Positions 1 through 62,046 of a stretch of DNA of 62,046 nucleotides are shown in pieces. The translations under genes were made by a program, and so were the position numbers. Below the pieces are notes generated by a model that was given only the letters and a program-made list of their open reading frames with translations, did not search any database and was not told the DNA's origin. This DNA is from Thiotrichaceae bacterium. Lineage in GTDB: Bacteria > Pseudomonadota > Gammaproteobacteria > Thiotrichales > Thiotrichaceae. The stretch is taken from the NCBI GenBank assembly GCA_015486375.1, contig WFRR01000052.1, positions 1-62,046 of the forward strand, in the 5' to 3' direction. Each line of letters starts with the position of its first letter. Positions within the stretch are counted from its first letter, which is position 1.

Positions 1-676
1 AAATCGGGTAAAAGCGGGTTTCTCTCCCGCTCTCCCCACAACACCCCGCATGCGGCTCCGCACGGGGCGTTTCGCCTACCCTAATCCAATAGGGGAACTT
101 TCGTTCAGAAGCTCGTTTCCGATTTTACCGCCCAATAATTTCTTATTAGAGATAAGTCGGGCTGCTCTCCTATAGACGTTCAGACCTTCACCCTGTCCTA
201 CCCATTACGGTAGGCGTTTGGCTACTATGTCGTCTGCTGACTTCTGCTTAATCAATCCACGGATTACTCCGCTAACCGCAATCAGTTTCCATCTTGTTCG
301 CTCTCTTTTGGCTGATGGATTTCCAAAGAGCCAAGGCAATTGTTACGCCTTGCCTTAGTGCGTATCTTCTGATTGCTCGTTAAGCAGATCTCCCCAGATA
401 AGAACGTGAACTTTCCCTGCACTGCCTCACCATTTACTGTCTCTCTCGAACCGATGGGTTTCGTGATCCTTGGCTCACTCACCTCCGAGACTCAGCCTTA
501 TATGATGTTTCTGTTCGTAAGCTCGCAGTTTTGCGCTCGGGCTTCCTTCCCACAATTCCTCGCGGACTTGCAGTTGCCGTCGGCTAGTAGTTATAATCTT
601 CGCTATCACAGCGAGAGGTAGGTTCTCCTACAGAGGACTTTCACCTCATTAGTTCACGCCCATGCTGGGCGTACCA
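1..676 (-). ncRNA. Group II intron RNA without an encoded reverse transcriptase
   Basis: Read on the minus strand, the 5' end near 676 starts with a GTACGCCCAGC-like sequence and the motif GGTGAAAGTCC follows within 40 bases. Further in come GAAGTCAGCAG and GGTGAAGGTCTGAAC (about 180-245), which in complete bacterial introns sit just before the reverse transcriptase start. The 3' end carries the GC-rich GTGCGGAGCCGCATGCGGGG hairpin (domain V-like) and ends with TTTTACCCGAT near position 1-4. A relic AGGAG (about 168-172) stands where the maturase gene would begin, but no such gene follows: domain IV is only a short spacer. The intron would therefore need a maturase in trans to move or splice well. 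It lies antisense to the serine hydrolase gene that resumes at about 675. The exact 5' boundary is uncertain because the usual GUGYG is not perfect. Confidence 0.8.
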
Positions 677-1307
677 AGGTTTATCACCTGAAGGAACCCG
701 CATTCTTAGCAGTAGCAATAGTAATATCCGACAAACATTATCCGCAGGGGTTGCCAGTGAAGAGGCATATGGGCTTGGCTTAGAAGTTAAGACATTGAGT
801 AATGGATTGCAATATATTGGTCATACGGGTGGTTTTGATAATTTTAATAGTGTCATTGGCTTCTTTCCTGATAAAAAAATTGCTTTTGCCTTATTAATCA
901 ATAGTGAAAGTGATCGTTCTTCACAACTAACGAGTGAAAATGGCATTGAAAATAGGATTGCAGAATTACTCAATCAGGACGTGATTAATAAAACCACTGA
1001 AGGCAATAGTAATCATATGAATTATTTTAAATTGGCACTGAATCAAGCACTCAGTGTTGATGTTTCTGTCAATTATCAAACCCGTGATAATACTGCGATT
1101 GCAGGAAAAGATTATGTAGAGACGAAAGATACGGTCACCATTCGTGCTGGAAAAACTAGCCAAACGATTGGCATCGAAATTATTGCAGACGATAAGAGTG
1201 AAAAGGATGAAATTTTCTCTTTGGTACTAACTAACCCTTCAGGTGCTAATTTCCCTGATGGTGTGCAAGAAATCGTTGCGACACATACCATTATTGATGA
1301 TGATTAG
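675..1307 (+). pseudogene. 3' part of a serine hydrolase (beta-lactamase family) with C-terminal Calx-beta domain, interrupted by the intron
   Basis: Open reading continues from the intron edge at about 675 without a start codon; the first canonical start is TTG at 795, inside the conserved fold. Residues around YGLGLEV and GHTGGFDNFNSVIGFFP match the C-terminal part of class C beta-lactamase-like serine hydrolases, where the HTGG triad is the third catalytic motif. The sequence then runs directly into a complete Calx-beta module starting at TEGNSN and including AIAGKDY and the final DDD. The SxxK catalytic part must lie left of the window. The intron is in antisense orientation and cannot be spliced out of this mRNA, so the gene is probably broken. 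A 130-residue independent product from TTG 795 is possible but would lack the catalytic serine. Confidence 0.65.
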
Positions 1308-1409
1308 ATTGATATATCCGCTAATTGAAATCTTAAAGTAAGTTATGGATTATTAACGCGCTTGATTATAATGCTGTGTAATTTTATTAATCATTAATTG
1401 ATGCACATT

Positions 1410-2609
1410 ATGAATCCAGATTTGACGCATTTACATCCTTATCCCTTTCAAAAAATTGCAGAATTAAAAGCAGGTGTTGTACCGCCTAAAGAACTGGCGA
1501 TGATCTCACTGGCAATGGGTGAGCCGAAACATGCGACCCCTGAGATGATCAAACGTGCCATACAAGATAATCTCAGCGGTCTTGGCAATTATCCGTTAAC
1601 AAAAGGCAGCACTGAACTTAGACAAAGTATCAGTAACTGGCTAACACAACGCTTTCATTTACCCAAAGATTCTATTAATCCTGCCCAGCATGTAATGCCT
1701 GTTAATGGCACACGAGAAGCATTATTTGCTTTTGCCCAATGTGTGGTTGATGCTAAACAAAGCGATGCCAGTATTGTGATGCCAAACCCTTTCTACCAAA
1801 TTTATGAAGGGGCAGCACTCTTAGCAGGAGCAAAACCTGTCTATCTACCTTGTACAGAAGAGACAGATTTTGTTCCTAATTTCGATGCAGTCAGTGCAGA
1901 AACATGGGATGCCTGTCAGTTAATTTATTTATGTAGTCCGGGGAATCCTACAGGGGCAGTGATTAATCGCACTGAAATGCAAAAATTACTTAATTTAGCT
2001 GAAAAGCATGATTTTATTATTGCCTCTGATGAGTGCTATTCCGAATTGTATTTTGATGAAGCACATCCACCCACGGGTTTACTCGAAGTCGCGGCACAAA
2101 TGGGAAATAGTGATTATCAGCGTTGTGTGGTGTTTCATAGTCTTTCTAAACGCTCTAATGCTCCCGGTCTACGTTCAGGCTTTGTCGCGGGTGATGCGAA
2201 AATCCTAGAACAGTTTTTGTTATATCGTACTTATCATGGTTGCGCGATGTCTCCTGTGTTTCAAGCTGCAAGTTCCGTCGCATGGCAAGATGAAACCCAT
2301 GTAAAACACAATCGAGATTTGTATCGCCAAAAGTTTTCTGCGGTATTAGAAATTTTACAGCCTATTTTAGCGGTACAACAACCTGAAGCCAGTTTTTATC
2401 TATGGCCTGAAACTCCCATTAATGAAGAACAATTTACGAAAAATTTATTTGCCCAACAACACGTTAATGTCGTACCGGGGAGCTATTTATCCCGTGAGGT
2501 CAATGGCTTTAATCCGGGGAGCTACCGTATTCGAATGGCTTTGGTTGCATCTGTGCAAGAGTGTATTGAAAGTGCAGAGCGAATACGACATTTTGTACAG
2601 CATCTATAA
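1410..2609 (+). CDS. dapC: Succinyldiaminopimelate transaminase
   Basis: PLP-dependent class I/II aminotransferase of about 400 residues that converts N-succinyl-2-amino-6-ketopimelate to N-succinyl-LL-diaminopimelate in lysine and peptidoglycan precursor synthesis, in the cytoplasm. The N-terminus MNPDLTHLHPYPF is typical of the DapC subfamily and sets the start at 1410 rather than at the in-frame TTG 1398 or ATG 1401. The substrate/cofactor stretch YLCSPGNPTGAV, the ASDECYSELYF segment and the PLP lysine in HSLSKRSNAPGLRSG are present, as is a C-terminal arginine region NPGSYRIRMAL. dapD follows after about 70 bases on the same strand, supporting the assignment and a shared transcript. Confidence 0.92.
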   Translation: MNPDLTHLHPYPFQKIAELKAGVVPPKELAMISLAMGEPKHATPEMIKRAIQDNLSGLGNYPLTKGSTELRQSISNWLTQRFHLPKDSINPAQHVMPVNGTREALFAFAQCVVDAKQSDASIVMPNPFYQIYEGAALLAGAKPVYLPCTEETDFVPNFDAVSAETWDACQLIYLCSPGNPTGAVINRTEMQKLLNLAEKHDFIIASDECYSELYFDEAHPPTGLLEVAAQMGNSDYQRCVVFHSLSKRSNAPGLRSGFVAGDAKILEQFLLYRTYHGCAMSPVFQAASSVAWQDETHVKHNRDLYRQKFSAVLEILQPILAVQQPEASFYLWPETPINEEQFTKNLFAQQHVNVVPGSYLSREVNGFNPGSYRIRMALVASVQECIESAERIRHFVQHL

Positions 2610-2679
2610 ACACGCCCTAGATAGTGAGTGGATAAAAAATATGTGATACTGCGATAATTTCAGCTTAAAGGATAATGTA

Positions 2680-3576
2680 ATGATAAAGCGTATGGGTCAT
2701 AAATATATTGATGTAGCAACAGGAACAACGCTTGATGTCTGGTTTCCTACAAATAATCGTAAAGTAGACAGAAATTGTTTAGCCAAGAAAGTCGGTTTAC
2801 TTACCAGTGAATTTGTTGAGGTCGAAATTGAATCTTATGATTCTGCCCCTCAGTCAACGGAAGATGCTTATTTGCGCTTACACCTATTATCGGAGTGTCA
2901 AGTACAGCCGAATAATATTAACCTCGAGGGTATTTTTGCTTTATTACCCAATATTGCATGGACATCTGCGGGACCTGTTTTACCTTCACTCCTCAATACT
3001 CTCCGTGAAAGAATGGCGGCGGAATGTCATCACTTAAGCGTAACTTCCATTGATAAATTCCCACAAATGACCAATTATGTTGTACCTGAAGGGGTGCGTA
3101 TCGCGAATGCTGATCGGGTTCGTCTTGGCGCACACTTAGCCGCAGGAACAACGGTTATGCATGAAGGTTTCGTTAACTTTAATGCAGGGACGCTTGGAAG
3201 TTCGATGGTAGAAGGCAGAATTAGTGCAGGTGTCGTGGTTGGTAATGGTTCTGATATTGGTGGCGGTGCATCAATTATGGGAACACTATCAGGTGGCGGT
3301 AAACAGGTTATTTCAATCGGTGAAAAAAGTCTCTTAGGTGCAAACTCTGGGCTTGGTATTTCACTGGGTGATAATTGTATTGTTGAAGCAGGTTTATATA
3401 TTACAGCGGGTACAAAAGTTAAAACCCCCGATGGCACTGTCCTGTCTGCCAAAGAGCTGTCGGGTCAGTCAGGACTATTGTATAGAAGACATAGCCAAAC
3501 AGGTTCAGTACAAGTGATCGAGATTAATTCATCACTTTGGGGCGGTTTAAACGACAATTTACATAATAATGATTAG
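2680..3576 (+). CDS. dapD: 2,3,4,5-tetrahydropyridine-2,6-dicarboxylate N-succinyltransferase
   Basis: Enzyme of the succinylase branch of lysine/diaminopimelate synthesis, using succinyl-CoA and tetrahydrodipicolinate. Residues from about 125 to 270 show the left-handed beta-helix hexapeptide pattern (repeated G/A-x-x-V/I units) with the family signature [19 protein letters not shown] followed by [18 protein letters not shown]. The type is the Pseudomonas-like DapD, although at 298 residues it is somewhat shorter than the roughly 340 usual in that subfamily, the difference being in the N-terminal domain. An AAGGATAA ribosome-binding site lies just upstream of ATG 2680; an earlier ATG is immediately followed by TAA. 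It sits right after dapC, the next enzyme in the pathway. Confidence 0.92.
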
Positions 3577-3593
3577 TTGCTAATTTTAGCTGA

Positions 3594-4505
3594 CTAACAG
3601 GTTATTAATTTTATCCATTGCTGACGTTCGGTTTCAGTCAGTGGATAATTAATCTGCTCGAAAAACTCCCACAACCTTTGGTATTCTTGCTGTGTATGTT
3701 GTCTACAACGTTGTAGGGGTTGCTCTAAAGGGGCATCATGAATATCACAAACAATCTTGGTCAAACGCTGTGATAAACGCATCTGTTCAACATGGGCTGC
3801 AATCAAGTTTTGTAAGTATTTAGCCCGTCGCATTTTTGCTTTGCCTATTTCAGGAATAGAAGCAATTAAATTTTCTAATGTGCCAAATCGATTTAATAAC
3901 TGTGCAGCAGTCGACATTCCTATCTCTGGAACACCGGGGATATTATCGGCTTTATCTCCTGCAATGGCTAATAGGTCTGCGATCTGCTTAGGCCAAACTT
4001 TAAAACGTTTTTTTATAGCCCGATAATCCAGCTTCTTATTGTGATTATATTCCCACCAAATATCACCTTTATGAATTAATTGGGTTAAATCTTTGTCCGC
4101 AGTAATTAAAATAATTTGTTTATTTTGACGGCGATAATGTTGAGCCAATGTACCAATCAAGTCATCCGCTTCATAATATCCGCTACTAAACTCCGCTAAT
4201 CCCATCAATCTTAATAATGACCTGCATAATCTAAATTGATAACGTAAATCATCGGGAGCTGATTTACGATGCGCCTTGTATTCAGGATAAATAGCACGCC
4301 GATGGGACTCTTTTAAGGTCTGGTCAAAAGCAAATCCTATTTGCATGGGTTGTTCTTGAGTTAATAGATGATAAACAAAATCTATAAAGCCATGAACAGC
4401 ATTAACAGGATTATTATCCTTGTCTTTTAATGACTTAGGTATCTTGAACCATGATCGAAATATATAAATATTTGAATCGACCAACCATATTTTTTGAGGT
4501 GTCAT
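3594..4505 (-). CDS. 5'-3' exonuclease / flap endonuclease (ExoIX/Xni-like)
   Basis: Stand-alone homologue of the N-terminal 5' nuclease domain of DNA polymerase I. Acidic metal-binding motifs are visible in order: LVDSN near the N-terminus, YYEADDLIGTLA, ITADKDLTQLI, and GDKADNIPGVPEIG, the last being the start of the helix-hairpin-helix that binds DNA. About 303 residues, longer than the roughly 250 of enteric Xni. ATG 4505 is preferred over the TTG 4514 because the protein family begins a few residues before the first acidic motif. It is convergent with dapD (17 bases apart). Its role is presumably removal of flaps or RNA primers in repair and replication; the exact in vivo substrate cannot be told from sequence. 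Confidence 0.85.
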   Translation of the reverse strand: MTPQKIWLVDSNIYIFRSWFKIPKSLKDKDNNPVNAVHGFIDFVYHLLTQEQPMQIGFAFDQTLKESHRRAIYPEYKAHRKSAPDDLRYQFRLCRSLLRLMGLAEFSSGYYEADDLIGTLAQHYRRQNKQIILITADKDLTQLIHKGDIWWEYNHNKKLDYRAIKKRFKVWPKQIADLLAIAGDKADNIPGVPEIGMSTAAQLLNRFGTLENLIASIPEIGKAKMRRAKYLQNLIAAHVEQMRLSQRLTKIVCDIHDAPLEQPLQRCRQHTQQEYQRLWEFFEQINYPLTETERQQWIKLITC

Positions 4506-4514
4506 AACTATCAA

Positions 4515-5091
4515 CCGTGCCGTTTAACCATTAAATAATAAAGTCTATTAATGATAATATAATATTCTACTTATAATAAGAATAAAAAATTCTAAATAAT
4601 ATATTAACACTTGCTTAACACTATGTTATTCATATAAAGTTCATTTTTATTTAAAAATTGTCAACCAAATCTTTACATTTTGCGTTTGTATTCAAATATA
4701 GCCCTTTTATTCGTTGATATTGTGTCGTTCATCTGTCGAGTATTGAGACAAATTAGGGAATGCTTTTTTATTAGAACCCTAAACTTTTTAAGAAAAAGAA
4801 TGAATAAAATTTTATTTTTTATCGTTTTAAGAAAAATTTCAAAAGATTTTTTTAAGATACATATAAGTAATAGTGATTGAGTCATTTAAATAGTCAATAG
4901 ATTTTTCTCTATTATCATTTGTTAATTTTGTTTTTTATAGACTTTCCCTAAGAAGCTTAGTTTTAGTTGTGACATAAACCGAAAACTAGAGAATAGCCCT
5001 AATATATATTCTTAGTTTTGCGGAACATTTAACCTATATCGTGATCAGAAAATGCTCTGATTCGATTTATACAATTGCAAGGACAGCAATA
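4515..5091. other. AT-rich intergenic region, no gene supported
   Basis: This 577-base stretch separates the divergent exonuclease and secreted-protein genes. It is very rich in A and T with many homopolymer runs. The two short open frames on opposite strands here (4673-4885 and 4680-4880) mirror each other, have Lys/Ile/Phe-rich low-complexity translations and no ribosome-binding sites, so they are not called. Promoters for both flanking genes must lie here, but no confident -35/-10 pair was identified. Confidence 0.6.
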
Positions 5092-6177
5092 ATGGACAAA
5101 AAATTAATAGCACTATTGATCATTAGTATGAGTGTTTTTTCAGCACATGTTCACGCAGCTTCTGAACAGCATGCAGTCAACGCTGTAAAAGCTGATCCAA
5201 TGAATCGCTTTATTGAGCAGATTTCAAATTTGATTCCCCTGATGAAAGAGAAGAAAGTAGCGACAACACAAGCCGACTCAAGATCTCAATCGAAACAAGC
5301 CCAGTTTGGATTTAGAGTAGATTACAAGAAGATGATTCAAGTTGAAAATACAGGTGCGACAGGTATGTTTCGTCGAGTTGTGAATGCACCGGGCGCTGGG
5401 ACAGGAGGCTCTAACGATAGTACAGTTGATACAACAACAAGTGCTAAAGTTCATAAAGCCACCATGAAGCTATCAGCAACCGTACCTGCGGGTTTAGGCT
5501 TAGCAGAGAAAGACTATGTTTGGTTAATAAAGTTTAAAAAGATCAAAGTTACCAAGAAAGGTAAAAGTATTACAGCAACATTACCTGAAGGTAAATATAC
5601 AGTTAAATTGACAGTTGGCGGTATCTCAACGACAAAAACGGTGGATCTAGGTGCATCAGGAGCAAGCAGCAATTTAGGAATGAGTTTGGGTCGAATAAAA
5701 TCATCAGTCTCCTTTGATGGGGGTGGTACAGCAAAATCTCGTTGGACTATTTATAAGATGAAGGGTAGTAAACGAGGCAGTAAGGTTTCTGGGGCAAAAA
5801 AAGGGGCATCACTCAGTCACGTTTTAAAGCCAGGTAAATATGAGTTAGTCGTTAAGCTTGGTTCAATCAAAGGCAGTAAAGGGATTACCATCAAAGCAGG
5901 CAAAATCGCTAAAGCCTCAATTCACTTACAAGGTGCAACCGTAAAACTGATGGTCACTAAAAGTGATTTAAAGTCGCCTTTAATGCAAGAAGCTACATGG
6001 ACAATCAAAGAGCAACCCAGCAATCGTATTGTTTTAACTAAAAAGCGTCACAGTGCCACTGTCACTTTAGCCCCCGGTAAATATACCGCTTCAGCGACCT
6101 CAGGTGGTATGACTAAAAATAAAAGTTTTGTAGTTAAACTAGGTAAAGAGAGTCGTGTTGCACTTGCAATGGAATAG
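5092..6177 (+). CDS. Secreted basic protein with three related beta-sandwich-like repeats
   Basis: No family recognised. ATG 5092 is chosen over GTG 5041 because it is preceded by AAGGA at good spacing and begins a classic signal peptide: MDKK, a hydrophobic core LIALLIISMSVF, then an AxA-type site HVHA before SEQ. The mature protein is about 340 residues and strongly basic (many Lys, few Cys). Three repeats of about 80-90 residues each end with a conserved P-G/E-GKY stretch (LPEGKYTVKL, LKPGKYELVV, LAPGKYTASA) preceded by a Trp-containing strand (VWLIKF, RWTIYK, TWTIKE) and followed by a short G-rich strand. The pattern resembles PEGA/carboxypeptidase-regulatory-like folds, but that is an inference. 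It is followed by a strong terminator and appears monocistronic. Confidence 0.75.
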   Translation: MDKKLIALLIISMSVFSAHVHAASEQHAVNAVKADPMNRFIEQISNLIPLMKEKKVATTQADSRSQSKQAQFGFRVDYKKMIQVENTGATGMFRRVVNAPGAGTGGSNDSTVDTTTSAKVHKATMKLSATVPAGLGLAEKDYVWLIKFKKIKVTKKGKSITATLPEGKYTVKLTVGGISTTKTVDLGASGASSNLGMSLGRIKSSVSFDGGGTAKSRWTIYKMKGSKRGSKVSGAKKGASLSHVLKPGKYELVVKLGSIKGSKGITIKAGKIAKASIHLQGATVKLMVTKSDLKSPLMQEATWTIKEQPSNRIVLTKKRHSATVTLAPGKYTASATSGGMTKNKSFVVKLGKESRVALAME

Positions 6178-6206
6178 ACAACATAAGTATATTTTAATAT
6201 GCTTTC

Positions 6207-6245
6207 ATACGAAAAGACGCTAATTGATTTAGCGTCTTTTCGTAT
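6207..6245. terminator. Bidirectional intrinsic terminator
   Basis: Perfect inverted repeat ATACGAAAAGACGCTAA / TTAGCGTCTTTTCGTAT with a 5-base loop. The A/T tracts on both sides of the GC core let it work for the plus-strand secreted protein and the minus-strand thiO gene, which converge here. Confidence 0.85.
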
Positions 6246-6281
6246 AAAAGAGTCAGAGTCAATTAATAAAAGAGGATGGTT

Positions 6282-7409
6282 TTAATTATTTTCTAGGAAC
6301 TCATGGCTTGCAGGACGTTCTCGACTTAAAGAAAAATGATTAATATCTAAAAATGAGGTTTTCCCCATTAACTTATCTAGCAGTAATTTGACTGAACCCA
6401 ATCCCATTGTGACACCATAACGATAATGACCTGTATTGATATATAGATTTTTTATTTCAGGATGCTCATCAATATAGGGGACTCCATTGGGTGAGGCAGG
6501 TCGTAGACCACACCAGTGATGTTCAATCTTTACCTGTTTAAGGAAGGGAGCTAATTGATAAGCTGTCTGCTGTAAGCTTTGTTTTGTTTTTGCATGAATT
6601 TGCTTATCAAATTGGGTAAATGCCAAACTTGAACCGCATAAGATACGTCCATCTTGACGCGGAATTAAATAACGTCCTTGATGTAAAATAATCCGCTTGA
6701 GTTGCTGTGGAGCAGCTTTAAACAAGATCATTTCACCTGAGACAGGTTTGACATTCAGAGGGGTATTTTTCCATGCATTCAATTGCCCACTCCATGCCCC
6801 TGTACACAAAATGACTCTATCAACCGTAATCGTTTCTTTTTCAGTTAATACGGCGGTGACCTGCTGGTTTCTACCTTGTTTAATATCCAACATAGCCGTG
6901 TGTGCTTGAATCTCCACCTGCATTTGTTCTAGGCGACATTTCAATGCTTTTAATAAACGGGGATTTCTTAGTTGCGCAATCTCTGGCATCCATAATGCTG
7001 ATTCAAACTGAGGGTGTAATTGGGCTTCAATGGCCTCTAAATCAGCATGATTATCGATAATCTGTAATTCACTCTTGTATTGCTTAGCCCATTGTTGAGC
7101 CTGTTCCAATTCATCTAAATTGGGTGTTAGTAAACCTGATTGAATCCATTCTGAATCAATGCCTGTTTTATCATATAAGTCTTGGCACAGTGATTGATAA
7201 TGTTGTTGCCCATAAGCTGAAAGTAGAGAAATTTCTTTCGCATAACGCCACGGATAAAGTGGGGAAAGAATACCGCCACCCGCCCATGAAGATTCTTTCG
7301 CTAACTCGCCTTTATCCAATAAGATAGGAGAATGACCTTGCTCTGCCAAAAAATAGGCCGTCAGCATACCAATAATGCCTCCGCCTATAATTGCAATACG
7401 TTCGCTCAA
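6282..7409 (-). CDS. thiO: Glycine oxidase ThiO (FAD-dependent)
   Basis: FAD-dependent amine oxidase of the DAO family that oxidises glycine to iminoacetate, which feeds the thiazole half of thiamine. The N-terminal Rossmann motif IIGGGIIGMLTAYFLAEQG binds FAD, followed by ESSWAGGGILSPLYPW, a stretch characteristic of ThiO. Near the C-terminus GLRPASPNGVPYIDEHP and NTGHYRYGVTMG match the family's substrate/FAD region. The length (375 residues) is normal. It lies 4 bases after apaG on the same strand. No other thi gene or TPP riboswitch is seen nearby, so assignment rests on sequence pattern alone. Confidence 0.88.
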   Translation of the reverse strand: MSERIAIIGGGIIGMLTAYFLAEQGHSPILLDKGELAKESSWAGGGILSPLYPWRYAKEISLLSAYGQQHYQSLCQDLYDKTGIDSEWIQSGLLTPNLDELEQAQQWAKQYKSELQIIDNHADLEAIEAQLHPQFESALWMPEIAQLRNPRLLKALKCRLEQMQVEIQAHTAMLDIKQGRNQQVTAVLTEKETITVDRVILCTGAWSGQLNAWKNTPLNVKPVSGEMILFKAAPQQLKRIILHQGRYLIPRQDGRILCGSSLAFTQFDKQIHAKTKQSLQQTAYQLAPFLKQVKIEHHWCGLRPASPNGVPYIDEHPEIKNLYINTGHYRYGVTMGLGSVKLLLDKLMGKTSFLDINHFSLSRERPASHEFLENN

Positions 7410-7413
7410 ATGA

Positions 7414-7797
7414 CTAATGCAACATATTCGGTAGTGCTAATAAGAAAACAGGAATATTTGCATTAAAATGTTCACCATCATCTGCCAGCATTTGATAGCT
7501 ACCTTCCATTGTACCGACAGGCGTTTCCATCATTGTGCCACTGGTATAGCGAAAGGTTTCATTAGGTTTTAAAAGCGGTTGTTTACCGATAACACCATCA
7601 CCTTTAACTTCTTGTTTACTACCATTAGAATCGGTAATAATCCAGTGTCGAGTTAATAATTTTGCAGAAATGTCTCCTTTGTTCGTAATCGTAATATGAT
7701 AGGCAAATACATAGAAATCATCCTCAGGGCGTGATTCTGTTTCAATGTATTGGGTTTCAACTTTAACAGCGATATTGTAGGGGGATGCTTTATTCAT
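7414..7797 (-). CDS. apaG: ApaG protein
   Basis: Small (127-residue) all-beta protein of the ApaG family, fibronectin-III-like. Conserved stretches are visible: YHITITNKGDISAKLLTRHWIITD, the GEGVIGKQP-type segment VKGDGVIGKQPLLKP, and GTMEGSYQM close to the C-terminus. In enterobacteria apaG lies with ksgA and apaH and has been linked to Co2+/Mg2+ handling; its biochemical role remains uncertain. Here it is upstream of thiO, 4 bases apart, so both are probably co-transcribed. Confidence 0.9.
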   Translation of the reverse strand: MNKASPYNIAVKVETQYIETESRPEDDFYVFAYHITITNKGDISAKLLTRHWIITDSNGSKQEVKGDGVIGKQPLLKPNETFRYTSGTMMETPVGTMEGSYQMLADDGEHFNANIPVFLLALPNMLH

Positions 7798-7924
7798 AAT
7801 GGGTATTATACGTTTTTAATCACGTTTATCGGTAAAAAGTTTGACTTTAGAGGAATTTTTTATAATTTTTAAATCTGAACCTATACTTAATAGATGGTAT
7901 TTTAATCGATGGAATATGTGAGAT

Positions 7925-8752
7925 ATGGACTTTAATTTACAGTTCGATTTAGGCAAAATCTCAGCAATCAGTACGGGAGTATTGGAAGCTGATCAGATTG
8001 ATTCTTACGCGTTCTCAGCAAGTATGGGACAGGTAATCAGTGTGAGTGTGTCCTCTTTACAAGATAACGCCAATTTTGATGTGCTTTATCAAGAAGACAA
8101 TGGGGATTGGGTTTATATTGATAATCATGAAGGGATTGCTTCGGAGAAAAAAGCGTGGAGTGGAATGTTACCCAATTCACGCGGTAATCAATACCTTATC
8201 GAAGTTAACAATTACTTTTCGACTCAAGCCGCAGAGTATGACTTATTTGTAGGAATTTCTAGTATTGCTCTGGATAATAAATACACCGAACGTTTAGTCA
8301 CTCAACATGCTGCAGACGGAATCTATTTAGGCATGGCATTACCCGATGTCATGAACAAAACTTCGGCTGAATCTGTCATGTTAAGTAGCGATGGTGAAGG
8401 CATTATTTCTTTAGAAATTCTAACAGGACATAAGTTTCTTATGGCCTTATATATGGATACAGACTGTATTGGGCATTGCTCTAAAGTCAAAAGGATTGAA
8501 GCATGGGGACGCGAATTTATGACGCAAGAAGGCGTATTTCCGACCATGCCATTAGGTGAAGCCATTGAAATTTATGGTGGACTAGAAAATATTGCCTTTT
8601 CAGAAACAGAAGCAAGGGAATTTGCTACATTTGTTAATCATCCTAAAGGCATTGTTTTTGAAGTCTATGGGGGTGATTTTCCTGATAATGATAATGACAC
8701 TCAAGTTATGTTGCCTGATGCTCAAGTCGTGGCCTTATGGATTAAAAACTAA
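7925..8752 (+). CDS. PPC-domain protein with a DUF1131-like C-terminal region
   Basis: No function assigned. The first 110 residues look like a bacterial pre-peptidase C-terminal (PPC) beta-sandwich: DSYAFSASMGQVISVSV, then NFDVLYQEDNGDW, and YLIEVNNYFSTQAAEYDL. The second half (about 125-275) includes VKRIEAWGREFMTQEGVFPTMPLGEAIEIYG, a layout resembling the T-x-x-G-i-x-x-G-x-x-l-x-E-A-x-x-x-Y-G signature of small periplasmic domains such as DUF1131; this match is tentative. It has two neighbouring cysteines (DCIGHC). No signal peptide is visible at ATG 7925, which is odd because PPC domains are normally secreted; either the true start is missed or the protein is cytoplasmic. Confidence 0.6.
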   Translation: MDFNLQFDLGKISAISTGVLEADQIDSYAFSASMGQVISVSVSSLQDNANFDVLYQEDNGDWVYIDNHEGIASEKKAWSGMLPNSRGNQYLIEVNNYFSTQAAEYDLFVGISSIALDNKYTERLVTQHAADGIYLGMALPDVMNKTSAESVMLSSDGEGIISLEILTGHKFLMALYMDTDCIGHCSKVKRIEAWGREFMTQEGVFPTMPLGEAIEIYGGLENIAFSETEAREFATFVNHPKGIVFEVYGGDFPDNDNDTQVMLPDAQVVALWIKN

Positions 8753-8810
8753 GTACCTTTCAATACAATTACCCGATTGAATCCTTTATATTTCAAAAAT
8801 TGTACCTATA

Positions 8811-8863
8811 TTAGCAAAAGTTGTGATTTGACAGTTTTCCTATCAATTCCAATATTTTGCTAA
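8811..8863 (+). promoter_or_regulatory. hrcA promoter flanked by CIRCE-like half sites
   Basis: A consensus -35 TTGACA (8828-8833) is followed after 17 bases by AATATT (8851-8856). Around it lie the inverted half sites TTAGCAAAA (8811-8819) and TTTTGCTAA (8855-8863), 35 bases apart. Their outer TTAGCA/TGCTAA bases equal those of CIRCE, the HrcA operator, whose usual spacer is only 9 bases. Autoregulation by HrcA is therefore possible but the spacing is non-canonical. Confidence 0.45.
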
Positions 8864-8888
8864 CACTTATAATTTTTGATTCTCCACT

Positions 8889-9950
8889 ATGACAAATACG
8901 CTTGAAGTTCCTGATTTAAATGCACGCGCCCACAGTATCCTAAAAGCTTTAGTTGAATCCTATATTCAAGCAGGTCAACCCGTTGGCTCAAAAACGATTG
9001 CTCAACAAAGTGGCTTATCACTGAGTCCTGCTACGATTCGCAATGTCATGGCTGACTTAGAGAATTTAGGCTGTATTGTTGCACCACATAAATCAGCAGG
9101 GCGTGTACCAACCTCATTAGGATACCGCCTGTTTATTAATGGCATGGTGGCAATACAACCTCTGATTAAATCAGAACTACAGCAGTTAAAAGGCGGCTTA
9201 TCACCTCATACTGACTTAGGCAGTTTAGTTAAATCCGCCAGTCATGTTTTATCAGGTATGACGCAACTAGCAGGGATTGTCAGTATTCCTAAACAAGATA
9301 GCTTAATGATTAAGCATCTGGATTTTGTGCGCTTGTCTGCACGGCGTATTTTAGTGGTTATGCTGATGGATGGCGATGAGGTGCAAAATCGGATTGTGAC
9401 TTTTAATCGTGATTTAAGTACAGATGAATTGCAATATGCGGCTAATTTTTTAAATAAAATTATTGTTGGCAAAGATATGGAACAGGCGAAAACCTACCTT
9501 GTCACAGCAATGCAGCAAGATCGTCAAGCCTTAAATCAAATGATGAAATCTGCAATCCATCTTGGTGAACAAGCTCTCAGCAGTCATAATGAAAAAGTGA
9601 GTCAAGCCAGTTGTTTGGTATCAGGAGAAAGTAATTTAATTGGACATGATGATTTAGCCGATATGAAGCAATTACGACAATTATTTACCGCGTTTAATCA
9701 AAAGCAAGAAATACTGAGTCTATTAAATCGTTGTATGCAAGCAGATGGCGTACAAATTTTTATTGGTAATGAATCAGGTTATTCTGTATTCAAAAATTGT
9801 AGTGTCGTCACTGCGCCCTATTCGATTAATGGACAGGCGATTGGCGTATTAGGTGTTATTGGGCCAAAACGTATGAATTATAAACGCGTGATTCCTGCAG
9901 TAGATGTCACCGCTAAATTATTGTCGTCAGCCCTTAATAATGGTGCTTAG
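8889..9950 (+). CDS. hrcA: Heat-inducible transcription repressor HrcA
   Basis: Winged-helix repressor of heat-shock operons that binds CIRCE elements and whose activity depends on GroE chaperonins. The N-terminal DNA-binding domain is clear: [28 protein letters not shown], then [35 protein letters not shown]. The C-terminal GAF-like portion ends with [20 protein letters not shown] and [20 protein letters not shown], which is typical. Length 353 is normal. Unusually it is followed by uvrB, overlapping its start, rather than by grpE/dnaK. Confidence 0.93.
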
Positions 9951-11964
9951 TGAAGTGAAACATCATTTTAAGTTAGTTACAGAATATCAAGCCGCAGGAG
10001 ATCAACCCAGTGCAATTCATTCACTTCTTAACGGACTTGAACAAGGCTTAATGCATCAAACCTTACTCGGTGTGACAGGCTCAGGTAAGACCTTTACGAT
10101 TGCAAATATTATTGAGAAAACCCAGCGTCCTACCTTAATTATGGCGCATAACAAAACTCTGGCTGCACAACTGTACGGGGAAATGAAAGCCTTTTTTCCG
10201 AATAATTCAGTTGAATATTTTGTTTCTTATTACGACTATTATCAGCCTGAAGCCTATGTTCCCTCTTCCGATGTTTATATTGAAAAAGATGCTTCGATCA
10301 ATAAACATATTGAGCAAATGCGCTTATCAGCGACCAAAGCTCTATTAGAGCAATCCGATGTCATTATTATTGCCACAGTGTCAGCAATTTATGGTTTAGG
10401 TGATCCAGCGGCTTATTTACAAATGATGCTGCATGTCGATCAAGGGGAACGAATAGAGCAACGGGCTATTTTGCACCGTTTAACAGAATTGCAATATAAT
10501 CGTAATGAAACCGCTTTTGAGCGCGGTTCGTATCGTGTCCGTGGTGATGTAATTGATATTTTTCCTGCTGAATCAGAGCGGGAAGCGGTACGGATAGAGT
10601 TATTTGATGATGAAATTGAACAACTCAGCTATTTTGATCCTTTAACGGGTAAAGTATTACGGCGTGTACCTCGTTTAACCATTTATCCTAAAACCCACTA
10701 TGCAACACCGCGCGAGGTATTATTAGATGCGATTGAAGCAATTAAAATAGAGTTAAAACAACGATTAATCGTATTGAATGAGCAGAAACATTTAGTGGAA
10801 GCACAACGCTTAGAACAACGGACTCAATTTGATATTGAAATGATCATGGAGTTGGGTTATTGCTCAGGCATTGAAAATTACTCTCGTTATCTTTCAGGAC
10901 GAGAAGCAGGACAAGCACCGCCTTGTTTACTCGATTACCTACCTGATAATGCCTTATTAGTTTTAGATGAATCTCATGTCACTGTGCCACAAATTGGTGC
11001 AATGTATAAAGGGGATCGTTCTCGTAAAGAAAATTTGGTTAATTATGGGTTTCGACTGCCCTCTGCTTTAGATAATCGCCCCTTAAAATTTACTGAATTT
11101 ACACAGATGACCCCACAGACAATTTATGTTTCTGCAACACCGGGTAATTATGAAAATGAGCATAGTGATAATATTGCGGAACAAGTGGTACGTCCAACGG
11201 GTTTAATCGACCCTGAAATTGAAATACGTCCGATTGCTTCTCAAGTTGATGACGTGATGTCAGAGATTACTCAACGAGCCGCACGGAATGAACGGGTATT
11301 AATTACTACCTTAACCAAACGCATGTCAGAAGATTTGACAGATTATCTAATGGAGCATGGTTTACGTGTTCGTTATTTACATGCTGATATTGATACGGTT
11401 GAGCGAGTAGAAATTATTCGTGATTTACGCCTTGGAGAGTTTGATGCTTTAATTGGTATTAATTTACTTCGAGAAGGCTTGGATCTACCTGAAGTCTCCT
11501 TAGTTGCCATTTTAGATGCAGATAAAGAGGGTTTTCTACGTTCAGAACGGGCTTTGATTCAAACTATTGGACGTGCGGCTAGAAATGTTAACGGTAAAGC
11601 GATTCTATATGGCAATCGCATCACTAAATCTATGCAAGCTGCCATTGATGAGACTCAGCGACGACGTGAAAAGCAAATAGAGCATAATCGTCAACACAAT
11701 ATTACCCCAACAACCATTAATAAGAAAATTAGGGATGTTATGCAGAGTAATGAGCGTTACTCAAGCAATGACTCCCAAGCCGACATTTTAAAGGTTGCAG
11801 AACAACAAGCTACTTATAAAAAGCTCAGTCCACAGGCATTGGCTAAAGCAATTAAACAACTTGAAAAACAAATGCTAGACCATGCTGAAGCATTAGAGTT
11901 TGAACAGGCAGCTCAACTGCGTGATCAAATCGAACAGATTAAACAGACGGCTTATCTCACATAA
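9940..11964 (+). CDS. uvrB: UvrABC system protein B
   Basis: Damage-verifying helicase of nucleotide excision repair, acting with UvrA and UvrC. Walker A GVTGSGKT lies near residue 44, the beta-hairpin region [12 protein letters not shown] follows, then the DESH Walker B box, the helicase motifs [16 protein letters not shown] and QTIGRAARN, and a C-terminal UVR motif around [23 protein letters not shown] that binds UvrC. ATG 9940 fits the family start and makes an 11-base overlap with hrcA (GTG 9943 is an alternative); the longer frame from 9904 would add residues not found in UvrB. Translational coupling with hrcA is likely. Confidence 0.95.
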
Positions 11965-12033
11965 GCTTTAACTAGCGAAATTGATAACAAGCTGCTAGAT
12001 TTAGAACCATTCATATTATTCTCAGGACGAAGA

Positions 12034-14076
12034 ATGTCAGCACGCAATATATTGATTACATCTGCCCTCCCTTATGCCAATGGACATATTCATTTAGGAC
12101 ATTTACTGGAATACATCCAGACTGATATTTGGGCACGTTTTCAAAAGCTCAGAGGACATAATTGTCATTATGTCTGTGCAGATGATGCCCATGGCACACC
12201 GATTATGATTCGGGCTAAACAGGAAGGGATTACGCCTGAAAAGTTGATTGCAGATATGTCGGTGGCACATCAAGCGGATTTTGCAGGTTTTCATATTGAC
12301 TTTGATTATTTCTATTCAACCCATTCCCCTGAAAATGAAGCTTTTGCTCAACAGATTTATTTAGCCGCTAAAGCCAATAGTCATATTGAAGAAAAAACCA
12401 TTCAACAAGCTTACGACCCTAAAGCTAAAATGTTTTTACCTGATCGTTTTATTAAAGGTGAATGTCCTAAATGTGGTGCGGATGATCAATACGGTGATAA
12501 CTGTGAAGCCTGTGGTGCAAGTTACGACACCACGGATGTAATTAATCCTGTTTCCACAGTGACAGGCACTAAACCCATCAATAAAGAAACGGATCATTAC
12601 TTTTTTAAGTTAGGTGATTTTCAGGATTACTTAGAAGATTTTCTGAATAGCGGTGCAGTACAAAAAGAAATCGCGAATAAGATGAAAGAATGGTTTGCCG
12701 AGGGCTTAAATAATTGGGATATTTCTCGGGATGCACCTTATTGGGGTTTTAAGATTCCTGACTCAGATAACAAATATTTCTATGTTTGGGTTGATGCACC
12801 AATGGGTTACCTCGCTAGCTTTCAGAAGTTGTGTGAGAGTAAAGGCATTGATTTCAATGAATACTGGAAGCCAGATTCTGAAGCAGAAGTATATCACTTT
12901 ATTGGTAAGGATATTGCCTACTTTCATACACTGTTTTGGCCAGCCTTATTAAAAGCAGGTAATTTTCGTTCTCCCACAGGCGTATTTTGTCATGGATTTT
13001 TACAAGTCAATGGTGCAAAAATGTCAAAGTCACGCGGGACATTTATTCAAGCCAGTAGCTATTTAAAACATTTGAATCCTGAATGGTTACGCTATTACTA
13101 TGCAGCCAAATTAGGCAATACTGTTGATGATATTGATCTAAATTTGGAAGACTTTATCCAACGGGTAAACAGTGATTTAGTGGGTAAAGTGGTTAATATT
13201 GCTTCCCGTTGTGCAGGTTTTATTAATAAGAAATTTTCTCAAACTTTATCGACCGAATTAGCGAATACCTCGTTATATCAGGAGTTCATTGATGCTTCAG
13301 AGTCGATTGCTGAATTGTATGAGCAGCGTCGTTATAGTAAAGCTGTGAGAGAAATTATGACACTGGCTGATCATGCTAATCAATATATTGATGAAGCCAA
13401 GCCGTGGGTATTGGTTAAAGATGCTGAACGCATTAATGAAGTCCAAGCGATTTGTACCCAAGGCTTAAATATGTTCCGTGCCATTATGGTATATTTAAAG
13501 CCCATTGTGCCTGAATTGGCTAAAGCTTCAGAAGATTTCCTTAATGCGGGTGAGCTTAGCTGGGATAGTGTTCAAAAGCCCTTGCTCGGTCGGGAAATTA
13601 ATCAATTTAAAGCCTTGATGACGCGAGCAGACAAAAAACAAGTTGATGCCATGTTAACGGAAAACCAGCAGCACCTAGAAGCTGCTCAAGCTGCCAGTCA
13701 AACTGAGTCAAAACAGAGTGAGAGTCAACTCAGTAAAGACCCTATTAGTGAAACTATTAGTTTTGAAGAATTTTCTAAAGTTGACCTTCGTATTGCTAAA
13801 ATTGTTAAAGCAGAATCGGTTAAAAAAGCTAATAAATTACTGCAACTGACCCTTGATCTAGGTGGTGAACAGCGCAATGTGTTAGCAGGGATCAAATCTG
13901 CCTATGCTCCTGAAGATTTGGAAGGACGCTATACGGTGATGGTCGCCAATCTTGCTTCACGTAAAATGAAGTTCGGGACATCCGAAGGCATGGTTTTAGC
14001 CGCAGGACCAGGTGGCGAAGATTTATTTATTCTAAGCCCTGATTCAGGTGCGAAAGCAGGTATGCGGATTAAATAA
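12034..14076 (+). CDS. metG: Methionyl-tRNA synthetase
   Basis: Class I aminoacyl-tRNA synthetase charging tRNA-Met. The HIGH box is GHIHLGH near residue 18, the zinc knuckle has CPKC...CEAC around residues 145-165, and the KMSKSRG loop lies near residue 330. After an Ala/Gln/Ser-rich linker (about 545-575), the C-terminal Trbp111/EMAP-type tRNA-binding domain runs from FSKVDLRIAKI to the end, so this is the long homodimeric form (680 residues). It follows uvrB by about 70 bases and precedes a moeB-type gene by 5 bases. Confidence 0.96.
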   Translation: MSARNILITSALPYANGHIHLGHLLEYIQTDIWARFQKLRGHNCHYVCADDAHGTPIMIRAKQEGITPEKLIADMSVAHQADFAGFHIDFDYFYSTHSPENEAFAQQIYLAAKANSHIEEKTIQQAYDPKAKMFLPDRFIKGECPKCGADDQYGDNCEACGASYDTTDVINPVSTVTGTKPINKETDHYFFKLGDFQDYLEDFLNSGAVQKEIANKMKEWFAEGLNNWDISRDAPYWGFKIPDSDNKYFYVWVDAPMGYLASFQKLCESKGIDFNEYWKPDSEAEVYHFIGKDIAYFHTLFWPALLKAGNFRSPTGVFCHGFLQVNGAKMSKSRGTFIQASSYLKHLNPEWLRYYYAAKLGNTVDDIDLNLEDFIQRVNSDLVGKVVNIASRCAGFINKKFSQTLSTELANTSLYQEFIDASESIAELYEQRRYSKAVREIMTLADHANQYIDEAKPWVLVKDAERINEVQAICTQGLNMFRAIMVYLKPIVPELAKASEDFLNAGELSWDSVQKPLLGREINQFKALMTRADKKQVDAMLTENQQHLEAAQAASQTESKQSESQLSKDPISETISFEEFSKVDLRIAKIVKAESVKKANKLLQLTLDLGGEQRNVLAGIKSAYAPEDLEGRYTVMVANLASRKMKFGTSEGMVLAAGPGGEDLFILSPDSGAKAGMRIK

Positions 14077-14081
14077 ATATT

Positions 14082-14846
14082 ATGTCAGATGGAATGAATG
14101 ACGAGCAATTACTGCGTTATAGTCGGCAAATATTATTACCTGATGTCGATATTGCAGGGCAAGAAACACTCTTAAATTCCCGTGTATTGATTATGGGTTT
14201 AGGCGGGCTGGGCGCACCTGTAGCGATGTATTTAGCCGCAGCAGGGGTGGGTCAGATGACACTGGTCGATTTTGATAGAGTCGATTTAAGTAATCTACAA
14301 CGCCAATTTATTCATTCCACTGACTCGATTGGAATGCTTAAGGTTGAGTCGGCTAAACAGCGTTTATACGCGATGAACCCTGAAGTTAACTATCGCACCA
14401 TTAGCAATAAAGTCTCTATGTCACAGTTGTATAATGAGGTTGAGCAGTATGATGTTGTATTAGATTGTACGGATAATTTTCCGAGTCGTTTCGGTATTAA
14501 TCAAGTCTGTGTACACACTTCAACCCCTTTAGTTTCAGGGGCAGTCATTCGTATGGAAGGGCAAATTAGTACTTTTGATTATCGTCAAAAGGACTATGCC
14601 TGTTATCAATGTTTATATGGTGATGCGGATAGTGCTATTAATGATAGTGAAGATACCTGTAGTACGACAGGAGTACTTGCACCCGTAGCAGGCGTTATCG
14701 GTAGTTTGCAGGCCACTGAAGCCTTGAAGTTATTACTCGGCTTACCGTGCTTAACAGGACGTTTAATGATCTTTGATGCTAAATATATGCAGTGGCGAGA
14801 AATGAATTTACGTAAAGACCCTAACTGTCGTGTGTGTGGTCGTTAA
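14082..14846 (+). CDS. moeB: Molybdopterin-synthase adenylyltransferase / ThiF-type E1-like enzyme
   Basis: E1-like enzyme that adenylates the C-terminal Gly-Gly of a ubiquitin-fold sulfur carrier (MoaD or ThiS). The nucleotide-binding motif MGLGGLGAPVAMYLAAAGVG, the LVDFDRVDLSNLQRQ segment and the DCTDNFPSR motif are clear, as are two zinc CxxC pairs (CYQC and CRVC). Length 254 is typical for MoeB. MoeB and ThiF cannot be told apart securely from sequence; no moa, moe or thi genes adjoin it. It ends 1 base before the convergent gpsA. Confidence 0.85.
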   Translation: MSDGMNDEQLLRYSRQILLPDVDIAGQETLLNSRVLIMGLGGLGAPVAMYLAAAGVGQMTLVDFDRVDLSNLQRQFIHSTDSIGMLKVESAKQRLYAMNPEVNYRTISNKVSMSQLYNEVEQYDVVLDCTDNFPSRFGINQVCVHTSTPLVSGAVIRMEGQISTFDYRQKDYACYQCLYGDADSAINDSEDTCSTTGVLAPVAGVIGSLQATEALKLLLGLPCLTGRLMIFDAKYMQWREMNLRKDPNCRVCGR

Positions 14847-15848
14847 TTAAAACTCAGATTTTACACGAGGGGTCAGTAATGAGCTAACTGCATGATGAGC
14901 AGATAAACCTTGATGTAAGATTTGATGTACATGCTCACAAATAGGCATTTCCACACCAATATTTTGGGCTAATAAATTAATTGCTTGACTGGATTTAACC
15001 CCTTCAACTGCTTGACCAATTTCTTTCATTGCCGTATGACATGATTTACCTTCTCCAAGTGCTATACCCAGTCGACGGTTACGTGATTGATCGTCAGTAC
15101 AAGTTAATACTAAGTCACCGACCCCTGCTAAACCCATCATGGTTTCAGCTTGTGATCCCATCGCTTTACCCAGTCGAATCATTTCAGCTAAGCCTCGGGT
15201 AATAATCGCCGCGCGGGCATTCGCACCAAAACCTAAACCATCAGAAATACCTGCTGCAATCGCAAGGATATTTTTAATTGCACCGCCAAGCTCTACACCG
15301 ATAACATCATCACTAGTATAAACCCGAAAATTATTACTCATAAATGCTTGAGCAATTTGCTTGGCAAGCGAGGCATGTTGTGAAGCCACCGTCATTGCTG
15401 TTGGTAAGCCCTGTGCCACTTCACCCGCAAAGGTAGGACCTGAAATAACTGCATAATTTTTAAAATTAGGCAGTTCCTCTTGCAAAACTTGGTGCAAAAG
15501 TTTGCCGCTATCAACCTCTAAACCTTTACTCGCCCAAATAATATGGTGATGCGGTTTAATATTCGCCTTAATATTTTGCAGTAATTGTCGAAATCCATGA
15601 CTAGGAACAACAATTAATTGATGCTCAGCATAATCAAGTAACTCAATCAGGTTTGCACTGCAATGTAGTGTGTCAGGAAAGTGAGCGTGAGGAAGATATT
15701 GTGCATTTTCTCGGGCAGCTTCAATGGTTTTAATATGTGCAGGTTTTATATCCCATAAAAGCACGCCAATTTGCTGACGAGCCAGTTGCAGAGCCAGTGC
15801 AGTTCCCCAAGAACCTGCACCATAAACGGCTACCTTTTTAATTGTCAC
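14847..15848 (-). CDS. gpsA: Glycerol-3-phosphate dehydrogenase [NAD(P)+]
   Basis: Makes sn-glycerol-3-phosphate from dihydroxyacetone phosphate for phospholipid synthesis. The N-terminal dinucleotide fold VAVYGAGSWGTALALQLA, the SKGLEVDSGKLL stretch, ISGPTFAGEVAQGLPTA with the GPxFA signature, and GVELGGAIKNILAIAAGISDGLG with the catalytic lysine are all present. The start is a GTG whose last bases form the secB stop (GTGA overlap), so gpsA is translationally coupled to secB. The order secB-gpsA is conserved in many gammaproteobacteria. Confidence 0.95.
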   Translation of the reverse strand: MTIKKVAVYGAGSWGTALALQLARQQIGVLLWDIKPAHIKTIEAARENAQYLPHAHFPDTLHCSANLIELLDYAEHQLIVVPSHGFRQLLQNIKANIKPHHHIIWASKGLEVDSGKLLHQVLQEELPNFKNYAVISGPTFAGEVAQGLPTAMTVASQHASLAKQIAQAFMSNNFRVYTSDDVIGVELGGAIKNILAIAAGISDGLGFGANARAAIITRGLAEMIRLGKAMGSQAETMMGLAGVGDLVLTCTDDQSRNRRLGIALGEGKSCHTAMKEIGQAVEGVKSSQAINLLAQNIGVEMPICEHVHQILHQGLSAHHAVSSLLTPRVKSEF

Positions 15849-16342
15849 GCAAGTTGACTAGCGCTATCGGCTTCTGCTGCATTTTGTTCTTCTAAACGCT
15901 GTGCATAGAGAGCATCGAAGTTAATCGGTGAAAGGTGCATTTCTGGAAATCCACCTTTTGAAACCAAACTGGCAATGGCTTCTCGGGCGTAAGGAAATAG
16001 AGAAGTTGGGCAGTAACTTGCTAATAATTGATTTTTGTAATCTGCGTCATAGCCTGTAATATAAAAGACACCCGCTTGATTCACTTCCACTAAAAATGCG
16101 GTTTGTTCTTTACTTTTAACAGTGACTGTAATAATTAATTCCACCTCATAATGATCATCTTCCAAAGGATTCACATTGGTATTGAGCTGTAAATTGGTTT
16201 CTGGTTGCCACTCGGACGCAAAAATCTGCGGTGTATGAGGGGACTCAAAGGAAATATCCTTCGCATAAATACGTTGGATAATAAATTGCGGTTCTTCGTT
16301 GGGTGTTGCGTCTGGCATATCTGTTCTGTCTGTATTATTCAA
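15845..16342 (-). CDS. secB: Protein-export chaperone SecB
   Basis: Cytoplasmic tetrameric chaperone that keeps preproteins unfolded and hands them to SecA. Family features: FIIQRIYAKDISFESPHTP near the N-terminus, the VELIITVTVKSKEQTAFLVEVNQAGVF strands and CPTSLFPYAREAIASLVSKGGFPEMHLSPINFDALY. It is 165 residues including an acidic N-terminus (about 15 residues) and an acidic Ala-rich tail, as usual. It sits between grxC and gpsA, the standard order. Confidence 0.95.
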   Translation of the reverse strand: MNNTDRTDMPDATPNEEPQFIIQRIYAKDISFESPHTPQIFASEWQPETNLQLNTNVNPLEDDHYEVELIITVTVKSKEQTAFLVEVNQAGVFYITGYDADYKNQLLASYCPTSLFPYAREAIASLVSKGGFPEMHLSPINFDALYAQRLEEQNAAEADSASQLA

Positions 16343-16373
16343 AAATAGGTGAAATCGATTAAATTAGATCGGT

Positions 16374-16643
16374 TTAAATACTTTGATCTAATGCAAGTAA
16401 GTCATCCAGTTGTCCTGATCGATTTTGGGCTGCAAGATCATCATAACCACCGACATGGTAATCACCAATAAATATTTGTGGCACAGTGTTACGACCACTT
16501 TTATTCGCCATTTCTTCCCATAAATCGCTATTACCGCCAACATTAATGGTGGTGTACTCAATTTTTTTACTTTTAAGTAACATATGCGCACGTAAGCAAT
16601 AGGGGCAAAATTTTGTGGTATAAATTAAAACTTCAGGGTTCAT
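16374..16643 (-). CDS. grxC: Glutaredoxin 3
   Basis: Small glutathione-dependent thiol oxidoreductase. The dithiol active site CPYC lies at residues 13-16, followed by the glutathione-binding TVPQIFIG (cis-proline) and GGYDDLAA motifs. 89 residues is the normal GrxC length. It lies between the rhodanese and secB genes, the same order as in enterobacteria (yibN-grxC-secB-gpsA). Confidence 0.93.
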   Translation of the reverse strand: MNPEVLIYTTKFCPYCLRAHMLLKSKKIEYTTINVGGNSDLWEEMANKSGRNTVPQIFIGDYHVGGYDDLAAQNRSGQLDDLLALDQSI

Positions 16644-16667
16644 GACTTGTTTCCTTGCGCTTTTATT

Positions 16668-17093
16668 TTATTGCTTATGAATGGGTAAATTAGCAGATTC
16701 CCAGCTCATAATTCCACCTGCTAAATTATAGACATCGGAGAAACCTAACTGTGTTAATTTTTGACAGGCGGTGCTGGAGCGATTACCACTTCGACAATAA
16801 ATTAAAATAGGCTTATCCTTTGCATTGTTGAGCTGTGACATTTGATCAGATAGTGAGCCCAGCGGAATATGTTTTGCACCATTAATAATGCCTGCCTGTA
16901 CTTCCTTATCCTCTCGAACATCAACCACAACAGTCTCATCTTTATTGAGCAATTGCACTGCTTCATTCGTATTGATTTGATTATATTTACGCGTTAGACG
17001 AGCAATCTCTATTTTGACAATAAAAGCAATAACCACTACCAAGCCTATAAAGAGAAGCGGGTTATTTTGGACAAAAGTTATATATTCTGTCAT
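16668..17093 (-). CDS. Membrane-anchored rhodanese-like sulfurtransferase (YibN-like)
   Basis: Single rhodanese domain preceded by one N-terminal membrane segment (PLLFIGLVVVIAFIVKIEIA), with the catalytic domain probably on the cytoplasmic side. The active-site loop is YCRSGNRSS with the persulfide-forming cysteine. ATG 17093 is preferred to the TTG two codons upstream. It could transfer sulfane sulfur; its placement next to an ArsR regulator with sulfur-sensor cysteines and a glutaredoxin supports a role in sulfur or thiol handling, but its acceptor is unknown. Confidence 0.85.
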   Translation of the reverse strand: MTEYITFVQNNPLLFIGLVVVIAFIVKIEIARLTRKYNQINTNEAVQLLNKDETVVVDVREDKEVQAGIINGAKHIPLGSLSDQMSQLNNAKDKPILIYCRSGNRSSTACQKLTQLGFSDVYNLAGGIMSWESANLPIHKQ

Positions 17094-17148
17094 AGCCAAG
17101 TATCCATAAAATGGCTTATATTACCTGATAAGTGCTTAAGGTACACCC

Positions 17149-17493
17149 CTAGCGGGCAACTCGACAAAAAACATCTTGCATCATACTAATGAGTCTTAAG
17201 GTGCGGGTATCTCCGACGCGATAAAAGACCCGATTAGCATCTTTTCGAGAGGATAAAACGCCTTTATCACGTAAAATAGCTAAATGTTGCGAAATATTAC
17301 TTTGGGATGTTCCTACGAAAGAAACAATTTCTTGAACACTGTATTCTTTTGCACCCAATACACATAATATTTTGAGTCTTAAAGGATGCGAAATGGCTTT
17401 AAGTGAACGAGAGGCACGTTCAATATCCTCTTCACGATTTAGCAAGTCTGCGACGAGTTCACAGCTTTCTGCTGTACTGGGAGTATGATCCAT
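17149..17493 (-). CDS. ArsR-family repressor, probable sulfane-sulfur sensor type
   Basis: Winged-helix regulator of 114 residues. The region SHPLRLKILCVLGAKEYSVQEIVSFVGTSQSNISQHLAILRDKGVL is the ArsR HTH and RVFYRVGD is the wing. Cysteines at residues 44 and 110 are 66 apart, the same spacing as the two redox cysteines (41 and 107) of SqrR/BigR-type persulfide sensors, and they sit in equivalent helices; there is a further Cys at 11. It lies just upstream of the rhodanese gene (about 55 bases) and divergent from envC. Regulation of the downstream rhodanese-grxC operon is inferred. No clear operator dyad could be assigned in the flanking gap. Confidence 0.78.
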   Translation of the reverse strand: MDHTPSTAESCELVADLLNREEDIERASRSLKAISHPLRLKILCVLGAKEYSVQEIVSFVGTSQSNISQHLAILRDKGVLSSRKDANRVFYRVGDTRTLRLISMMQDVFCRVAR

Positions 17494-17884
17494 AACTTAT
17501 TTAGGCTCTGTATTTGTTTGGTTTATTAGGGGCTTTTTAGCGTTGAGGAATTTATAAGAAATAAATAATAAAAACAAATATTTATACATCATTTTTTAAA
17601 TGATAATATTTAGGTTCTATCTATATTTTGATCGTAGATACAAGAGATTGAGTTAAACAAAAATTTCCTAGTTCAATACTCAAGATTATATAAAGATTGA
17701 TAGTATCTTCAAAGACTAGTACCGTTTACCTCATCGCCTTAATAATGATTCTTCAACATCAATTTTTTGATCAATATGGAATATTACTATCTATATGTAA
17801 AATAATATACTTATACACTAAAGTATACAAATTATTAACGCTACACGTACAATTTTTAAAAATTAATGGAATATTAACCTTAAA
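17494..17884. other. Divergent intergenic region between the ArsR gene and envC
   Basis: AT-rich 391-base gap that must contain the promoters of two divergent units. A 63-codon open frame (17697-17888) overlaps the envC start and has a hydrophobic, low-complexity translation without a ribosome-binding site; it is not called. A loose ATCTA/TAGAT dyad lies around 17620-17640 but is too weak to assign. Confidence 0.5.
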
Positions 17885-19144
17885 ATGATGGATATAAGAA
17901 AATTATTTCTTCGCAGCTATTGGGGTCTTTTTCTAATATTTGCAAGTACTGCTTTGACTTTTGTTGCAGCAGAAGATAATAGTAAAGTTAGTAAACAAAT
18001 CAAACAGCTATCTAATAGTATCGAAACAGAAAAAGCACAGTTTAAACAATTACGAACAGAAGTCGAAAAAGTAGAAAAACAACTTGGGACAATTGCACAA
18101 CAAAAAAAGAAAACCCAGCAAGATATTAGAGGCTCTAAACGTAAATTAAACCAATTGCGGACTGAAAAGCATCAACTTAATAGTGAGCTAGAACAACAAA
18201 GGGAAGCATTAGCACAACAATTACAAGCACTCTATTCCGCAGGAGAGCAGTCTCATTTACGTTTATTATTACGCCAAGATGAACCTTCTGAAATCAGTCG
18301 AACCATGAAATATTTTGAGTACTTTAATAATGCTCGTGTACTAAAAATTCAATTGGCACAAACCACCTTGACGAAATTAAAACAATTAGAACAAACAATG
18401 CGGACTGAACAAAAGAAAGGGGTTGCACTGATTGCACAGTTAAGTACAGAATCTAAACAAGTGCAACAACTCCTATTACTACGCTCTAAAGGTCTAGATA
18501 AATTAAATAGCACAATCTCCAGTAAAGAACAGCGTTTAGAACATTTGCTCGCTGAAGAAGCAAAGTTACAGGCTGTTGTGGATAAGATCTCAAAGAATGT
18601 TGAACCCCTTCCTTATCAACCGCAGGTCGATAAGGAAATTGTCAAGAAAGATGACAACAAAATTAAGTCTATCAATGAAAAAACCCCTATCGCTTCCTCT
18701 ACACCAATAAATAAGGGTAAAAAAGTGACTACCCATAAAGTACCGAATAAAGTAATGAGTAGGTTAAAAGGTAAATTATCTTGGCCAATTGCAGGTGTTA
18801 TGATTCATCGCTATGGTGATAAAAGGGATGGACAAGAAAAATGGAATGCTGTGGTATTAGCTGCGAAGACAGGGACAAAGGTCAAAGCCATCGCCAAAGG
18901 TCAGGTGGTTTTTTCTGATTGGATGGGCGATTTTGGACAGATGGTGATTATTCAACATGATAAAGAATATTTAAGTATGTATGGTTACAACAGCGTTCTG
19001 AATAAGAAGGAAGGTGACTGGGTTCAAGCAGGTGATATTATTTCAGAAGTGGGTAATTCCGGTGGACGAGACCGAGATGCACTTTACTTTAAAATTGTAA
19101 AGGGAAGCAAACCACAAAATCCTAACCCTTGGTTTAAACTCTGA
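17885..19144 (+). CDS. envC: Murein hydrolase activator EnvC-like, degenerate LytM
   Basis: Periplasmic divisome factor that activates amidases. The signal peptide (hydrophobic YWGLFLIFASTALTFVAA) is followed by a long coiled coil (about residues 35-250, with EQQREALAQQLQALYSAGEQSHLRLLLRQ, a typical EnvC stretch) and a C-terminal LytM/M23 fold from about 300. The zinc ligands are lost: a KWNAVVL strand replaces the first H-x3-D motif, YLSMYGYN replaces the usual YAHL and LYFKIVK replaces LHFEIR. This degeneracy is the hallmark of EnvC-type activators rather than active peptidases. It lies upstream of ctpA, a common arrangement. Confidence 0.88.
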   Translation: MMDIRKLFLRSYWGLFLIFASTALTFVAAEDNSKVSKQIKQLSNSIETEKAQFKQLRTEVEKVEKQLGTIAQQKKKTQQDIRGSKRKLNQLRTEKHQLNSELEQQREALAQQLQALYSAGEQSHLRLLLRQDEPSEISRTMKYFEYFNNARVLKIQLAQTTLTKLKQLEQTMRTEQKKGVALIAQLSTESKQVQQLLLLRSKGLDKLNSTISSKEQRLEHLLAEEAKLQAVVDKISKNVEPLPYQPQVDKEIVKKDDNKIKSINEKTPIASSTPINKGKKVTTHKVPNKVMSRLKGKLSWPIAGVMIHRYGDKRDGQEKWNAVVLAAKTGTKVKAIAKGQVVFSDWMGDFGQMVIIQHDKEYLSMYGYNSVLNKKEGDWVQAGDIISEVGNSGGRDRDALYFKIVKGSKPQNPNPWFKL

Positions 19145-19344
19145 TAAAATTTTTATATAATGCGAAGATGTTTTCTTCACCATGATTAGCGATTTTTTGA
19201 TACACTCGGTGGTCGATTTTTTAGATAGCTTTTGTGTCAAACCTATAATCGATCAATATTTATTGAATGACTGAGAAGTCATATGCTTACCAAAAATAGA
19301 AAATAAGAAATATATCAAGACAATGCACCACGGAGTATTATTAC

Positions 19345-20802
19345 ATGCATTTTAATAAAAAGTTGCTATCAGGGCTAATCTCAGCGGTTTGCATTGGATT
19401 TGCTGTTAGTCTCAGTATCAATGCTTATGCCGAAAAACCGCAAGCAAGCACAACAGCAGCCCACTTACCTCTCAAAGAATTACAAGCATTTTCTGAAGTT
19501 TATGCCCGTATAAAACAGGATTACGTTGAAAATGTTGATGATAAAAAATTAATTACTGATGCTATTCGTGGCATGTTAAGTGGTTTAGATCCTCATTCAG
19601 CTTACCTTGATGAAGATGACTTTACCGAACTACAAGTAGGAACGAGTGGTGAATTTGGTGGTTTAGGCATAGAAGTAGGAATGGAAGATGGCTTTGTGAA
19701 AGTTATTTCCCCTATTGATGATACCCCTGCACAAAAAGCAGGTTTAAAACCTGGTGACTTAATTATTCGCTTGAATGATACTCCTGTAAAAGGTATGAGT
19801 TTGAGTGATGCTGTTAAAGTCATGCGAGGTAAACCTAAGTCTAAAATTATTCTAACTATCGTACGTGAAGGCGCACCTAAGCCCTTCAAAGTCACGATTA
19901 TCCGTGATGTGATTAAAGTTAAAAGTGTTAAAAAACGCCTATTAGAAAAAGGTTATGGTTACTTACGTATTACCAGTTTCCAGTCTAAAACCACTCAAGG
20001 TGTTATTGATGCAGTGGCTGACTTGAATAAGGAAAATAAGCTTAAATTAAAAGGGCTGGTTATCGATTTGCGTAATAATCCTGGTGGTGTGCTACATGCC
20101 GCTGTGGGTGTTTCTGATAATTTCCTTGATTCGGGTAAAATTGTTTATACTGACGGACGTATTAGTGACTCGAAGATGGAATACTTTGCTCAAAAGGGTG
20201 ACGTGCTAGACGGTGCGCCCATTATTGTATTGGTGAACCAAGGCTCAGCTTCTGCATCTGAAATTGTTGCGGGTGCATTGCAAGATCATAAACGTGCGCT
20301 GATTGTCGGTAAGAAAACTTTTGGTAAGGGATCAGTACAAACTGTCTTACCTTTAGATGAAAAAACAGCAGTAAAAATAACGACAGCTCGTTATTTCACG
20401 CCATCAGGACGTTCCATTCAGGCTTCGGGGATTATTCCTGATATTCCTGTCGAACCACTTAAAGTAACGGGTTCAGATAAAAACGAAGGGCTAGAAGTTT
20501 TAACAGAAGCGAGTTTATCAGGTCATCTTGATAATCCTAATACTCAGAAAAAGGATGAAGTAGAAAAACCTAAATCAGAAACTACGAATGATGAGTCAAA
20601 TACCGATAACACGTCGGATACTAATAGTAATAATGACAAGAGTGAGACTAAAGAATCAGATTCAGGTAAGAGTCAGTCGGATAAAAAAGATAAAGATTCT
20701 GGCAAATCGCTAGCAGAAAAAGACTATCAGCTTTACGAAGCCCTTAACTTACTCAAGAGTATGGATTTAATCCAGAATCACTTGAATAAAGCTAAGGAGT
20801 AG
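19345..20802 (+). CDS. ctpA: Carboxyl-terminal processing protease CtpA (S41 family)
   Basis: Periplasmic serine protease with an N-terminal signal peptide ending ...SINAYA. A PDZ domain (about 90-170, with LGIEVGMEDGFVKVISPIDDTPAQKAGLKPGD) precedes the S41 catalytic fold with the nucleophile in GSASASEIVAGALQDH and the lysine in GKKTFGKGSVQ. GGA and a GGAG-type ribosome-binding site precede ATG 19345. The last 85 residues include a Ser/Asp/Lys/Thr-rich low-complexity linker before a short predicted helix (KDYQLYEALNLLKSM). It follows envC, with which it is probably co-regulated in cell-wall remodelling; the order envC-ctpA is common in gammaproteobacteria. Confidence 0.93.
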   Translation: MHFNKKLLSGLISAVCIGFAVSLSINAYAEKPQASTTAAHLPLKELQAFSEVYARIKQDYVENVDDKKLITDAIRGMLSGLDPHSAYLDEDDFTELQVGTSGEFGGLGIEVGMEDGFVKVISPIDDTPAQKAGLKPGDLIIRLNDTPVKGMSLSDAVKVMRGKPKSKIILTIVREGAPKPFKVTIIRDVIKVKSVKKRLLEKGYGYLRITSFQSKTTQGVIDAVADLNKENKLKLKGLVIDLRNNPGGVLHAAVGVSDNFLDSGKIVYTDGRISDSKMEYFAQKGDVLDGAPIIVLVNQGSASASEIVAGALQDHKRALIVGKKTFGKGSVQTVLPLDEKTAVKITTARYFTPSGRSIQASGIIPDIPVEPLKVTGSDKNEGLEVLTEASLSGHLDNPNTQKKDEVEKPKSETTNDESNTDNTSDTNSNNDKSETKESDSGKSQSDKKDKDSGKSLAEKDYQLYEALNLLKSMDLIQNHLNKAKE

Positions 20803-20810
20803 CCTTCACT

Positions 20811-20850
20811 AAACCCTGAAACAAAAAACCTGTGTTATTGTTCAGGGTTT
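20811..20850 (+). terminator. Possible terminator after ctpA
   Basis: Inverted repeat AAACCCTGAA / TTCAGGGTTT with a 20-base loop, followed by a T-rich stretch (ATTACATTTTTC). The large loop makes it a moderate candidate. Confidence 0.5.
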
Positions 20851-20885
20851 ATTACATTTTTCAAAAGATCAACAGGTAAATTTCT

Positions 20886-21554
20886 ATGTCCTTAGAAAAA
20901 GCACGCTTTAATATGATTGAGCAACAAATTCGTCCATGGGATGTTTTGGACTTTGATGTATTAGCAACCTTAAAGTCAGTTCCTAGAGAAAATTTTGTAC
21001 CCAACATACACCGTTCCCTCGCATTTGCTGATATAGAAGTTCCTCTGGGTCATGGTGAAACAATGATGCATCCACGGGTTGAAGGTAAAGTATTGCAAGA
21101 GTTAGCGATTTTACCCAGTGATACTTGCTTGGAAATTGGTACAGGCAGTGGCTATTTAACCGCGTGTTTAGCTAAACTTTCTACACATGTTCATAGCGTA
21201 GAAATTCATGAAGATCTATCCCATATTGCCCAGAATAATTTAGATTCCATCGGTGTAATGAATGCTAGTCTAATGGTAGGTGATGCTGCTAACGATTGGC
21301 AAACACAGCCTAATTTATACAATGTGATTGCCATTACAGCATCCATGCCCCGTTATAATAAACGTTATGAAAAGAAGTTAGCCGTGGGGGGACGATTATT
21401 TGTCGTTGTGGGTAGTGAGAATAGTACCCAACCCATGCAAGCAATATTAGTAACCCGAGTTACCCCCAGTCAATTTTTGCGTGTAAGTTTATTAGAGATG
21501 CCTTTAAAACCACTGATTATGCAGGAAAGAGAAGAACCTGCTTTTGTTTTTTAA
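20886..21554 (+). CDS. Pcm-like protein-L-isoaspartate O-methyltransferase family protein
   Basis: SAM-dependent methyltransferase of the PCMT family. The family start ARFNMIEQQIRPW, the PRENFVP motif, the GHGETMMHPRV stretch and the SAM-binding motif LEIGTGSGYLTACLA are visible. It is the short form, related to the Pcm paralogue found next to tolC in many proteobacteria rather than the surE-linked one; in that group the substrate is unclear. It starts 80 bases after ctpA, behind a possible terminator, and is convergent with trkH. Confidence 0.85.
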   Translation: MSLEKARFNMIEQQIRPWDVLDFDVLATLKSVPRENFVPNIHRSLAFADIEVPLGHGETMMHPRVEGKVLQELAILPSDTCLEIGTGSGYLTACLAKLSTHVHSVEIHEDLSHIAQNNLDSIGVMNASLMVGDAANDWQTQPNLYNVIAITASMPRYNKRYEKKLAVGGRLFVVVGSENSTQPMQAILVTRVTPSQFLRVSLLEMPLKPLIMQEREEPAFVF

Positions 21555-21582
21555 ATTGCGTTAATTAGAATAGATAACGGTT

Positions 21583-21630
21583 AATAGCTTTACTCATTTG
21601 TTTATTTAGATATAAATGAGCGAAGCTATT
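21583..21630. terminator. Stem-loop between convergent pcm-like gene and trkH
   Basis: AATAGCTTTACTCATTT pairs with AAATGAGCGAAGCTATT across a 14-base loop with one G-U and one mismatch (17-bp stem). It lies between convergent stops and is a plausible bidirectional terminator, although the T-run begins only after about 12 bases. Confidence 0.5.
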
Positions 21631-21655
21631 CATGCTGAAAAAGTATTTTTTCACA

Positions 21656-23119
21656 TTATTTACGCCAAAAAGCAGGCGTTAAAATTACCAATAAAGTGAA
21701 TATTTCCAAACGTCCCATTAACATAGCTAGACACAATAACCACTTGCTAAAGTCATTCATGGTATGAAAATTTTCGGCGACTTCACCTAGACCTGGTCCT
21801 AAATTGTTGAGTGTTGCAACAACGGCAGAGAAAGCGGTGGTGTGATCGACTCCACTCATCATTACCAATAGCATAAATGTAACAAATAGAACAATATATA
21901 CAGCAAAAAACCCCCATACGGCTTGCACAACTCTTTCAGGCACAGGTTTACGATTGATTTTAATAGATAGTTTTGCTCTTGGATGAATCAAACGATAAAT
22001 TTCACGATTCCCCTGTTTAAACAGCAATAAGACGCGAACAACTTTCATCCCTCCTGCGGTAGAACCAGCACAACCGCCAATAAAGCTCGCAAATAAGAGT
22101 AAGACAGGCAAAAATCCTGGCCACTCACTGTAATTGGTTGTAGTAAAGCCAGTGGTCGTCATAATCGAAACGACCTGAAAAATAGCTTGCCGTATGGATT
22201 CATCAAGACTCAGTAATTTATCAATGTCAGAAGAAAGGTATAAATAAGGGATGGAGACAATAATCAATCCGCTTAAGATAGCAATATAGGTTTTAAATTC
22301 AGAATCCATAAAGTAGACACTGGGTCTTAAGGTACGCCAAGCCGTAAAATGTAATCCGAAGTTCACCCCTGCTAATAACATAAACACCACGGCAATGGCT
22401 TCTATAAAGCTACTATCATAAAAGCCGATACTACTGTCATGGGTTGAAAAACCGCCGATTGCCACCGTACTAAATGCATGTCCAATGGCATTAAACCATG
22501 ACATACCCGCAAATTTATACATTAATAAACAAGCAACGGTAAGAATAAGGTAGATATACCAGAGTAGTTTGGCTGTCTCTTTGATACGTGGAGTCAGTTT
22601 AGAATCTTTAATTGGTCCGGGAGTTTCAGCCCGATAAAGCTGCATTCCACCCACACCCAACATGGGTAAAATCGCTACAGCTAAGACAATAATCCCCATA
22701 CCACCTAACCATTGTAATTCTTGTCGATAAAATAGAATGGAGCGGGGCAATGCATCTAAACCTGTAATAACGGTTGCACCTGTTGTGGTCAAACCTGATA
22801 TTGATTCAAATACTGCATCGGTAACAGAAAGGTTAACTGTTTTGTCTAAAAGAAAAGGAATAGCTCCTGTGAGACCGAGTACTAACCAAAATAGCACGAC
22901 AATTAAAAAACCATCTTTTAGACGCAGTTCATTTTTTCTATGTCGTACAGGAAACCATAAAAAAATACCGATCAAAGCGACAATAAAAAAGCCGTCAATA
23001 AACGGCATAAGACTGTCTTCTTCTTCAAATATAATGCCAACCCCAATAGGCGGCAATAAGGTTAGGCTAAATACAAGAATTAATAAGCCAAGAACACGTT
23101 GTATAACCAGAAACTGCAC
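21656..23119 (-). CDS. trkH: Trk system potassium uptake protein TrkH
   Basis: Inner-membrane K+ translocating subunit with about ten hydrophobic segments and four pore repeats. Selectivity-loop signatures are visible: SGLTTTGATV, STVAIGGFSTHDSSI, SIMTTTGFTTTNYSEWP and the final AVVATLNNLGPGLG. The GGCAGSTAGGMKVVR stretch is strongly conserved in the family. At 487 residues its length is normal. It follows trkA by 22 bases and is the last gene of the tonB-to-trkH minus-strand run. Confidence 0.95.
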   Translation of the reverse strand: MQFLVIQRVLGLLILVFSLTLLPPIGVGIIFEEEDSLMPFIDGFFIVALIGIFLWFPVRHRKNELRLKDGFLIVVLFWLVLGLTGAIPFLLDKTVNLSVTDAVFESISGLTTTGATVITGLDALPRSILFYRQELQWLGGMGIIVLAVAILPMLGVGGMQLYRAETPGPIKDSKLTPRIKETAKLLWYIYLILTVACLLMYKFAGMSWFNAIGHAFSTVAIGGFSTHDSSIGFYDSSFIEAIAVVFMLLAGVNFGLHFTAWRTLRPSVYFMDSEFKTYIAILSGLIIVSIPYLYLSSDIDKLLSLDESIRQAIFQVVSIMTTTGFTTTNYSEWPGFLPVLLLFASFIGGCAGSTAGGMKVVRVLLLFKQGNREIYRLIHPRAKLSIKINRKPVPERVVQAVWGFFAVYIVLFVTFMLLVMMSGVDHTTAFSAVVATLNNLGPGLGEVAENFHTMNDFSKWLLCLAMLMGRLEIFTLLVILTPAFWRK

Positions 23120-23141
23120 AGGCTTTATCTTCGCTTAGGGT

Positions 23142-24518
23142 TTAAAAAAAGGTAATACCAACCTGAAATAGTTTTTCTACCGCAGGAATATAACGCTTAT
23201 CAGAAAGTAGCATAATAATATGATCTTCCGCTTCTATCACAATATCATCAGAAGCAATAATGACCTGTTTATTTCTCACAATAGCTCCAATTGTAGTGGT
23301 CGGGGGTAATTTTATCTTGGCAAGTTTTTGCCCGATAACACGTGAAGTTCTATTATCACCATGAGCAATAACCTCAATTGCTTCTGCAGCACCTCTGCGT
23401 AATGAATACACAGAAACAATATCACCACGTCGAACATGGGTCAGTAAAGCACCGATGGTGACTTGTTGGGGTGAGATAGCTAAATCAATTGTGCTGGTTT
23501 CAACTAAATCCATATAGCTGGCTCGATTAATTAAAGCAATAACTCGTCTTGCTCCGAGCCGCTTGGCTAACATGGCGGAGAGAATATTGGCTTCATCATC
23601 ATTGGTTAAAGTTAAAAAGACATCAATATTTTCAATATTTTCTTCTAATAAAAGTGATTCATCTGCCGCATCACCTTCTAAAACAATGGTTTTATCTAAT
23701 ATCTCAGCTAAATAGGAGGCACGTTGGCTATCAACTTCAATAATTTTTACATGGTAACGGGCAACTTCTAATAAATGGGCTAAACGACGACCAATACTCC
23801 CTCCTCCTGCAATCATAATACGCTTATAAGGTTTATCCAATTTGCGTAGTTCGCTAATCAGGGTACGAACATGATTAGGCGCAGCTAGAAAAAAAACTTC
23901 ATCATTACTATTAATAATGGTGGATTCATTGGGAATAATCGCGCGTCCGCCGCGAAAAATAGTCAATATTTTACTTTTTACACTGGGCATACTGGTCTGG
24001 AGTTTACCTAGCTTACAGCCGACTAAAGGCGCACCATGATAAGCTTTCACAGCAACCAGTTGTATATGCCCTTCCGCAAAATCAAGTACCTGTAATGCTC
24101 CAGGGTGCTTCATTAAACGATAAATATAGTCGGTGACTAACTGCTCTGGACTAATCAGTACATCAATTGGAATCGCATTATTGGTAAATAATTCAGGGTA
24201 TTTAAGATATTCTGAAGAGCGAATACGGGCTAGTTTCGTAGGGGTATGGTAAAGGCTATAGGCAATTTGACAGGCAACAATATTGGTTTCATCATTATTC
24301 GTAACTGCAATTAACATCTCTGCATCTTCAATGCCTGAGTTTTCTAATACTGTCGGGTGTGATGCAATGCCCAGTTGAGTACGAATATCCAACTTATCTT
24401 GTAATGTCCGTAATGCTGAGAGGCGTTGATCTACAATGGTTACGTCATGCTCTTCTTGTACTAAGCTTTCTGCTAATGAACGCCCTACTTGCCCTGCCCC
24501 GAGAATAATTATTTTCAT
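23142..24518 (-). CDS. trkA: Trk system potassium uptake protein TrkA
   Basis: Cytoplasmic regulatory subunit binding nucleotide, with two RCK (KTN plus TrkA-C) units. The first Rossmann motif is IILGAGQVGRSLAESLVQEEHDVTIVD at the N-terminus and the second IMIAGGGSIGRRLAHLLE at about 235. It gates TrkH depending on NAD(H)/ATP. Its 458 residues match the family. It lies between ntrX and trkH, the typical gammaproteobacterial order. Confidence 0.95.
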   Translation of the reverse strand: MKIIILGAGQVGRSLAESLVQEEHDVTIVDQRLSALRTLQDKLDIRTQLGIASHPTVLENSGIEDAEMLIAVTNNDETNIVACQIAYSLYHTPTKLARIRSSEYLKYPELFTNNAIPIDVLISPEQLVTDYIYRLMKHPGALQVLDFAEGHIQLVAVKAYHGAPLVGCKLGKLQTSMPSVKSKILTIFRGGRAIIPNESTIINSNDEVFFLAAPNHVRTLISELRKLDKPYKRIMIAGGGSIGRRLAHLLEVARYHVKIIEVDSQRASYLAEILDKTIVLEGDAADESLLLEENIENIDVFLTLTNDDEANILSAMLAKRLGARRVIALINRASYMDLVETSTIDLAISPQQVTIGALLTHVRRGDIVSVYSLRRGAAEAIEVIAHGDNRTSRVIGQKLAKIKLPPTTTIGAIVRNKQVIIASDDIVIEAEDHIIMLLSDKRYIPAVEKLFQVGITFF

Positions 24519-24566
24519 ATTATTATTAATTCACCGATGAGGTCTCTTATAATTATTCGATATCAG

Positions 24567-25961
24567 TTAGTTACGCCCATATTTTTTAGGATCAATATTC
24601 AAAGTTCGCATCTTTCGATACAAATGCGTCCGTTCCATTTTTACTCGCTCTGCTAATTTGCTCACATTACCTTTAGTCTGCTGTAATTGATACACCAAAT
24701 AATCATGTTCAAATTGTTCTCGGGCTTGACGTAAAGGCATATCAAATAAGTTCTCAGGAATTTTACCAATGCCATAACTATAAATAGGGACTTGAGAGCC
24801 CAATGCTTCCTCTACTTCATCTTGGTTAACTTCGTAGTCTGCACCAATAATTAACAGACGTTGCACCAAATTACTCAACTCTTTAATATTACCGAGCCAT
24901 GTATGTGAGCGTAAAAAATTTTGTGCGGGTAAAGAAAAATGTCGATAAGGCAAGCCTTCTTGCACAGTTAAATTATCGACATAAAAATTGAGTAATTCAG
25001 GTATATCTTCGGGATGTTCACGCAGAGGCGGAATAAGTAACGGAACAATATTCAGTTGATAATAAAGTTCTGCATTAAAGCTCCCAAGCTCAACATCATC
25101 ACGTAAATCATGATCTGACGCTGTAAAAATAATGGTATTTAAACTTAGCCATTCTTTGCCATTAATACGTTTAAATTTCTTTTCTTTTAAAGCCGTGAGT
25201 AGATATAGCTGCGTTTCTTGGTCTAAATTAGCAATATTAGATAAATATAACGTTCCGCCACTGGCTTTATCCAGTAAACCAAAGTGTATTTTATCAGGGG
25301 CTTCTTCCCAACCAAAAATTTCACGTCCCATATCACCGTGGCTCATCGCATTGACGGAGGCGGTTTCAAAAGCTCGATTAGTTCGCGCACTGTGACTGTG
25401 AATATATTGTGCAAAAACTTCTTTGCCGACCCCAGATTCACCATAAAATAAAACAGAGGTATTGTGTTTCGCAATTTGTTTTGCTTGTTTTTTCAAATTA
25501 AGAATAGTTTCACTCGAACCAATCGGGGCTTGCATTCGGGTGACTTTCTTGCGTAAACCTTTATTTTCCTGTTCTAACTGTGAAGCATGCAGTGCATGTT
25601 CAATAGTTAATAAAGTTTTTGCTAATGAAAGTGGTTTTTCGATAAAATCATAAGCACCTAAACGGGTGGCTTCAACCGCCGTTTCAATGGTGGCATGACC
25701 TGACATCATAATAACAGGACAACATAAATTGTTATTTTCACTCCAGCTTTTTAATAATGAAATGCCATCTTCACCGGGCATCCAAATATCCAATAAAACC
25801 AAATCTGTTTTACGAGAGCGATAGATATTTTTAGCTTGCGAAGCATTTTCTGCCACACTGACTTCATAACCTTCATCTTCCAAAATCTCACTGAGTAGAT
25901 TACGAATATCAGGTTCATCATCTACCACTAATATATATTGTGCTGTCATTTTTATACTCAA
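24567..25961 (-). CDS. ntrX: NtrX-type response regulator with degenerate AAA+ domain
   Basis: REC domain (residues 5-125, intact phosphoacceptor in LVLLDIWMPGEDG), an AAA+ domain (about 140-380) and a C-terminal Fis-type HTH (NVSKLAERVKMERTHLYRKM). Walker A GESGVGKE is intact, but Walker B reads GGTLYLSNI rather than GGTLFLDEI, the two arginine-finger positions read FNAELYYQLN instead of FREDLYYRLN, and the GAFTGA loop that contacts sigma-54 is missing (FGWEEAPDKIHFG). This protein probably cannot act as a sigma-54 ATPase, and may regulate by DNA binding alone, as noted for other NtrX proteins lacking GAFTGA. No ntrY kinase gene is adjacent: pyrX lies 6 bases upstream. Confidence 0.85.
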   Translation of the reverse strand: MSIKMTAQYILVVDDEPDIRNLLSEILEDEGYEVSVAENASQAKNIYRSRKTDLVLLDIWMPGEDGISLLKSWSENNNLCCPVIMMSGHATIETAVEATRLGAYDFIEKPLSLAKTLLTIEHALHASQLEQENKGLRKKVTRMQAPIGSSETILNLKKQAKQIAKHNTSVLFYGESGVGKEVFAQYIHSHSARTNRAFETASVNAMSHGDMGREIFGWEEAPDKIHFGLLDKASGGTLYLSNIANLDQETQLYLLTALKEKKFKRINGKEWLSLNTIIFTASDHDLRDDVELGSFNAELYYQLNIVPLLIPPLREHPEDIPELLNFYVDNLTVQEGLPYRHFSLPAQNFLRSHTWLGNIKELSNLVQRLLIIGADYEVNQDEVEEALGSQVPIYSYGIGKIPENLFDMPLRQAREQFEHDYLVYQLQQTKGNVSKLAERVKMERTHLYRKMRTLNIDPKKYGRN

Positions 25962-25967
25962 ATTCCT

Positions 25968-27284
25968 TTAGTTCTTACTATAGACCATTTTACCTGCAAG
26001 CAAGGTATTAATTACTTCTCCAGAAAACCATTGTCCTAAAAAAGGTGTGTTCTTTCCATCACTTAACATCAACTCAGCTTCTAAGCACCAAAATGCATCG
26101 GGATCAAAAATAACTAAATCTGCATTTGAGCCACAGCGTAACTGACCTGCATCAATGTTTAGAATTTTAGCAGGATTCAGACTAATTAATTTTAATGCAT
26201 GAGATAAATCAAATACACCTTCTTCAACCAGTTTTAAGGTTAAAGGCAACAAGGTTTCTAAACCTGAAATACCAATTTCGGTTTGTTGAAAGGGGGCAAG
26301 CTTAGCGTCAATTTCATGCGGTTGATGATCGGAGCAAATAGCATCAATCACACCGTCTGCAAGTCCTTGTCGTAAGGCATTTTTATCTCGTTCACTCCGT
26401 AAAGGCGGATAGGTATGACAAAGTGGATTAAAGTGCATAATATCAATATCTGTCAAAAATAGTTGATGCGCTGCAACATCGGCGGTAATGGGTAGACCTT
26501 GTTTTTTACCGTATTCAATTAATTTAACACTGGCTGCACTGGATAAACGACAAAAATGGGTTTTTGCCCCTGTGGCTTCCACTAATGTCAAAGCTTGTGC
26601 TAACGCCGCACTTTCAGCCGCGACAGGAATACTTGGTAAACCGACCCGAGTAGCGACACTACCCGCATGAACACAGCCTTTTTGTGCCAAAGAATGTTCT
26701 AACGGGTGGATAAAAACTTTTAAATCATGCGTACTCGCATATTTCATCGCCATATGTAAAGTATGTAAGTCTTTTAACGGTTGCAAACCATTACTAACCC
26801 CCACACAGTTCGCTTGCTTTAAGCCTCCCATATTACTCAGCGTTTCACCTTTCAAATCCTGAGTTAAATTACCAATCACTTCAATATGTGCGGTAGCCGA
26901 CCGCTGATTAATTTCGTGGATCAAATTTACATTGGCAGTATTATTGACCAAGACACGGGGTTCAGGCTGAAAACATAATGTAGTAATACCTGCACTGGCA
27001 GCAGCGTATGTTTCCGATTTGATACTGGCTTTATAACTCGCTCCTGGTTCGCGTAAGTAAGTCGCTAAATCGACTAACCCCGCAAATACAAGCTTCTCTT
27101 TTGCATCAATATAGGATTTTGATAATGTATTTTGAATATTTTTACTAAAATTAGGTTTGAGGTGACTGAGACTAATTTCGCTAATCTTGCCCGCTGTGAT
27201 ATTAATATCATAGGATTGATCATCAGAATGTATCGCTTGCTTAGCAGGATCAAGTAGCCGTGCATTAAAAATTTTATCAATCAT
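25968..27284 (-). CDS. pyrX: Inactive dihydroorotase-like protein (PyrX/PyrC')
   Basis: Member of the class I dihydroorotase family that lacks metal ligands: the normal PGLVDxHxHLREPG is [14 protein letters not shown], and the conserved TxHHL region reads [11 protein letters not shown]. It keeps downstream parts such as [12 protein letters not shown]. In pseudomonads the equivalent inactive protein is a structural partner of aspartate transcarbamoylase, and its adjacency to pyrB (ATGA overlap) supports that role. Catalytically active dihydroorotase must be encoded elsewhere. Confidence 0.87.
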
Positions 27285-28318
27285 ATTGCTATCCGTGTTT
27301 GCTCCTGTTGTTGAGTTTGCATTACCATTGACATAATCGCCATACGAATAGCCACGCCATTGGTCACCTGATTTAAAATCACAGATTGTTTACCATCGGC
27401 AACCCGTGAATCAATTTCTACACCACGATTTGCAGGGCCAGGGTGCATGACAATCGCATCGGGTTTTGCCAATTTTAAGCGTTCTTCTGTTAAACCATAA
27501 AACTTATAAAATTCTTGTTCTGATGGCAATAACGCAGCTTGCATTCGTTCTTTTTGTAAACGCAACATAATAATGACATCGACATCTTTAAGCCCCTGAT
27601 CTATATCTGAATAAATATTTTCAGGGCGTACACCTAAATCTTCAATGCCAATCGGTATTAATGTTTTGGGTGCAATCACACGTATTTCACCTGTAGCGAG
27701 AATAGATAGCGCGTGAATTTGAGAACGTGCCACTCGGGAATGAAGAATGTCTCCCACAATAGCGACTTTAAGGGGTTGAAAAGAAGGTTTATGTTGGCGA
27801 ATCGTTAACATATCTAGCATTGCTTGAGTTGGATGAGCATGATGACCATCACCTGCATTCAATACACTAATATGAGGCGCACAATAGCGCGCAATAAAAT
27901 TGGCTGTACCACTGTGTTGATGTCGAACCACAAAAATATCAATATTCATCGCTTCTAAATTACGAATCGTATCCAATAAGCTTTCCCCTTTACTGGTCGC
28001 AGAGGTACGTATATCTAAATTGAATACATCAGCAGAGAGACGTTTTGCAGCTAACTCAAATGTTGTCCGTGTACGAGTGGAATTTTCAAAAAATAGATTC
28101 ATCACTGTTTTGCCCTGTAACAATGAATATTGCTTTTGAATCCTATTGGGTTGAGTGACAAAGCTTTCTGCACGATCAAGAATTTCTTCTAATAAGAGTG
28201 GCGATAAGGTTTCAACGGTTAAAAAATGCTTGAGTTGACGCTGTGCATTGAGCTGCATTGTCGATGGTAATTCGTCAGGCACATTGAGGCGTTGATTAAT
28301 AAGGTGATCTCTATCCAT
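27281..28318 (-). CDS. pyrB: Aspartate carbamoyltransferase catalytic subunit
   Basis: Second step of pyrimidine synthesis: carbamoyl phosphate plus aspartate gives carbamoyl aspartate. The carbamoyl-phosphate site [28 protein letters not shown] and the C-terminal [17 protein letters not shown] are clear. The N-terminus has a 30-residue extension before LLTVETL-like sequence, as in Pseudomonas-type class A enzymes that pair with PyrX. The start overlaps the ruvX stop by 8 bases and the stop overlaps the pyrX start. The regulator pyrR, present between ruvX and pyrB in pseudomonads, is absent. Confidence 0.94.
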
Positions 28319-28742
28319 TTAATTCTCTTAGTTGAAACCAATTTTCCAAAATAATGGCAGCCGCTAATTGATCAATTTCATTTTTATTGATTTTCTTTTT
28401 TCGCCCCTGTTGCCGAGACTGTTTTAAACGCTGTTCTGCCTCGCGTGAAGAAAGTTGTTCATTAATGGTTGCAATCGGCAATGAATAACGTCCTTCTAAT
28501 TGACGTGAAAAACGCAACGCCGCTTTGGTCATTTCACTGCTGCTACCATCCAAATGATACGGAACACCAACTACAAGTTGCTGAGGTCTCCACTCTTTAA
28601 TTAAGTTTGTGATCTTGTCCCAATTAGGCTGCTGTTGAATACTATTTAGTACACAATGAGGCGTTGCGATCATTGTAAATGTATTACCAATCGCCACTCC
28701 TGTACGCTGTTTACCAAAATCAAATGCGATTACACTACTCAT
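28311..28742 (-). CDS. ruvX: Putative Holliday junction resolvase RuvX (YqgF)
   Basis: Small RNase H-fold nuclease of the YqgF family, linked in bacteria to pre-16S rRNA 5' end processing and Holliday junctions. The first acidic motif is [15 protein letters not shown], followed by [16 protein letters not shown], then [14 protein letters not shown] and [17 protein letters not shown] with the final acidic residue. 143 residues, normal. Its start overlaps the algH stop (ATGA). Confidence 0.92.
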
Positions 28743-29311
28743 GCATGCCCTGCTATATTAGAAAGTAAATTTAAATCAATACCTAAAATATTAGCTGCAC
28801 CATGCCAACGTTTTTTATAGGGCGTTTCAAACAGAATTTCTTGTGTGGCAGGAGAGGTTAGCCAAATATTTTCTTGAATTTCTTTTTCTAACTGTCCTGA
28901 TGACCAACCTGCACAGCCTAATGCTAAGAGAAAATGTTCAGGGCCTTCGCCTTTAGCAATATCCGTTAAAATATCACGGGAAGAAGTTAATGCGAGTTCA
29001 TCGGTGATGCTTAACGTGCTTTCCCATACTTTTTTAGTGTCATGTACAACGAAACCTTGTTCAGGTTGTACAGGCCCACCTAAAAATACGGGAATCTCAG
29101 CGAGATTGGTACTATTAGTCGATATATTTAATTGCTCAAATAAATCACCTAAATTGAAGTCCGCAGGACGATTGATCGTAATGCCAAATGCTCCCATTGT
29201 ATGACTTTGTTGACAAATGAGTGTCACTGTATGATCAAAGTTGGGGTCATTCATACAGGGCATTGCGATAAGAAATTGGTTTTTTAAATTTGATGCTTTA
29301 TCCATAACCAT
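28739..29311 (-). CDS. algH: AlgH/YqgE family protein
   Basis: UPF0301 protein of about 190 residues. Characteristic stretches: LKNQFLIAMPCMNDPNFDHTVTLICQ at the N-terminus, VFLGGPVQPEQGFVVH, and GCAGWSSGQLEKEIQENIWLT. It is a cytoplasmic protein of uncertain biochemical role; the name comes from a Pseudomonas alginate regulation screen. The order tonB-algH-ruvX-pyrB is shared with pseudomonads. Confidence 0.9.
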   Translation of the reverse strand: MVMDKASNLKNQFLIAMPCMNDPNFDHTVTLICQQSHTMGAFGITINRPADFNLGDLFEQLNISTNSTNLAEIPVFLGGPVQPEQGFVVHDTKKVWESTLSITDELALTSSRDILTDIAKGEGPEHFLLALGCAGWSSGQLEKEIQENIWLTSPATQEILFETPYKKRWHGAANILGIDLNLLSNIAGHA

Positions 29312-29312
29312 A

Positions 29313-30191
29313 TTATTGGGTGTCGATCTGTCCTCGTCCTTTGCTGTGAAATATCCAAGTGCGCGTAATATTGAGTTGATCCCATTTTTTGCGAATTTCA
29401 GGCGGTAAAGCGGGATAAGGAGCAGCTAACTTAACAATACGCAAAGCTGCCTGATCTAGGCTACGATGGCCTGATGATATATCAATATCGACACTGACGA
29501 CATTACCTGAATGATCTAATGTAGTATTTAAAATTAACTGCCCCTCTAAGTTACGTTGAATCGCTTCCTTAGGAAAATTAGTATTACCCACTCGTTCAAT
29601 TTTACTCACCCATGAATCAATATAAGCCGCCTCGACTGCACTTTTAGCACTGACTGCATCAATAAAATGAATTCGTGGTCGCTTAGCATAACGAATTTCT
29701 GCTTCATTCATCTCAGCTAATAATTGTGCCATTTCTGCCGTTTGATCCAAATGTTCTTCATTGTTAGGTTTGCTTAATTCATATTCTTGCACTTCTGGCT
29801 TTTGTGGTGTGTGCTTAAAGCTTTCAGCTTGCGTAGTTAATTGCTGTAAAGTTAAATTTTTTGTTTTATCGGGGATGCTAGCAGAAGAGTATAAAGGAGA
29901 ATCTTCATGTTCGACTTGAGTATTGAGGGAACTAATTAACTGGCTAGGGCGAAACTTTTCCTCACGAGAACCACTGGCTTGCTGGTTAGCTTGGGCAATA
30001 AAGTCTACTTTTTCAGGACTAATATCGCTATGTGTTTGTACTAAAGTAATATCAAGTACAGGTGAAATATTGATTCTAGGTGATATGGAAAGAGCAAACC
30101 CTACCCCAAAAATAATAAAGGCATGAAAAAGAATAGCAACAGGAAAAGTTTTACTAATTAAACGATCTTCTGCATTAATAGTTAGGGACAT
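29313..30191 (-). CDS. TonB-family energy transducer
   Basis: An N-terminal membrane anchor (FPVAILFHAFIIFGVGFAL) is followed by a polar Gln/Glu/Ser-rich periplasmic stretch and a C-terminal TonB fold (FPKEAIQRNLEGQLILNTTLDHSGNVVSVDIDISSGHRSLDQAALRIVKLAAPYPALPPEI). It lacks the usual Pro-Glu/Pro-Lys spacer. Presumed to pass proton-motive energy to outer-membrane receptors with an ExbB/ExbD pair encoded elsewhere. It lies 2 bases before algH, which suggests co-transcription and recalls the tonB3-algH order of Pseudomonas, where the TonB homologue has been linked to twitching. Confidence 0.85.
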   Translation of the reverse strand: MSLTINAEDRLISKTFPVAILFHAFIIFGVGFALSISPRINISPVLDITLVQTHSDISPEKVDFIAQANQQASGSREEKFRPSQLISSLNTQVEHEDSPLYSSASIPDKTKNLTLQQLTTQAESFKHTPQKPEVQEYELSKPNNEEHLDQTAEMAQLLAEMNEAEIRYAKRPRIHFIDAVSAKSAVEAAYIDSWVSKIERVGNTNFPKEAIQRNLEGQLILNTTLDHSGNVVSVDIDISSGHRSLDQAALRIVKLAAPYPALPPEIRKKWDQLNITRTWIFHSKGRGQIDTQ

Positions 30192-30299
30192 GATATGACA
30201 AGCTCTTTTTTGTTATATATAACATATCGTTGAGGTTATTAAACTGAATATTCATGTAGTAATTCTAGCATTTGCTTAAACGAAGGTATATGCACAAAA

Positions 30300-31115
30300 T
30301 TAATTGATCGAACGCATGATATAAGCAATCAGCTCGCCATCGTTGCGATTTAGCGTATGACTTTGGTTGCTAGCATAAGCCGTAGACTTTCCGCGCAGCG
30401 CAAATACATTATTCATATTTTGACTATAAGCAGGCACAACGTAGTCCAATTTACTCGGGAGTAGTGATTCATTTTTTCGAATAATAGAAATATAAGCCAC
30501 ATTAGGGTGTGGCTGCTGATTAAGCCAATAAAGAAAACTATCGGGTTTAGCCGCTCTTAACTGTCTGAATAGCGGTGTCGATTTTTCCAGTACTTGATCG
30601 ACTAGCACTTGGCTCAGTTCATCCAATGGGGTTTTATTAGCAAGAATAGCTAACTGTGCCAGTGGTGAACCAAGATGAGGGGTCGCGATACTGATAAGGG
30701 TGTTCACTATTTTTGCAAGTTGTATTTGGTTTACTAGCGCATAACGTGCAACCAGTCCGCCATTTGAGTGTCCTACCAGTGTTATTGTTTCTTTACGGTG
30801 TTGATAAATAGTGATTAAGTAATGGGAAAGGATAGTGGCTTGTTGTACGATAGACATCTGCCAAGGTAGCTCAATAGTATAAAATACATTAGGTGAAAAA
30901 ATAGTGGATCGATTACTAGAAAAGCGTTGCACACCCTTGTTTTTTAGAACAAGTGTACCTTGATCTACATATTGATCAGCTAGTAATGCTGTCGTTACGC
31001 CTTTATTTCGCCAGACCATGCCATCTTCCATATAACCATGAATAAACACCACGGTTTTTGCAGCGAGAACACTCGGCATCAGTACCAATAAGATACTAAG
31101 AAATATTATTTTCAT
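30300..31115 (-). CDS. Secreted alpha/beta hydrolase (lipase-like)
   Basis: Signal peptide (KIIFLSILLVLMPSVLAA) followed by a lipase-type fold: VVFIHGYMEDGMVW (oxyanion HG), the nucleophile elbow GHSNGGLVARYAL, then TPHLGSPLAQLA, a stretch seen in triacylglycerol lipases and PGAP1-like hydrolases. A C-terminal DGELIAY follows a region with His in SQSHTLNRNDGE as the likely catalytic histidine. ATG 31115 preferred over the overlapping GTG. Substrate cannot be determined. It is divergent from the HAD gene. Confidence 0.8.
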   Translation of the reverse strand: MKIIFLSILLVLMPSVLAAKTVVFIHGYMEDGMVWRNKGVTTALLADQYVDQGTLVLKNKGVQRFSSNRSTIFSPNVFYTIELPWQMSIVQQATILSHYLITIYQHRKETITLVGHSNGGLVARYALVNQIQLAKIVNTLISIATPHLGSPLAQLAILANKTPLDELSQVLVDQVLEKSTPLFRQLRAAKPDSFLYWLNQQPHPNVAYISIIRKNESLLPSKLDYVVPAYSQNMNNVFALRGKSTAYASNQSHTLNRNDGELIAYIMRSIN

Positions 31116-31135
31116 CACTTAAAGAACCTCTACTT

Positions 31136-31834
31136 ATGACCATTCACTGTATTGCATTTGATTTGGATGATACTTTATGGGCTTGCAAACCTGTTATCCA
31201 TGCTGCTGAAAAAGAGCTTTATACTTACTTAGAACACTCTTATCCCAAAATTACCCATTGTTACTCTTTTGAACAACTAATACAGCAAAGTAAGTGTTTT
31301 ATGATACAGCACTCTGAACTCTCTTATGACCTCAGTTTACTGCGACAGCGATGGTTATCTAGTTTAGCCAACGAATTTAACTATGAATCGGAGATGGTTG
31401 ATACCGCTTTTCGGGTTTTCTGGCTAGCACGTAATAAAGTCCAGTTTTATACAGGGGTATTAGATATTCTCGCCCACCTATCGCAACAGTTTCGTTTAGG
31501 CGTGATCAGTAATGGCAATGCTGATGTTAACCATATCGGTATTGGAAAATTATTTGATTTTACTGTCTCTGCTCGTGAAGCAGGGGTAGCAAAACCTCAT
31601 CCTGATATTTTTAAGTTAGCTTTAAAGAAAGCTCAGTGTCAAGCGCATGAAATGATTTATGTAGGTGATGATCTACAACGCGATATATACGGTGCAAATC
31701 AAGCGGGGTTGACTGCTATTTGGTATCGACCCCAGCTAACAAATCAAGAGCATAGACTGATAGAATACAGCATCAAAAATTTTAATGATCTAGCGTCCTG
31801 TATTGCTACAATAGCGCAAGCTCAACAATCTTAG
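31136..31834 (+). CDS. HAD-superfamily phosphatase (YigB/YjjG-like)
   Basis: HAD hydrolase with motif I FDLDDTLW (nucleophile Asp), motif II in LGVISNGNADV, a lysine around GVAKPHPDIF and motif IV VGDDLQRDIYGA. The layout corresponds to the FMN phosphatase YigB or nucleotidase YjjG type; the physiological substrate is uncertain. A strong ribosome-binding site and a three-codon open frame follow it (31841-31865). Confidence 0.83.
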   Translation: MTIHCIAFDLDDTLWACKPVIHAAEKELYTYLEHSYPKITHCYSFEQLIQQSKCFMIQHSELSYDLSLLRQRWLSSLANEFNYESEMVDTAFRVFWLARNKVQFYTGVLDILAHLSQQFRLGVISNGNADVNHIGIGKLFDFTVSAREAGVAKPHPDIFKLALKKAQCQAHEMIYVGDDLQRDIYGANQAGLTAIWYRPQLTNQEHRLIEYSIKNFNDLASCIATIAQAQQS

Positions 31835-31840
31835 AACATT

Positions 31841-31865
31841 TAAGGAGGGTCTCATGACAGTTTAA
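31841..31865 (+). other. Orphan strong Shine-Dalgarno with a three-codon ORF
   Basis: TAAGGAGGG (31841-31849) lies 4 bases before ATG ACA GTT TAA (31854-31865). The site is the best ribosome-binding match in the neighbourhood, but the reading frame ends at once. It could be a vestige of a deleted gene, or a short leader; nothing more can be said. Confidence 0.4.
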
Positions 31866-31989
31866 TCATTCCCTTTATATATTATTTTAAACAACTTCTC
31901 TTGGGGCAGAGGTTACACGCAATTAAATAATAATAATCTACAGTTGTTTCTCTCAAGGATGAGAAGCAAAACTAACTGAGAATACCATT

Positions 31990-34164
31990 ATGTTACATAG
32001 TCAAATAGTTAATACGGAATCACGTACGCGTGATGATTGGATAAAGCGTTTCTGGATATCAGGTCTTGAGACCGACCACGAACGCGTTGTAGATGCGGTA
32101 GACCGTATTATACAACTGGGTGCAATGCATCGAAAAGATATGCTACCCAATAGCCTAGATGTCGCAGAAATTCTGCATGGCCTACAAGCTAATCAGGAAA
32201 TATTATTAGCAGCTTTATTAAGCGATTATCGCCTTATTAAGTTGATTGATTTGAATAATATTGAATCTTTATACGGTAAACATATCGTTAAAATTGTTAA
32301 AGGTGTACATCAACTACATAGATTTGTGAATTGTCGTTTACACGATCAACCTTCTGCTCCAGAACAGGCAGAAATATTACGACGCATGTTATTGACAATG
32401 GCAAGTGATGTTTGGGCAGTATTGATTAAATTAGCATGGCGTTTACAGCATTTAAGAATTCTAAGTCACTACGAAACCGAATATCGGACTTGGATTGCTC
32501 AAGATTCACTCGATATTTTTGCACCTCTTGCCAGTCGCTTAGGAGTGAGTCAATTAAAGTGGGAAATGGAAGACCTTGCGTTTCGTTATATTAATCCGCT
32601 GGAATATAAACGGGTGGCTAAATCATTACAGTCTCGCCGTTTAGAACGTGAAGACTTTATTGAAAACTTTGTGGATGACGTTAATCAGTTATTAGCACAA
32701 CAATCGATTCAAGCTAGTGTATCAGGGCGACCAAAACACATTTATAGTATTTGGAAGAAAATACATCGTAAAGGCTTACAAGTTGATCAACTCTATGATC
32801 TTCGAGCGATACGCATTATTGTTGATAATATTGAAAGTTGCTACCGAGTAATGTGGCTCGTACATGAAAAGTGGAGAAATTTACCGCAAGAATTTGATAA
32901 CTACATTGCCAATCGTAAACCTAATGGTTATCAATCAATTCATACCGTAGTTTTTGCCGATCAGGGACAAACGGTTGAAGTGCAAATTCGCACTAAAGAT
33001 ATGCATATGGTAGCTGAGTTAGGTGTCGCTGCCCACTGGCGTTATAAAGAGGGCGGTGCACAAGATCAGGCAATGGAAAAAGCCATTAGCTCTCTACGTT
33101 ATTTGCTCGACAATCAGAGTAATGATGCCCAGTTAGTCGATGATTTTCACACCGAAGTTTTTTCAGACCGTGTATTTGTTTTAACCCCTAAAGGCAAAAT
33201 ATTTGAATTACCTAAATGTTCAACTCCTTTAGACTTTGCTTATGCTGTACATACTTCCGTAGGACATCGTTGCCGAGGTGCATTAGTGAATGGTGTCATG
33301 GTAACTTTGGATTATATTCTTAAAAATGGCGACAAAATTGAAATATTAACCAGTACAGAAGAACGTCCTAGCCGAGATTGGATGAATCCCAGTTTAAATT
33401 ATGCTTGTTCATCCAAGACACGCAGTAAAATACGCTACTGGTTTCATCAGCAAAATCATGAAGAAAATTATTTAGAAGGTAAATTATTATTTGAGCGAGA
33501 GTGCCGTCGTTTAGGAGTGGCTGACATATCGCTAGATCAGTTAATCCAACGTTTTAAGAAGCAAGATGATCATGATTTCTTTATTGCATTAGGTCGAGAT
33601 GATATTAGTATCATGCAACTGATTGATGCATTGGATGATTTAGTGGTTAAACCCATAGCAGAAGATTCTGACTCTAAGATTGAATTACACCCTTTTCCTG
33701 CCAGTGATAAATCACACCGTTATGATATTAGCGTAAATGGTGTCACTGACTTATTAACCCAACTATCCGTATGTTGCAGACCTGTTTTAGGTGATGCCAT
33801 TACAGGCTTTATTACGATTGGACGAGGTGTTTCTATTCATCGGCAAGATTGTCCTAATATTCTTAATATGAATGTGGCTCAACAAGCCCGTTTGGTCGAT
33901 GTTGCATGGAATACAAGTCATAGGCTATATCTGGCTGATATTATTGTGATTGGTTATAACTTACCTGGTTTATTGCGGGATGTAGCGGATGTCTTTGCGA
34001 AAAAGCGCATTAATATTATAGAAGTGACCAGTAAACGCGGAAAAGAAGCTAACACCTCGGTGATCAAGGCAAGTATTCAAATTGAAAGCACCCAACAGCT
34101 CAGTGCAGTTCTTGATAAAATTATGCAATTGTCCAATGTGATTGATGCTAAACGACAAGTCTAA
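31990..34164 (+). CDS. relA: (p)ppGpp synthetase RelA
   Basis: Stringent-response enzyme that makes (p)ppGpp from GTP/GDP and ATP on stalled ribosomes. The N-terminal hydrolase-like domain is degenerate: the HD motif is replaced (LLAALLSDYRLIKLID), typical of RelA rather than SpoT. The synthetase domain has RPKHIYSIWKKI, YDLRAIRIIVD, EFDNYIANRKPNGYQSIHT and AAHWRYKEG. TGS (VFVLTPKGKIFELPKCSTPLDFAYAVHTSVG) and a C-terminal ACT domain follow. 724 residues is normal. It is preceded by a 155-base leader. Confidence 0.95.
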   Translation: MLHSQIVNTESRTRDDWIKRFWISGLETDHERVVDAVDRIIQLGAMHRKDMLPNSLDVAEILHGLQANQEILLAALLSDYRLIKLIDLNNIESLYGKHIVKIVKGVHQLHRFVNCRLHDQPSAPEQAEILRRMLLTMASDVWAVLIKLAWRLQHLRILSHYETEYRTWIAQDSLDIFAPLASRLGVSQLKWEMEDLAFRYINPLEYKRVAKSLQSRRLEREDFIENFVDDVNQLLAQQSIQASVSGRPKHIYSIWKKIHRKGLQVDQLYDLRAIRIIVDNIESCYRVMWLVHEKWRNLPQEFDNYIANRKPNGYQSIHTVVFADQGQTVEVQIRTKDMHMVAELGVAAHWRYKEGGAQDQAMEKAISSLRYLLDNQSNDAQLVDDFHTEVFSDRVFVLTPKGKIFELPKCSTPLDFAYAVHTSVGHRCRGALVNGVMVTLDYILKNGDKIEILTSTEERPSRDWMNPSLNYACSSKTRSKIRYWFHQQNHEENYLEGKLLFERECRRLGVADISLDQLIQRFKKQDDHDFFIALGRDDISIMQLIDALDDLVVKPIAEDSDSKIELHPFPASDKSHRYDISVNGVTDLLTQLSVCCRPVLGDAITGFITIGRGVSIHRQDCPNILNMNVAQQARLVDVAWNTSHRLYLADIIVIGYNLPGLLRDVADVFAKKRINIIEVTSKRGKEANTSVIKASIQIESTQQLSAVLDKIMQLSNVIDAKRQV

Positions 34165-34274
34165 CTCAAACAGGTATGATGCACGCCGCTTATACCACCT
34201 TAATTAAAAATCTGAAACCATGTGCTACTGCCGATTTTAGATAAAAATAATTAAATTTTGAGGTTATACCTATA

Positions 34275-34895
34275 ATGAAACGTTTTATTCGCTCTCTTTT
34301 ATTTTTAATGTCTTTAGTCATGTTCACTGGATGTAATTCAGATTCAGGAACAGAAGAGACAAAGCAACAGCCTTCTGGAGGCTCTACTATGTCCAATCCA
34401 ACCATCAAATTTGAAACATCACTGGGTGATTTTACCGCTGAACTCTATGCGGATAAAGCCCCTAAAAGTGTTGAGAATTTCCTTAGCTATGTTAATGCTG
34501 GTTTTTATGATGGCACGATCTATCATCGTGTGATTGCTGGTTTTATGATTCAAGGTGGCGGAATGAACCCTGATATGTCAGAAAAATCAAACAATGCTCC
34601 GATTGAAAATGAAGCTGATAATGGCCTAAAAAATGATGAGTATACCTTAGCGATGGCGCGTACTAATGACCCTCATTCTGCCACTTCACAATTTTTCATC
34701 AATGCCAAAAATAATGATTTTTTAAACCATTCCTCTAAAACCGCTCAAGGTTGGGGCTATGCTGTATTTGGTAAAGTCACTGAAGGCACAGATATTGTTA
34801 AGAAAATTGAAGCTGTTAAAACAGGTAATCATGGTCAGCATGGTGATGTACCGCTAGAAGCTGTTGTCATGAATAAAGTCACTGTCGTCAAGTAA
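34275..34895 (+). CDS. Lipoprotein peptidyl-prolyl cis-trans isomerase (cyclophilin)
   Basis: Cyclophilin-type PPIase with a lipoprotein signal: MKRFIRSLLFLMSLVMFTGC, lipobox FTGC, then an acidic/Ser/Gln linker before the domain at about residue 40. The conserved YHRVIAGFMIQGGG and SATSQFFINAKNND motifs are intact. Most bacterial PpiB homologues are cytoplasmic and lack this lipobox; here Asn-Ser after the Cys suggests outer-membrane sorting. A terminator at 34918-34953 separates it from lpxH, though the order ppi-lpxH matches that in many proteobacteria. Confidence 0.9.
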   Translation: MKRFIRSLLFLMSLVMFTGCNSDSGTEETKQQPSGGSTMSNPTIKFETSLGDFTAELYADKAPKSVENFLSYVNAGFYDGTIYHRVIAGFMIQGGGMNPDMSEKSNNAPIENEADNGLKNDEYTLAMARTNDPHSATSQFFINAKNNDFLNHSSKTAQGWGYAVFGKVTEGTDIVKKIEAVKTGNHGQHGDVPLEAVVMNKVTVVK

Positions 34896-34917
34896 GTGTA
34901 ATAACACTGATACAATG

Positions 34918-34953
34918 AGGTGGGATGGTTTAATTAACATTTCACCTTTTTTT
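34918..34953 (+). terminator. Intrinsic terminator after the cyclophilin gene
   Basis: AGGTGGGA (34918-34925) pairs with TTTCACCT (34940-34947) including two G-U pairs, followed immediately by six further T. Confidence 0.6.
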
Positions 34954-34984
34954 GATGATTTCCTAAAATACAAAAGTGTCCATT

Positions 34985-35710
34985 ATGCAAAAAACATGGT
35001 TTATTTCTGATTTACATCTTGATGCCAGTCGTCCACAGATGATTCAGGAATTTTTGGAATTTTTAAGCGCATTGCAAAATCAAGCGGAAGCATTGTATAT
35101 ATTAGGAGATTTATTTGAATACTGGATTGGCGACGATATACTCGAACAAGCTGAGCATGAATTTTGGCCTATTATTATTAAGCTACAGCAGTTAAGTGAT
35201 AGAGGCGTCAAGCTTTACTTTGTTGCAGGGAATCGTGATTTTTTATTAGGTGATGAGTTTGCAAATATGACTCGATGTAAAATTATTAACCAATCTGAAT
35301 CAGTGATCGATATATACGGTACAAAAACATTAATTATGCATGGAGATACTTTGTGTACGGATGATGTAGAATACCTAAAATTTCGGAAATTATTACGTTC
35401 TCAAGCATGGAAAGATAATTTTTTAAGTAAATCAATTTCAGACCGTATCAAGCATGCACTTAAGTTACGTAATACCAGTAAACAACAAACACAGCAAAAA
35501 AATGAAACGATCTTGGATGTTAATCAAACTGCAGTTATTGACGCAATGCAACATCATCAAGTACAACAACTAATTCACGGACATACACACCGCATGGCAA
35601 CCCATCGTTTTTCGATTAAAGGGCAGCTTGTTAAACGGTTTGTCTTAGGAGACTGGCACGATAAAGCACATTTCTTGTCTATATCGTCCAATAGTTGTAC
35701 AATGGTTTAA
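34985..35710 (+). CDS. lpxH: UDP-2,3-diacylglucosamine diphosphatase
   Basis: Lipid A pathway enzyme that hydrolyses UDP-2,3-diacylglucosamine to lipid X and UMP. Calcineurin-like metal motifs in order: ISDLHLD, GDLFEYWIGDD, GNRDFLLG, MHGDTLCTDD and HGHTHR. The start at ATG 34985 gives the usual MQKTWFISDLHL; the GTG at 34976 adds only three residues. Length about 241. It is followed by a small secreted protein gene. Confidence 0.93.
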   Translation: MQKTWFISDLHLDASRPQMIQEFLEFLSALQNQAEALYILGDLFEYWIGDDILEQAEHEFWPIIIKLQQLSDRGVKLYFVAGNRDFLLGDEFANMTRCKIINQSESVIDIYGTKTLIMHGDTLCTDDVEYLKFRKLLRSQAWKDNFLSKSISDRIKHALKLRNTSKQQTQQKNETILDVNQTAVIDAMQHHQVQQLIHGHTHRMATHRFSIKGQLVKRFVLGDWHDKAHFLSISSNSCTMV

Positions 35711-35797
35711 TTTATAAGCTGTTTTTTTTCTTTTTTGAACGCAATAGGCTATAAGATATGCCAGAGAAAACGATATAACGTTCAGGGACTGTTAATT

Positions 35798-36193
35798 ATG
35801 GAAAGATATAAACATACAACTTTATTACTGTTATTAGGTCTGTCTAGCATCGCAGTGTCTAGTACTTCCTTTGCTGCAAGCACAGTGTGTGGTGGCACAA
35901 ATAAATATAGTGCAACACCTCAACCTATTTCTATCAGTACAAGTTGTAATAAACCTAACTTAAAGCAACAACCTGCTATTACTGAAGATAATAAGACATT
36001 TTGCTTTGATGTTAAACGTGGCAAGATACAAGCTAATCGAGATAAATTACTCAAATGTCAGTTAATCCCAGATAAAAATAAACCGCTTCCGACACCAAAT
36101 GAGCAATATAAACATAGCGGTCAACACACGGATTTTGAAAAAGCCATTAATGTAATTAAACAATTAATTATTATACCGAAGGCAAATTCATAA
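35798..36193 (+). CDS. Small secreted protein of unknown function
   Basis: Not recognised. From ATG 35798 (MERYKHTTLLLLLGLSS...) a signal peptide is evident, cut near SFAAS; the upstream extension to 35735 lacks support. The mature part is about 105 residues with four cysteines (CGG, SCNK, FCFD, LKCQ) likely forming two disulfides, in a polar, Lys/Asn-rich protein. It is followed by a strong terminator and stands alone between lpxH and the DUF475 gene. Confidence 0.7.
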   Translation: MERYKHTTLLLLLGLSSIAVSSTSFAASTVCGGTNKYSATPQPISISTSCNKPNLKQQPAITEDNKTFCFDVKRGKIQANRDKLLKCQLIPDKNKPLPTPNEQYKHSGQHTDFEKAINVIKQLIIIPKANS

Positions 36194-36215
36194 AATAAAC
36201 TGAGTGTTTCACTGT

Positions 36216-36248
36216 AAAAAGGGCATCTAAATAGATGCCCTTTTTTAT
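36216..36248 (+). terminator. Intrinsic terminator
   Basis: AAAAAGGGCATCT / AGATGCCCTTTTTT stem with an AAAT loop and a T-rich tail; it ends the transcript of the small secreted protein before the DUF475 gene at 36270. Confidence 0.9.
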
Positions 36249-36269
36249 TTTTAAAAATAGTTGGAAATT

Positions 36270-37307
36270 ATGTTTCAAAACTTTAAATATTCATTTTTGT
36301 TAACCATCGTTTGCCTTGTAACCGCTGCATGGTGGGGAGCAAACTCTTCAATGGGTTGGGTGGTTGCTGTATTTTTAATGTCCGTCTTAAGTATTATGGA
36401 AATCTCCCTTTCCTTTGATAATGCGGTGGTAAATGCCTCTATTCTTAAGGATATGGACGAAAAATGGCAGCAACGCTTTTTAACCATTGGCATTTTAGTG
36501 GCTGTCGTGGGAATGCGCTTAATTTTCCCTATTGCTATCGTTGCAGTTGCAACAGGCTTAGGTTCAGTTGATGTTATGAATATGGCACTGCATAACCCTG
36601 AAAAATATGCACGTTACCTCAATGAAAGCCATACTTCTATTGCCTCTTTTGGTGGTATGTTTCTTTTACTGGTCTTTTTAAGCTTTATGTTTGATTCTGA
36701 TAAAGAAGTGCATTGGCTAGAAATTTTTGAAGAAAAAATGCGTGATTTAGGCAAGTTAGAAGTGATTAGCATACTGATTGCATTAATTGTATTATTTGCC
36801 ATGCAAGCCTTATTGCCTATTGATAATGATGCACGTTTAACCGTCCTTATTTCAGGGCTAGCAGGGATTGTTTTATATATCGCAGTCAGTAGCTTAGATT
36901 TATTTTTTGAGCCTGATGATACAGGTATGAGTGCGGCGGATACAGTTAAGCGTTCAGGAATGATGGCTTTTTTATATTTAGAAGTTCTTGATGCTTCCTT
37001 CTCTTTCGATGGTGTGATTGGTGCATTTGCGATTACCAGTGATATTGTGATTATTATGTTAGGGCTAGCAGTGGGTGCAATGTTTGTTCGCTCACTAACG
37101 ATTCACTTGGTACATAAAGGTACTTTAGATGAATATATCTATTTAGAGCATGGCGCACACTATGGTATTGGTGCATTAGCCATTATTATGTTGCTCGGTA
37201 TTCATTTTCATATTTCAGAAATTATTACAGGCTTAGTGGGAATTACTTTTATTGGTCTTTCTCTTTACTCTTCTGTCCGTTATCGACGTTTGCATCAATC
37301 TGACTAA
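36270..37307 (+). CDS. DUF475 (TerC-like) integral membrane protein
   Basis: About nine hydrophobic segments. Two related signatures, EISLSFDNAVVNASIL near the N-terminus and DASFSFDGVIGAFAIT in the second half, are the paired acidic motifs of TerC/DUF475 transporters, proposed to move metal ions (Mn2+ in related TerC/Alx). A hydrophilic loop near residues 210-225 (FEPDDTGMSAADTV) separates the halves. The start at ATG 36270 avoids the TTG at 36261. Substrate is unknown; no riboswitch (yybP-ykoY type) is recognised upstream. Confidence 0.85.
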   Translation: MFQNFKYSFLLTIVCLVTAAWWGANSSMGWVVAVFLMSVLSIMEISLSFDNAVVNASILKDMDEKWQQRFLTIGILVAVVGMRLIFPIAIVAVATGLGSVDVMNMALHNPEKYARYLNESHTSIASFGGMFLLLVFLSFMFDSDKEVHWLEIFEEKMRDLGKLEVISILIALIVLFAMQALLPIDNDARLTVLISGLAGIVLYIAVSSLDLFFEPDDTGMSAADTVKRSGMMAFLYLEVLDASFSFDGVIGAFAITSDIVIIMLGLAVGAMFVRSLTIHLVHKGTLDEYIYLEHGAHYGIGALAIIMLLGIHFHISEIITGLVGITFIGLSLYSSVRYRRLHQSD

Positions 37308-37330
37308 AACACCTTATTCGAGATAAGAAG

Positions 37331-37369
37331 CACCACGATAAATTAGAAAGCGATTTATCGGGTGTTTTT
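37331..37369 (+). terminator. Intrinsic terminator after the DUF475 gene
   Basis: CACCACGATAAAT pairs with ATTTATCGGGTG (one bulged A) across TAGAAAGCG, followed by five T. Confidence 0.85.
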
Positions 37370-37386
37370 GAATACGCAACGCTATT

Positions 37387-38628
37387 TTAATCCAGCATAT
37401 GCGAAACAATTCCATCCGCTAACTTAGGTTCAAACCAAGTCGACTTAGGTGGCATTACTTTATTAGCATCCGCTACTGACATAAGGTCTTCCATACGGGT
37501 TGCAAATATTGCAAATGCAACCGCCATTTCACCACTATCAACACGTTGTTCTAAACCTTCTAAGCCACGGATTCCACCTACAAAATCAATCCGTGTATCT
37601 GTACGTGGATCACTAATACCCAGTATGGGTTCAATCAGGTAGTTGGCAAGCAAACTCACATCAAGATTGGCAACGGGATCATCAGAATTTTGACGACCCT
37701 GTTTAAGTTGTAGGCGATACCACTGTTCTTGTAAATACATTCCATATTCAGTTGGCTTTTTCGGCTTATAGGCAACATCACAGGTTTCAATGGTAAAGTC
37801 GTTGGCAACCTTTCCTAAAAACTCATCAATAGAGAGTCCCTTTAAATCACGAATAACACGATTATAATCAAAGATTTTCATTTGATGATGTGGAAAAATC
37901 ACTGATAAAAAATGATTGTAAGGTTCATCGCCTGTGTGATTTGGATTTATGGCTTTACGGGTTGCGCAGATACGCGAAGCAGAGGCAGAACGGTGATGCC
38001 CATCAGCAATATAGATTGCATCCATTGCATCAAAACTATCCGTTAATGTCTGGATCATGTCCTGATCTGAAATACACCAAAGGGTATGTTCAATACCATT
38101 GAAAGCTACCGAGTGCATATCAGGTTCACCTTTAGCGGTAAGCGCTAAAATATCATCAACAATTGGGGCATCAGGATAGGCTAACAATACAGGACCTGTT
38201 TGCCCATTAACGGCTTCAATTTGACGAACCCGGTCATCTTCTTTAACAGGGCGGGTAAACTCATGTTTACGAATACGATTACTATCGTAATCTTCGACTG
38301 AAGCAATCGCGACTAAACCTGTTTGTACATGATCATCCATCATCATACGGTAAACATAATAATGAGCTTGATCATCTTTGATTAAGACCTTTGCATCAAT
38401 CATCTTATCTAGATTTTCACGTGCCTTTGCATACACAGTGGCATCGTAAGGATCTGTACCTGTGGGTAAATCAATTTCAGGACGTGAAACATGCAGAAAG
38501 CTCCACGGACGACCTACCGCACGTTCAATGGCTTCCTCCGTATTGAGTACATCATACGGGGGTGCTACAACATCAGCACCACGACCCTTAGCAGGGCGTA
38601 AACCACAAAAAGGACGAATAAGGTTCAT
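37387..38628 (-). CDS. DUF1015 family protein
   Basis: Recognised only by family: the N-terminus IRPFCGLRPAKGRGADVVAPPYDVLN, HEFTRPVKEDDR, YIADGHHRSASA and the C-terminal end MPPKSTWFEPKLADGIV are hallmarks of DUF1015. It is predicted cytoplasmic, has no signal peptide, and is 413 residues. Its molecular function is not established, though it often occurs near serine-biosynthesis genes. Here it faces the DUF475 gene and lies after panD with a 240-base gap. Confidence 0.85.
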   Translation of the reverse strand: MNLIRPFCGLRPAKGRGADVVAPPYDVLNTEEAIERAVGRPWSFLHVSRPEIDLPTGTDPYDATVYAKARENLDKMIDAKVLIKDDQAHYYVYRMMMDDHVQTGLVAIASVEDYDSNRIRKHEFTRPVKEDDRVRQIEAVNGQTGPVLLAYPDAPIVDDILALTAKGEPDMHSVAFNGIEHTLWCISDQDMIQTLTDSFDAMDAIYIADGHHRSASASRICATRKAINPNHTGDEPYNHFLSVIFPHHQMKIFDYNRVIRDLKGLSIDEFLGKVANDFTIETCDVAYKPKKPTEYGMYLQEQWYRLQLKQGRQNSDDPVANLDVSLLANYLIEPILGISDPRTDTRIDFVGGIRGLEGLEQRVDSGEMAVAFAIFATRMEDLMSVADANKVMPPKSTWFEPKLADGIVSHMLD

Positions 38629-38871
38629 AATCAGATTCCGTTAATTCATAAAAATCGTTCTGATTATCCTTATCTTAGACGGGAATGGCAATATTAGTTT
38701 TTAATTAACTAGTAATATTTAAATAGTCATAATTCGTATAAACTTTGCACTAAGTACCCATGCAGAATTAATTTAACCTAAAGCTAAAATAGGATATAAA
38801 ATAAATTAATTTAACGAAATATTAAAAATAATGACTTACATAAGAAAGTAGGCTAAAGAACTAGGTTTTTT

Positions 38872-39315
38872 CTAATCAAATGGATAAACCATTGAGGCTG
38901 TTTCTTTTTCGAGTAATGTATATTGAGGTGGCTGCTCTAACCACCTTAATTTCTGCGCTTTAGGGTCAAATTTGAATGGAGGATGTTGATTAAATAACAG
39001 GACTTTGGGTTGAAATCTTAAATTTTCTTCTAGAGTCACACTACAGTAAGCGACAATAATAACTTTGTTGCCTGCTTTAAAGTGATGTGCTGCTGCACCA
39101 TTGAGGCAAATATCGCCTTGTCCTCGTTCACCTGCTATCACGTAGGTTGTTAAGCGTTCACCATTATCAACATTAAGGACATCCACCTCCTGTCCTTCGT
39201 GTAAAGCAGCCGCATCCATCCAATCTTGATCGATGGTCACGCTCCCCATATAGTCAAGGCGGGCTTCCGTACATAAGGCAGCATGTAATTTGCAATAAAG
39301 TACTCTGATATTCAT
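38872..39315 (-). CDS. panD: Aspartate 1-decarboxylase
   Basis: Pyruvoyl enzyme that makes beta-alanine from aspartate for pantothenate and CoA. The self-cleavage site is in RLDYMGSVTIDQDWMDAA (Gly-Ser at residues 24-25), and the family stretch ERLTTYVIAGERGQGDICLNGAAAHHF follows. It is 147 residues, with a C-terminal extension of about 25 residues beyond the usual 126. No panB or panC gene is adjacent; it is 54 bases after chpC. Confidence 0.92.
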   Translation of the reverse strand: MNIRVLYCKLHAALCTEARLDYMGSVTIDQDWMDAAALHEGQEVDVLNVDNGERLTTYVIAGERGQGDICLNGAAAHHFKAGNKVIIVAYCSVTLEENLRFQPKVLLFNQHPPFKFDPKAQKLRWLEQPPQYTLLEKETASMVYPFD

Positions 39316-39369
39316 GCGGTGCAGTCTAACTGGATTTAAGATTGAAAAACAAGAATTTTTTGTTTCGTT

Positions 39370-39861
39370 TTATTCAATTTTTGTATCAAGCTGTGCATCT
39401 TGTTCTAATTGCATCATTTCTAAAATTACGGTTTCAATCGCAGGTAAATCTGGAATCATACAAGGAATATTACCCACGCGAACATGACTAGCAATATAGG
39501 GACAACGTTGTTTATTTTTTTTGTGATCATCGCGCAGTGCTTCTTCACTAACATCTAAAGTATGGGGTGAACCTTTAGTTTGAATTGCAATAAATCTGAG
39601 TTTCTCATCGTCTAGTAACGAGTGTAAAATAACGCAATGCTTTTGCATTACATGTGTATTATCCAACATACAGAGTGATTCTAAGGTAATCAGTGGAATC
39701 CGTCGTCCATGCCATTCTAGCCAGTTAACCAAATCTGTTTCATCCATTTGATCAAGGTGAATCATCGCCGCCATTAAGTTATTAGGAATAATTAAATTTC
39801 CCATGGCAAGTGGCACAACAAGACTTTTTATATTGGGATGATGAGTAGTATTTGACATCAA
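39370..39861 (-). CDS. chpC: ChpC-like CheW-domain protein
   Basis: Single CheW-like domain of about 160 residues: SLVVPLAMGNLIIPNNLMAAMI, then WLEWHGRRIPLITLE, a degenerate CheW pattern as in ChpC of the Pil-Chp system, thought to link further receptors to ChpA. It follows chpA by 9 bases and has the same strand as the whole cluster. Confidence 0.82.
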   Translation of the reverse strand: MMSNTTHHPNIKSLVVPLAMGNLIIPNNLMAAMIHLDQMDETDLVNWLEWHGRRIPLITLESLCMLDNTHVMQKHCVILHSLLDDEKLRFIAIQTKGSPHTLDVSEEALRDDHKKNKQRCPYIASHVRVGNIPCMIPDLPAIETVILEMMQLEQDAQLDTKIE

Positions 39862-39870
39862 TATTTTTTC

Positions 39871-42800
39871 CTAAGTATGGGTCGGTTTGGTTAATAAAAG
39901 TTGAATCGCATCCAGTAATTCAGCTTCTTGATAAGGTTTTCCCATAAATTTATTCACACCCACTTTCTTGGCATATTTTCGATGTTTAGTCGCCGAACGT
40001 GAAGAAATCATAATAACAGGTAGATTTTTCCACCTTCGGGTTTTACGTAAATTAGATAAGAGTTCAAAACCATCCATTCGCGGCATTTCAATATCCAATA
40101 ACATCATATCAGGGCGTTGTGTATTTAAAACTTCCAAGGCATGCATACCGTCTTTAGCCGTAATCACTTCATAACCTTGCGAGCGTAATAACGCTTCAGT
40201 TATTTTACGAATTGTAATCGAGTCATCCACAATCATAATGGTCGTTTTCTCATTTTTTATAGGCGCAATTTGTTGCTGATAGGCTTGAGTGAGCTGTATT
40301 TTCTTAGGTTTGCGATGTACTAACTCTAGCGTATTAAGAATCGGGATAACATAACCATCAGATTCAATCGTTGCAGCGGTATATAAGCTAGAGGCATGTA
40401 AAATACGCCCTAAGGGTTTAATCACTACATCGCGATTACCTGAAATTTTATCGAGTCGATAGGCAATACGTTGTTTATCCATATGGATGAATAAGACTGG
40501 AAATTTTTCGTCTTCCTGTCCTTCAAAAATAATGGGTTGTTGTAAGACCTGAGCAAGGTGTTGTAGTTTGTAATGACACTTATTGTAAAGTTGCTTAGGG
40601 TTCTTCTTGGCAAAGCTTTGCTTTAATTCTTGATAACTAACCCGTTGTAAACCGACCACACCCGTCATTGGAATGGCATAGCGTTGTTTAGCCACTTCAA
40701 ACAATAAAACATGGTTAGTCGCCAAAGTCAGTGGTAAGCGAATGATAAATTCAGTACCATTATTACCTGAAAGTAATTGTAAATTACCACCCATATTTTT
40801 AATTTCACGTTTGGCAATATCCATACCGACACCCCGCCCTGAAATTTGATTAACTTCAGAATTAGTCGATAGTCCTGAATGGAAAATCAAACGCTGAATG
40901 GCTTCTTCACCTAAATTATCGTGTTTACTAATTATATTCATCGCTAAGGCTTTTTTATAAACTGCCTTTGTATTGATGCCTCGCCCATCATCGGAGAGAC
41001 AGAGTACAATTTCTGCCCCATCCCGCTGAATCTCAAGCAGTACTTGTCCTGTCTCATCCTTATTCAATTTTTTACGTTTATTAGGACGTTCAATCCCGTG
41101 CGAAACGGCGTTACGAATCATATGTTCTAAAGGAGCAGTAATTTTTTGTAAAACCACCCGATCTAGTTCACATTGCTCACCTTGTATTTCTAAAGAGACT
41201 TTTTTACCTAAACTTTCAGCCGTTTGTCGTGCAATTCGTTGTAAACGAGGTGATAGAGTATCAATGGTCACTAAGCGAGTTGCTAATAAGCTTTGCTGCA
41301 TTTCTTGACTCATTTTCGACTGTTTTGTAACTACTTGTCGAATCCGAGCTTGTTCGGAAGAAAGATTCTCTTCGATACTACTGAGGTCATTTAAACCTTC
41401 TTGAATAAAGCGCGATAATTGTTGAATTTCTGAATATTGATCCAGTTCTAAAGGATCGAACTGTTCTTCGTCATCATCCTGTTTTAAGTCGGGTTCAGTC
41501 TGATGGCTATGTCGAATTTGTGCTTCAGTTTCCAGCTCTAAAGCTCGCAATTGTTGTCCTAAGCGGGTTGCCGTTGTGAGCAATTCATCAATATCATTAC
41601 CAAAGTGTTGTAAATGCTCACTTAAGCGGGTTTGGTTAATATTAATTTCAGTCGAAATACATACCATATTATCAATCACACTGGCAGGTAAACGAATCAT
41701 TTCATTGTTATTGCTAGTCGTTGATTCAGAATGATTATTTAGCTTAGTCGTTTTAGTCTGATTTTGGCTAAAATTAATATCATGCAAACTATCTTTCTGA
41801 CTAACGATTAATTGTTCAAGCAAGCTGTTGTAGCTATTACTGGTGTTTTCAATTTCATTATCAGAATCATCGACTAAGCTAATTTTTTCAGAAGGTTGCT
41901 CAGGCGACTGTTTAGTTTGTTGCTGATTCGATTTTTCTTCAATATTGCCTGTATCGGAGTCCCTTTGTAAATTTAGCTTCTCATCCAATAATTTTTTAAT
42001 TTTTACTTCGCTTTCAAAGACTGTCGTCGATAAGTCGGTATTATCATCTAAGTCTTCAGTCAGTATTGTAGCGAGTTCAGTATTCTCATCTAAATTGTTA
42101 TCCAATTTTTCTTCTGCTTTAGCAGCTTCTATGCTGGGTATTGATGTAGATAAATCGGTATTACCTTCTAATACTGCTTCAGCAAGATCATGTAGTGTAT
42201 CAATGGCAGTTTGTACCTGTTTCTGAGCGGTCTTATCCATTAACTCAATCCCAGTCACAATACTATTTAATAGGGATTCCGCTTCATGAGCCACATCCGC
42301 CATTGCTTGTGCATTAATCATTCTTGCACCGCCTTTTAACGTATGTAATAGACGTTCTAATTCAACCCAATTTTTATGTTCTTCAGGATGACTGTGAGTT
42401 GATAACATCGTGGTATCAATATCTTCAAGTAATTCAGGTAAATCACTTTTAAATAAAGATAAAATCATCAGGGTGGTTTTTTCATCTTCTCTATTATGAT
42501 CATGTCTATTTTGGTTAAAAGATGAATTTTTATCATTTGAATATTGTGCTTGAGAACTTTGTTTTTGCCTAACTTTTTTGATTTCTACAGCGTTATCTTG
42601 GATATTTTTCGTTGAGTTTTTAGGCTGCAAATACTCTTCAGCCTGTTGTAGCTGTTGGCGTAAATGCTCATCAAGGGCATTCTTTTCTAAGAAATCATTT
42701 TGTTGTTTTTGTAATGACTGCGCTGAAGTATCAATCAGTTGAGTTAAATCTTTAGTGATTAATACTTGTCCTTTCAAGACATGATTTAAAAGATTTTCGT

Positions 42801-43152
42801 AAGCCCATGCATAATCGCCTAAAGCCATTGCGCCCATCATGCGCCCACTACCTTTTAGGGTGTGATAAGCCCGCCGAATTTCTTCTAATACCTGTTGATT
42901 TTGTAAATCAGCTTGCCAAACAACACTCTGAGAACGAATTTTAGCAGCGGCTTCGCGGTATTCTTCCGTAAAAATAGCCAGTGTTTCAGGATCATTAATT
43001 AGAAAGGTTGCAGTTTCTTCCTGTTCAGTCAGAGTGCTTTTTGCAGGGTCTTGAGCCGTTTTACCCTGTTTTTGCTCTAAAGGAGTGCAATTTTCTTGAG
43101 AATCGCGGGTGGCATCTTCTGAAATTGCTTTTTTTTTTGCTTTAGCTGTCGA
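39871..43152 (-). CDS. chpA: ChpA hybrid histidine kinase, C-terminal part (downstream frame)
   Basis: The open frame runs from a stop at 43153-43155 to 39871, but the first ATG/GTG/TTG is ATG 42840, inside the histidine-phosphotransfer motif HTLKGSGRMMG, so it cannot be an independent start. Domains: Hpt (HTLKGSGR near 42850), a second Hpt (LLHTLKGGARMINAQAMA), a long Asn/Asp-rich spacer, dimerisation/HATPase (DDGRGINTKAVYK, GRGVGMDIAKREIKNMGG), CheW-like region and a C-terminal receiver (IMIVDDSITIRK, LLDIEMPRMDGFELL). It continues the N-terminal part of chpA in the -1 frame relative to it, joined at the A10 tract. Confidence 0.85.
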   Translation of the reverse strand, partial: STAKAKKKAISEDATRDSQENCTPLEQKQGKTAQDPAKSTLTEQEETATFLINDPETLAIFTEEYREAAAKIRSQSVVWQADLQNQQVLEEIRRAYHTLKGSGRMMGAMALGDYAWAYENLLNHVLKGQVLITKDLTQLIDTSAQSLQKQQNDFLEKNALDEHLRQQLQQAEEYLQPKNSTKNIQDNAVEIKKVRQKQSSQAQYSNDKNSSFNQNRHDHNREDEKTTLMILSLFKSDLPELLEDIDTTMLSTHSHPEEHKNWVELERLLHTLKGGARMINAQAMADVAHEAESLLNSIVTGIELMDKTAQKQVQTAIDTLHDLAEAVLEGNTDLSTSIPSIEAAKAEEKLDNNLDENTELATILTEDLDDNTDLSTTVFESEVKIKKLLDEKLNLQRDSDTGNIEEKSNQQQTKQSPEQPSEKISLVDDSDNEIENTSNSYNSLLEQLIVSQKDSLHDINFSQNQTKTTKLNNHSESTTSNNNEMIRLPASVIDNMVCISTEININQTRLSEHLQHFGNDIDELLTTATRLGQQLRALELETEAQIRHSHQTEPDLKQDDDEEQFDPLELDQYSEIQQLSRFIQEGLNDLSSIEENLSSEQARIRQVVTKQSKMSQEMQQSLLATRLVTIDTLSPRLQRIARQTAESLGKKVSLEIQGEQCELDRVVLQKITAPLEHMIRNAVSHGIERPNKRKKLNKDETGQVLLEIQRDGAEIVLCLSDDGRGINTKAVYKKALAMNIISKHDNLGEEAIQRLIFHSGLSTNSEVNQISGRGVGMDIAKREIKNMGGNLQLLSGNNGTEFIIRLPLTLATNHVLLFEVAKQRYAIPMTGVVGLQRVSYQELKQSFAKKNPKQLYNKCHYKLQHLAQVLQQPIIFEGQEDEKFPVLFIHMDKQRIAYRLDKISGNRDVVIKPLGRILHASSLYTAATIESDGYVIPILNTLELVHRKPKKIQLTQAYQQQIAPIKNEKTTIMIVDDSITIRKITEALLRSQGYEVITAKDGMHALEVLNTQRPDMMLLDIEMPRMDGFELLSNLRKTRRWKNLPVIMISSRSATKHRKYAKKVGVNKFMGKPYQEAELLDAIQLLLTKPTHT

Positions 43153-44909
43153 TTAATATCGGCACGTTGTAGTTCATCAACTAAATGCGGAATCACCGAA
43201 TGTTCGGTTAAGTGATCAATAGCAATATAAGCATCTTGCAATAAATCAGTGTAATCCTCATTTTCTTGGAACATTTTAATACTGGTTTCTAAAATCGCTA
43301 AGGCATCCGCAAGATAAGGCTGCTCAGTTTCAGAAGGACAACGACGCTCACGTTTTAAATCTTCTTGTATATAAATTTTAATGGCATCGACTAAAGGGAT
43401 AAATTCAGTGTGACTTAATAAAACTAAAGCCCCTTTGACATAGGATAAATACTGAGAAGCTTGATTTAATGCGTTTAAATCGGATTTATTATCAATAAAC
43501 TCACTTAAATTTTGTTGCGTAGATTGAATATCTTCAATAATGGCATCTTGAGTTTGTCGTACTACCACCCGATCAAGATTATAACTATCAGAGAAAATAG
43601 CATCAGTAATATCATCACCCGTTCGTGCGTATTCTGCCAATACTTGTTGCAGTTGTAATAACCGTTGCGTGACATCAAGAAAATCATCCCGTTCGAGTTG
43701 ATAAGCATCTTCATTGCTATCATCACTGGCATAAATTAATTGTTTATCCAAATCATCAATAATATTAGCAGCCTGATTCAGTCCAATCACGCGTAAACTA
43801 CCAATCAGCTTTTGCAAGCTTTCCGATAAATCGGCAATTTGTTCACCAAATGCCGCTTTATTTTGGGTATCAATGGTTTCAATGTGAGTAACTAAATGTC
43901 CAATTTGTTCATTAAGGGAATCTGCCACGGATTTCCACAAAGCCCGCCCAGGAGCATGGTAGTATTCTCGTAGTTCATATAAGGTTTCACCTTGTGGGAG
44001 ATGCATATCAAGCAGATAAGCTTCCTTAACTGCATCAAGCGTCTCTGCACCTTTTTCAGCTAAGCCAACATAATAGAGTAGATTTTTAATTAAGGTATCA
44101 AGGATAGAAGCATTGTGTCCCACTTCCTGCTTTTCACCGAATATGCGAATTTCACGTTCCATTTGCCCCATTAATAATTTAACGGTGATACTGCTCTCTA
44201 ACTTTTCATGTTCTAAAGCTTCTGCAAGCGCAATAATGATCCACCATAAGGCACGTAAGCGGCTGCTCTTATTAAGACGAATGAGATTTTTGGCCACACG
44301 CTGCAAAATTTGTAAGCTATGTTGTTTTTCTTCTTCCTTAAACCAACCTAATAAAGATTTCTGAAAGTGGTAACGGAGACGAACACAGGCTTTTTGTAGA
44401 TTTTCAGTATCTAGTGATACATAGTCATAAATACCAATATCCTCATTACTAATCGTTTCACTATCAGGTAAAAAGACTAAATGTTCAGATAATAATTGCG
44501 TTTCTCGGGCTGCGCGAAGGTCATTCAATAAAGGTAAAATAATGACGGGTAAATCTGCATAACCTTCTTCAAGGTGATTGAGATATTCAGGTAAACGAAT
44601 AAAAGCATTAACGAGTGCTTGCTTTGCTTCTTCAGTTTTATCGATTTTATCTTGGTTTAATTCACTCGCAAGGATGAGCATTTCTTTAGCTAACATCGCT
44701 GCACCGTGTGCGCCGACTAAATCGAGTGATCCATGAATATTTTCTAATAATTGAGTACAGTCTAAAAGACCTTCTTCACCCGTTTCATTGGCTTCATTTT
44801 CCCACTTTAAGTAGCCATCTAAGTGCTGCTTAGCTTGCTCAATTAGTGGGTCGACATCATTGATAACCCAACCTAAACGGGTTATTAGACTGGCTTTATT
44901 TGAAATCAT
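43077..44909 (-). CDS. chpA: ChpA, N-terminal part (upstream frame)
   Basis: 610-residue product with the N-terminal FimL-like and Hpt-like helical bundle of ChpA (NIHGSLDLVGAHGAAMLAKEMLI, IGSLRVIGLNQAANIIDD). No kinase domain: the frame closes at TAG 43077-43079, about 50 bases after the A10 tract at 43129-43138. Total ChpA including both frames would be about 1680 residues, shorter than the more than 2000 of Pseudomonas. It may be translated alone or extended into the next frame by slippage. It follows pilJ by 17 bases. Confidence 0.8.
   Translation of the reverse strand: MISNKASLITRLGWVINDVDPLIEQAKQHLDGYLKWENEANETGEEGLLDCTQLLENIHGSLDLVGAHGAAMLAKEMLILASELNQDKIDKTEEAKQALVNAFIRLPEYLNHLEEGYADLPVIILPLLNDLRAARETQLLSEHLVFLPDSETISNEDIGIYDYVSLDTENLQKACVRLRYHFQKSLLGWFKEEEKQHSLQILQRVAKNLIRLNKSSRLRALWWIIIALAEALEHEKLESSITVKLLMGQMEREIRIFGEKQEVGHNASILDTLIKNLLYYVGLAEKGAETLDAVKEAYLLDMHLPQGETLYELREYYHAPGRALWKSVADSLNEQIGHLVTHIETIDTQNKAAFGEQIADLSESLQKLIGSLRVIGLNQAANIIDDLDKQLIYASDDSNEDAYQLERDDFLDVTQRLLQLQQVLAEYARTGDDITDAIFSDSYNLDRVVVRQTQDAIIEDIQSTQQNLSEFIDNKSDLNALNQASQYLSYVKGALVLLSHTEFIPLVDAIKIYIQEDLKRERRCPSETEQPYLADALAILETSIKMFQENEDYTDLLQDAYIAIDHLTEHSVIPHLVDELQRADINRQLKQKKKQFQKMPPAILKKIALL
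43087..43140 (-). other. A10 tract with A-AAA-AAG heptamer and stem: candidate recoding site in chpA
   Basis: On the minus strand ten A (43138-43129) are followed by G. In the upstream frame the last two codons are AAA AAG preceded by A (43134-43128), the same slippery heptamer and phase as in dnaX. A -1 shift enters the downstream ChpA frame exactly. Immediately after the heptamer GCAATTT (43128-43122) can pair with AAATTGC (43093-43087), a 7-bp stem with no spacer. No dnaX-like Shine-Dalgarno is evident upstream. Confidence 0.5.
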
Positions 44910-44926
44910 ATTGCACCTAATATTTA

Positions 44927-46942
44927 TTATTCTGGTTGACTTTCTTCTTGTGGCAGTACGAAGCCGTAAATCGACTCTCTAAGTTCTGCGGTCGTTTTTG
45001 TTAAGTCACCGATATACTGTGTTGTTTCTACGACTTGATCCGATGTTTGTTGGGTAATATATTGAATAACATTGATCGTCTCTGAGATTTGTTCTGCTGA
45101 ATCAAATTGATCAATCGAAACGCTGGAAATATTTTCGATTAAATCGGCTAATTGTGCAGAAACATTCTCTATTTCATTTAAGGAATTTTTGGCCACTTCG
45201 GCATTATGAGTTCCTTCAACCACATGGGCGGTGGTCACTTCCATCGAAGCTACGGCTTCTTCTGTATCCGCTAAAATCGCACGGACTAATACTTCTATTT
45301 TTCGGGTTGCTTCTGAAGCATCTTGTGATAATTGCTGTACTTCATCCGATAAAGCAGAAAAGTTTTGACTATTATTTTGTGATTCAGCAGCTGAAGCCTG
45401 AATCGCTGCATTTAAGGCTAAAATATTGGTTTGTTCTGCAATATCACTCATTAAATGGACAATATTACCAATCTCTTGAGAACTTTCACTCAAACGCTTA
45501 ATGCGTTTCGAGGTACTCTGAATCTGCTCTCGGATGGTACTCATACCAGCAATCGTATTGCGTACCGTACTCGCACCTGTATGAGAAATAGCTAGTGATT
45601 TCTCTGCTACTTGTGCCGAACTAGCCGCATTCTTCGAAACATTTTTAATTGAATCGATCAGTACCGCAATGGACTGAGAAGAATCTGTTATTTTTTGATT
45701 TTGTTGCTGGCTCAATGATGACAAAAGCTGAATGGTATTATCCGCTTTACTGGCATTGTGTGTCAATTCTCGCGACGTATTGTTAATTTTTGTGACTAAC
45801 ACTCGTAATGCTTCTACAGCATAGTTGACTGAATCCGCAATTGCACCTGTAATATTTTCACTTACAGTGGCTTTAATGGTCAAATCACCTTCTGCCAGTG
45901 TACTCATTTCTTCTAATAATTTCTCAATCGCTTGTTGTTGTTGATCGTTTAAGCGATGTGAAGAACGTAAGCGTTGACGGGCTTGTTTAAATAAAGAGTA
46001 GGCTAGCCACATCGCCATCAGTAGCGCAAGTACACCAAACACAATGGCTGTAATATTATAAAAACTATTATGATCTTCACGTAGTTTAAAGCGTTCTTGC
46101 ACATCTCTGACCGCTTGTAATAACATTTTTGAATGAGTTTCAATCGAAAAAGTTGCTTTAGAAAGTTTTTGTAAAGTAGGGGCTAGCTCTGAAACCATTG
46201 CAATGGTCTTATTCACATTTTTAAACAAATTACGGGTTTCTTTTACCAACTGTAACTGTTCTGTATTTAATAATTTACTTTCATTTTTAAGTAACTTCGC
46301 CAATACTTGACTAAATTCTGCGGCATCTTGTACAAATTGGTCACTGGCAGCACTAATATTTTGATGGGTATTGAGAACACGATTGATATTATTATCAATA
46401 CGTTGGATTAACATCACTTGTCGGCTTGTTAAAATAATTTGTTTATTATTAGCATTATTATCAAGCATATATTGAGTAATCATTTCTGATTTACTGTGTA
46501 AACTTGGAATCAAACGGCTCATCTTTTTTGCATAAGCTTGATTACTAGAGATGATTTTCTTTCCCGCTAAGATAGTATCAATTTCTTGCTGATAAACTCC
46601 CCATTTTTGCACTAACTGTTCAATCTCTACTTGATAGCGTAAAGAAATCTCAGCATCAATTTTTTGTAGCATCGTTAGGTTTTTGTCGAATTTATCTCGT
46701 AATGCTTGGATCGTACTAACATCATGCTTTCCTTTAAGTAATAAGGATTGTGAGGTACTCGCGGATATTTGTTGCGATAGTAAACTTTGTTCCGATAATA
46801 TCGTTAGATAGTTTTGAGTTTTTTTATTTTCAATCGAGGCATATTCAAATGCAACCACCATACAAGCGATAAATACAATCAGCAAGATAATGGGAAACCA
46901 AGGTAATTTACTTTGTGAATGATTATGATAGACAGTGGACAT
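44927..46942 (-). CDS. pilJ: Twitching-motility methyl-accepting chemotaxis protein PilJ
   Basis: Membrane receptor of the Pil-Chp system. ATG 46942 (MSTVYHNHS) is preferred to GTG 46960. A first membrane helix (PWFPIILLIVFIACMVVAF), a periplasmic helical domain with two PilJ-type repeats, a second membrane segment (ITAIVFGVLALLMAMWLAYSLF), HAMP-like region and a C-terminal signalling domain with the hairpin DIAEQTNILALNAAIQASAAESQ. Senses pilus-related input and passes it to ChpA. No gene for the methyltransferase PilK is found between pilJ and chpA. Confidence 0.92.
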   Translation of the reverse strand: MSTVYHNHSQSKLPWFPIILLIVFIACMVVAFEYASIENKKTQNYLTILSEQSLLSQQISASTSQSLLLKGKHDVSTIQALRDKFDKNLTMLQKIDAEISLRYQVEIEQLVQKWGVYQQEIDTILAGKKIISSNQAYAKKMSRLIPSLHSKSEMITQYMLDNNANNKQIILTSRQVMLIQRIDNNINRVLNTHQNISAASDQFVQDAAEFSQVLAKLLKNESKLLNTEQLQLVKETRNLFKNVNKTIAMVSELAPTLQKLSKATFSIETHSKMLLQAVRDVQERFKLREDHNSFYNITAIVFGVLALLMAMWLAYSLFKQARQRLRSSHRLNDQQQQAIEKLLEEMSTLAEGDLTIKATVSENITGAIADSVNYAVEALRVLVTKINNTSRELTHNASKADNTIQLLSSLSQQQNQKITDSSQSIAVLIDSIKNVSKNAASSAQVAEKSLAISHTGASTVRNTIAGMSTIREQIQSTSKRIKRLSESSQEIGNIVHLMSDIAEQTNILALNAAIQASAAESQNNSQNFSALSDEVQQLSQDASEATRKIEVLVRAILADTEEAVASMEVTTAHVVEGTHNAEVAKNSLNEIENVSAQLADLIENISSVSIDQFDSAEQISETINVIQYITQQTSDQVVETTQYIGDLTKTTAELRESIYGFVLPQEESQPE

Positions 46943-46984
46943 TATTGTTTTTTTCTTCACCGTGTGCAGTAGAGTAAAACTGTC

Positions 46985-47512
46985 TTAGGCACTCATTAAC
47001 TCTATACTCCGCCTGATCGCCTGCATATTTAAAACAAAAATAGAATGATCATTTTGCATACGGTATAGATGACAATAACGTGCTAACACATCGTTGGGTT
47101 CTGACTGTGGCTGTGTTACTTTTTTAAGCCAGTAATGACGAATGCTTTCCACTTTATCAATATAAAGCCCTAATAAATTTTCAGGCGTTTGAATAACTAA
47201 AATGCGAACATCCGTTGTGGTCGTATTATCTGGCTGATTGATACCTAATAAAATAGCCAAGTCCACTAACGGTAGTAAATTACCTCTAAAGCTAGTTAAA
47301 CCCTTAAACCAAGGCTTCGTTCCTAAGATGGGGGTAATATGCAAAACAGGAATAATTTCTTCAATTTCACTCTGGCGAATTAAAATGGCGTGATCACGAA
47401 TATTAATGCGTAAAAAGCTACTGTCTTCTGAATTTTCATTTTCTTGGGATTGTAAGCGTTTTTTATCGCGTAACAGTGACATACCGTATAACAGTTTATA
47501 AGGGGTCATCAT
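46985..47512 (-). CDS. pilI: CheW-like coupling protein PilI
   Basis: CheW-like protein of 175 residues: LRINIRDHAILIRQSEIEEIIPV, then WFKGLTSFRGNLLPLVDLAILLG and LLGLYIDKVESIRHYW. Couples PilJ to ChpA. It overlaps the end of pilH by 17 bases and precedes pilJ. Confidence 0.88.
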   Translation of the reverse strand: MMTPYKLLYGMSLLRDKKRLQSQENENSEDSSFLRINIRDHAILIRQSEIEEIIPVLHITPILGTKPWFKGLTSFRGNLLPLVDLAILLGINQPDNTTTTDVRILVIQTPENLLGLYIDKVESIRHYWLKKVTQPQSEPNDVLARYCHLYRMQNDHSIFVLNMQAIRRSIELMSA

Positions 47513-47885
47513 GAGAGATTTCTTTGTGTAGATAACGTTGGATGGTGCTAAGTAAAGTTTTTTCCGAGACAGGCTTAATTAGATAAGCACTTGCACCTTG
47601 TTGTAATGCCCACATACGATCGGTGACTTGATTTTTAGCAGAATACATAATAACGGGAATATCGACCGTCTCTTGACGACGACCTAACTCTCGTGTGGCT
47701 TGAAAACCATTTAAACCAGGCATCACCACGTCCATGATAATTAAATCAGGTTGTTGTACCTTTGCGACTTCAATACCTTCTCGCCCATTACACGCCTCAC
47801 TTACCATATAACCACTGGCTTCAAAAAACTGTCTTAAGACGTGACTTTCTGTTGGCGAGTCGTCCACAATCAAAATATGCGCCAT
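47496..47885 (-). CDS. pilH: Response regulator PilH
   Basis: Single receiver domain, CheY-like, of 129 residues: ILIVDDSPTESHVLRQFFE, phosphoacceptor Asp in LIIMDVVMPGLNGFQA, Lys in YLIKPVSEKTL. Modulates pilus retraction in the Pil-Chp system. It lies between pilG and pilI, as in Pseudomonas. Confidence 0.9.
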   Translation of the reverse strand: MAHILIVDDSPTESHVLRQFFEASGYMVSEACNGREGIEVAKVQQPDLIIMDVVMPGLNGFQATRELGRRQETVDIPVIMYSAKNQVTDRMWALQQGASAYLIKPVSEKTLLSTIQRYLHKEISHDDPL

Positions 47886-47905
47886 GACTAGAATCCTCTG
47901 TAATT

Positions 47906-48391
47906 TTAGAGTGTCAGTTCTAGGTCTAACTCAGATAATTCATTGTTTATACCCCTGTTTAAATCCGCCTCTTGGCGATGAGAAACATGTTGTTGAATCG
48001 CTGAAATTAGATCACTCCGCGTAAATGGCTTAGTAATATAACTTTCCGAGCCTGATAAACGTCCATGCGCCATATCAAAGATGCTGTCTTTACTGGATAA
48101 CATTACCACAGGAATATCACGATATTCAGGGTTACCCTTAATTAATGCACAGGTTTGATAACCATCCAAGCGTGGCATCATAATATCTACAAAGATAATA
48201 TCAGGACGATAATTAGCAATCATTGCTAACGATTCAAACCCATCATTGGCGGTCAGTACTTTACAACCGTGTTCAGACAGTAAAATTTCAGCAGTACGTC
48301 GTACTGTCTTACTGTCATCAATAACCATAATAGTCAGGTTTTTAGGAATCGTATCTGTTCTATTCAGTCTTTCTAAGTCAGAAGTATTCAT
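47906..48391 (-). CDS. pilG: Response regulator PilG
   Basis: Receiver domain with phosphoacceptor Asp in IIFVDIMMPRLDGYQTC and the conserved lysine in SYITKPFTRSDL, preceded by about 20 residues and followed by about 25 residues of acidic tail. It promotes pilus extension and acts with ChpA. It is the first gene of the pilGHIJ-chpA-chpC run. Confidence 0.9.
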   Translation of the reverse strand: MNTSDLERLNRTDTIPKNLTIMVIDDSKTVRRTAEILLSEHGCKVLTANDGFESLAMIANYRPDIIFVDIMMPRLDGYQTCALIKGNPEYRDIPVVMLSSKDSIFDMAHGRLSGSESYITKPFTRSDLISAIQQHVSHRQEADLNRGINNELSELDLELTL

Positions 48392-48455
48392 ATTTTTATT
48401 TTTTTCGATGATATTGTGTTAATCATTTTAACGAGGTCGTTACCTATACGCCATG

Positions 48456-49220
48456 TCATTTACGTCCCCAAAATATCGAAAAATCACTACTAAGTTGTGC
48501 TCTTTTTGATGAACTAACCAGTTTTTTCGTGTAACGGTATTTTTTCAAGCGTTGGTATTCACTCATAATACTACGAACATAATGTTGCGTTTCACGATAA
48601 GGAGGAATTCCTCGGTATTTTAGTACAGCACCAGGACCTGCATTATAGGCCGCTAATGCTAAGCGTTTATCACCCTTAAAACGTTGTAATTGTTGACTGA
48701 TATATTTCACCCCACCTTGGATATTTTGTTCAGGATTCCAAGCATTAATAACCCCTAAATCTTTAGCTGTACCTGGCATAAGTTGCATGAGACCCATTGC
48801 ACCCACAGGCGATTTAGCTTTAACTTTGAAACAGGATTCTTGCCGCATAATGGCACGAATCAAATTCTCTTCAACCTGATACTGCAAAGCATATTTTCTA
48901 ATTTGAGGCAGATAAGGGTGGGTTTTCTGTCTAATGACATGGGCAGAAAGTTGTTTGCAACTTATCCTCTTATTGGGAGAGCGTTTTTTATTATTTTTTT
49001 TAACGAAAATTGTTTTATGTTTTAGAGGTTTAGACTTTCTTTTACTCTGGTAAGTTTTTTTTAGGGTATAGCCTTTTTTATGGACCTTTTTATCTGTTAG
49101 AAGAATAGAACCATCGGATTGATGATAATAATAGGTGTCAGCAGATAAGGATGTAGCGCTGATTGCACCTATAAATAGTGTAATCCTTACCGAATTTTTG
49201 AATTTTATTGTTTTTTTCAT
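48456..49220 (-). CDS. Lytic transglycosylase (SLT) with N-terminal DUF4124-like segment
   Basis: From ATG 49220 a signal peptide (VRITLFIGAISATSLSA) leads a short DUF4124-like piece (YYYHQSDGSILLTDKK), a basic linker, then the SLT fold with catalytic Glu in RAIMRQESCFKVKAKSPVGAMGLMQLMPGTAKDLG and the AYNAGPGAVLKYRGIPPYRET motif. It cleaves peptidoglycan glycans in the periplasm. The extension to 49343 has no support. It lies downstream of the Pil-Chp direction start and is divergent from the MCE gene. Confidence 0.87.
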   Translation of the reverse strand: MKKTIKFKNSVRITLFIGAISATSLSADTYYYHQSDGSILLTDKKVHKKGYTLKKTYQSKRKSKPLKHKTIFVKKNNKKRSPNKRISCKQLSAHVIRQKTHPYLPQIRKYALQYQVEENLIRAIMRQESCFKVKAKSPVGAMGLMQLMPGTAKDLGVINAWNPEQNIQGGVKYISQQLQRFKGDKRLALAAYNAGPGAVLKYRGIPPYRETQHYVRSIMSEYQRLKKYRYTKKLVSSSKRAQLSSDFSIFWGRK

Positions 49221-49348
49221 CAAAATCTCGCACGGGTAAAATTTTGTTTTAAGCAGAAGACACGCTACAGTAGACACATAATCTTGTCTACAAACAATGA
49301 TAATTGGAATATTGACCGCATAACTCATAATACAATAAGGCATCTAAA

Positions 49349-51151
49349 ATGAGTGATAATAAATCCCAAGCAATAAATCAAAGCAGTTACCCCCGTGCCA
49401 AGGTAAAAAAACAGGCATTTCTTTCTTTAGTTTGGCTGATTCCTTTAGTTGCTTTACTAGTAGGTGTGGGTCTTATGGTTAAAGTATACCGTGAAAAAGG
49501 TCCGACCATTGTGATTGACTTTGAAAATGCACGAGGTATTGAGGCAGGTAGAACCCGTATTCGTTATAAAGATATTGATATTGGTAAAGTCAGTGATGTA
49601 AAGCTAGTGCGTCGTTCTCAAATATTGGATACAGGCGAAACGGTATTACAAGATAGGGCGGTCATCACCGCTGAACTACAGTCTTTTATGTATGACTATC
49701 TCGGTGAAGAAACCGTATTTTGGGTAGTACGTCCCCGTATCTCTATGGGAGAAGTCAGTGGTTTATCGACGCTGTTTAGTGGTTTTTATATAGAGATGGA
49801 TCCTGGTACAAAACGTAATGGATCTAAAGGCATCTACGCAGGTTTGGATAAACCACCTAAAGTAACCTCCTATGATCGGGGTACAGTGATTACTTTAAAT
49901 GCAAAACAATTAGGCTCTTTAAATGAAGGTTCACCTGTTTACTATCGTCAATTAAAAGTAGGTGAGGTGATTGGTAGTCAATTAAACAATGATACAGAAA
50001 GTGTTGATATTAGTATCTATATTCAAGATAAGTATGCGAATAAAATTAAATCCAATACTCGTTTTTGGAATGTGAGTGGTATTGATGTTGAAGTCACTAC
50101 ATCAGGGGGAATATCAGCAAAAATGGAATCACTAACAGCCTTTATATTGGGTGGAATTGCCTTTGAAACCCCTAAAAATATACATAATAGTGAGGCTTTA
50201 TCAGGACAGACTGTTTTTCATCTATATACATCTTACAAGGCGGCTAAGGAAGATACGCTGCGTAATCAAAAACTTTATTATACGATGTATTTTGATGATA
50301 CCTTATTTGGCTTAGCCAAAGATTCTACCCTTGAATATCAAGGCGTACAGGTCGGTAAAGTGGAGAGTATTATGTTGCAGATGAATAATGCGAAAGGTGA
50401 AATTAAAACCTTAGTTAAGGTCTCTGTATTTATTGATAAATTATCAGTTAATGCCGATAAAGCACAGGCTGAACATTTACTAAAAAAGTTAGTAGCTAAA
50501 GGACTACATGCACAATTAAAGACCTCCAGTTTATTGACAGGATCTCAGTATATTGCATTTGTTTATCCTGAAAAAAGTGAAACCCCACATAAAATCATAA
50601 AATTAGCTTCGACAAAAAATAATAAAATCGCTAACTTCCCCACTACGGCAGCAAGCAGTTCTATTCTGAGCTTTGATGCTTCTGAGCTAACCACTGAATT
50701 AACTAAAACCATACAAGATGTGCGTTTGGATGTCTCTAGCTTAACCGATGAATTAACCAAAACCGTTAAGGAAGTGCGCAAAGTCGTCAGTTCCAATGAT
50801 CTTAAAAAGATTGTCTCAGAGACAGGAAAATTAGCTAAGAATCTCAGTAAAATGACTCAATCACTGAATGATAAAGGTATTTCAGGTGAGCTGGTCTCAA
50901 CACTTAAAACCACTCAAAAAGCAATAACCGAGATTCAAAAAGCGGTACAAAATTCTCAAGGTATGATTAAACAAATTGAAACCACAGCAAAAACCACCCA
51001 AAATAGCTTACAAACTTCGCTTGGAGAAGATTCTGCTTTGCAATACAAATTACAGGTTATGTTAGATGAGTTAAGTGAAACCGCGAATTCTTTTTCTGTA
51101 CTTGCTGATACTTTACAACGTAAACCAAACTCGCTTTTATTTGGAAAGTAG
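49349..51151 (+). CDS. pqiB: PqiB-like MCE (MlaD) domain protein
   Basis: Inner-membrane anchored protein (LVWLIPLVALLVGVGLMVKV at residues 29-48) with several MCE/MlaD domains: the first starts at GPTIVIDFENARGIEAGRTRIRYKDIDIGKV, a second around SPVYYRQLKVGEVIG and a third around STLEYQGVQVGKVESI. A C-terminal region (about 450-590) is predicted helical/coiled-coil with repeats of LTKTIQDV/LTKTVKEV. PqiB-type proteins form tunnels for lipid transport between membranes. Its usual partner pqiA is not adjacent, nor is pqiC. Confidence 0.85.
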   Translation: MSDNKSQAINQSSYPRAKVKKQAFLSLVWLIPLVALLVGVGLMVKVYREKGPTIVIDFENARGIEAGRTRIRYKDIDIGKVSDVKLVRRSQILDTGETVLQDRAVITAELQSFMYDYLGEETVFWVVRPRISMGEVSGLSTLFSGFYIEMDPGTKRNGSKGIYAGLDKPPKVTSYDRGTVITLNAKQLGSLNEGSPVYYRQLKVGEVIGSQLNNDTESVDISIYIQDKYANKIKSNTRFWNVSGIDVEVTTSGGISAKMESLTAFILGGIAFETPKNIHNSEALSGQTVFHLYTSYKAAKEDTLRNQKLYYTMYFDDTLFGLAKDSTLEYQGVQVGKVESIMLQMNNAKGEIKTLVKVSVFIDKLSVNADKAQAEHLLKKLVAKGLHAQLKTSSLLTGSQYIAFVYPEKSETPHKIIKLASTKNNKIANFPTTAASSSILSFDASELTTELTKTIQDVRLDVSSLTDELTKTVKEVRKVVSSNDLKKIVSETGKLAKNLSKMTQSLNDKGISGELVSTLKTTQKAITEIQKAVQNSQGMIKQIETTAKTTQNSLQTSLGEDSALQYKLQVMLDELSETANSFSVLADTLQRKPNSLLFGK

Positions 51152-51178
51152 TAGCTCTCTATGACTGAACAGTATTAC

Positions 51179-52558
51179 CTAAGCGGAATAAACAGAATAC
51201 AAATAGCTATAAATACAAAATAAGCCCATTGCTTCTCCACCCTTTGGGCGACCGATACGGGTCGCGTTATTCCATGCCATGACATCGAAATGTAACCATT
51301 TACGTTGTTTAGGTACAAATTCATTTAAAAATAACGCGGCGGTAATCGCGCCTCCATAACCCTCTGGGGAGCAATTTAATAAATCAGCACAACTGCTATC
51401 TAATTGCTTTAAGTAATCCTTATACAAGGGTAATTGCCAGACTAATTCTTGCTGTTGCTCTGCATGGCTATTTAGTTCAGTACTCACTTGAGCATTATTA
51501 CTAAAATAAACAGGTACATCTGTGCCTAATGCCACTCGTGCAGCCCCTGTTAGCGTGGCAAAATCAATAATTAAATCAGGATCATCAGCAATCGCATCAC
51601 TTAAAGCATCACATAAAACTAAACGCCCTTCTGCATCAGTATTATCAATTTCAACCGTCTTACCTGAGCGGGTACGGATCACATCACCGGGGCGAAAAGC
51701 ATTGCTTGATATAGCATTTTCAACTGCAGGAATTAATACGCGCAAATTAACAGGCAGTTGATTCGCCATAATGAGGTGAGCTAAGCCTAGTGCATGTGCT
51801 GCACCACCCATATCCTTTTTCATTAGACGCATAAAGCGAGAAGGTTTTATATCTAAGCCACCTGAATCAAAACAAACACCTTTACCAATAAGGGTTAAAC
51901 GTGGGTGGTCGGTATTTCCCCATGTTAATTCAAGATAACGAGGTGGGTGACAACTCGCACGTCCTACTGCATGAATAGTTGGGAAGTTTTCATCCAGTAA
52001 AACATCACCAATAATTTCGGTAAAATGAGCAGAAAATTGACGGGCTAACTGTCCTGTAATATTCGCTAGTTGCTCAGGCATCATATGATTAGCAGGTGTA
52101 TTAATTAAATCACGCACTAAGTAGATTGCATCAATAAATGCACTGACTTGAGTTAATAACTCAGGTTCAATATAGAGTTGTACCTTGTTGCTTTCTTCTT
52201 TCTCATATTTATAAGCATCAAAACGATAAGCTCCCAAGCCCCAACCAATCATTGCGTCGCTAACTTCAGATTTATTCCAATCACTTTCAAGGTGATAATG
52301 TCCACGCGGTAATTGATTCACCAATTTAGCCAATGCCCAACGACGATTTTCAGAATCTTCTGCAACGCCAACAACGACGCTGCTTAACTTTCCATTTTCA
52401 TCCGCGAGTAAACAAAATTGATGCTCTTTGGCCGTAAATTCATTACTTCTTAGCCAATTTTTCCATGCTATAGATTGCACTTTTTGCCAACTTTTTAATG
52501 TTTTTACTGAAAGTGGAATAATGGCTACTGAGGCTTTATCAGGCGTACTAAAAAACAT
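51179..52558 (-). CDS. Leucyl aminopeptidase family protein (M17)
   Basis: Metallo-aminopeptidase of the M17 family. The metal and catalytic motifs are KGVCFDSGGLDIKPSRFMRLMKKDMGGAAH and NTDAEGRLVLCDALS. The start at ATG 52558 follows AAGGATAATAA. 460 residues is shorter than E. coli PepA (503). It could be a general peptidase or a PepB-like form. It follows ribD by 23 bases. Confidence 0.9.
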   Translation of the reverse strand: MFFSTPDKASVAIIPLSVKTLKSWQKVQSIAWKNWLRSNEFTAKEHQFCLLADENGKLSSVVVGVAEDSENRRWALAKLVNQLPRGHYHLESDWNKSEVSDAMIGWGLGAYRFDAYKYEKEESNKVQLYIEPELLTQVSAFIDAIYLVRDLINTPANHMMPEQLANITGQLARQFSAHFTEIIGDVLLDENFPTIHAVGRASCHPPRYLELTWGNTDHPRLTLIGKGVCFDSGGLDIKPSRFMRLMKKDMGGAAHALGLAHLIMANQLPVNLRVLIPAVENAISSNAFRPGDVIRTRSGKTVEIDNTDAEGRLVLCDALSDAIADDPDLIIDFATLTGAARVALGTDVPVYFSNNAQVSTELNSHAEQQQELVWQLPLYKDYLKQLDSSCADLLNCSPEGYGGAITAALFLNEFVPKQRKWLHFDVMAWNNATRIGRPKGGEAMGLFCIYSYLYSVYSA

Positions 52559-52581
52559 ATTTATTATCCTTAATCTAAAAT

Positions 52582-53748
52582 CTAATGTGAGGAGCAATTG
52601 GAATTAATCGTAGTTGGTACAGCAGAAATACGCCAATCATCACCGAGAGCGCGTATATCCTGTATTTTAACCTCGATACGTTGGTGCATTTTATTATGTT
52701 TAGGCAGATTAAATAAGGCACGGGTATTATTGCCCATAATATGGGCGGCCATATACAAGATAATTTCATCGACTAAACCTGCATATAATAATGCACCACA
52801 CAAAGTCGCACCTGCTTCAACATGTACTTCATTAATTTCTCGCTGTGCGAGTTGAAGCAATACCGCATCTAGAGGGACTTTATTGGGTTCATGTTCACCA
52901 GGTTTTAAAACAATTACTTCAGCTCCTGCATTATGCAGTGCCTTGATTTTATCTTGATGATTGCTAATCGTAAAAATCCATGTTTCACCCTCTAACTTAA
53001 GCAACTTAGCAGTTGTTGGGGTAGATAATTTAGAATCTATAATGACGCGCTTTGGCTGTTGTAGTGGGCGGACTTTATTTTGAGAATCATTAGGTAAATT
53101 AAGATCATCGACATTAAGGCGAATATTCAAAGAAGGATTATCATCAATCACAGTGCCTGTTGCGGTTAAAATTGCCTCCGATTGCGCTCGTAATTTTTGT
53201 ACATCTTGACGGGCGGCTGAACCTGTAATCCACATGCTTTCCCCTGATTGCATCGCCGTTGCACCATCTAAACTCATCGCCAGTTTAACCCGTACAAAAG
53301 GACGTTTACACTGCATTCGCTTAATAAAACCACGATTAAGTTGTTGTGCTTCTACTTCCAGTAAACCACATTGAGTCGTAATACCTGCATTATTTAAACG
53401 TTTTAAACCTGAGCCTGAAACCAATGGATTAGGATCTTGCATGGCAGTAATAACATGACTGATACCTGCGGCAATCAGTGAGGAAGTACAAGGTGGTGTT
53501 TTACCCTGATGTGAACAAGGTTCTAACGTAACATACGCAGTTGCACCTTGTGCCAATTTGCCCGCTTGTGCTAAAGCATGGACTTCAGCATGTGGCTCAC
53601 CTGCATAGTGATGTGCGCCTTCGCCAATAATTTTTTGATTTTTGACAATCACACACCCTACACGCGGGTTAGGATGTGCGGTATAACGACCTTGCTCAGC
53701 CAGACGCAAAGCAAGGCTCATATAATGATGATCTTGGGGAGTAAACAT
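52582..53748 (-). CDS. ribD: Bifunctional riboflavin biosynthesis deaminase/reductase RibD
   Basis: Deaminase at the N-terminus with zinc site HAEVHAL and PCSHQGKTPPC, followed by the reductase domain starting at GFIKRMQCKRPFVRVKLAMSLDGATA. It performs steps 2 and 3 of riboflavin synthesis. 388 residues is normal. It lies between metZ and the M17 gene; other rib genes are not in the window and no FMN riboswitch is seen. Confidence 0.94.
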   Translation of the reverse strand: MFTPQDHHYMSLALRLAEQGRYTAHPNPRVGCVIVKNQKIIGEGAHHYAGEPHAEVHALAQAGKLAQGATAYVTLEPCSHQGKTPPCTSSLIAAGISHVITAMQDPNPLVSGSGLKRLNNAGITTQCGLLEVEAQQLNRGFIKRMQCKRPFVRVKLAMSLDGATAMQSGESMWITGSAARQDVQKLRAQSEAILTATGTVIDDNPSLNIRLNVDDLNLPNDSQNKVRPLQQPKRVIIDSKLSTPTTAKLLKLEGETWIFTISNHQDKIKALHNAGAEVIVLKPGEHEPNKVPLDAVLLQLAQREINEVHVEAGATLCGALLYAGLVDEIILYMAAHIMGNNTRALFNLPKHNKMHQRIEVKIQDIRALGDDWRISAVPTTINSNCSSH

Positions 53749-53815
53749 GAATAATCTTACTTAGGAATGAGAGTATTGATAATACCTAAATTGTGAAATT
53801 ATTTTTCTGACAAAA

Positions 53816-55000
53816 TCAAAAACCACGGGCTAAATCTGCTTTTATATCATCAATATTTTCTAGACCAACCGCGACACGGACTAAACCTTGACTGATGCCT
53901 GCTTCTAAACGTTGTTCCTCGCTTAAACGCCCATGTGTGGTACTCGCAGGGTGAGTAATCGTAGACTTTGCATCACCTAAATTAGCTGTAATTGAAAGCA
54001 TTTGGGTGCTATCAATCATTTCCCATGCCGCCTGTTTGCCTGCTGCTACTTCAAAGGAAACAATGCCGCCCCAATTACTTTGTTGCTGTTTTGCTAAGGC
54101 ATGTTGAGGATGTGAAGCTAAGCCTGTGAAGTAAACCCGTTTAACACTTTGTTGCTGTTCTAGCCAATGGGCTAATTCATTGGCACTGTCTGAATGCACC
54201 TTCATTCTTAAGTGCAAGGTTTCTAAGCCTTTTAAAAATACCCACGCATTAAAAGGACTCATTGATGCACCGCCTGAACGTAATACAGCAAAGACCTTTT
54301 CACCGACTAACTCAGCATTACCGACAACCGCACCGCCTAAGCAACGTCCTTGTCCATCTAAATATTTAGTTGCAGAATGTACAACAATATCAGCGCCCAG
54401 CATTAAAGGGCGTTGTAAAACAGGGGTACAAAAACAGTTATCAATCACCAATAAACTCTCATTAAGATGAGCAATTTCGGCTAATGCTTGAATATCAACT
54501 AATTCAGAAAGTGGATTAGAGGGTGTTTCTGCAAATAAAAGACGAGTATTCGGTTTTAGTGCAGCTTGCCAAGTTTCTAAATTACTGAGTTCAACAAAAG
54601 TAATTTCTACCCCAAATTTTGCCATAAAGGTATTTAAAAAAATGGTGGTTGTGCCAAAAATAGAACGAGAGCAGACAATATGATCGCCTGCTTTTAACAA
54701 AGCCATCATGACTGCCATAATGGCTGCCATGCCAGAAGCAGTCGCCACACAAGATTCTCCCCCTTCCATCACGGCGAGACGTTCTTCAAAATAACCCACG
54801 GTTGGATTACTTAAACGTGAATAGATATTGCCTTTTTCTTCACCTGAAAAACGCGCAGCCGCTTCAGCAGCACTTTTAAACACGTAACTAGAGGTTGGGA
54901 ATATAGCTTCGGAATGTTCTCTTTCATGGGTGCGGTGATGCCCTGTGCGAATCGCTAGGGTCTCTAAGCTCCATTGATTATCTTGTGTGGATTCATCCAT
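53816..55000 (-). CDS. metZ: O-succinylhomoserine sulfhydrylase
   Basis: PLP enzyme of the trans-sulfuration family: PTVGYFEERLAVMEGGESCVATASGMAAIMA, FAETPSNPLSELVDI and the PLP lysine in VHSATKYLDGQGRCLGGAVVG. The N-terminal region ETLAIRTGHHRTHEREHSEAIFPTSSYVF fits MetZ, which makes homocysteine directly from sulfide. It could also be assigned to MetB/MetC relatives, but the pattern favours MetZ. No SAM riboswitch is seen upstream. Confidence 0.88.
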   Translation of the reverse strand: MDESTQDNQWSLETLAIRTGHHRTHEREHSEAIFPTSSYVFKSAAEAAARFSGEEKGNIYSRLSNPTVGYFEERLAVMEGGESCVATASGMAAIMAVMMALLKAGDHIVCSRSIFGTTTIFLNTFMAKFGVEITFVELSNLETWQAALKPNTRLLFAETPSNPLSELVDIQALAEIAHLNESLLVIDNCFCTPVLQRPLMLGADIVVHSATKYLDGQGRCLGGAVVGNAELVGEKVFAVLRSGGASMSPFNAWVFLKGLETLHLRMKVHSDSANELAHWLEQQQSVKRVYFTGLASHPQHALAKQQQSNWGGIVSFEVAAGKQAAWEMIDSTQMLSITANLGDAKSTITHPASTTHGRLSEEQRLEAGISQGLVRVAVGLENIDDIKADLARGF

Positions 55001-55083
55001 TGTTCGTTCTCGTAATTCCTATTCAAAATGGATTTAATATCTAAAGAACTGGCAGTTTAGCATTGTATCGATATGACTTATTC

Positions 55084-55683
55084 TTAAAAAAGAAAAATAA
55101 CCTCCAGTGGTACAGCAAGTAAGGCGATAGATTCTTGATAAGTGCCTGAAAAATTACTGCTACTGTTATCAAAAATATTCTTATAGGCATAATGGGAAGC
55201 CGTAGTGACTTTGCTCTGAAACTGATCCCGAGCGGCAGTTGCACTGGCATGAATTTCTTCACTAAAACCATTATTTTCATTGGGATAACTACGAATTGTA
55301 TCAATCATGGCAACGGCTAATGCCCCTTTATCATCATTATGCGTTCCTGTCAGTTCATTGACCCAGAAATCAACTTCTCCTTGAGTCACATCGCCTTTAG
55401 AAAATTCTCGCCCCAGCACGCCTGTATACAGTTGCTTAATATAATCCGTATTATTGCTTGCTCCTGTTTCTGTGCCATAACCCGTTAATTCATAAAAGGG
55501 TTTCGTCTCACCTGTAGGGATAGCACTGGATATAGCTGCACTGTAGAAACTATTGGATATATCAACAAGACTATTATTATCTAATAAATCGATATTAAAA
55601 TTTAATCCTGCGGTATCAGGGACGCGGTTGAAATAACCAACGTAGAGTTCGATAATGTTTTTAATTTCTGCTTCTGTTGCCAT
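55084..55683 (-). CDS. DUF4214-domain protein
   Basis: About 200 residues containing two DUF4214-like units (IIELYVGYFNRVPDTAGLNFNIDLL and YIKQLYTGVLGREFSKGDVTQGEVDFWVNEL). DUF4214 usually occurs as a module in large surface or RTX proteins; here it stands alone, ends in a hydrophobic stretch (LLAVPLEVIFLF), and has no signal peptide. The role is unknown. It lies between the metZ and RNB genes on the same strand. Confidence 0.75.
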   Translation of the reverse strand: MATEAEIKNIIELYVGYFNRVPDTAGLNFNIDLLDNNSLVDISNSFYSAAISSAIPTGETKPFYELTGYGTETGASNNTDYIKQLYTGVLGREFSKGDVTQGEVDFWVNELTGTHNDDKGALAVAMIDTIRSYPNENNGFSEEIHASATAARDQFQSKVTTASHYAYKNIFDNSSSNFSGTYQESIALLAVPLEVIFLF

Positions 55684-55723
55684 CTGTCATCCTTACTTAT
55701 TCTAATCGTTAAATCGTTACGTT

Positions 55724-57814
55724 TTAGTGTAGCTTTTCCCACATGAGTTTTGCCGCACTCTTTTTTGCAAATTTTTTATTGATTCCATATGCGACTGTAT
55801 TGAGCGTCGTTTTATCCTTCTTAACCACAATACAACTACATTGAAATTGTTCAATACCGCTTCGCTCAACTAAATCAAACTCATAATAAGGTAAGTCCTG
55901 CCGTCTGATTTGCATATAATTATTAAGTAAACCAATAAAATTTTCTGTGGTCTGTTCCGCAGATTTCTTTTTGCTTTTGGGTAAATGTTTGATGGTTTCA
56001 ATCAACTGAGCAGCTGCAAATTGTTTAACCGTTTTCTTCGCTGCAGATTTCTCCACACAGGCTAAATATTCTTGACCATTAATCGTAATACTGGCTTCTA
56101 CTTGAAAAATAGGTCGATGTGACTCTCCTTTTTCTTTATAGTGATATTGGACATTTTCCCAGCCCTTTTTTTGGTACAACTCCACTAATTTCCCGACTGC
56201 ATTAATCGTGGCTTGAGGTTGACTATGCACCTGCTTTATCGCATCCTCACTGACTGTATCTAAACTGGATTTTTTATAAAAATCAGGAAAATCTAAATCA
56301 ATTTTCAAGACCTTAGCCAATAGATTATAGTTAGCTAACTGCTCTGATAATTTTTTAGTTTTGATATTAATATTATTTTTTTGGCAATCTGATAAATACT
56401 GTTTATTGTGAGTCTTTAATGTTGCAATCGTTGCAAAGCTAGGTGTAACCGCATTATGAATCATTTCAGTCTGATAACTAATCACTTGCCATTGAAAGGT
56501 TTGGCTTGCCATCGCTAATAGTGTAGTACTATCCGCCAGATTTTCACTCATACTTTTCATGATAGACCGTCTTAGCACCTGCCATTGATCCAGATTCTTA
56601 GCACGAAATAACACTAAAAATATCTCTCGATGAGAAAGACTTTTATTCTGTAAACGTGCGTTTATTTCATCCTCTAAATAATCTGAAAGTCGATTTTCAC
56701 TGATAGCAGCTTTGAGTAGTACATAAAATTCATTGCTATTAAGGCCTGAATAATCATTTTCATCTAAAAGATCCAGTTGTTGTTTATACTGTTTCTTTTT
56801 AAAGAACTGACCCTGTTTTCGTTTATATTCATCCGTAACATCATTAATATGTTGACCGATTTCTGCTAAATCTTCATTACTATAAGGCAGTGTTTCACCC
56901 GCAATAAATGCGCCCAATTGTCGAATATTAACCAAATCAGCATAACGTCGAATCGGTGAACTAAAGTGCGTATAGGCGGGTAAATTAAGTGCATAGTGTC
57001 CCTCAATAATGGGGGCGTACTCCGCCTTATTAAAGATCAATGCAAACTTACTAATGAGTGTTTCTATGCGCTCCACATTGCCTAAATTAACAGCATTATC
57101 AATATCCTCAATTAAGCTATCACGCGGTGGAGCAACCGCTCGAGTGGTGTGATTGCGATACAGCGCAGGAATATCATGCTCTGCAAAAAAACGGGCAATT
57201 AATTGATTAGATAAAATCATAAACTCTTGAATAAGAATATGAGAATTATAGGCTTTTTCAGGCGCAATACGTTGTAGTACACCGTCTTCAGAAGTCGCTA
57301 AACCTTGCTGTAAATTGTATAAACTAATCGCACCATTTTGTCGCCTTTTCTGGAATAGAATTTGTGATAATTGGTAGCTTTTATTTAAAGCTTGATGGTA
57401 AGGATGACTGCTATCCGCCATAATCACAGCGGCTGATTCATAACTGAGCTTCGCTTTACTGCGTAGCAATGTTTTATGAATGGTCGGCATTTGCGTATTG
57501 GCATCATCATCAATTGGAATCGAAAGGGTAATGGTATTTCTGGCTTTTCCTGCTAATAAACTTAAAGCATCTTCAGAATAGTGATGGGGGAACATCCCCA
57601 CATTAGATTCTCTAAGGTAGCGGGTAAAGCAGCGTTGATAAGCCGCTTTATCCAAAGGGGAGTCAAGAGGAATTTGTTCACCCACATCGGTAATAGAGAT
57701 ATGCAGAATATAGCCATTTTCCACATTCTCTAGCCAAAATGCATCATCAAGATCATAGGATGATGGGGAATCAATGGTGAGTCCTTCAATCGGTTTTCTG
57801 TAGGAGTTGCTCAT
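55724..57814 (-). CDS. RNase II-family (RNB) exoribonuclease with two C-terminal dsRBD-like segments
   Basis: RNB domain begins at residue 13: the four Asp at 15, 21, 23, 24 (TIDSPSSYDLDDA) have the spacing of RNase II D201/207/209/210. The motif THFSSPIRRYADLVNIRQL carries the conserved Arg. No cold-shock or S1 OB folds precede or follow. From about 540, QATINAVGKLVELYQKKGW through KSAAKKTVKQFAAAQLIETI resembles a dsRBD, and NFIGLLNNYMQIRRQDLPYYEF through NKKFAKKSAAKLMWEKLH a second. It may process structured RNA. The start codon sits within a cytochrome c peroxidase remnant. Confidence 0.8.
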   Translation of the reverse strand: MSNSYRKPIEGLTIDSPSSYDLDDAFWLENVENGYILHISITDVGEQIPLDSPLDKAAYQRCFTRYLRESNVGMFPHHYSEDALSLLAGKARNTITLSIPIDDDANTQMPTIHKTLLRSKAKLSYESAAVIMADSSHPYHQALNKSYQLSQILFQKRRQNGAISLYNLQQGLATSEDGVLQRIAPEKAYNSHILIQEFMILSNQLIARFFAEHDIPALYRNHTTRAVAPPRDSLIEDIDNAVNLGNVERIETLISKFALIFNKAEYAPIIEGHYALNLPAYTHFSSPIRRYADLVNIRQLGAFIAGETLPYSNEDLAEIGQHINDVTDEYKRKQGQFFKKKQYKQQLDLLDENDYSGLNSNEFYVLLKAAISENRLSDYLEDEINARLQNKSLSHREIFLVLFRAKNLDQWQVLRRSIMKSMSENLADSTTLLAMASQTFQWQVISYQTEMIHNAVTPSFATIATLKTHNKQYLSDCQKNNINIKTKKLSEQLANYNLLAKVLKIDLDFPDFYKKSSLDTVSEDAIKQVHSQPQATINAVGKLVELYQKKGWENVQYHYKEKGESHRPIFQVEASITINGQEYLACVEKSAAKKTVKQFAAAQLIETIKHLPKSKKKSAEQTTENFIGLLNNYMQIRRQDLPYYEFDLVERSGIEQFQCSCIVVKKDKTTLNTVAYGINKKFAKKSAAKLMWEKLH

Positions 57815-57933
57815 AACGTTGATCGGTTAAGGTTTCTAAAAAAGCGACCAAAGCATTAATCCGTGCGTAAGGTCGGGACTTTAAATTTACCATCTTGCTC
57901 AGGATCCGTCATATTTCGATTACTGCGTAACAT
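57786..57933 (-). pseudogene. Remnant of a di-haem cytochrome c peroxidase / MauG-family gene
   Basis: On the minus strand from ATG 57931-57933, MLRSNRNMTDPEQDGKFKVP followed by TLR matches the region just before the second part of the haem fold (GKFKVPTLRNV). The frame breaks, and a second frame gives INALVAFLETLTDQRYEQLL and QKTD before TGA 57786-57788, the typical C-terminus. The middle (about 80 or more residues including the M-haem ligand stretch) is deleted. The second fragment overlaps the first 29 bases of the RNB gene, suggesting that the intact peroxidase once overlapped it. Confidence 0.6.
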
Positions 57934-57996
57934 CAGTGTTTAATATACTATGATCAATCAATAAGCTTTGATGATGTATTACACAAATTTAGCGAT

Positions 57997-58038
57997 ATTT
58001 CGTTAATTTCTTATTGAAATTTCATTAATTAACGAAAT
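57997..58038. promoter_or_regulatory. 12-bp inverted repeat upstream of the esterase/GH5 gene
   Basis: ATTTCGTTAATT (57997-58008) and AATTAACGAAAT (58027-58038) are perfectly inverted across 18 bases that contain a second small palindrome GAAATTTC. It lies about 125 bases before ATG 58163. It could be an operator or an RNA hairpin. The gap 57934-58162 holds nothing else recognisable apart from the strong AAGGAG ribosome-binding site before 58163. Confidence 0.45.
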
Positions 58039-58162
58039 CTCATTGAGTACACAAGTGATGGGAAAGATATTTCAATGACTTATATTTTTATAAAACTTGG
58101 CATTATTATTGCTCAATTAACTTAGAGTGTTACTGATAATAGAGTTAAAAGGAGTTTAGCAC

Positions 58163-61100
58163 ATGAAAATAAGATTAGTTTCACAACTGTTTCTGGTGAT
58201 ATCAGTGCTGTCATCGATGCTCATTTCATCCTTAGTGGCAGGCGTAACGACAAATATTTCATCGCTGAACATCGATTCAGGTGCAGTGGAATATTGGAAT
58301 AATCATTCAGTTGATGTGAGCAATGATCATTTGAATCAAGCGGTCATTGTCATTCATGGTATGAATCGTAATGCAGATGACTATTACGATTATATTGAAC
58401 AAGCTGCAACCACGGAAAATGTTTTTGAGCAAACCTTGATTCTTGTACCTAAATTTAAGACGATAGACGATAAGGTAAAGGACAATGAACTTTATTGGTC
58501 GGCTTCGGGTTGGAAGAAAGGCTTTAAGTCCAAAAATGGTAATCGCACTCCTTCGTATCAAGTCATCGATACGCTTTTAGATAAAATTAATACCAACTTC
58601 CCCAATATTAAACAGATTACATTGGTTGGACATTCAGCAGGTGGGCAGTTTGTACAACGCTATGCTGCATTAAGTCAGCAAGAAAATGCCTTAAGAAGTG
58701 ATCTTAAAATACGTTATATTGTCGCTAACCCCAGTTCTTATCTGTATTTAAACAGTGAGCGTCCCCAAGATAGCGTGAATTGTGAGGGTTATAATCTGTA
58801 TCATTATGGAATAGAAAATCTTCCCTCTAGCTTGAGTTATACCGATCTTGATGCAGTGAGTATCCAAACTCAACTCACATCACGTTCTGTCGTTCTATTA
58901 CTGGGTACAGAAGATAACAACCCTAACAGCAGTAGCCTTGATACTTCTTGTAAAGCGAATGCACAGGGATTTAATCGCTATCAACGGGGCAATGCTTATT
59001 ATGATCATATCAAGCAATTCAATCCCAATGCTCAACATACTAAAATCGAAGTTGTCGGTATTGGGCATAGCGCCCATGATATGTTTAACTCGCTTACGGG
59101 CAGAAATACCCTTTTCGCTAGTGAACAGAGTCATACCGTCGCGACTGCAAGTGCTAATGTTGCTCATACAGAAACGAATTACCTTGATAATTCAGGGGCA
59201 GAAGCAGGGATACAATCATGGTCAACCTTTGGGGGTGGAGCAGCGTTACAAAGTTCCACCGCGCAGGCACATACAGGGACACATAGCTTTTTAAGTACAG
59301 GACGTACCGCGTTTTATCATGGACCTGTAAGTGATATCAAACCCCTTGTCGATAGTGGAAAATTACAGGCTGGACAACGCTATACCGCTTCAGTTTGGGT
59401 TTACCATCGCGAAGCAACAGCAAAGAAATTGTATTTAAACTTGAAACAAGTGGATGATGCAGGGACTGATTATCGTCAGCTTGAAGCAGCAGAGGTTGCA
59501 CCGAATCAATGGGTACAGATCGTTAAACACTTTGTATTAGATGTCGATAGCACCCTGCAAAATTTAGAACTCTATGTCGTGACTGAATCAGGGGGAACAT
59601 TTGATTTCTATAGCGATGATTTTGTGCTGGGTGAATTGGAAAATTACACGCCACCGAGCAGTAGCCACGCCAATGATTTTGTTAAAGCCAGTGGTAAGAC
59701 TTTAGTGGTGGGTGCAGCGAATACGCCTATCCTATTGCAAGGTATCAATGTCACCGTTCCTGTCGATGCCAGTGATAGCCCAGAAGATATATGGAATGTT
59801 AAATCGGTTTCCTTAAAAGATTTTAAAAATATTAAACAAATGGGTTTCAATGCGATTCGTTTACATATGAATTATAAAACCTTTGAAGACGACAATAATA
59901 TTGGCAATTTTAAAGCGGATGGTTGGCATTGGCTGGATCGTGCTATTAGCTATGCGAAAGAAGCAGGTGTTTATGTACTTTTAGATATGCATGGTGCTCA
60001 AGGAGGTTATCAAAGTGATAAACGCCAAGGTTTTAGTGCATTTTGGGATGGATCAGGTGCTACGCCAAATACTTCCAATCAAGATCGTTTGATCAACCTT
60101 TGGGGAGCGATTGCTGCCCGTTATCAACATGAAACTAGCATTGTCGGTTATGACTTATTAAATGAACCGCGTCCTAATGATTCAGAAGAATGGTTAGCCT
60201 ATGCCGAACAACTGATTGCCAAAATTAGAAGAGAAGACAGTCAGCATTTAATCGTATTAGAAGTGCCATTTATTAGTGGTTACAGTATGCGAACGGTGAA
60301 TGACGACAATATACTATACGACTCACATAGCTACGCGATTTGGGGCTATTCCATCCAATATTCAGCCCATTATGGAAAAGCGGGACAACGTTGGGGGGCT
60401 TATAATCCGAGTAATCCACTCTATGTCGATCCTTCATGGAATGTAGCGTGGACACCTGAAGACGGTGGAACGCCCCCTGCTAATAGCCAAGCCTTTAATA
60501 AAGACTTTTTAGAAAGTATATTAGTGGATGATATTTTAGAATTTGCCAATAATCATAATGTCCCTGTTAATGTGGGTGAATATGGTTCGGTTAGAGAAAC
60601 CTTTACAAATGATGTAGGCGGATTGGATTTAATCCGCGATACACGCGCCATTTTTGCAGGGGATAATCGTTATGCGATGAAACTCAGTAGCTTCTATTTC
60701 ACCTATCAAAGTGCTGTGTTTGGACTTTATGGTAATTGGAGTGGATTTCAAGTGGATCAATCGAGCTTAAATACAGGCTTAGCTGCACTCTTTAACCCCA
60801 ATAGCAGTGATTCCAGTGATACGAAAAGTGATACCAATGGTGGTAATACGACGGATAATAGCTTGAATACCGATGATTCAAACGATACCAATAGTGATAA
60901 TAGCGATGATTCAAATGATACCCATAGTGATACTACGGACGGTAGTGTAAATAGCGATGATTCAAGTAATAGTGATAATTCTGATGACGATAATGCGGTC
61001 GAGGACAAACCGCAGGTTAATTTACGATTGGAATTTGTTTGGGGAAATTATCCTAAAAAACCTGTCATTGGCAGAGCGCATAAATTTAAAGCTAAAATTT

Positions 61101-61738
61101 ATAATGAAAGTGATGTTATCGCAACCGCCACTGAACTAAAAATCGCATTACCTGATGGCGCAACATTGCATCAAGGCGAAAACTGTACGACAAGTGATGA
61201 TGCACAATTTGTAGTCTGTGCAATGGGTGATATTCCAGCCAATAAAAGGCGCACGAGAACCGTTTATTTAATGCTTAATAATGGTGGAGATATTGAAGTC
61301 AATGCAGAAGCGACTTCTACAGTAGAAGATGTTGATGTCAGCAATAATAGTATGGCAACAACATTAGCTGTTTCAGATGCATCTGATCTTTCTGTGACAA
61401 TACGAAAAAGTGGTTCAGCACGCGTCGGTAAAGCCTTATCGATTAAAATCGTAACACGTAATAAAGGTGCAGCACCTGCTAGTAATATTGATACGGTTTT
61501 CCCCATTCCCAGTAATGCAGAATTTATTTCAGCCTCCAGTGCCTGTGAGTTCAATGCAGAATGGGATGAAGTAAAATGTACATGGGATAGTCTCAGTAAA
61601 AAAGCCCGACGGACTGTGTATATTTATATTCGTCCATTAGATACTGAAACCATGACGATCAGTGTTGAAACAGAAGCGGATAATAGTGATCCTAAATTAT
61701 CTAATAACCGTGCTGAGAAAAGTTTTAAGGTGAAATAA
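58163..61738 (+). CDS. Multidomain secreted esterase / GH5 glycoside hydrolase with DUF11-like tail
   Basis: Signal peptide (LVSQLFLVISVLSSMLISSLVAG) followed by an alpha/beta hydrolase (about 50-320; HGMNRNADDYYDY, nucleophile in GHSAGGQF at residue 158, His in GIGHSAHDMF), a CBM-like beta sandwich (about 335-490, NYLDNSGAEAG...FDFYSDDFVLG), a GH5 cellulase-like barrel (about 500-870; acid/base in LLNEPRP near 668, nucleophile in GEYG near 806, HSY near 720), a Ser/Asp/Asn/Thr linker of SDDSNDT repeats (about 880-945), and two DUF11-like domains to the end. A strong AAGGAG precedes the start. It probably degrades polysaccharide outside the cell; the substrate of each domain is not known. Confidence 0.85.
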   Translation: MKIRLVSQLFLVISVLSSMLISSLVAGVTTNISSLNIDSGAVEYWNNHSVDVSNDHLNQAVIVIHGMNRNADDYYDYIEQAATTENVFEQTLILVPKFKTIDDKVKDNELYWSASGWKKGFKSKNGNRTPSYQVIDTLLDKINTNFPNIKQITLVGHSAGGQFVQRYAALSQQENALRSDLKIRYIVANPSSYLYLNSERPQDSVNCEGYNLYHYGIENLPSSLSYTDLDAVSIQTQLTSRSVVLLLGTEDNNPNSSSLDTSCKANAQGFNRYQRGNAYYDHIKQFNPNAQHTKIEVVGIGHSAHDMFNSLTGRNTLFASEQSHTVATASANVAHTETNYLDNSGAEAGIQSWSTFGGGAALQSSTAQAHTGTHSFLSTGRTAFYHGPVSDIKPLVDSGKLQAGQRYTASVWVYHREATAKKLYLNLKQVDDAGTDYRQLEAAEVAPNQWVQIVKHFVLDVDSTLQNLELYVVTESGGTFDFYSDDFVLGELENYTPPSSSHANDFVKASGKTLVVGAANTPILLQGINVTVPVDASDSPEDIWNVKSVSLKDFKNIKQMGFNAIRLHMNYKTFEDDNNIGNFKADGWHWLDRAISYAKEAGVYVLLDMHGAQGGYQSDKRQGFSAFWDGSGATPNTSNQDRLINLWGAIAARYQHETSIVGYDLLNEPRPNDSEEWLAYAEQLIAKIRREDSQHLIVLEVPFISGYSMRTVNDDNILYDSHSYAIWGYSIQYSAHYGKAGQRWGAYNPSNPLYVDPSWNVAWTPEDGGTPPANSQAFNKDFLESILVDDILEFANNHNVPVNVGEYGSVRETFTNDVGGLDLIRDTRAIFAGDNRYAMKLSSFYFTYQSAVFGLYGNWSGFQVDQSSLNTGLAALFNPNSSDSSDTKSDTNGGNTTDNSLNTDDSNDTNSDNSDDSNDTHSDTTDGSVNSDDSSNSDNSDDDNAVEDKPQVNLRLEFVWGNYPKKPVIGRAHKFKAKIYNESDVIATATELKIALPDGATLHQGENCTTSDDAQFVVCAMGDIPANKRRTRTVYLMLNNGGDIEVNAEATSTVEDVDVSNNSMATTLAVSDASDLSVTIRKSGSARVGKALSIKIVTRNKGAAPASNIDTVFPIPSNAEFISASSACEFNAEWDEVKCTWDSLSKKARRTVYIYIRPLDTETMTISVETEADNSDPKLSNNRAEKSFKVK

Positions 61739-61812
61739 AGACTCTATTATTGCCAGACTTAAGCCTGTTTTCCAATTTCAAAGACAACCTGGCCCAATAG
61801 ACAGACACAACT

Positions 61813-61918
61813 TAGGTTTTTATACCCATTTAGAGGCAACCCAAAGTAGGTTTTTATATCCACTTTGATATAACCCAACTTAGGTTTTTCTGACCAAAAT
61901 AGATAGAAAAACCCAGTT
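61813..61918. repeat. Tandem 34-bp degenerate repeats and a near-palindrome
   Basis: TAGGTTTTT begins at 61813, 61847 and 61881, exactly 34 bases apart; the first two units share TAGGTTTTTATA and an AACCCAA end, the third has diverged. AACTTAGGTTTTTCT (61877-61891) also nearly mirrors AGAAAAACCCAGTT (61905-61918), forming a possible hairpin. It does not have the spacer variety of a CRISPR array. Confidence 0.6.
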
Positions 61919-62046
61919 TGGGGCATACACAACAGACAAACGACAATAAAACAGAAACAGTTTACAAAAAAACAGCAACAGACCACAACAACGACAGAAA
62001 ACAGTCTACAGTGATACAAAAAGACAGCGGACAAACGACAATCACA
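61919..62046. repeat. A/C-rich low-complexity tail at the window end
   Basis: The plus strand is dominated by A and C (ACAAC, AACAG, GACAAACGACAAT units). ACAAACGACAAT occurs twice, near 61935 and 62031. An open frame on the minus strand here translates to a Val/Cys/Phe-rich string with no other support, so no gene is called. Confidence 0.5.

Follow-up and report, generated by a model that had tools for sequence, protein, structure and literature searches.

The dnaX gene, with its gamma and tau products, is the closest described counterpart of the chpA gene analysed here. It is read by a -1 frameshift in Escherichia coli and by transcriptional slippage on an A9 tract in Thermus thermophilus—and, as in chpA, an A_AAA_AAG heptamer or a run of nine or ten A is positioned between the N- and C-terminal domains, and the two products have a common N-terminus. 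A second case is copA of E. coli, whose slip site differs from that of chpA, whose long form is the standard product, and for which the function of the frameshift was tested. Its short product CopA(Z) (cited in PMC10187127) consists of the N-terminal module of a larger protein, as the short form of chpA would, and takes the place of copZ, a separate gene in other bacteria, much as the chpA short form might replace fimL.

On the protein side, FimL of Pseudomonas aeruginosa is homologous to residues 1–563 of ChpA (PMC3019171), and PilG is recruited to the pole by both FimL and ChpA; FimL of Pseudomonas has FimV and PilG as polar binding partners (PMC10519157). FimL and ChpA of Pseudomonas and Acinetobacter are homologous to the short form described below and have the pil-chp operon context in common with it. 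Unlike in Thiotrichaceae, however, FimL is a separate gene in these genera, and ChpA is encoded by one unbroken ORF.

The window—the whole analysed stretch of 62,046 nucleotides from a Thiotrichaceae bacterium (GCA_015486375.1, contig WFRR01000052.1)—carries a chpA that is very probably a programmed recoding gene, giving a FimL-like short form and the full-length kinase by a -1 change at an A tract. This reading draws together the tract, the two frames, the family-wide conservation, the lack of a fused allele, a selected tail, and the lack of a separate fimL; recoding of chpA as such is well supported by these sequence comparisons. It would be programmed recoding in a gene class for which we found none reported: the main texts of freely accessible papers, which the search covered, gave no report of chpA or cheA recoding, and two main recoding surveys, the GeneTack survey and the Atkins review, make no mention of chemotaxis, CheA, or ChpA in the text searched. 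If true, chpA would be the first kinase of the CheA family in that literature for which programmed recoding is conserved.

Two frames of chpA in the window

The surroundings of chpA correspond to a pil-chp operon with two response regulators, CheW, a chemoreceptor, chpA, and a CheW-like gene:

39370..39861, minus strand: CheW-like gene (chpC-like), directly after chpA; weak CheW match, below the curated cut-off
39871..43138, minus strand: -1 frame of chpA with two Hpt domains, HATPase_c, a CheW-like domain, and a receiver (domain matches); reached only via a frame change
43077..43128, minus strand: two-frame overlap, encoding the 15-aa tail and the stop of the short form; frame-0 constraint seen on the homologous stretch of relatives
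43077..44909, minus strand: frame 0 of chpA, the putative short form of 610 aa, a FimL-like/ChpA N-terminal module (homologues, structure model)
43129..43138, minus strand: A10 slippery tract with A_AAA_AAG in phase (sequence); the genome has two more A10 runs
44927..46960, minus strand: chemoreceptor gene (pilJ-like), upstream of chpA; MCPsignal match
46985..47512, minus strand: CheW gene (pilI-like); domain match
47496..47885, minus strand: response regulator (pilG/pilH-like); domain match
47906..48391, minus strand: response regulator (pilG/pilH-like); domain match

Frame 0 passes the tract as CAA AAA AAA AAG CAA, with the heptamer in phase, and stops 15 aa further on, while the -1 frame stays open down to 39871. 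The original prediction, that two ChpA halves are joined by a -1 shift at ten consecutive A, is thus borne out by the window sequence. A domain search recovered two Hpt, HATPase_c, CheW, and Response_reg from the -1 frame, so the C-terminal half (C-half) is intact. From the tract, this frame runs for 101 codons without ATG, GTG, or TTG, and the first such codon is the ATG at 42840, within an Hpt motif; the further claim, that making the kinase half takes a frame change, is right for this chpA.

As standard expression, frame 0 would be read through the A10 tract to the stop 15 codons on, yielding a helical ChpA N-terminal module of 610 aa, the putative FimL equivalent. In a fraction of events, a -1 change at the tract would lead to full-length ChpA of about 1680 aa—the change arising from RNA polymerase slippage on A10, from the ribosome slipping on the A-rich heptamer, or from both. 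Judged by homology, the short form would then take over the FimL task of bringing PilG to its polar docking site. Production of both forms, and their ratio, is our inference from the sequence. With the short product as its standard one, chpA would be unlike most dnaX genes and resemble the minority of reversed dnaX cases.

Conservation of the split and the slippage signals

A contig scan gave one locus, from a Thiothrix nivea MAG. The comparison family was taken as Thiotrichaceae from the named locus L023, and 63 genomes of this family were searched with the N-terminal half (N-half) of ChpA. The gene is present in 32 of them and absent from about half of the family, where pil-chp seems to be lost or very divergent; in genera g5, g7, and g8, neither single-sequence nor profile searches found a ChpA N-module. 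Comparison with chpA of close relatives, which had been proposed as a check, shows the split at the same place in all 32 genomes with the gene: frame 0 stops at ~600 aa in every one, and no species with a fused chpA frame occurs among them. In 31 of the 32, the C-half begins in the -1 frame across the junction, and its overlap with the upstream ORF is conserved. The frameshifted genes form a single clade in the tree (support 100/100) and span a deep divergence of ~30% identity. In other families, chpA is one unbroken ORF of ~1700–2500 aa where the contig allows, and extending the search to the order turned up no further family with a frameshifted chpA. Further short N-terminal frames found in the class (G079, G130, G194, G209, and G327) are contig ends.

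The tract at the junction is A10 in 18 of the 32 genomes, A9 in seven, A6G in four, and A7 in one, and is masked in one (L036) and lost in one (L035)—L023 and L038, which look like one genome, being counted once. A conserved slippery sequence (A9/A10, A6G, or A7) is hence present in 30 of 32. Genus g2 has A10 throughout, and A9 is fixed in most of g6. The window and L003, L011, L012, L042, and L043 bear A_AAA_AAG in phase, and the remaining A9/A10 members read A_AAA_AAA. Five single-contig assemblies show a clean tract (G066, G067, G069, G070, and G076); a sixth, G071, has N letters within it.

Two loci deviate in their layout. In L035 (G061:C25, 3240–3420), the slippery tract is lost (AAG AAA AAA), the -1 frame is no longer open, and the C-half follows in frame 0 after a stop with its own ATGATG start; this layout is either a natural gene fission or the result of errors in the draft. 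Even with the -1 frame closed, the tail APSTLYQKLRNQSLL can be recognised there, although one draft genome is weak evidence on its own. In L003 (G002:C436), a second frame change lies further down chpA, beside masked bases and a long repeat of QEVD units, and is probably an assembly problem.

The signals that might drive the frame change differ between genera. A 7-bp downstream stem had been predicted for the window, yet the RNA folds no better there than its shuffles (z = +0.35; −0.1 to −0.9 for three lengths), and no Shine-Dalgarno-like site lies upstream of the tract. The A9/A10 genera as a whole are alike in this: neither structure downstream of the tract nor a consistent Shine-Dalgarno-like site before it is seen, and, unlike in dnaX, no stimulator was found. 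The A10 of the window does reach the run of at least nine A that characterises Thermus-type transcriptional slippage. Closely placed stops in the +1 frame would speak for transcriptional slippage; they are evident in dnaX and not in chpA. Only the UUU type of tRNA-Lys was found in the window's genome; in E. coli, efficient shifting on A_AAA_AAG depends on this tRNA situation, which makes AAG shift-prone (PMC5009743).

In genus g3, with A6G or A7, the tract is followed at a distance of five nt by a 9-bp hairpin; folded over 40 nt, its five sequences give z values between −2.4 and −5.1. In this hairpin, 97.8% of cells are paired against 29–51% when it is slid; there is one compensatory pair, and the shuffle control is weak with five sequences (107/500). 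A purine-rich site—GAGGAG, GGAAGG, or GAGG—ends about 10–12 nt before the tract in four of the five loci. Shine-Dalgarno-like site, heptamer, and hairpin thereby follow in the same order as in E. coli dnaX.

Since the hairpin and Shine-Dalgarno-like layout are found only in g3, dnaX-type ribosomal frameshifting is probably the route in this genus, while the A9/A10 genera, the window included, probably rely mainly on A-tract slippage of RNA polymerase and possibly of ribosomes as well. In the window itself, the sequence fits transcriptional and ribosomal slippage alike. One homologous site would offer a natural comparison of the two. A more far-reaching reading is evenly poised in our judgement: that through recoding a kinase gene would itself set how much kinase is made relative to a FimL-like polar docking protein, in place of a separate fimL, with a move within the family between A-tract slippage and a structured ribosomal cassette.

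The short form, its tail, and competing explanations

The short form would be a free, kinase-less protein and is homologous to the N-terminal ~563 aa of ChpA. Its structure is predicted to be all-helical with a mean pLDDT of 88, the tract falling at residues 591–595 in the last long helix. Searches of the ChpA N-half against Pfam and NCBIfam gave no meaningful match, and a fold search against the PDB gave no significant whole-length match but local CheA P1/Hpt bundles at weak E-values only. The short form of the window matches the free FimL-like protein L022 with an E-value of about 1e-8 and is closer to ChpA N-termini; its identity to two free FimL-like rows of the alignment is 17–24%. In the tree, it does not group with the FimL pair, and the family clade sits among fused ChpA N-termini. 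Because this clade lies apart from the FimL pair, the short form is best described as FimL-like rather than FimL, and that it acts like FimL is suggested by homology. Neither two single-sequence searches nor a profile search found a second FimL-like gene in the 63 genomes of the family; a marginal N-module piece in G011 (E = 7e-4) lies within the C-half of the same chpA locus.

A free N-module also occurs in family f33 (L073, L074, and L075; G222, G315, and G094), where chpA consists of two adjacent genes, one of 559–563 aa and one of about 1230 aa, each with a start of its own. The break lies near the same domain boundary as in the window and likewise frees the N-module—here, however, there are two genes with a gap, an own start of the C-half, and no slippery tract. 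We read this as clean gene fission. The free N-module would then arise by three routes, namely a separate fimL, gene fission in f33, and frameshifting in Thiotrichaceae. It seems useful as such, which is a possible reason for the resemblance of FimL to the ChpA N-terminus.

Whether the short form is more than a by-product can be read from its tail, which, unlike in dnaX, is conserved and comprises 13–27 extra codons. Between tract and stop, mean amino acid identity in g2 is 59% for frame 0 versus 39% for the -1 frame, and 48% versus 30% in g6 (with g4); in g3, it is 52% versus 51%. If the -1 frame alone mattered, position 2 of the frame-0 codons should change most. Parsimony on the N-half tree gives 51/47/90 changes at positions 1/2/3 of the overlap instead (p about 1e-4), similar to the 72/43/99 of an upstream control. 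By this pattern, the frame-0 tail is under purifying selection, which makes the short form a selected product. Hence, with the C-half domains intact in -1, the coding of both products appears to be under selection, in support of the earlier proposal that ChpA exists in two forms, one without kinase.

The same tail speaks against an old indel that is tolerated because non-specific slippage rescues the frame break, as happens in endosymbionts with poly-A tracts, and with a functionless short form. Slippage on A9/A10 can indeed rescue broken frames (discussed in PMC5009743). The genomes concerned are free-living, however, and the split is conserved at ~30% identity; the Shine-Dalgarno-like site plus hairpin in g3 and the independent fission in f33 fit poorly as well, making this explanation very unlikely.

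Still less likely are two separate proteins, the C-half being translated from its own internal start without frameshifting. The clean two-gene arrangement of f33 shows that this can be reached, the ATGATG before the C-half of G061 perhaps marks another such case, and a C-half start may be usable in some relatives. In the window, by contrast, no ATG, GTG, or TTG precedes the Hpt phosphorylation motif, and the same is true of six of the 31 loci; 26 of the 31 are without a Shine-Dalgarno-equipped start before the motif, no start position is conserved, and the conserved tract would be left unexplained.

Phase variation, by which replication slippage alters the tract length and switches between the short form (off) and full ChpA (on), ranks lower again. 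A10 tracts do mutate, and the frame depends on tract length, but this explanation is disfavoured because it predicts a fused length in some species and 0 of 32 have one. Moreover, tract length is fixed at A10 in g2 and at A9 in most of g6, the A6G of g3 comes with a hairpin, and the frame-0 tail is under selection. A sequencing or assembly error is the least probable explanation by our estimate: homopolymers are error-prone and the window's genome is a 175-contig draft, but the split is shared by all 32 relatives with the gene, including the five single-contig assemblies with a clean tract, and is kept in g3 at a site of merely A6G or A7. Among the four options of the original prediction, base error is thus rejected and phase variation disfavoured, and ribosomal -1 shifting and transcriptional slippage remain as routes of programmed recoding. 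Such frameshifted genes are easily misfiled as errors or pseudogenes.

Long A runs and dnaX

Genome-wide pattern searches for A runs over 2.67 Mb indicate that the tract goes beyond chance. A dinucleotide model derived from the window leads to an expectation of ~76 A/T runs of at least 10, against three observed, and no A run of at least 8 occurs in the N-half ORF of chpA outside the tract in 55.7 kb from 32 loci. The three A10 runs lie in chpA, in dnaX, and in a non-coding stretch. By these counts, the lineage keeps long A runs rare, yet has one at the classic recoding point of dnaX and one in chpA.

The A10 in dnaX of the window's own genome (L123, G000:C45:20136-20145) is located at codon 395, and both other frames stop within 14 nt. 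A tract of A9–A11 near codons 365–425, at the gamma/tau boundary, is present in 27 of 30 dnaX loci of the family (L123, L135–L163), and at most of these the other two frames stop early; such stops are described for the dnaX tract of T. thermophilus, too (PMC5009743). In L154, L160, and L161, gamma corresponds to the 0 frame and tau lies in -1, while L158 has A11 and its tau seems to be in +1. The non-coding A10 (L132, G000:C10:1693-1702) is positioned ~120 nt ahead of a 383-codon open frame.
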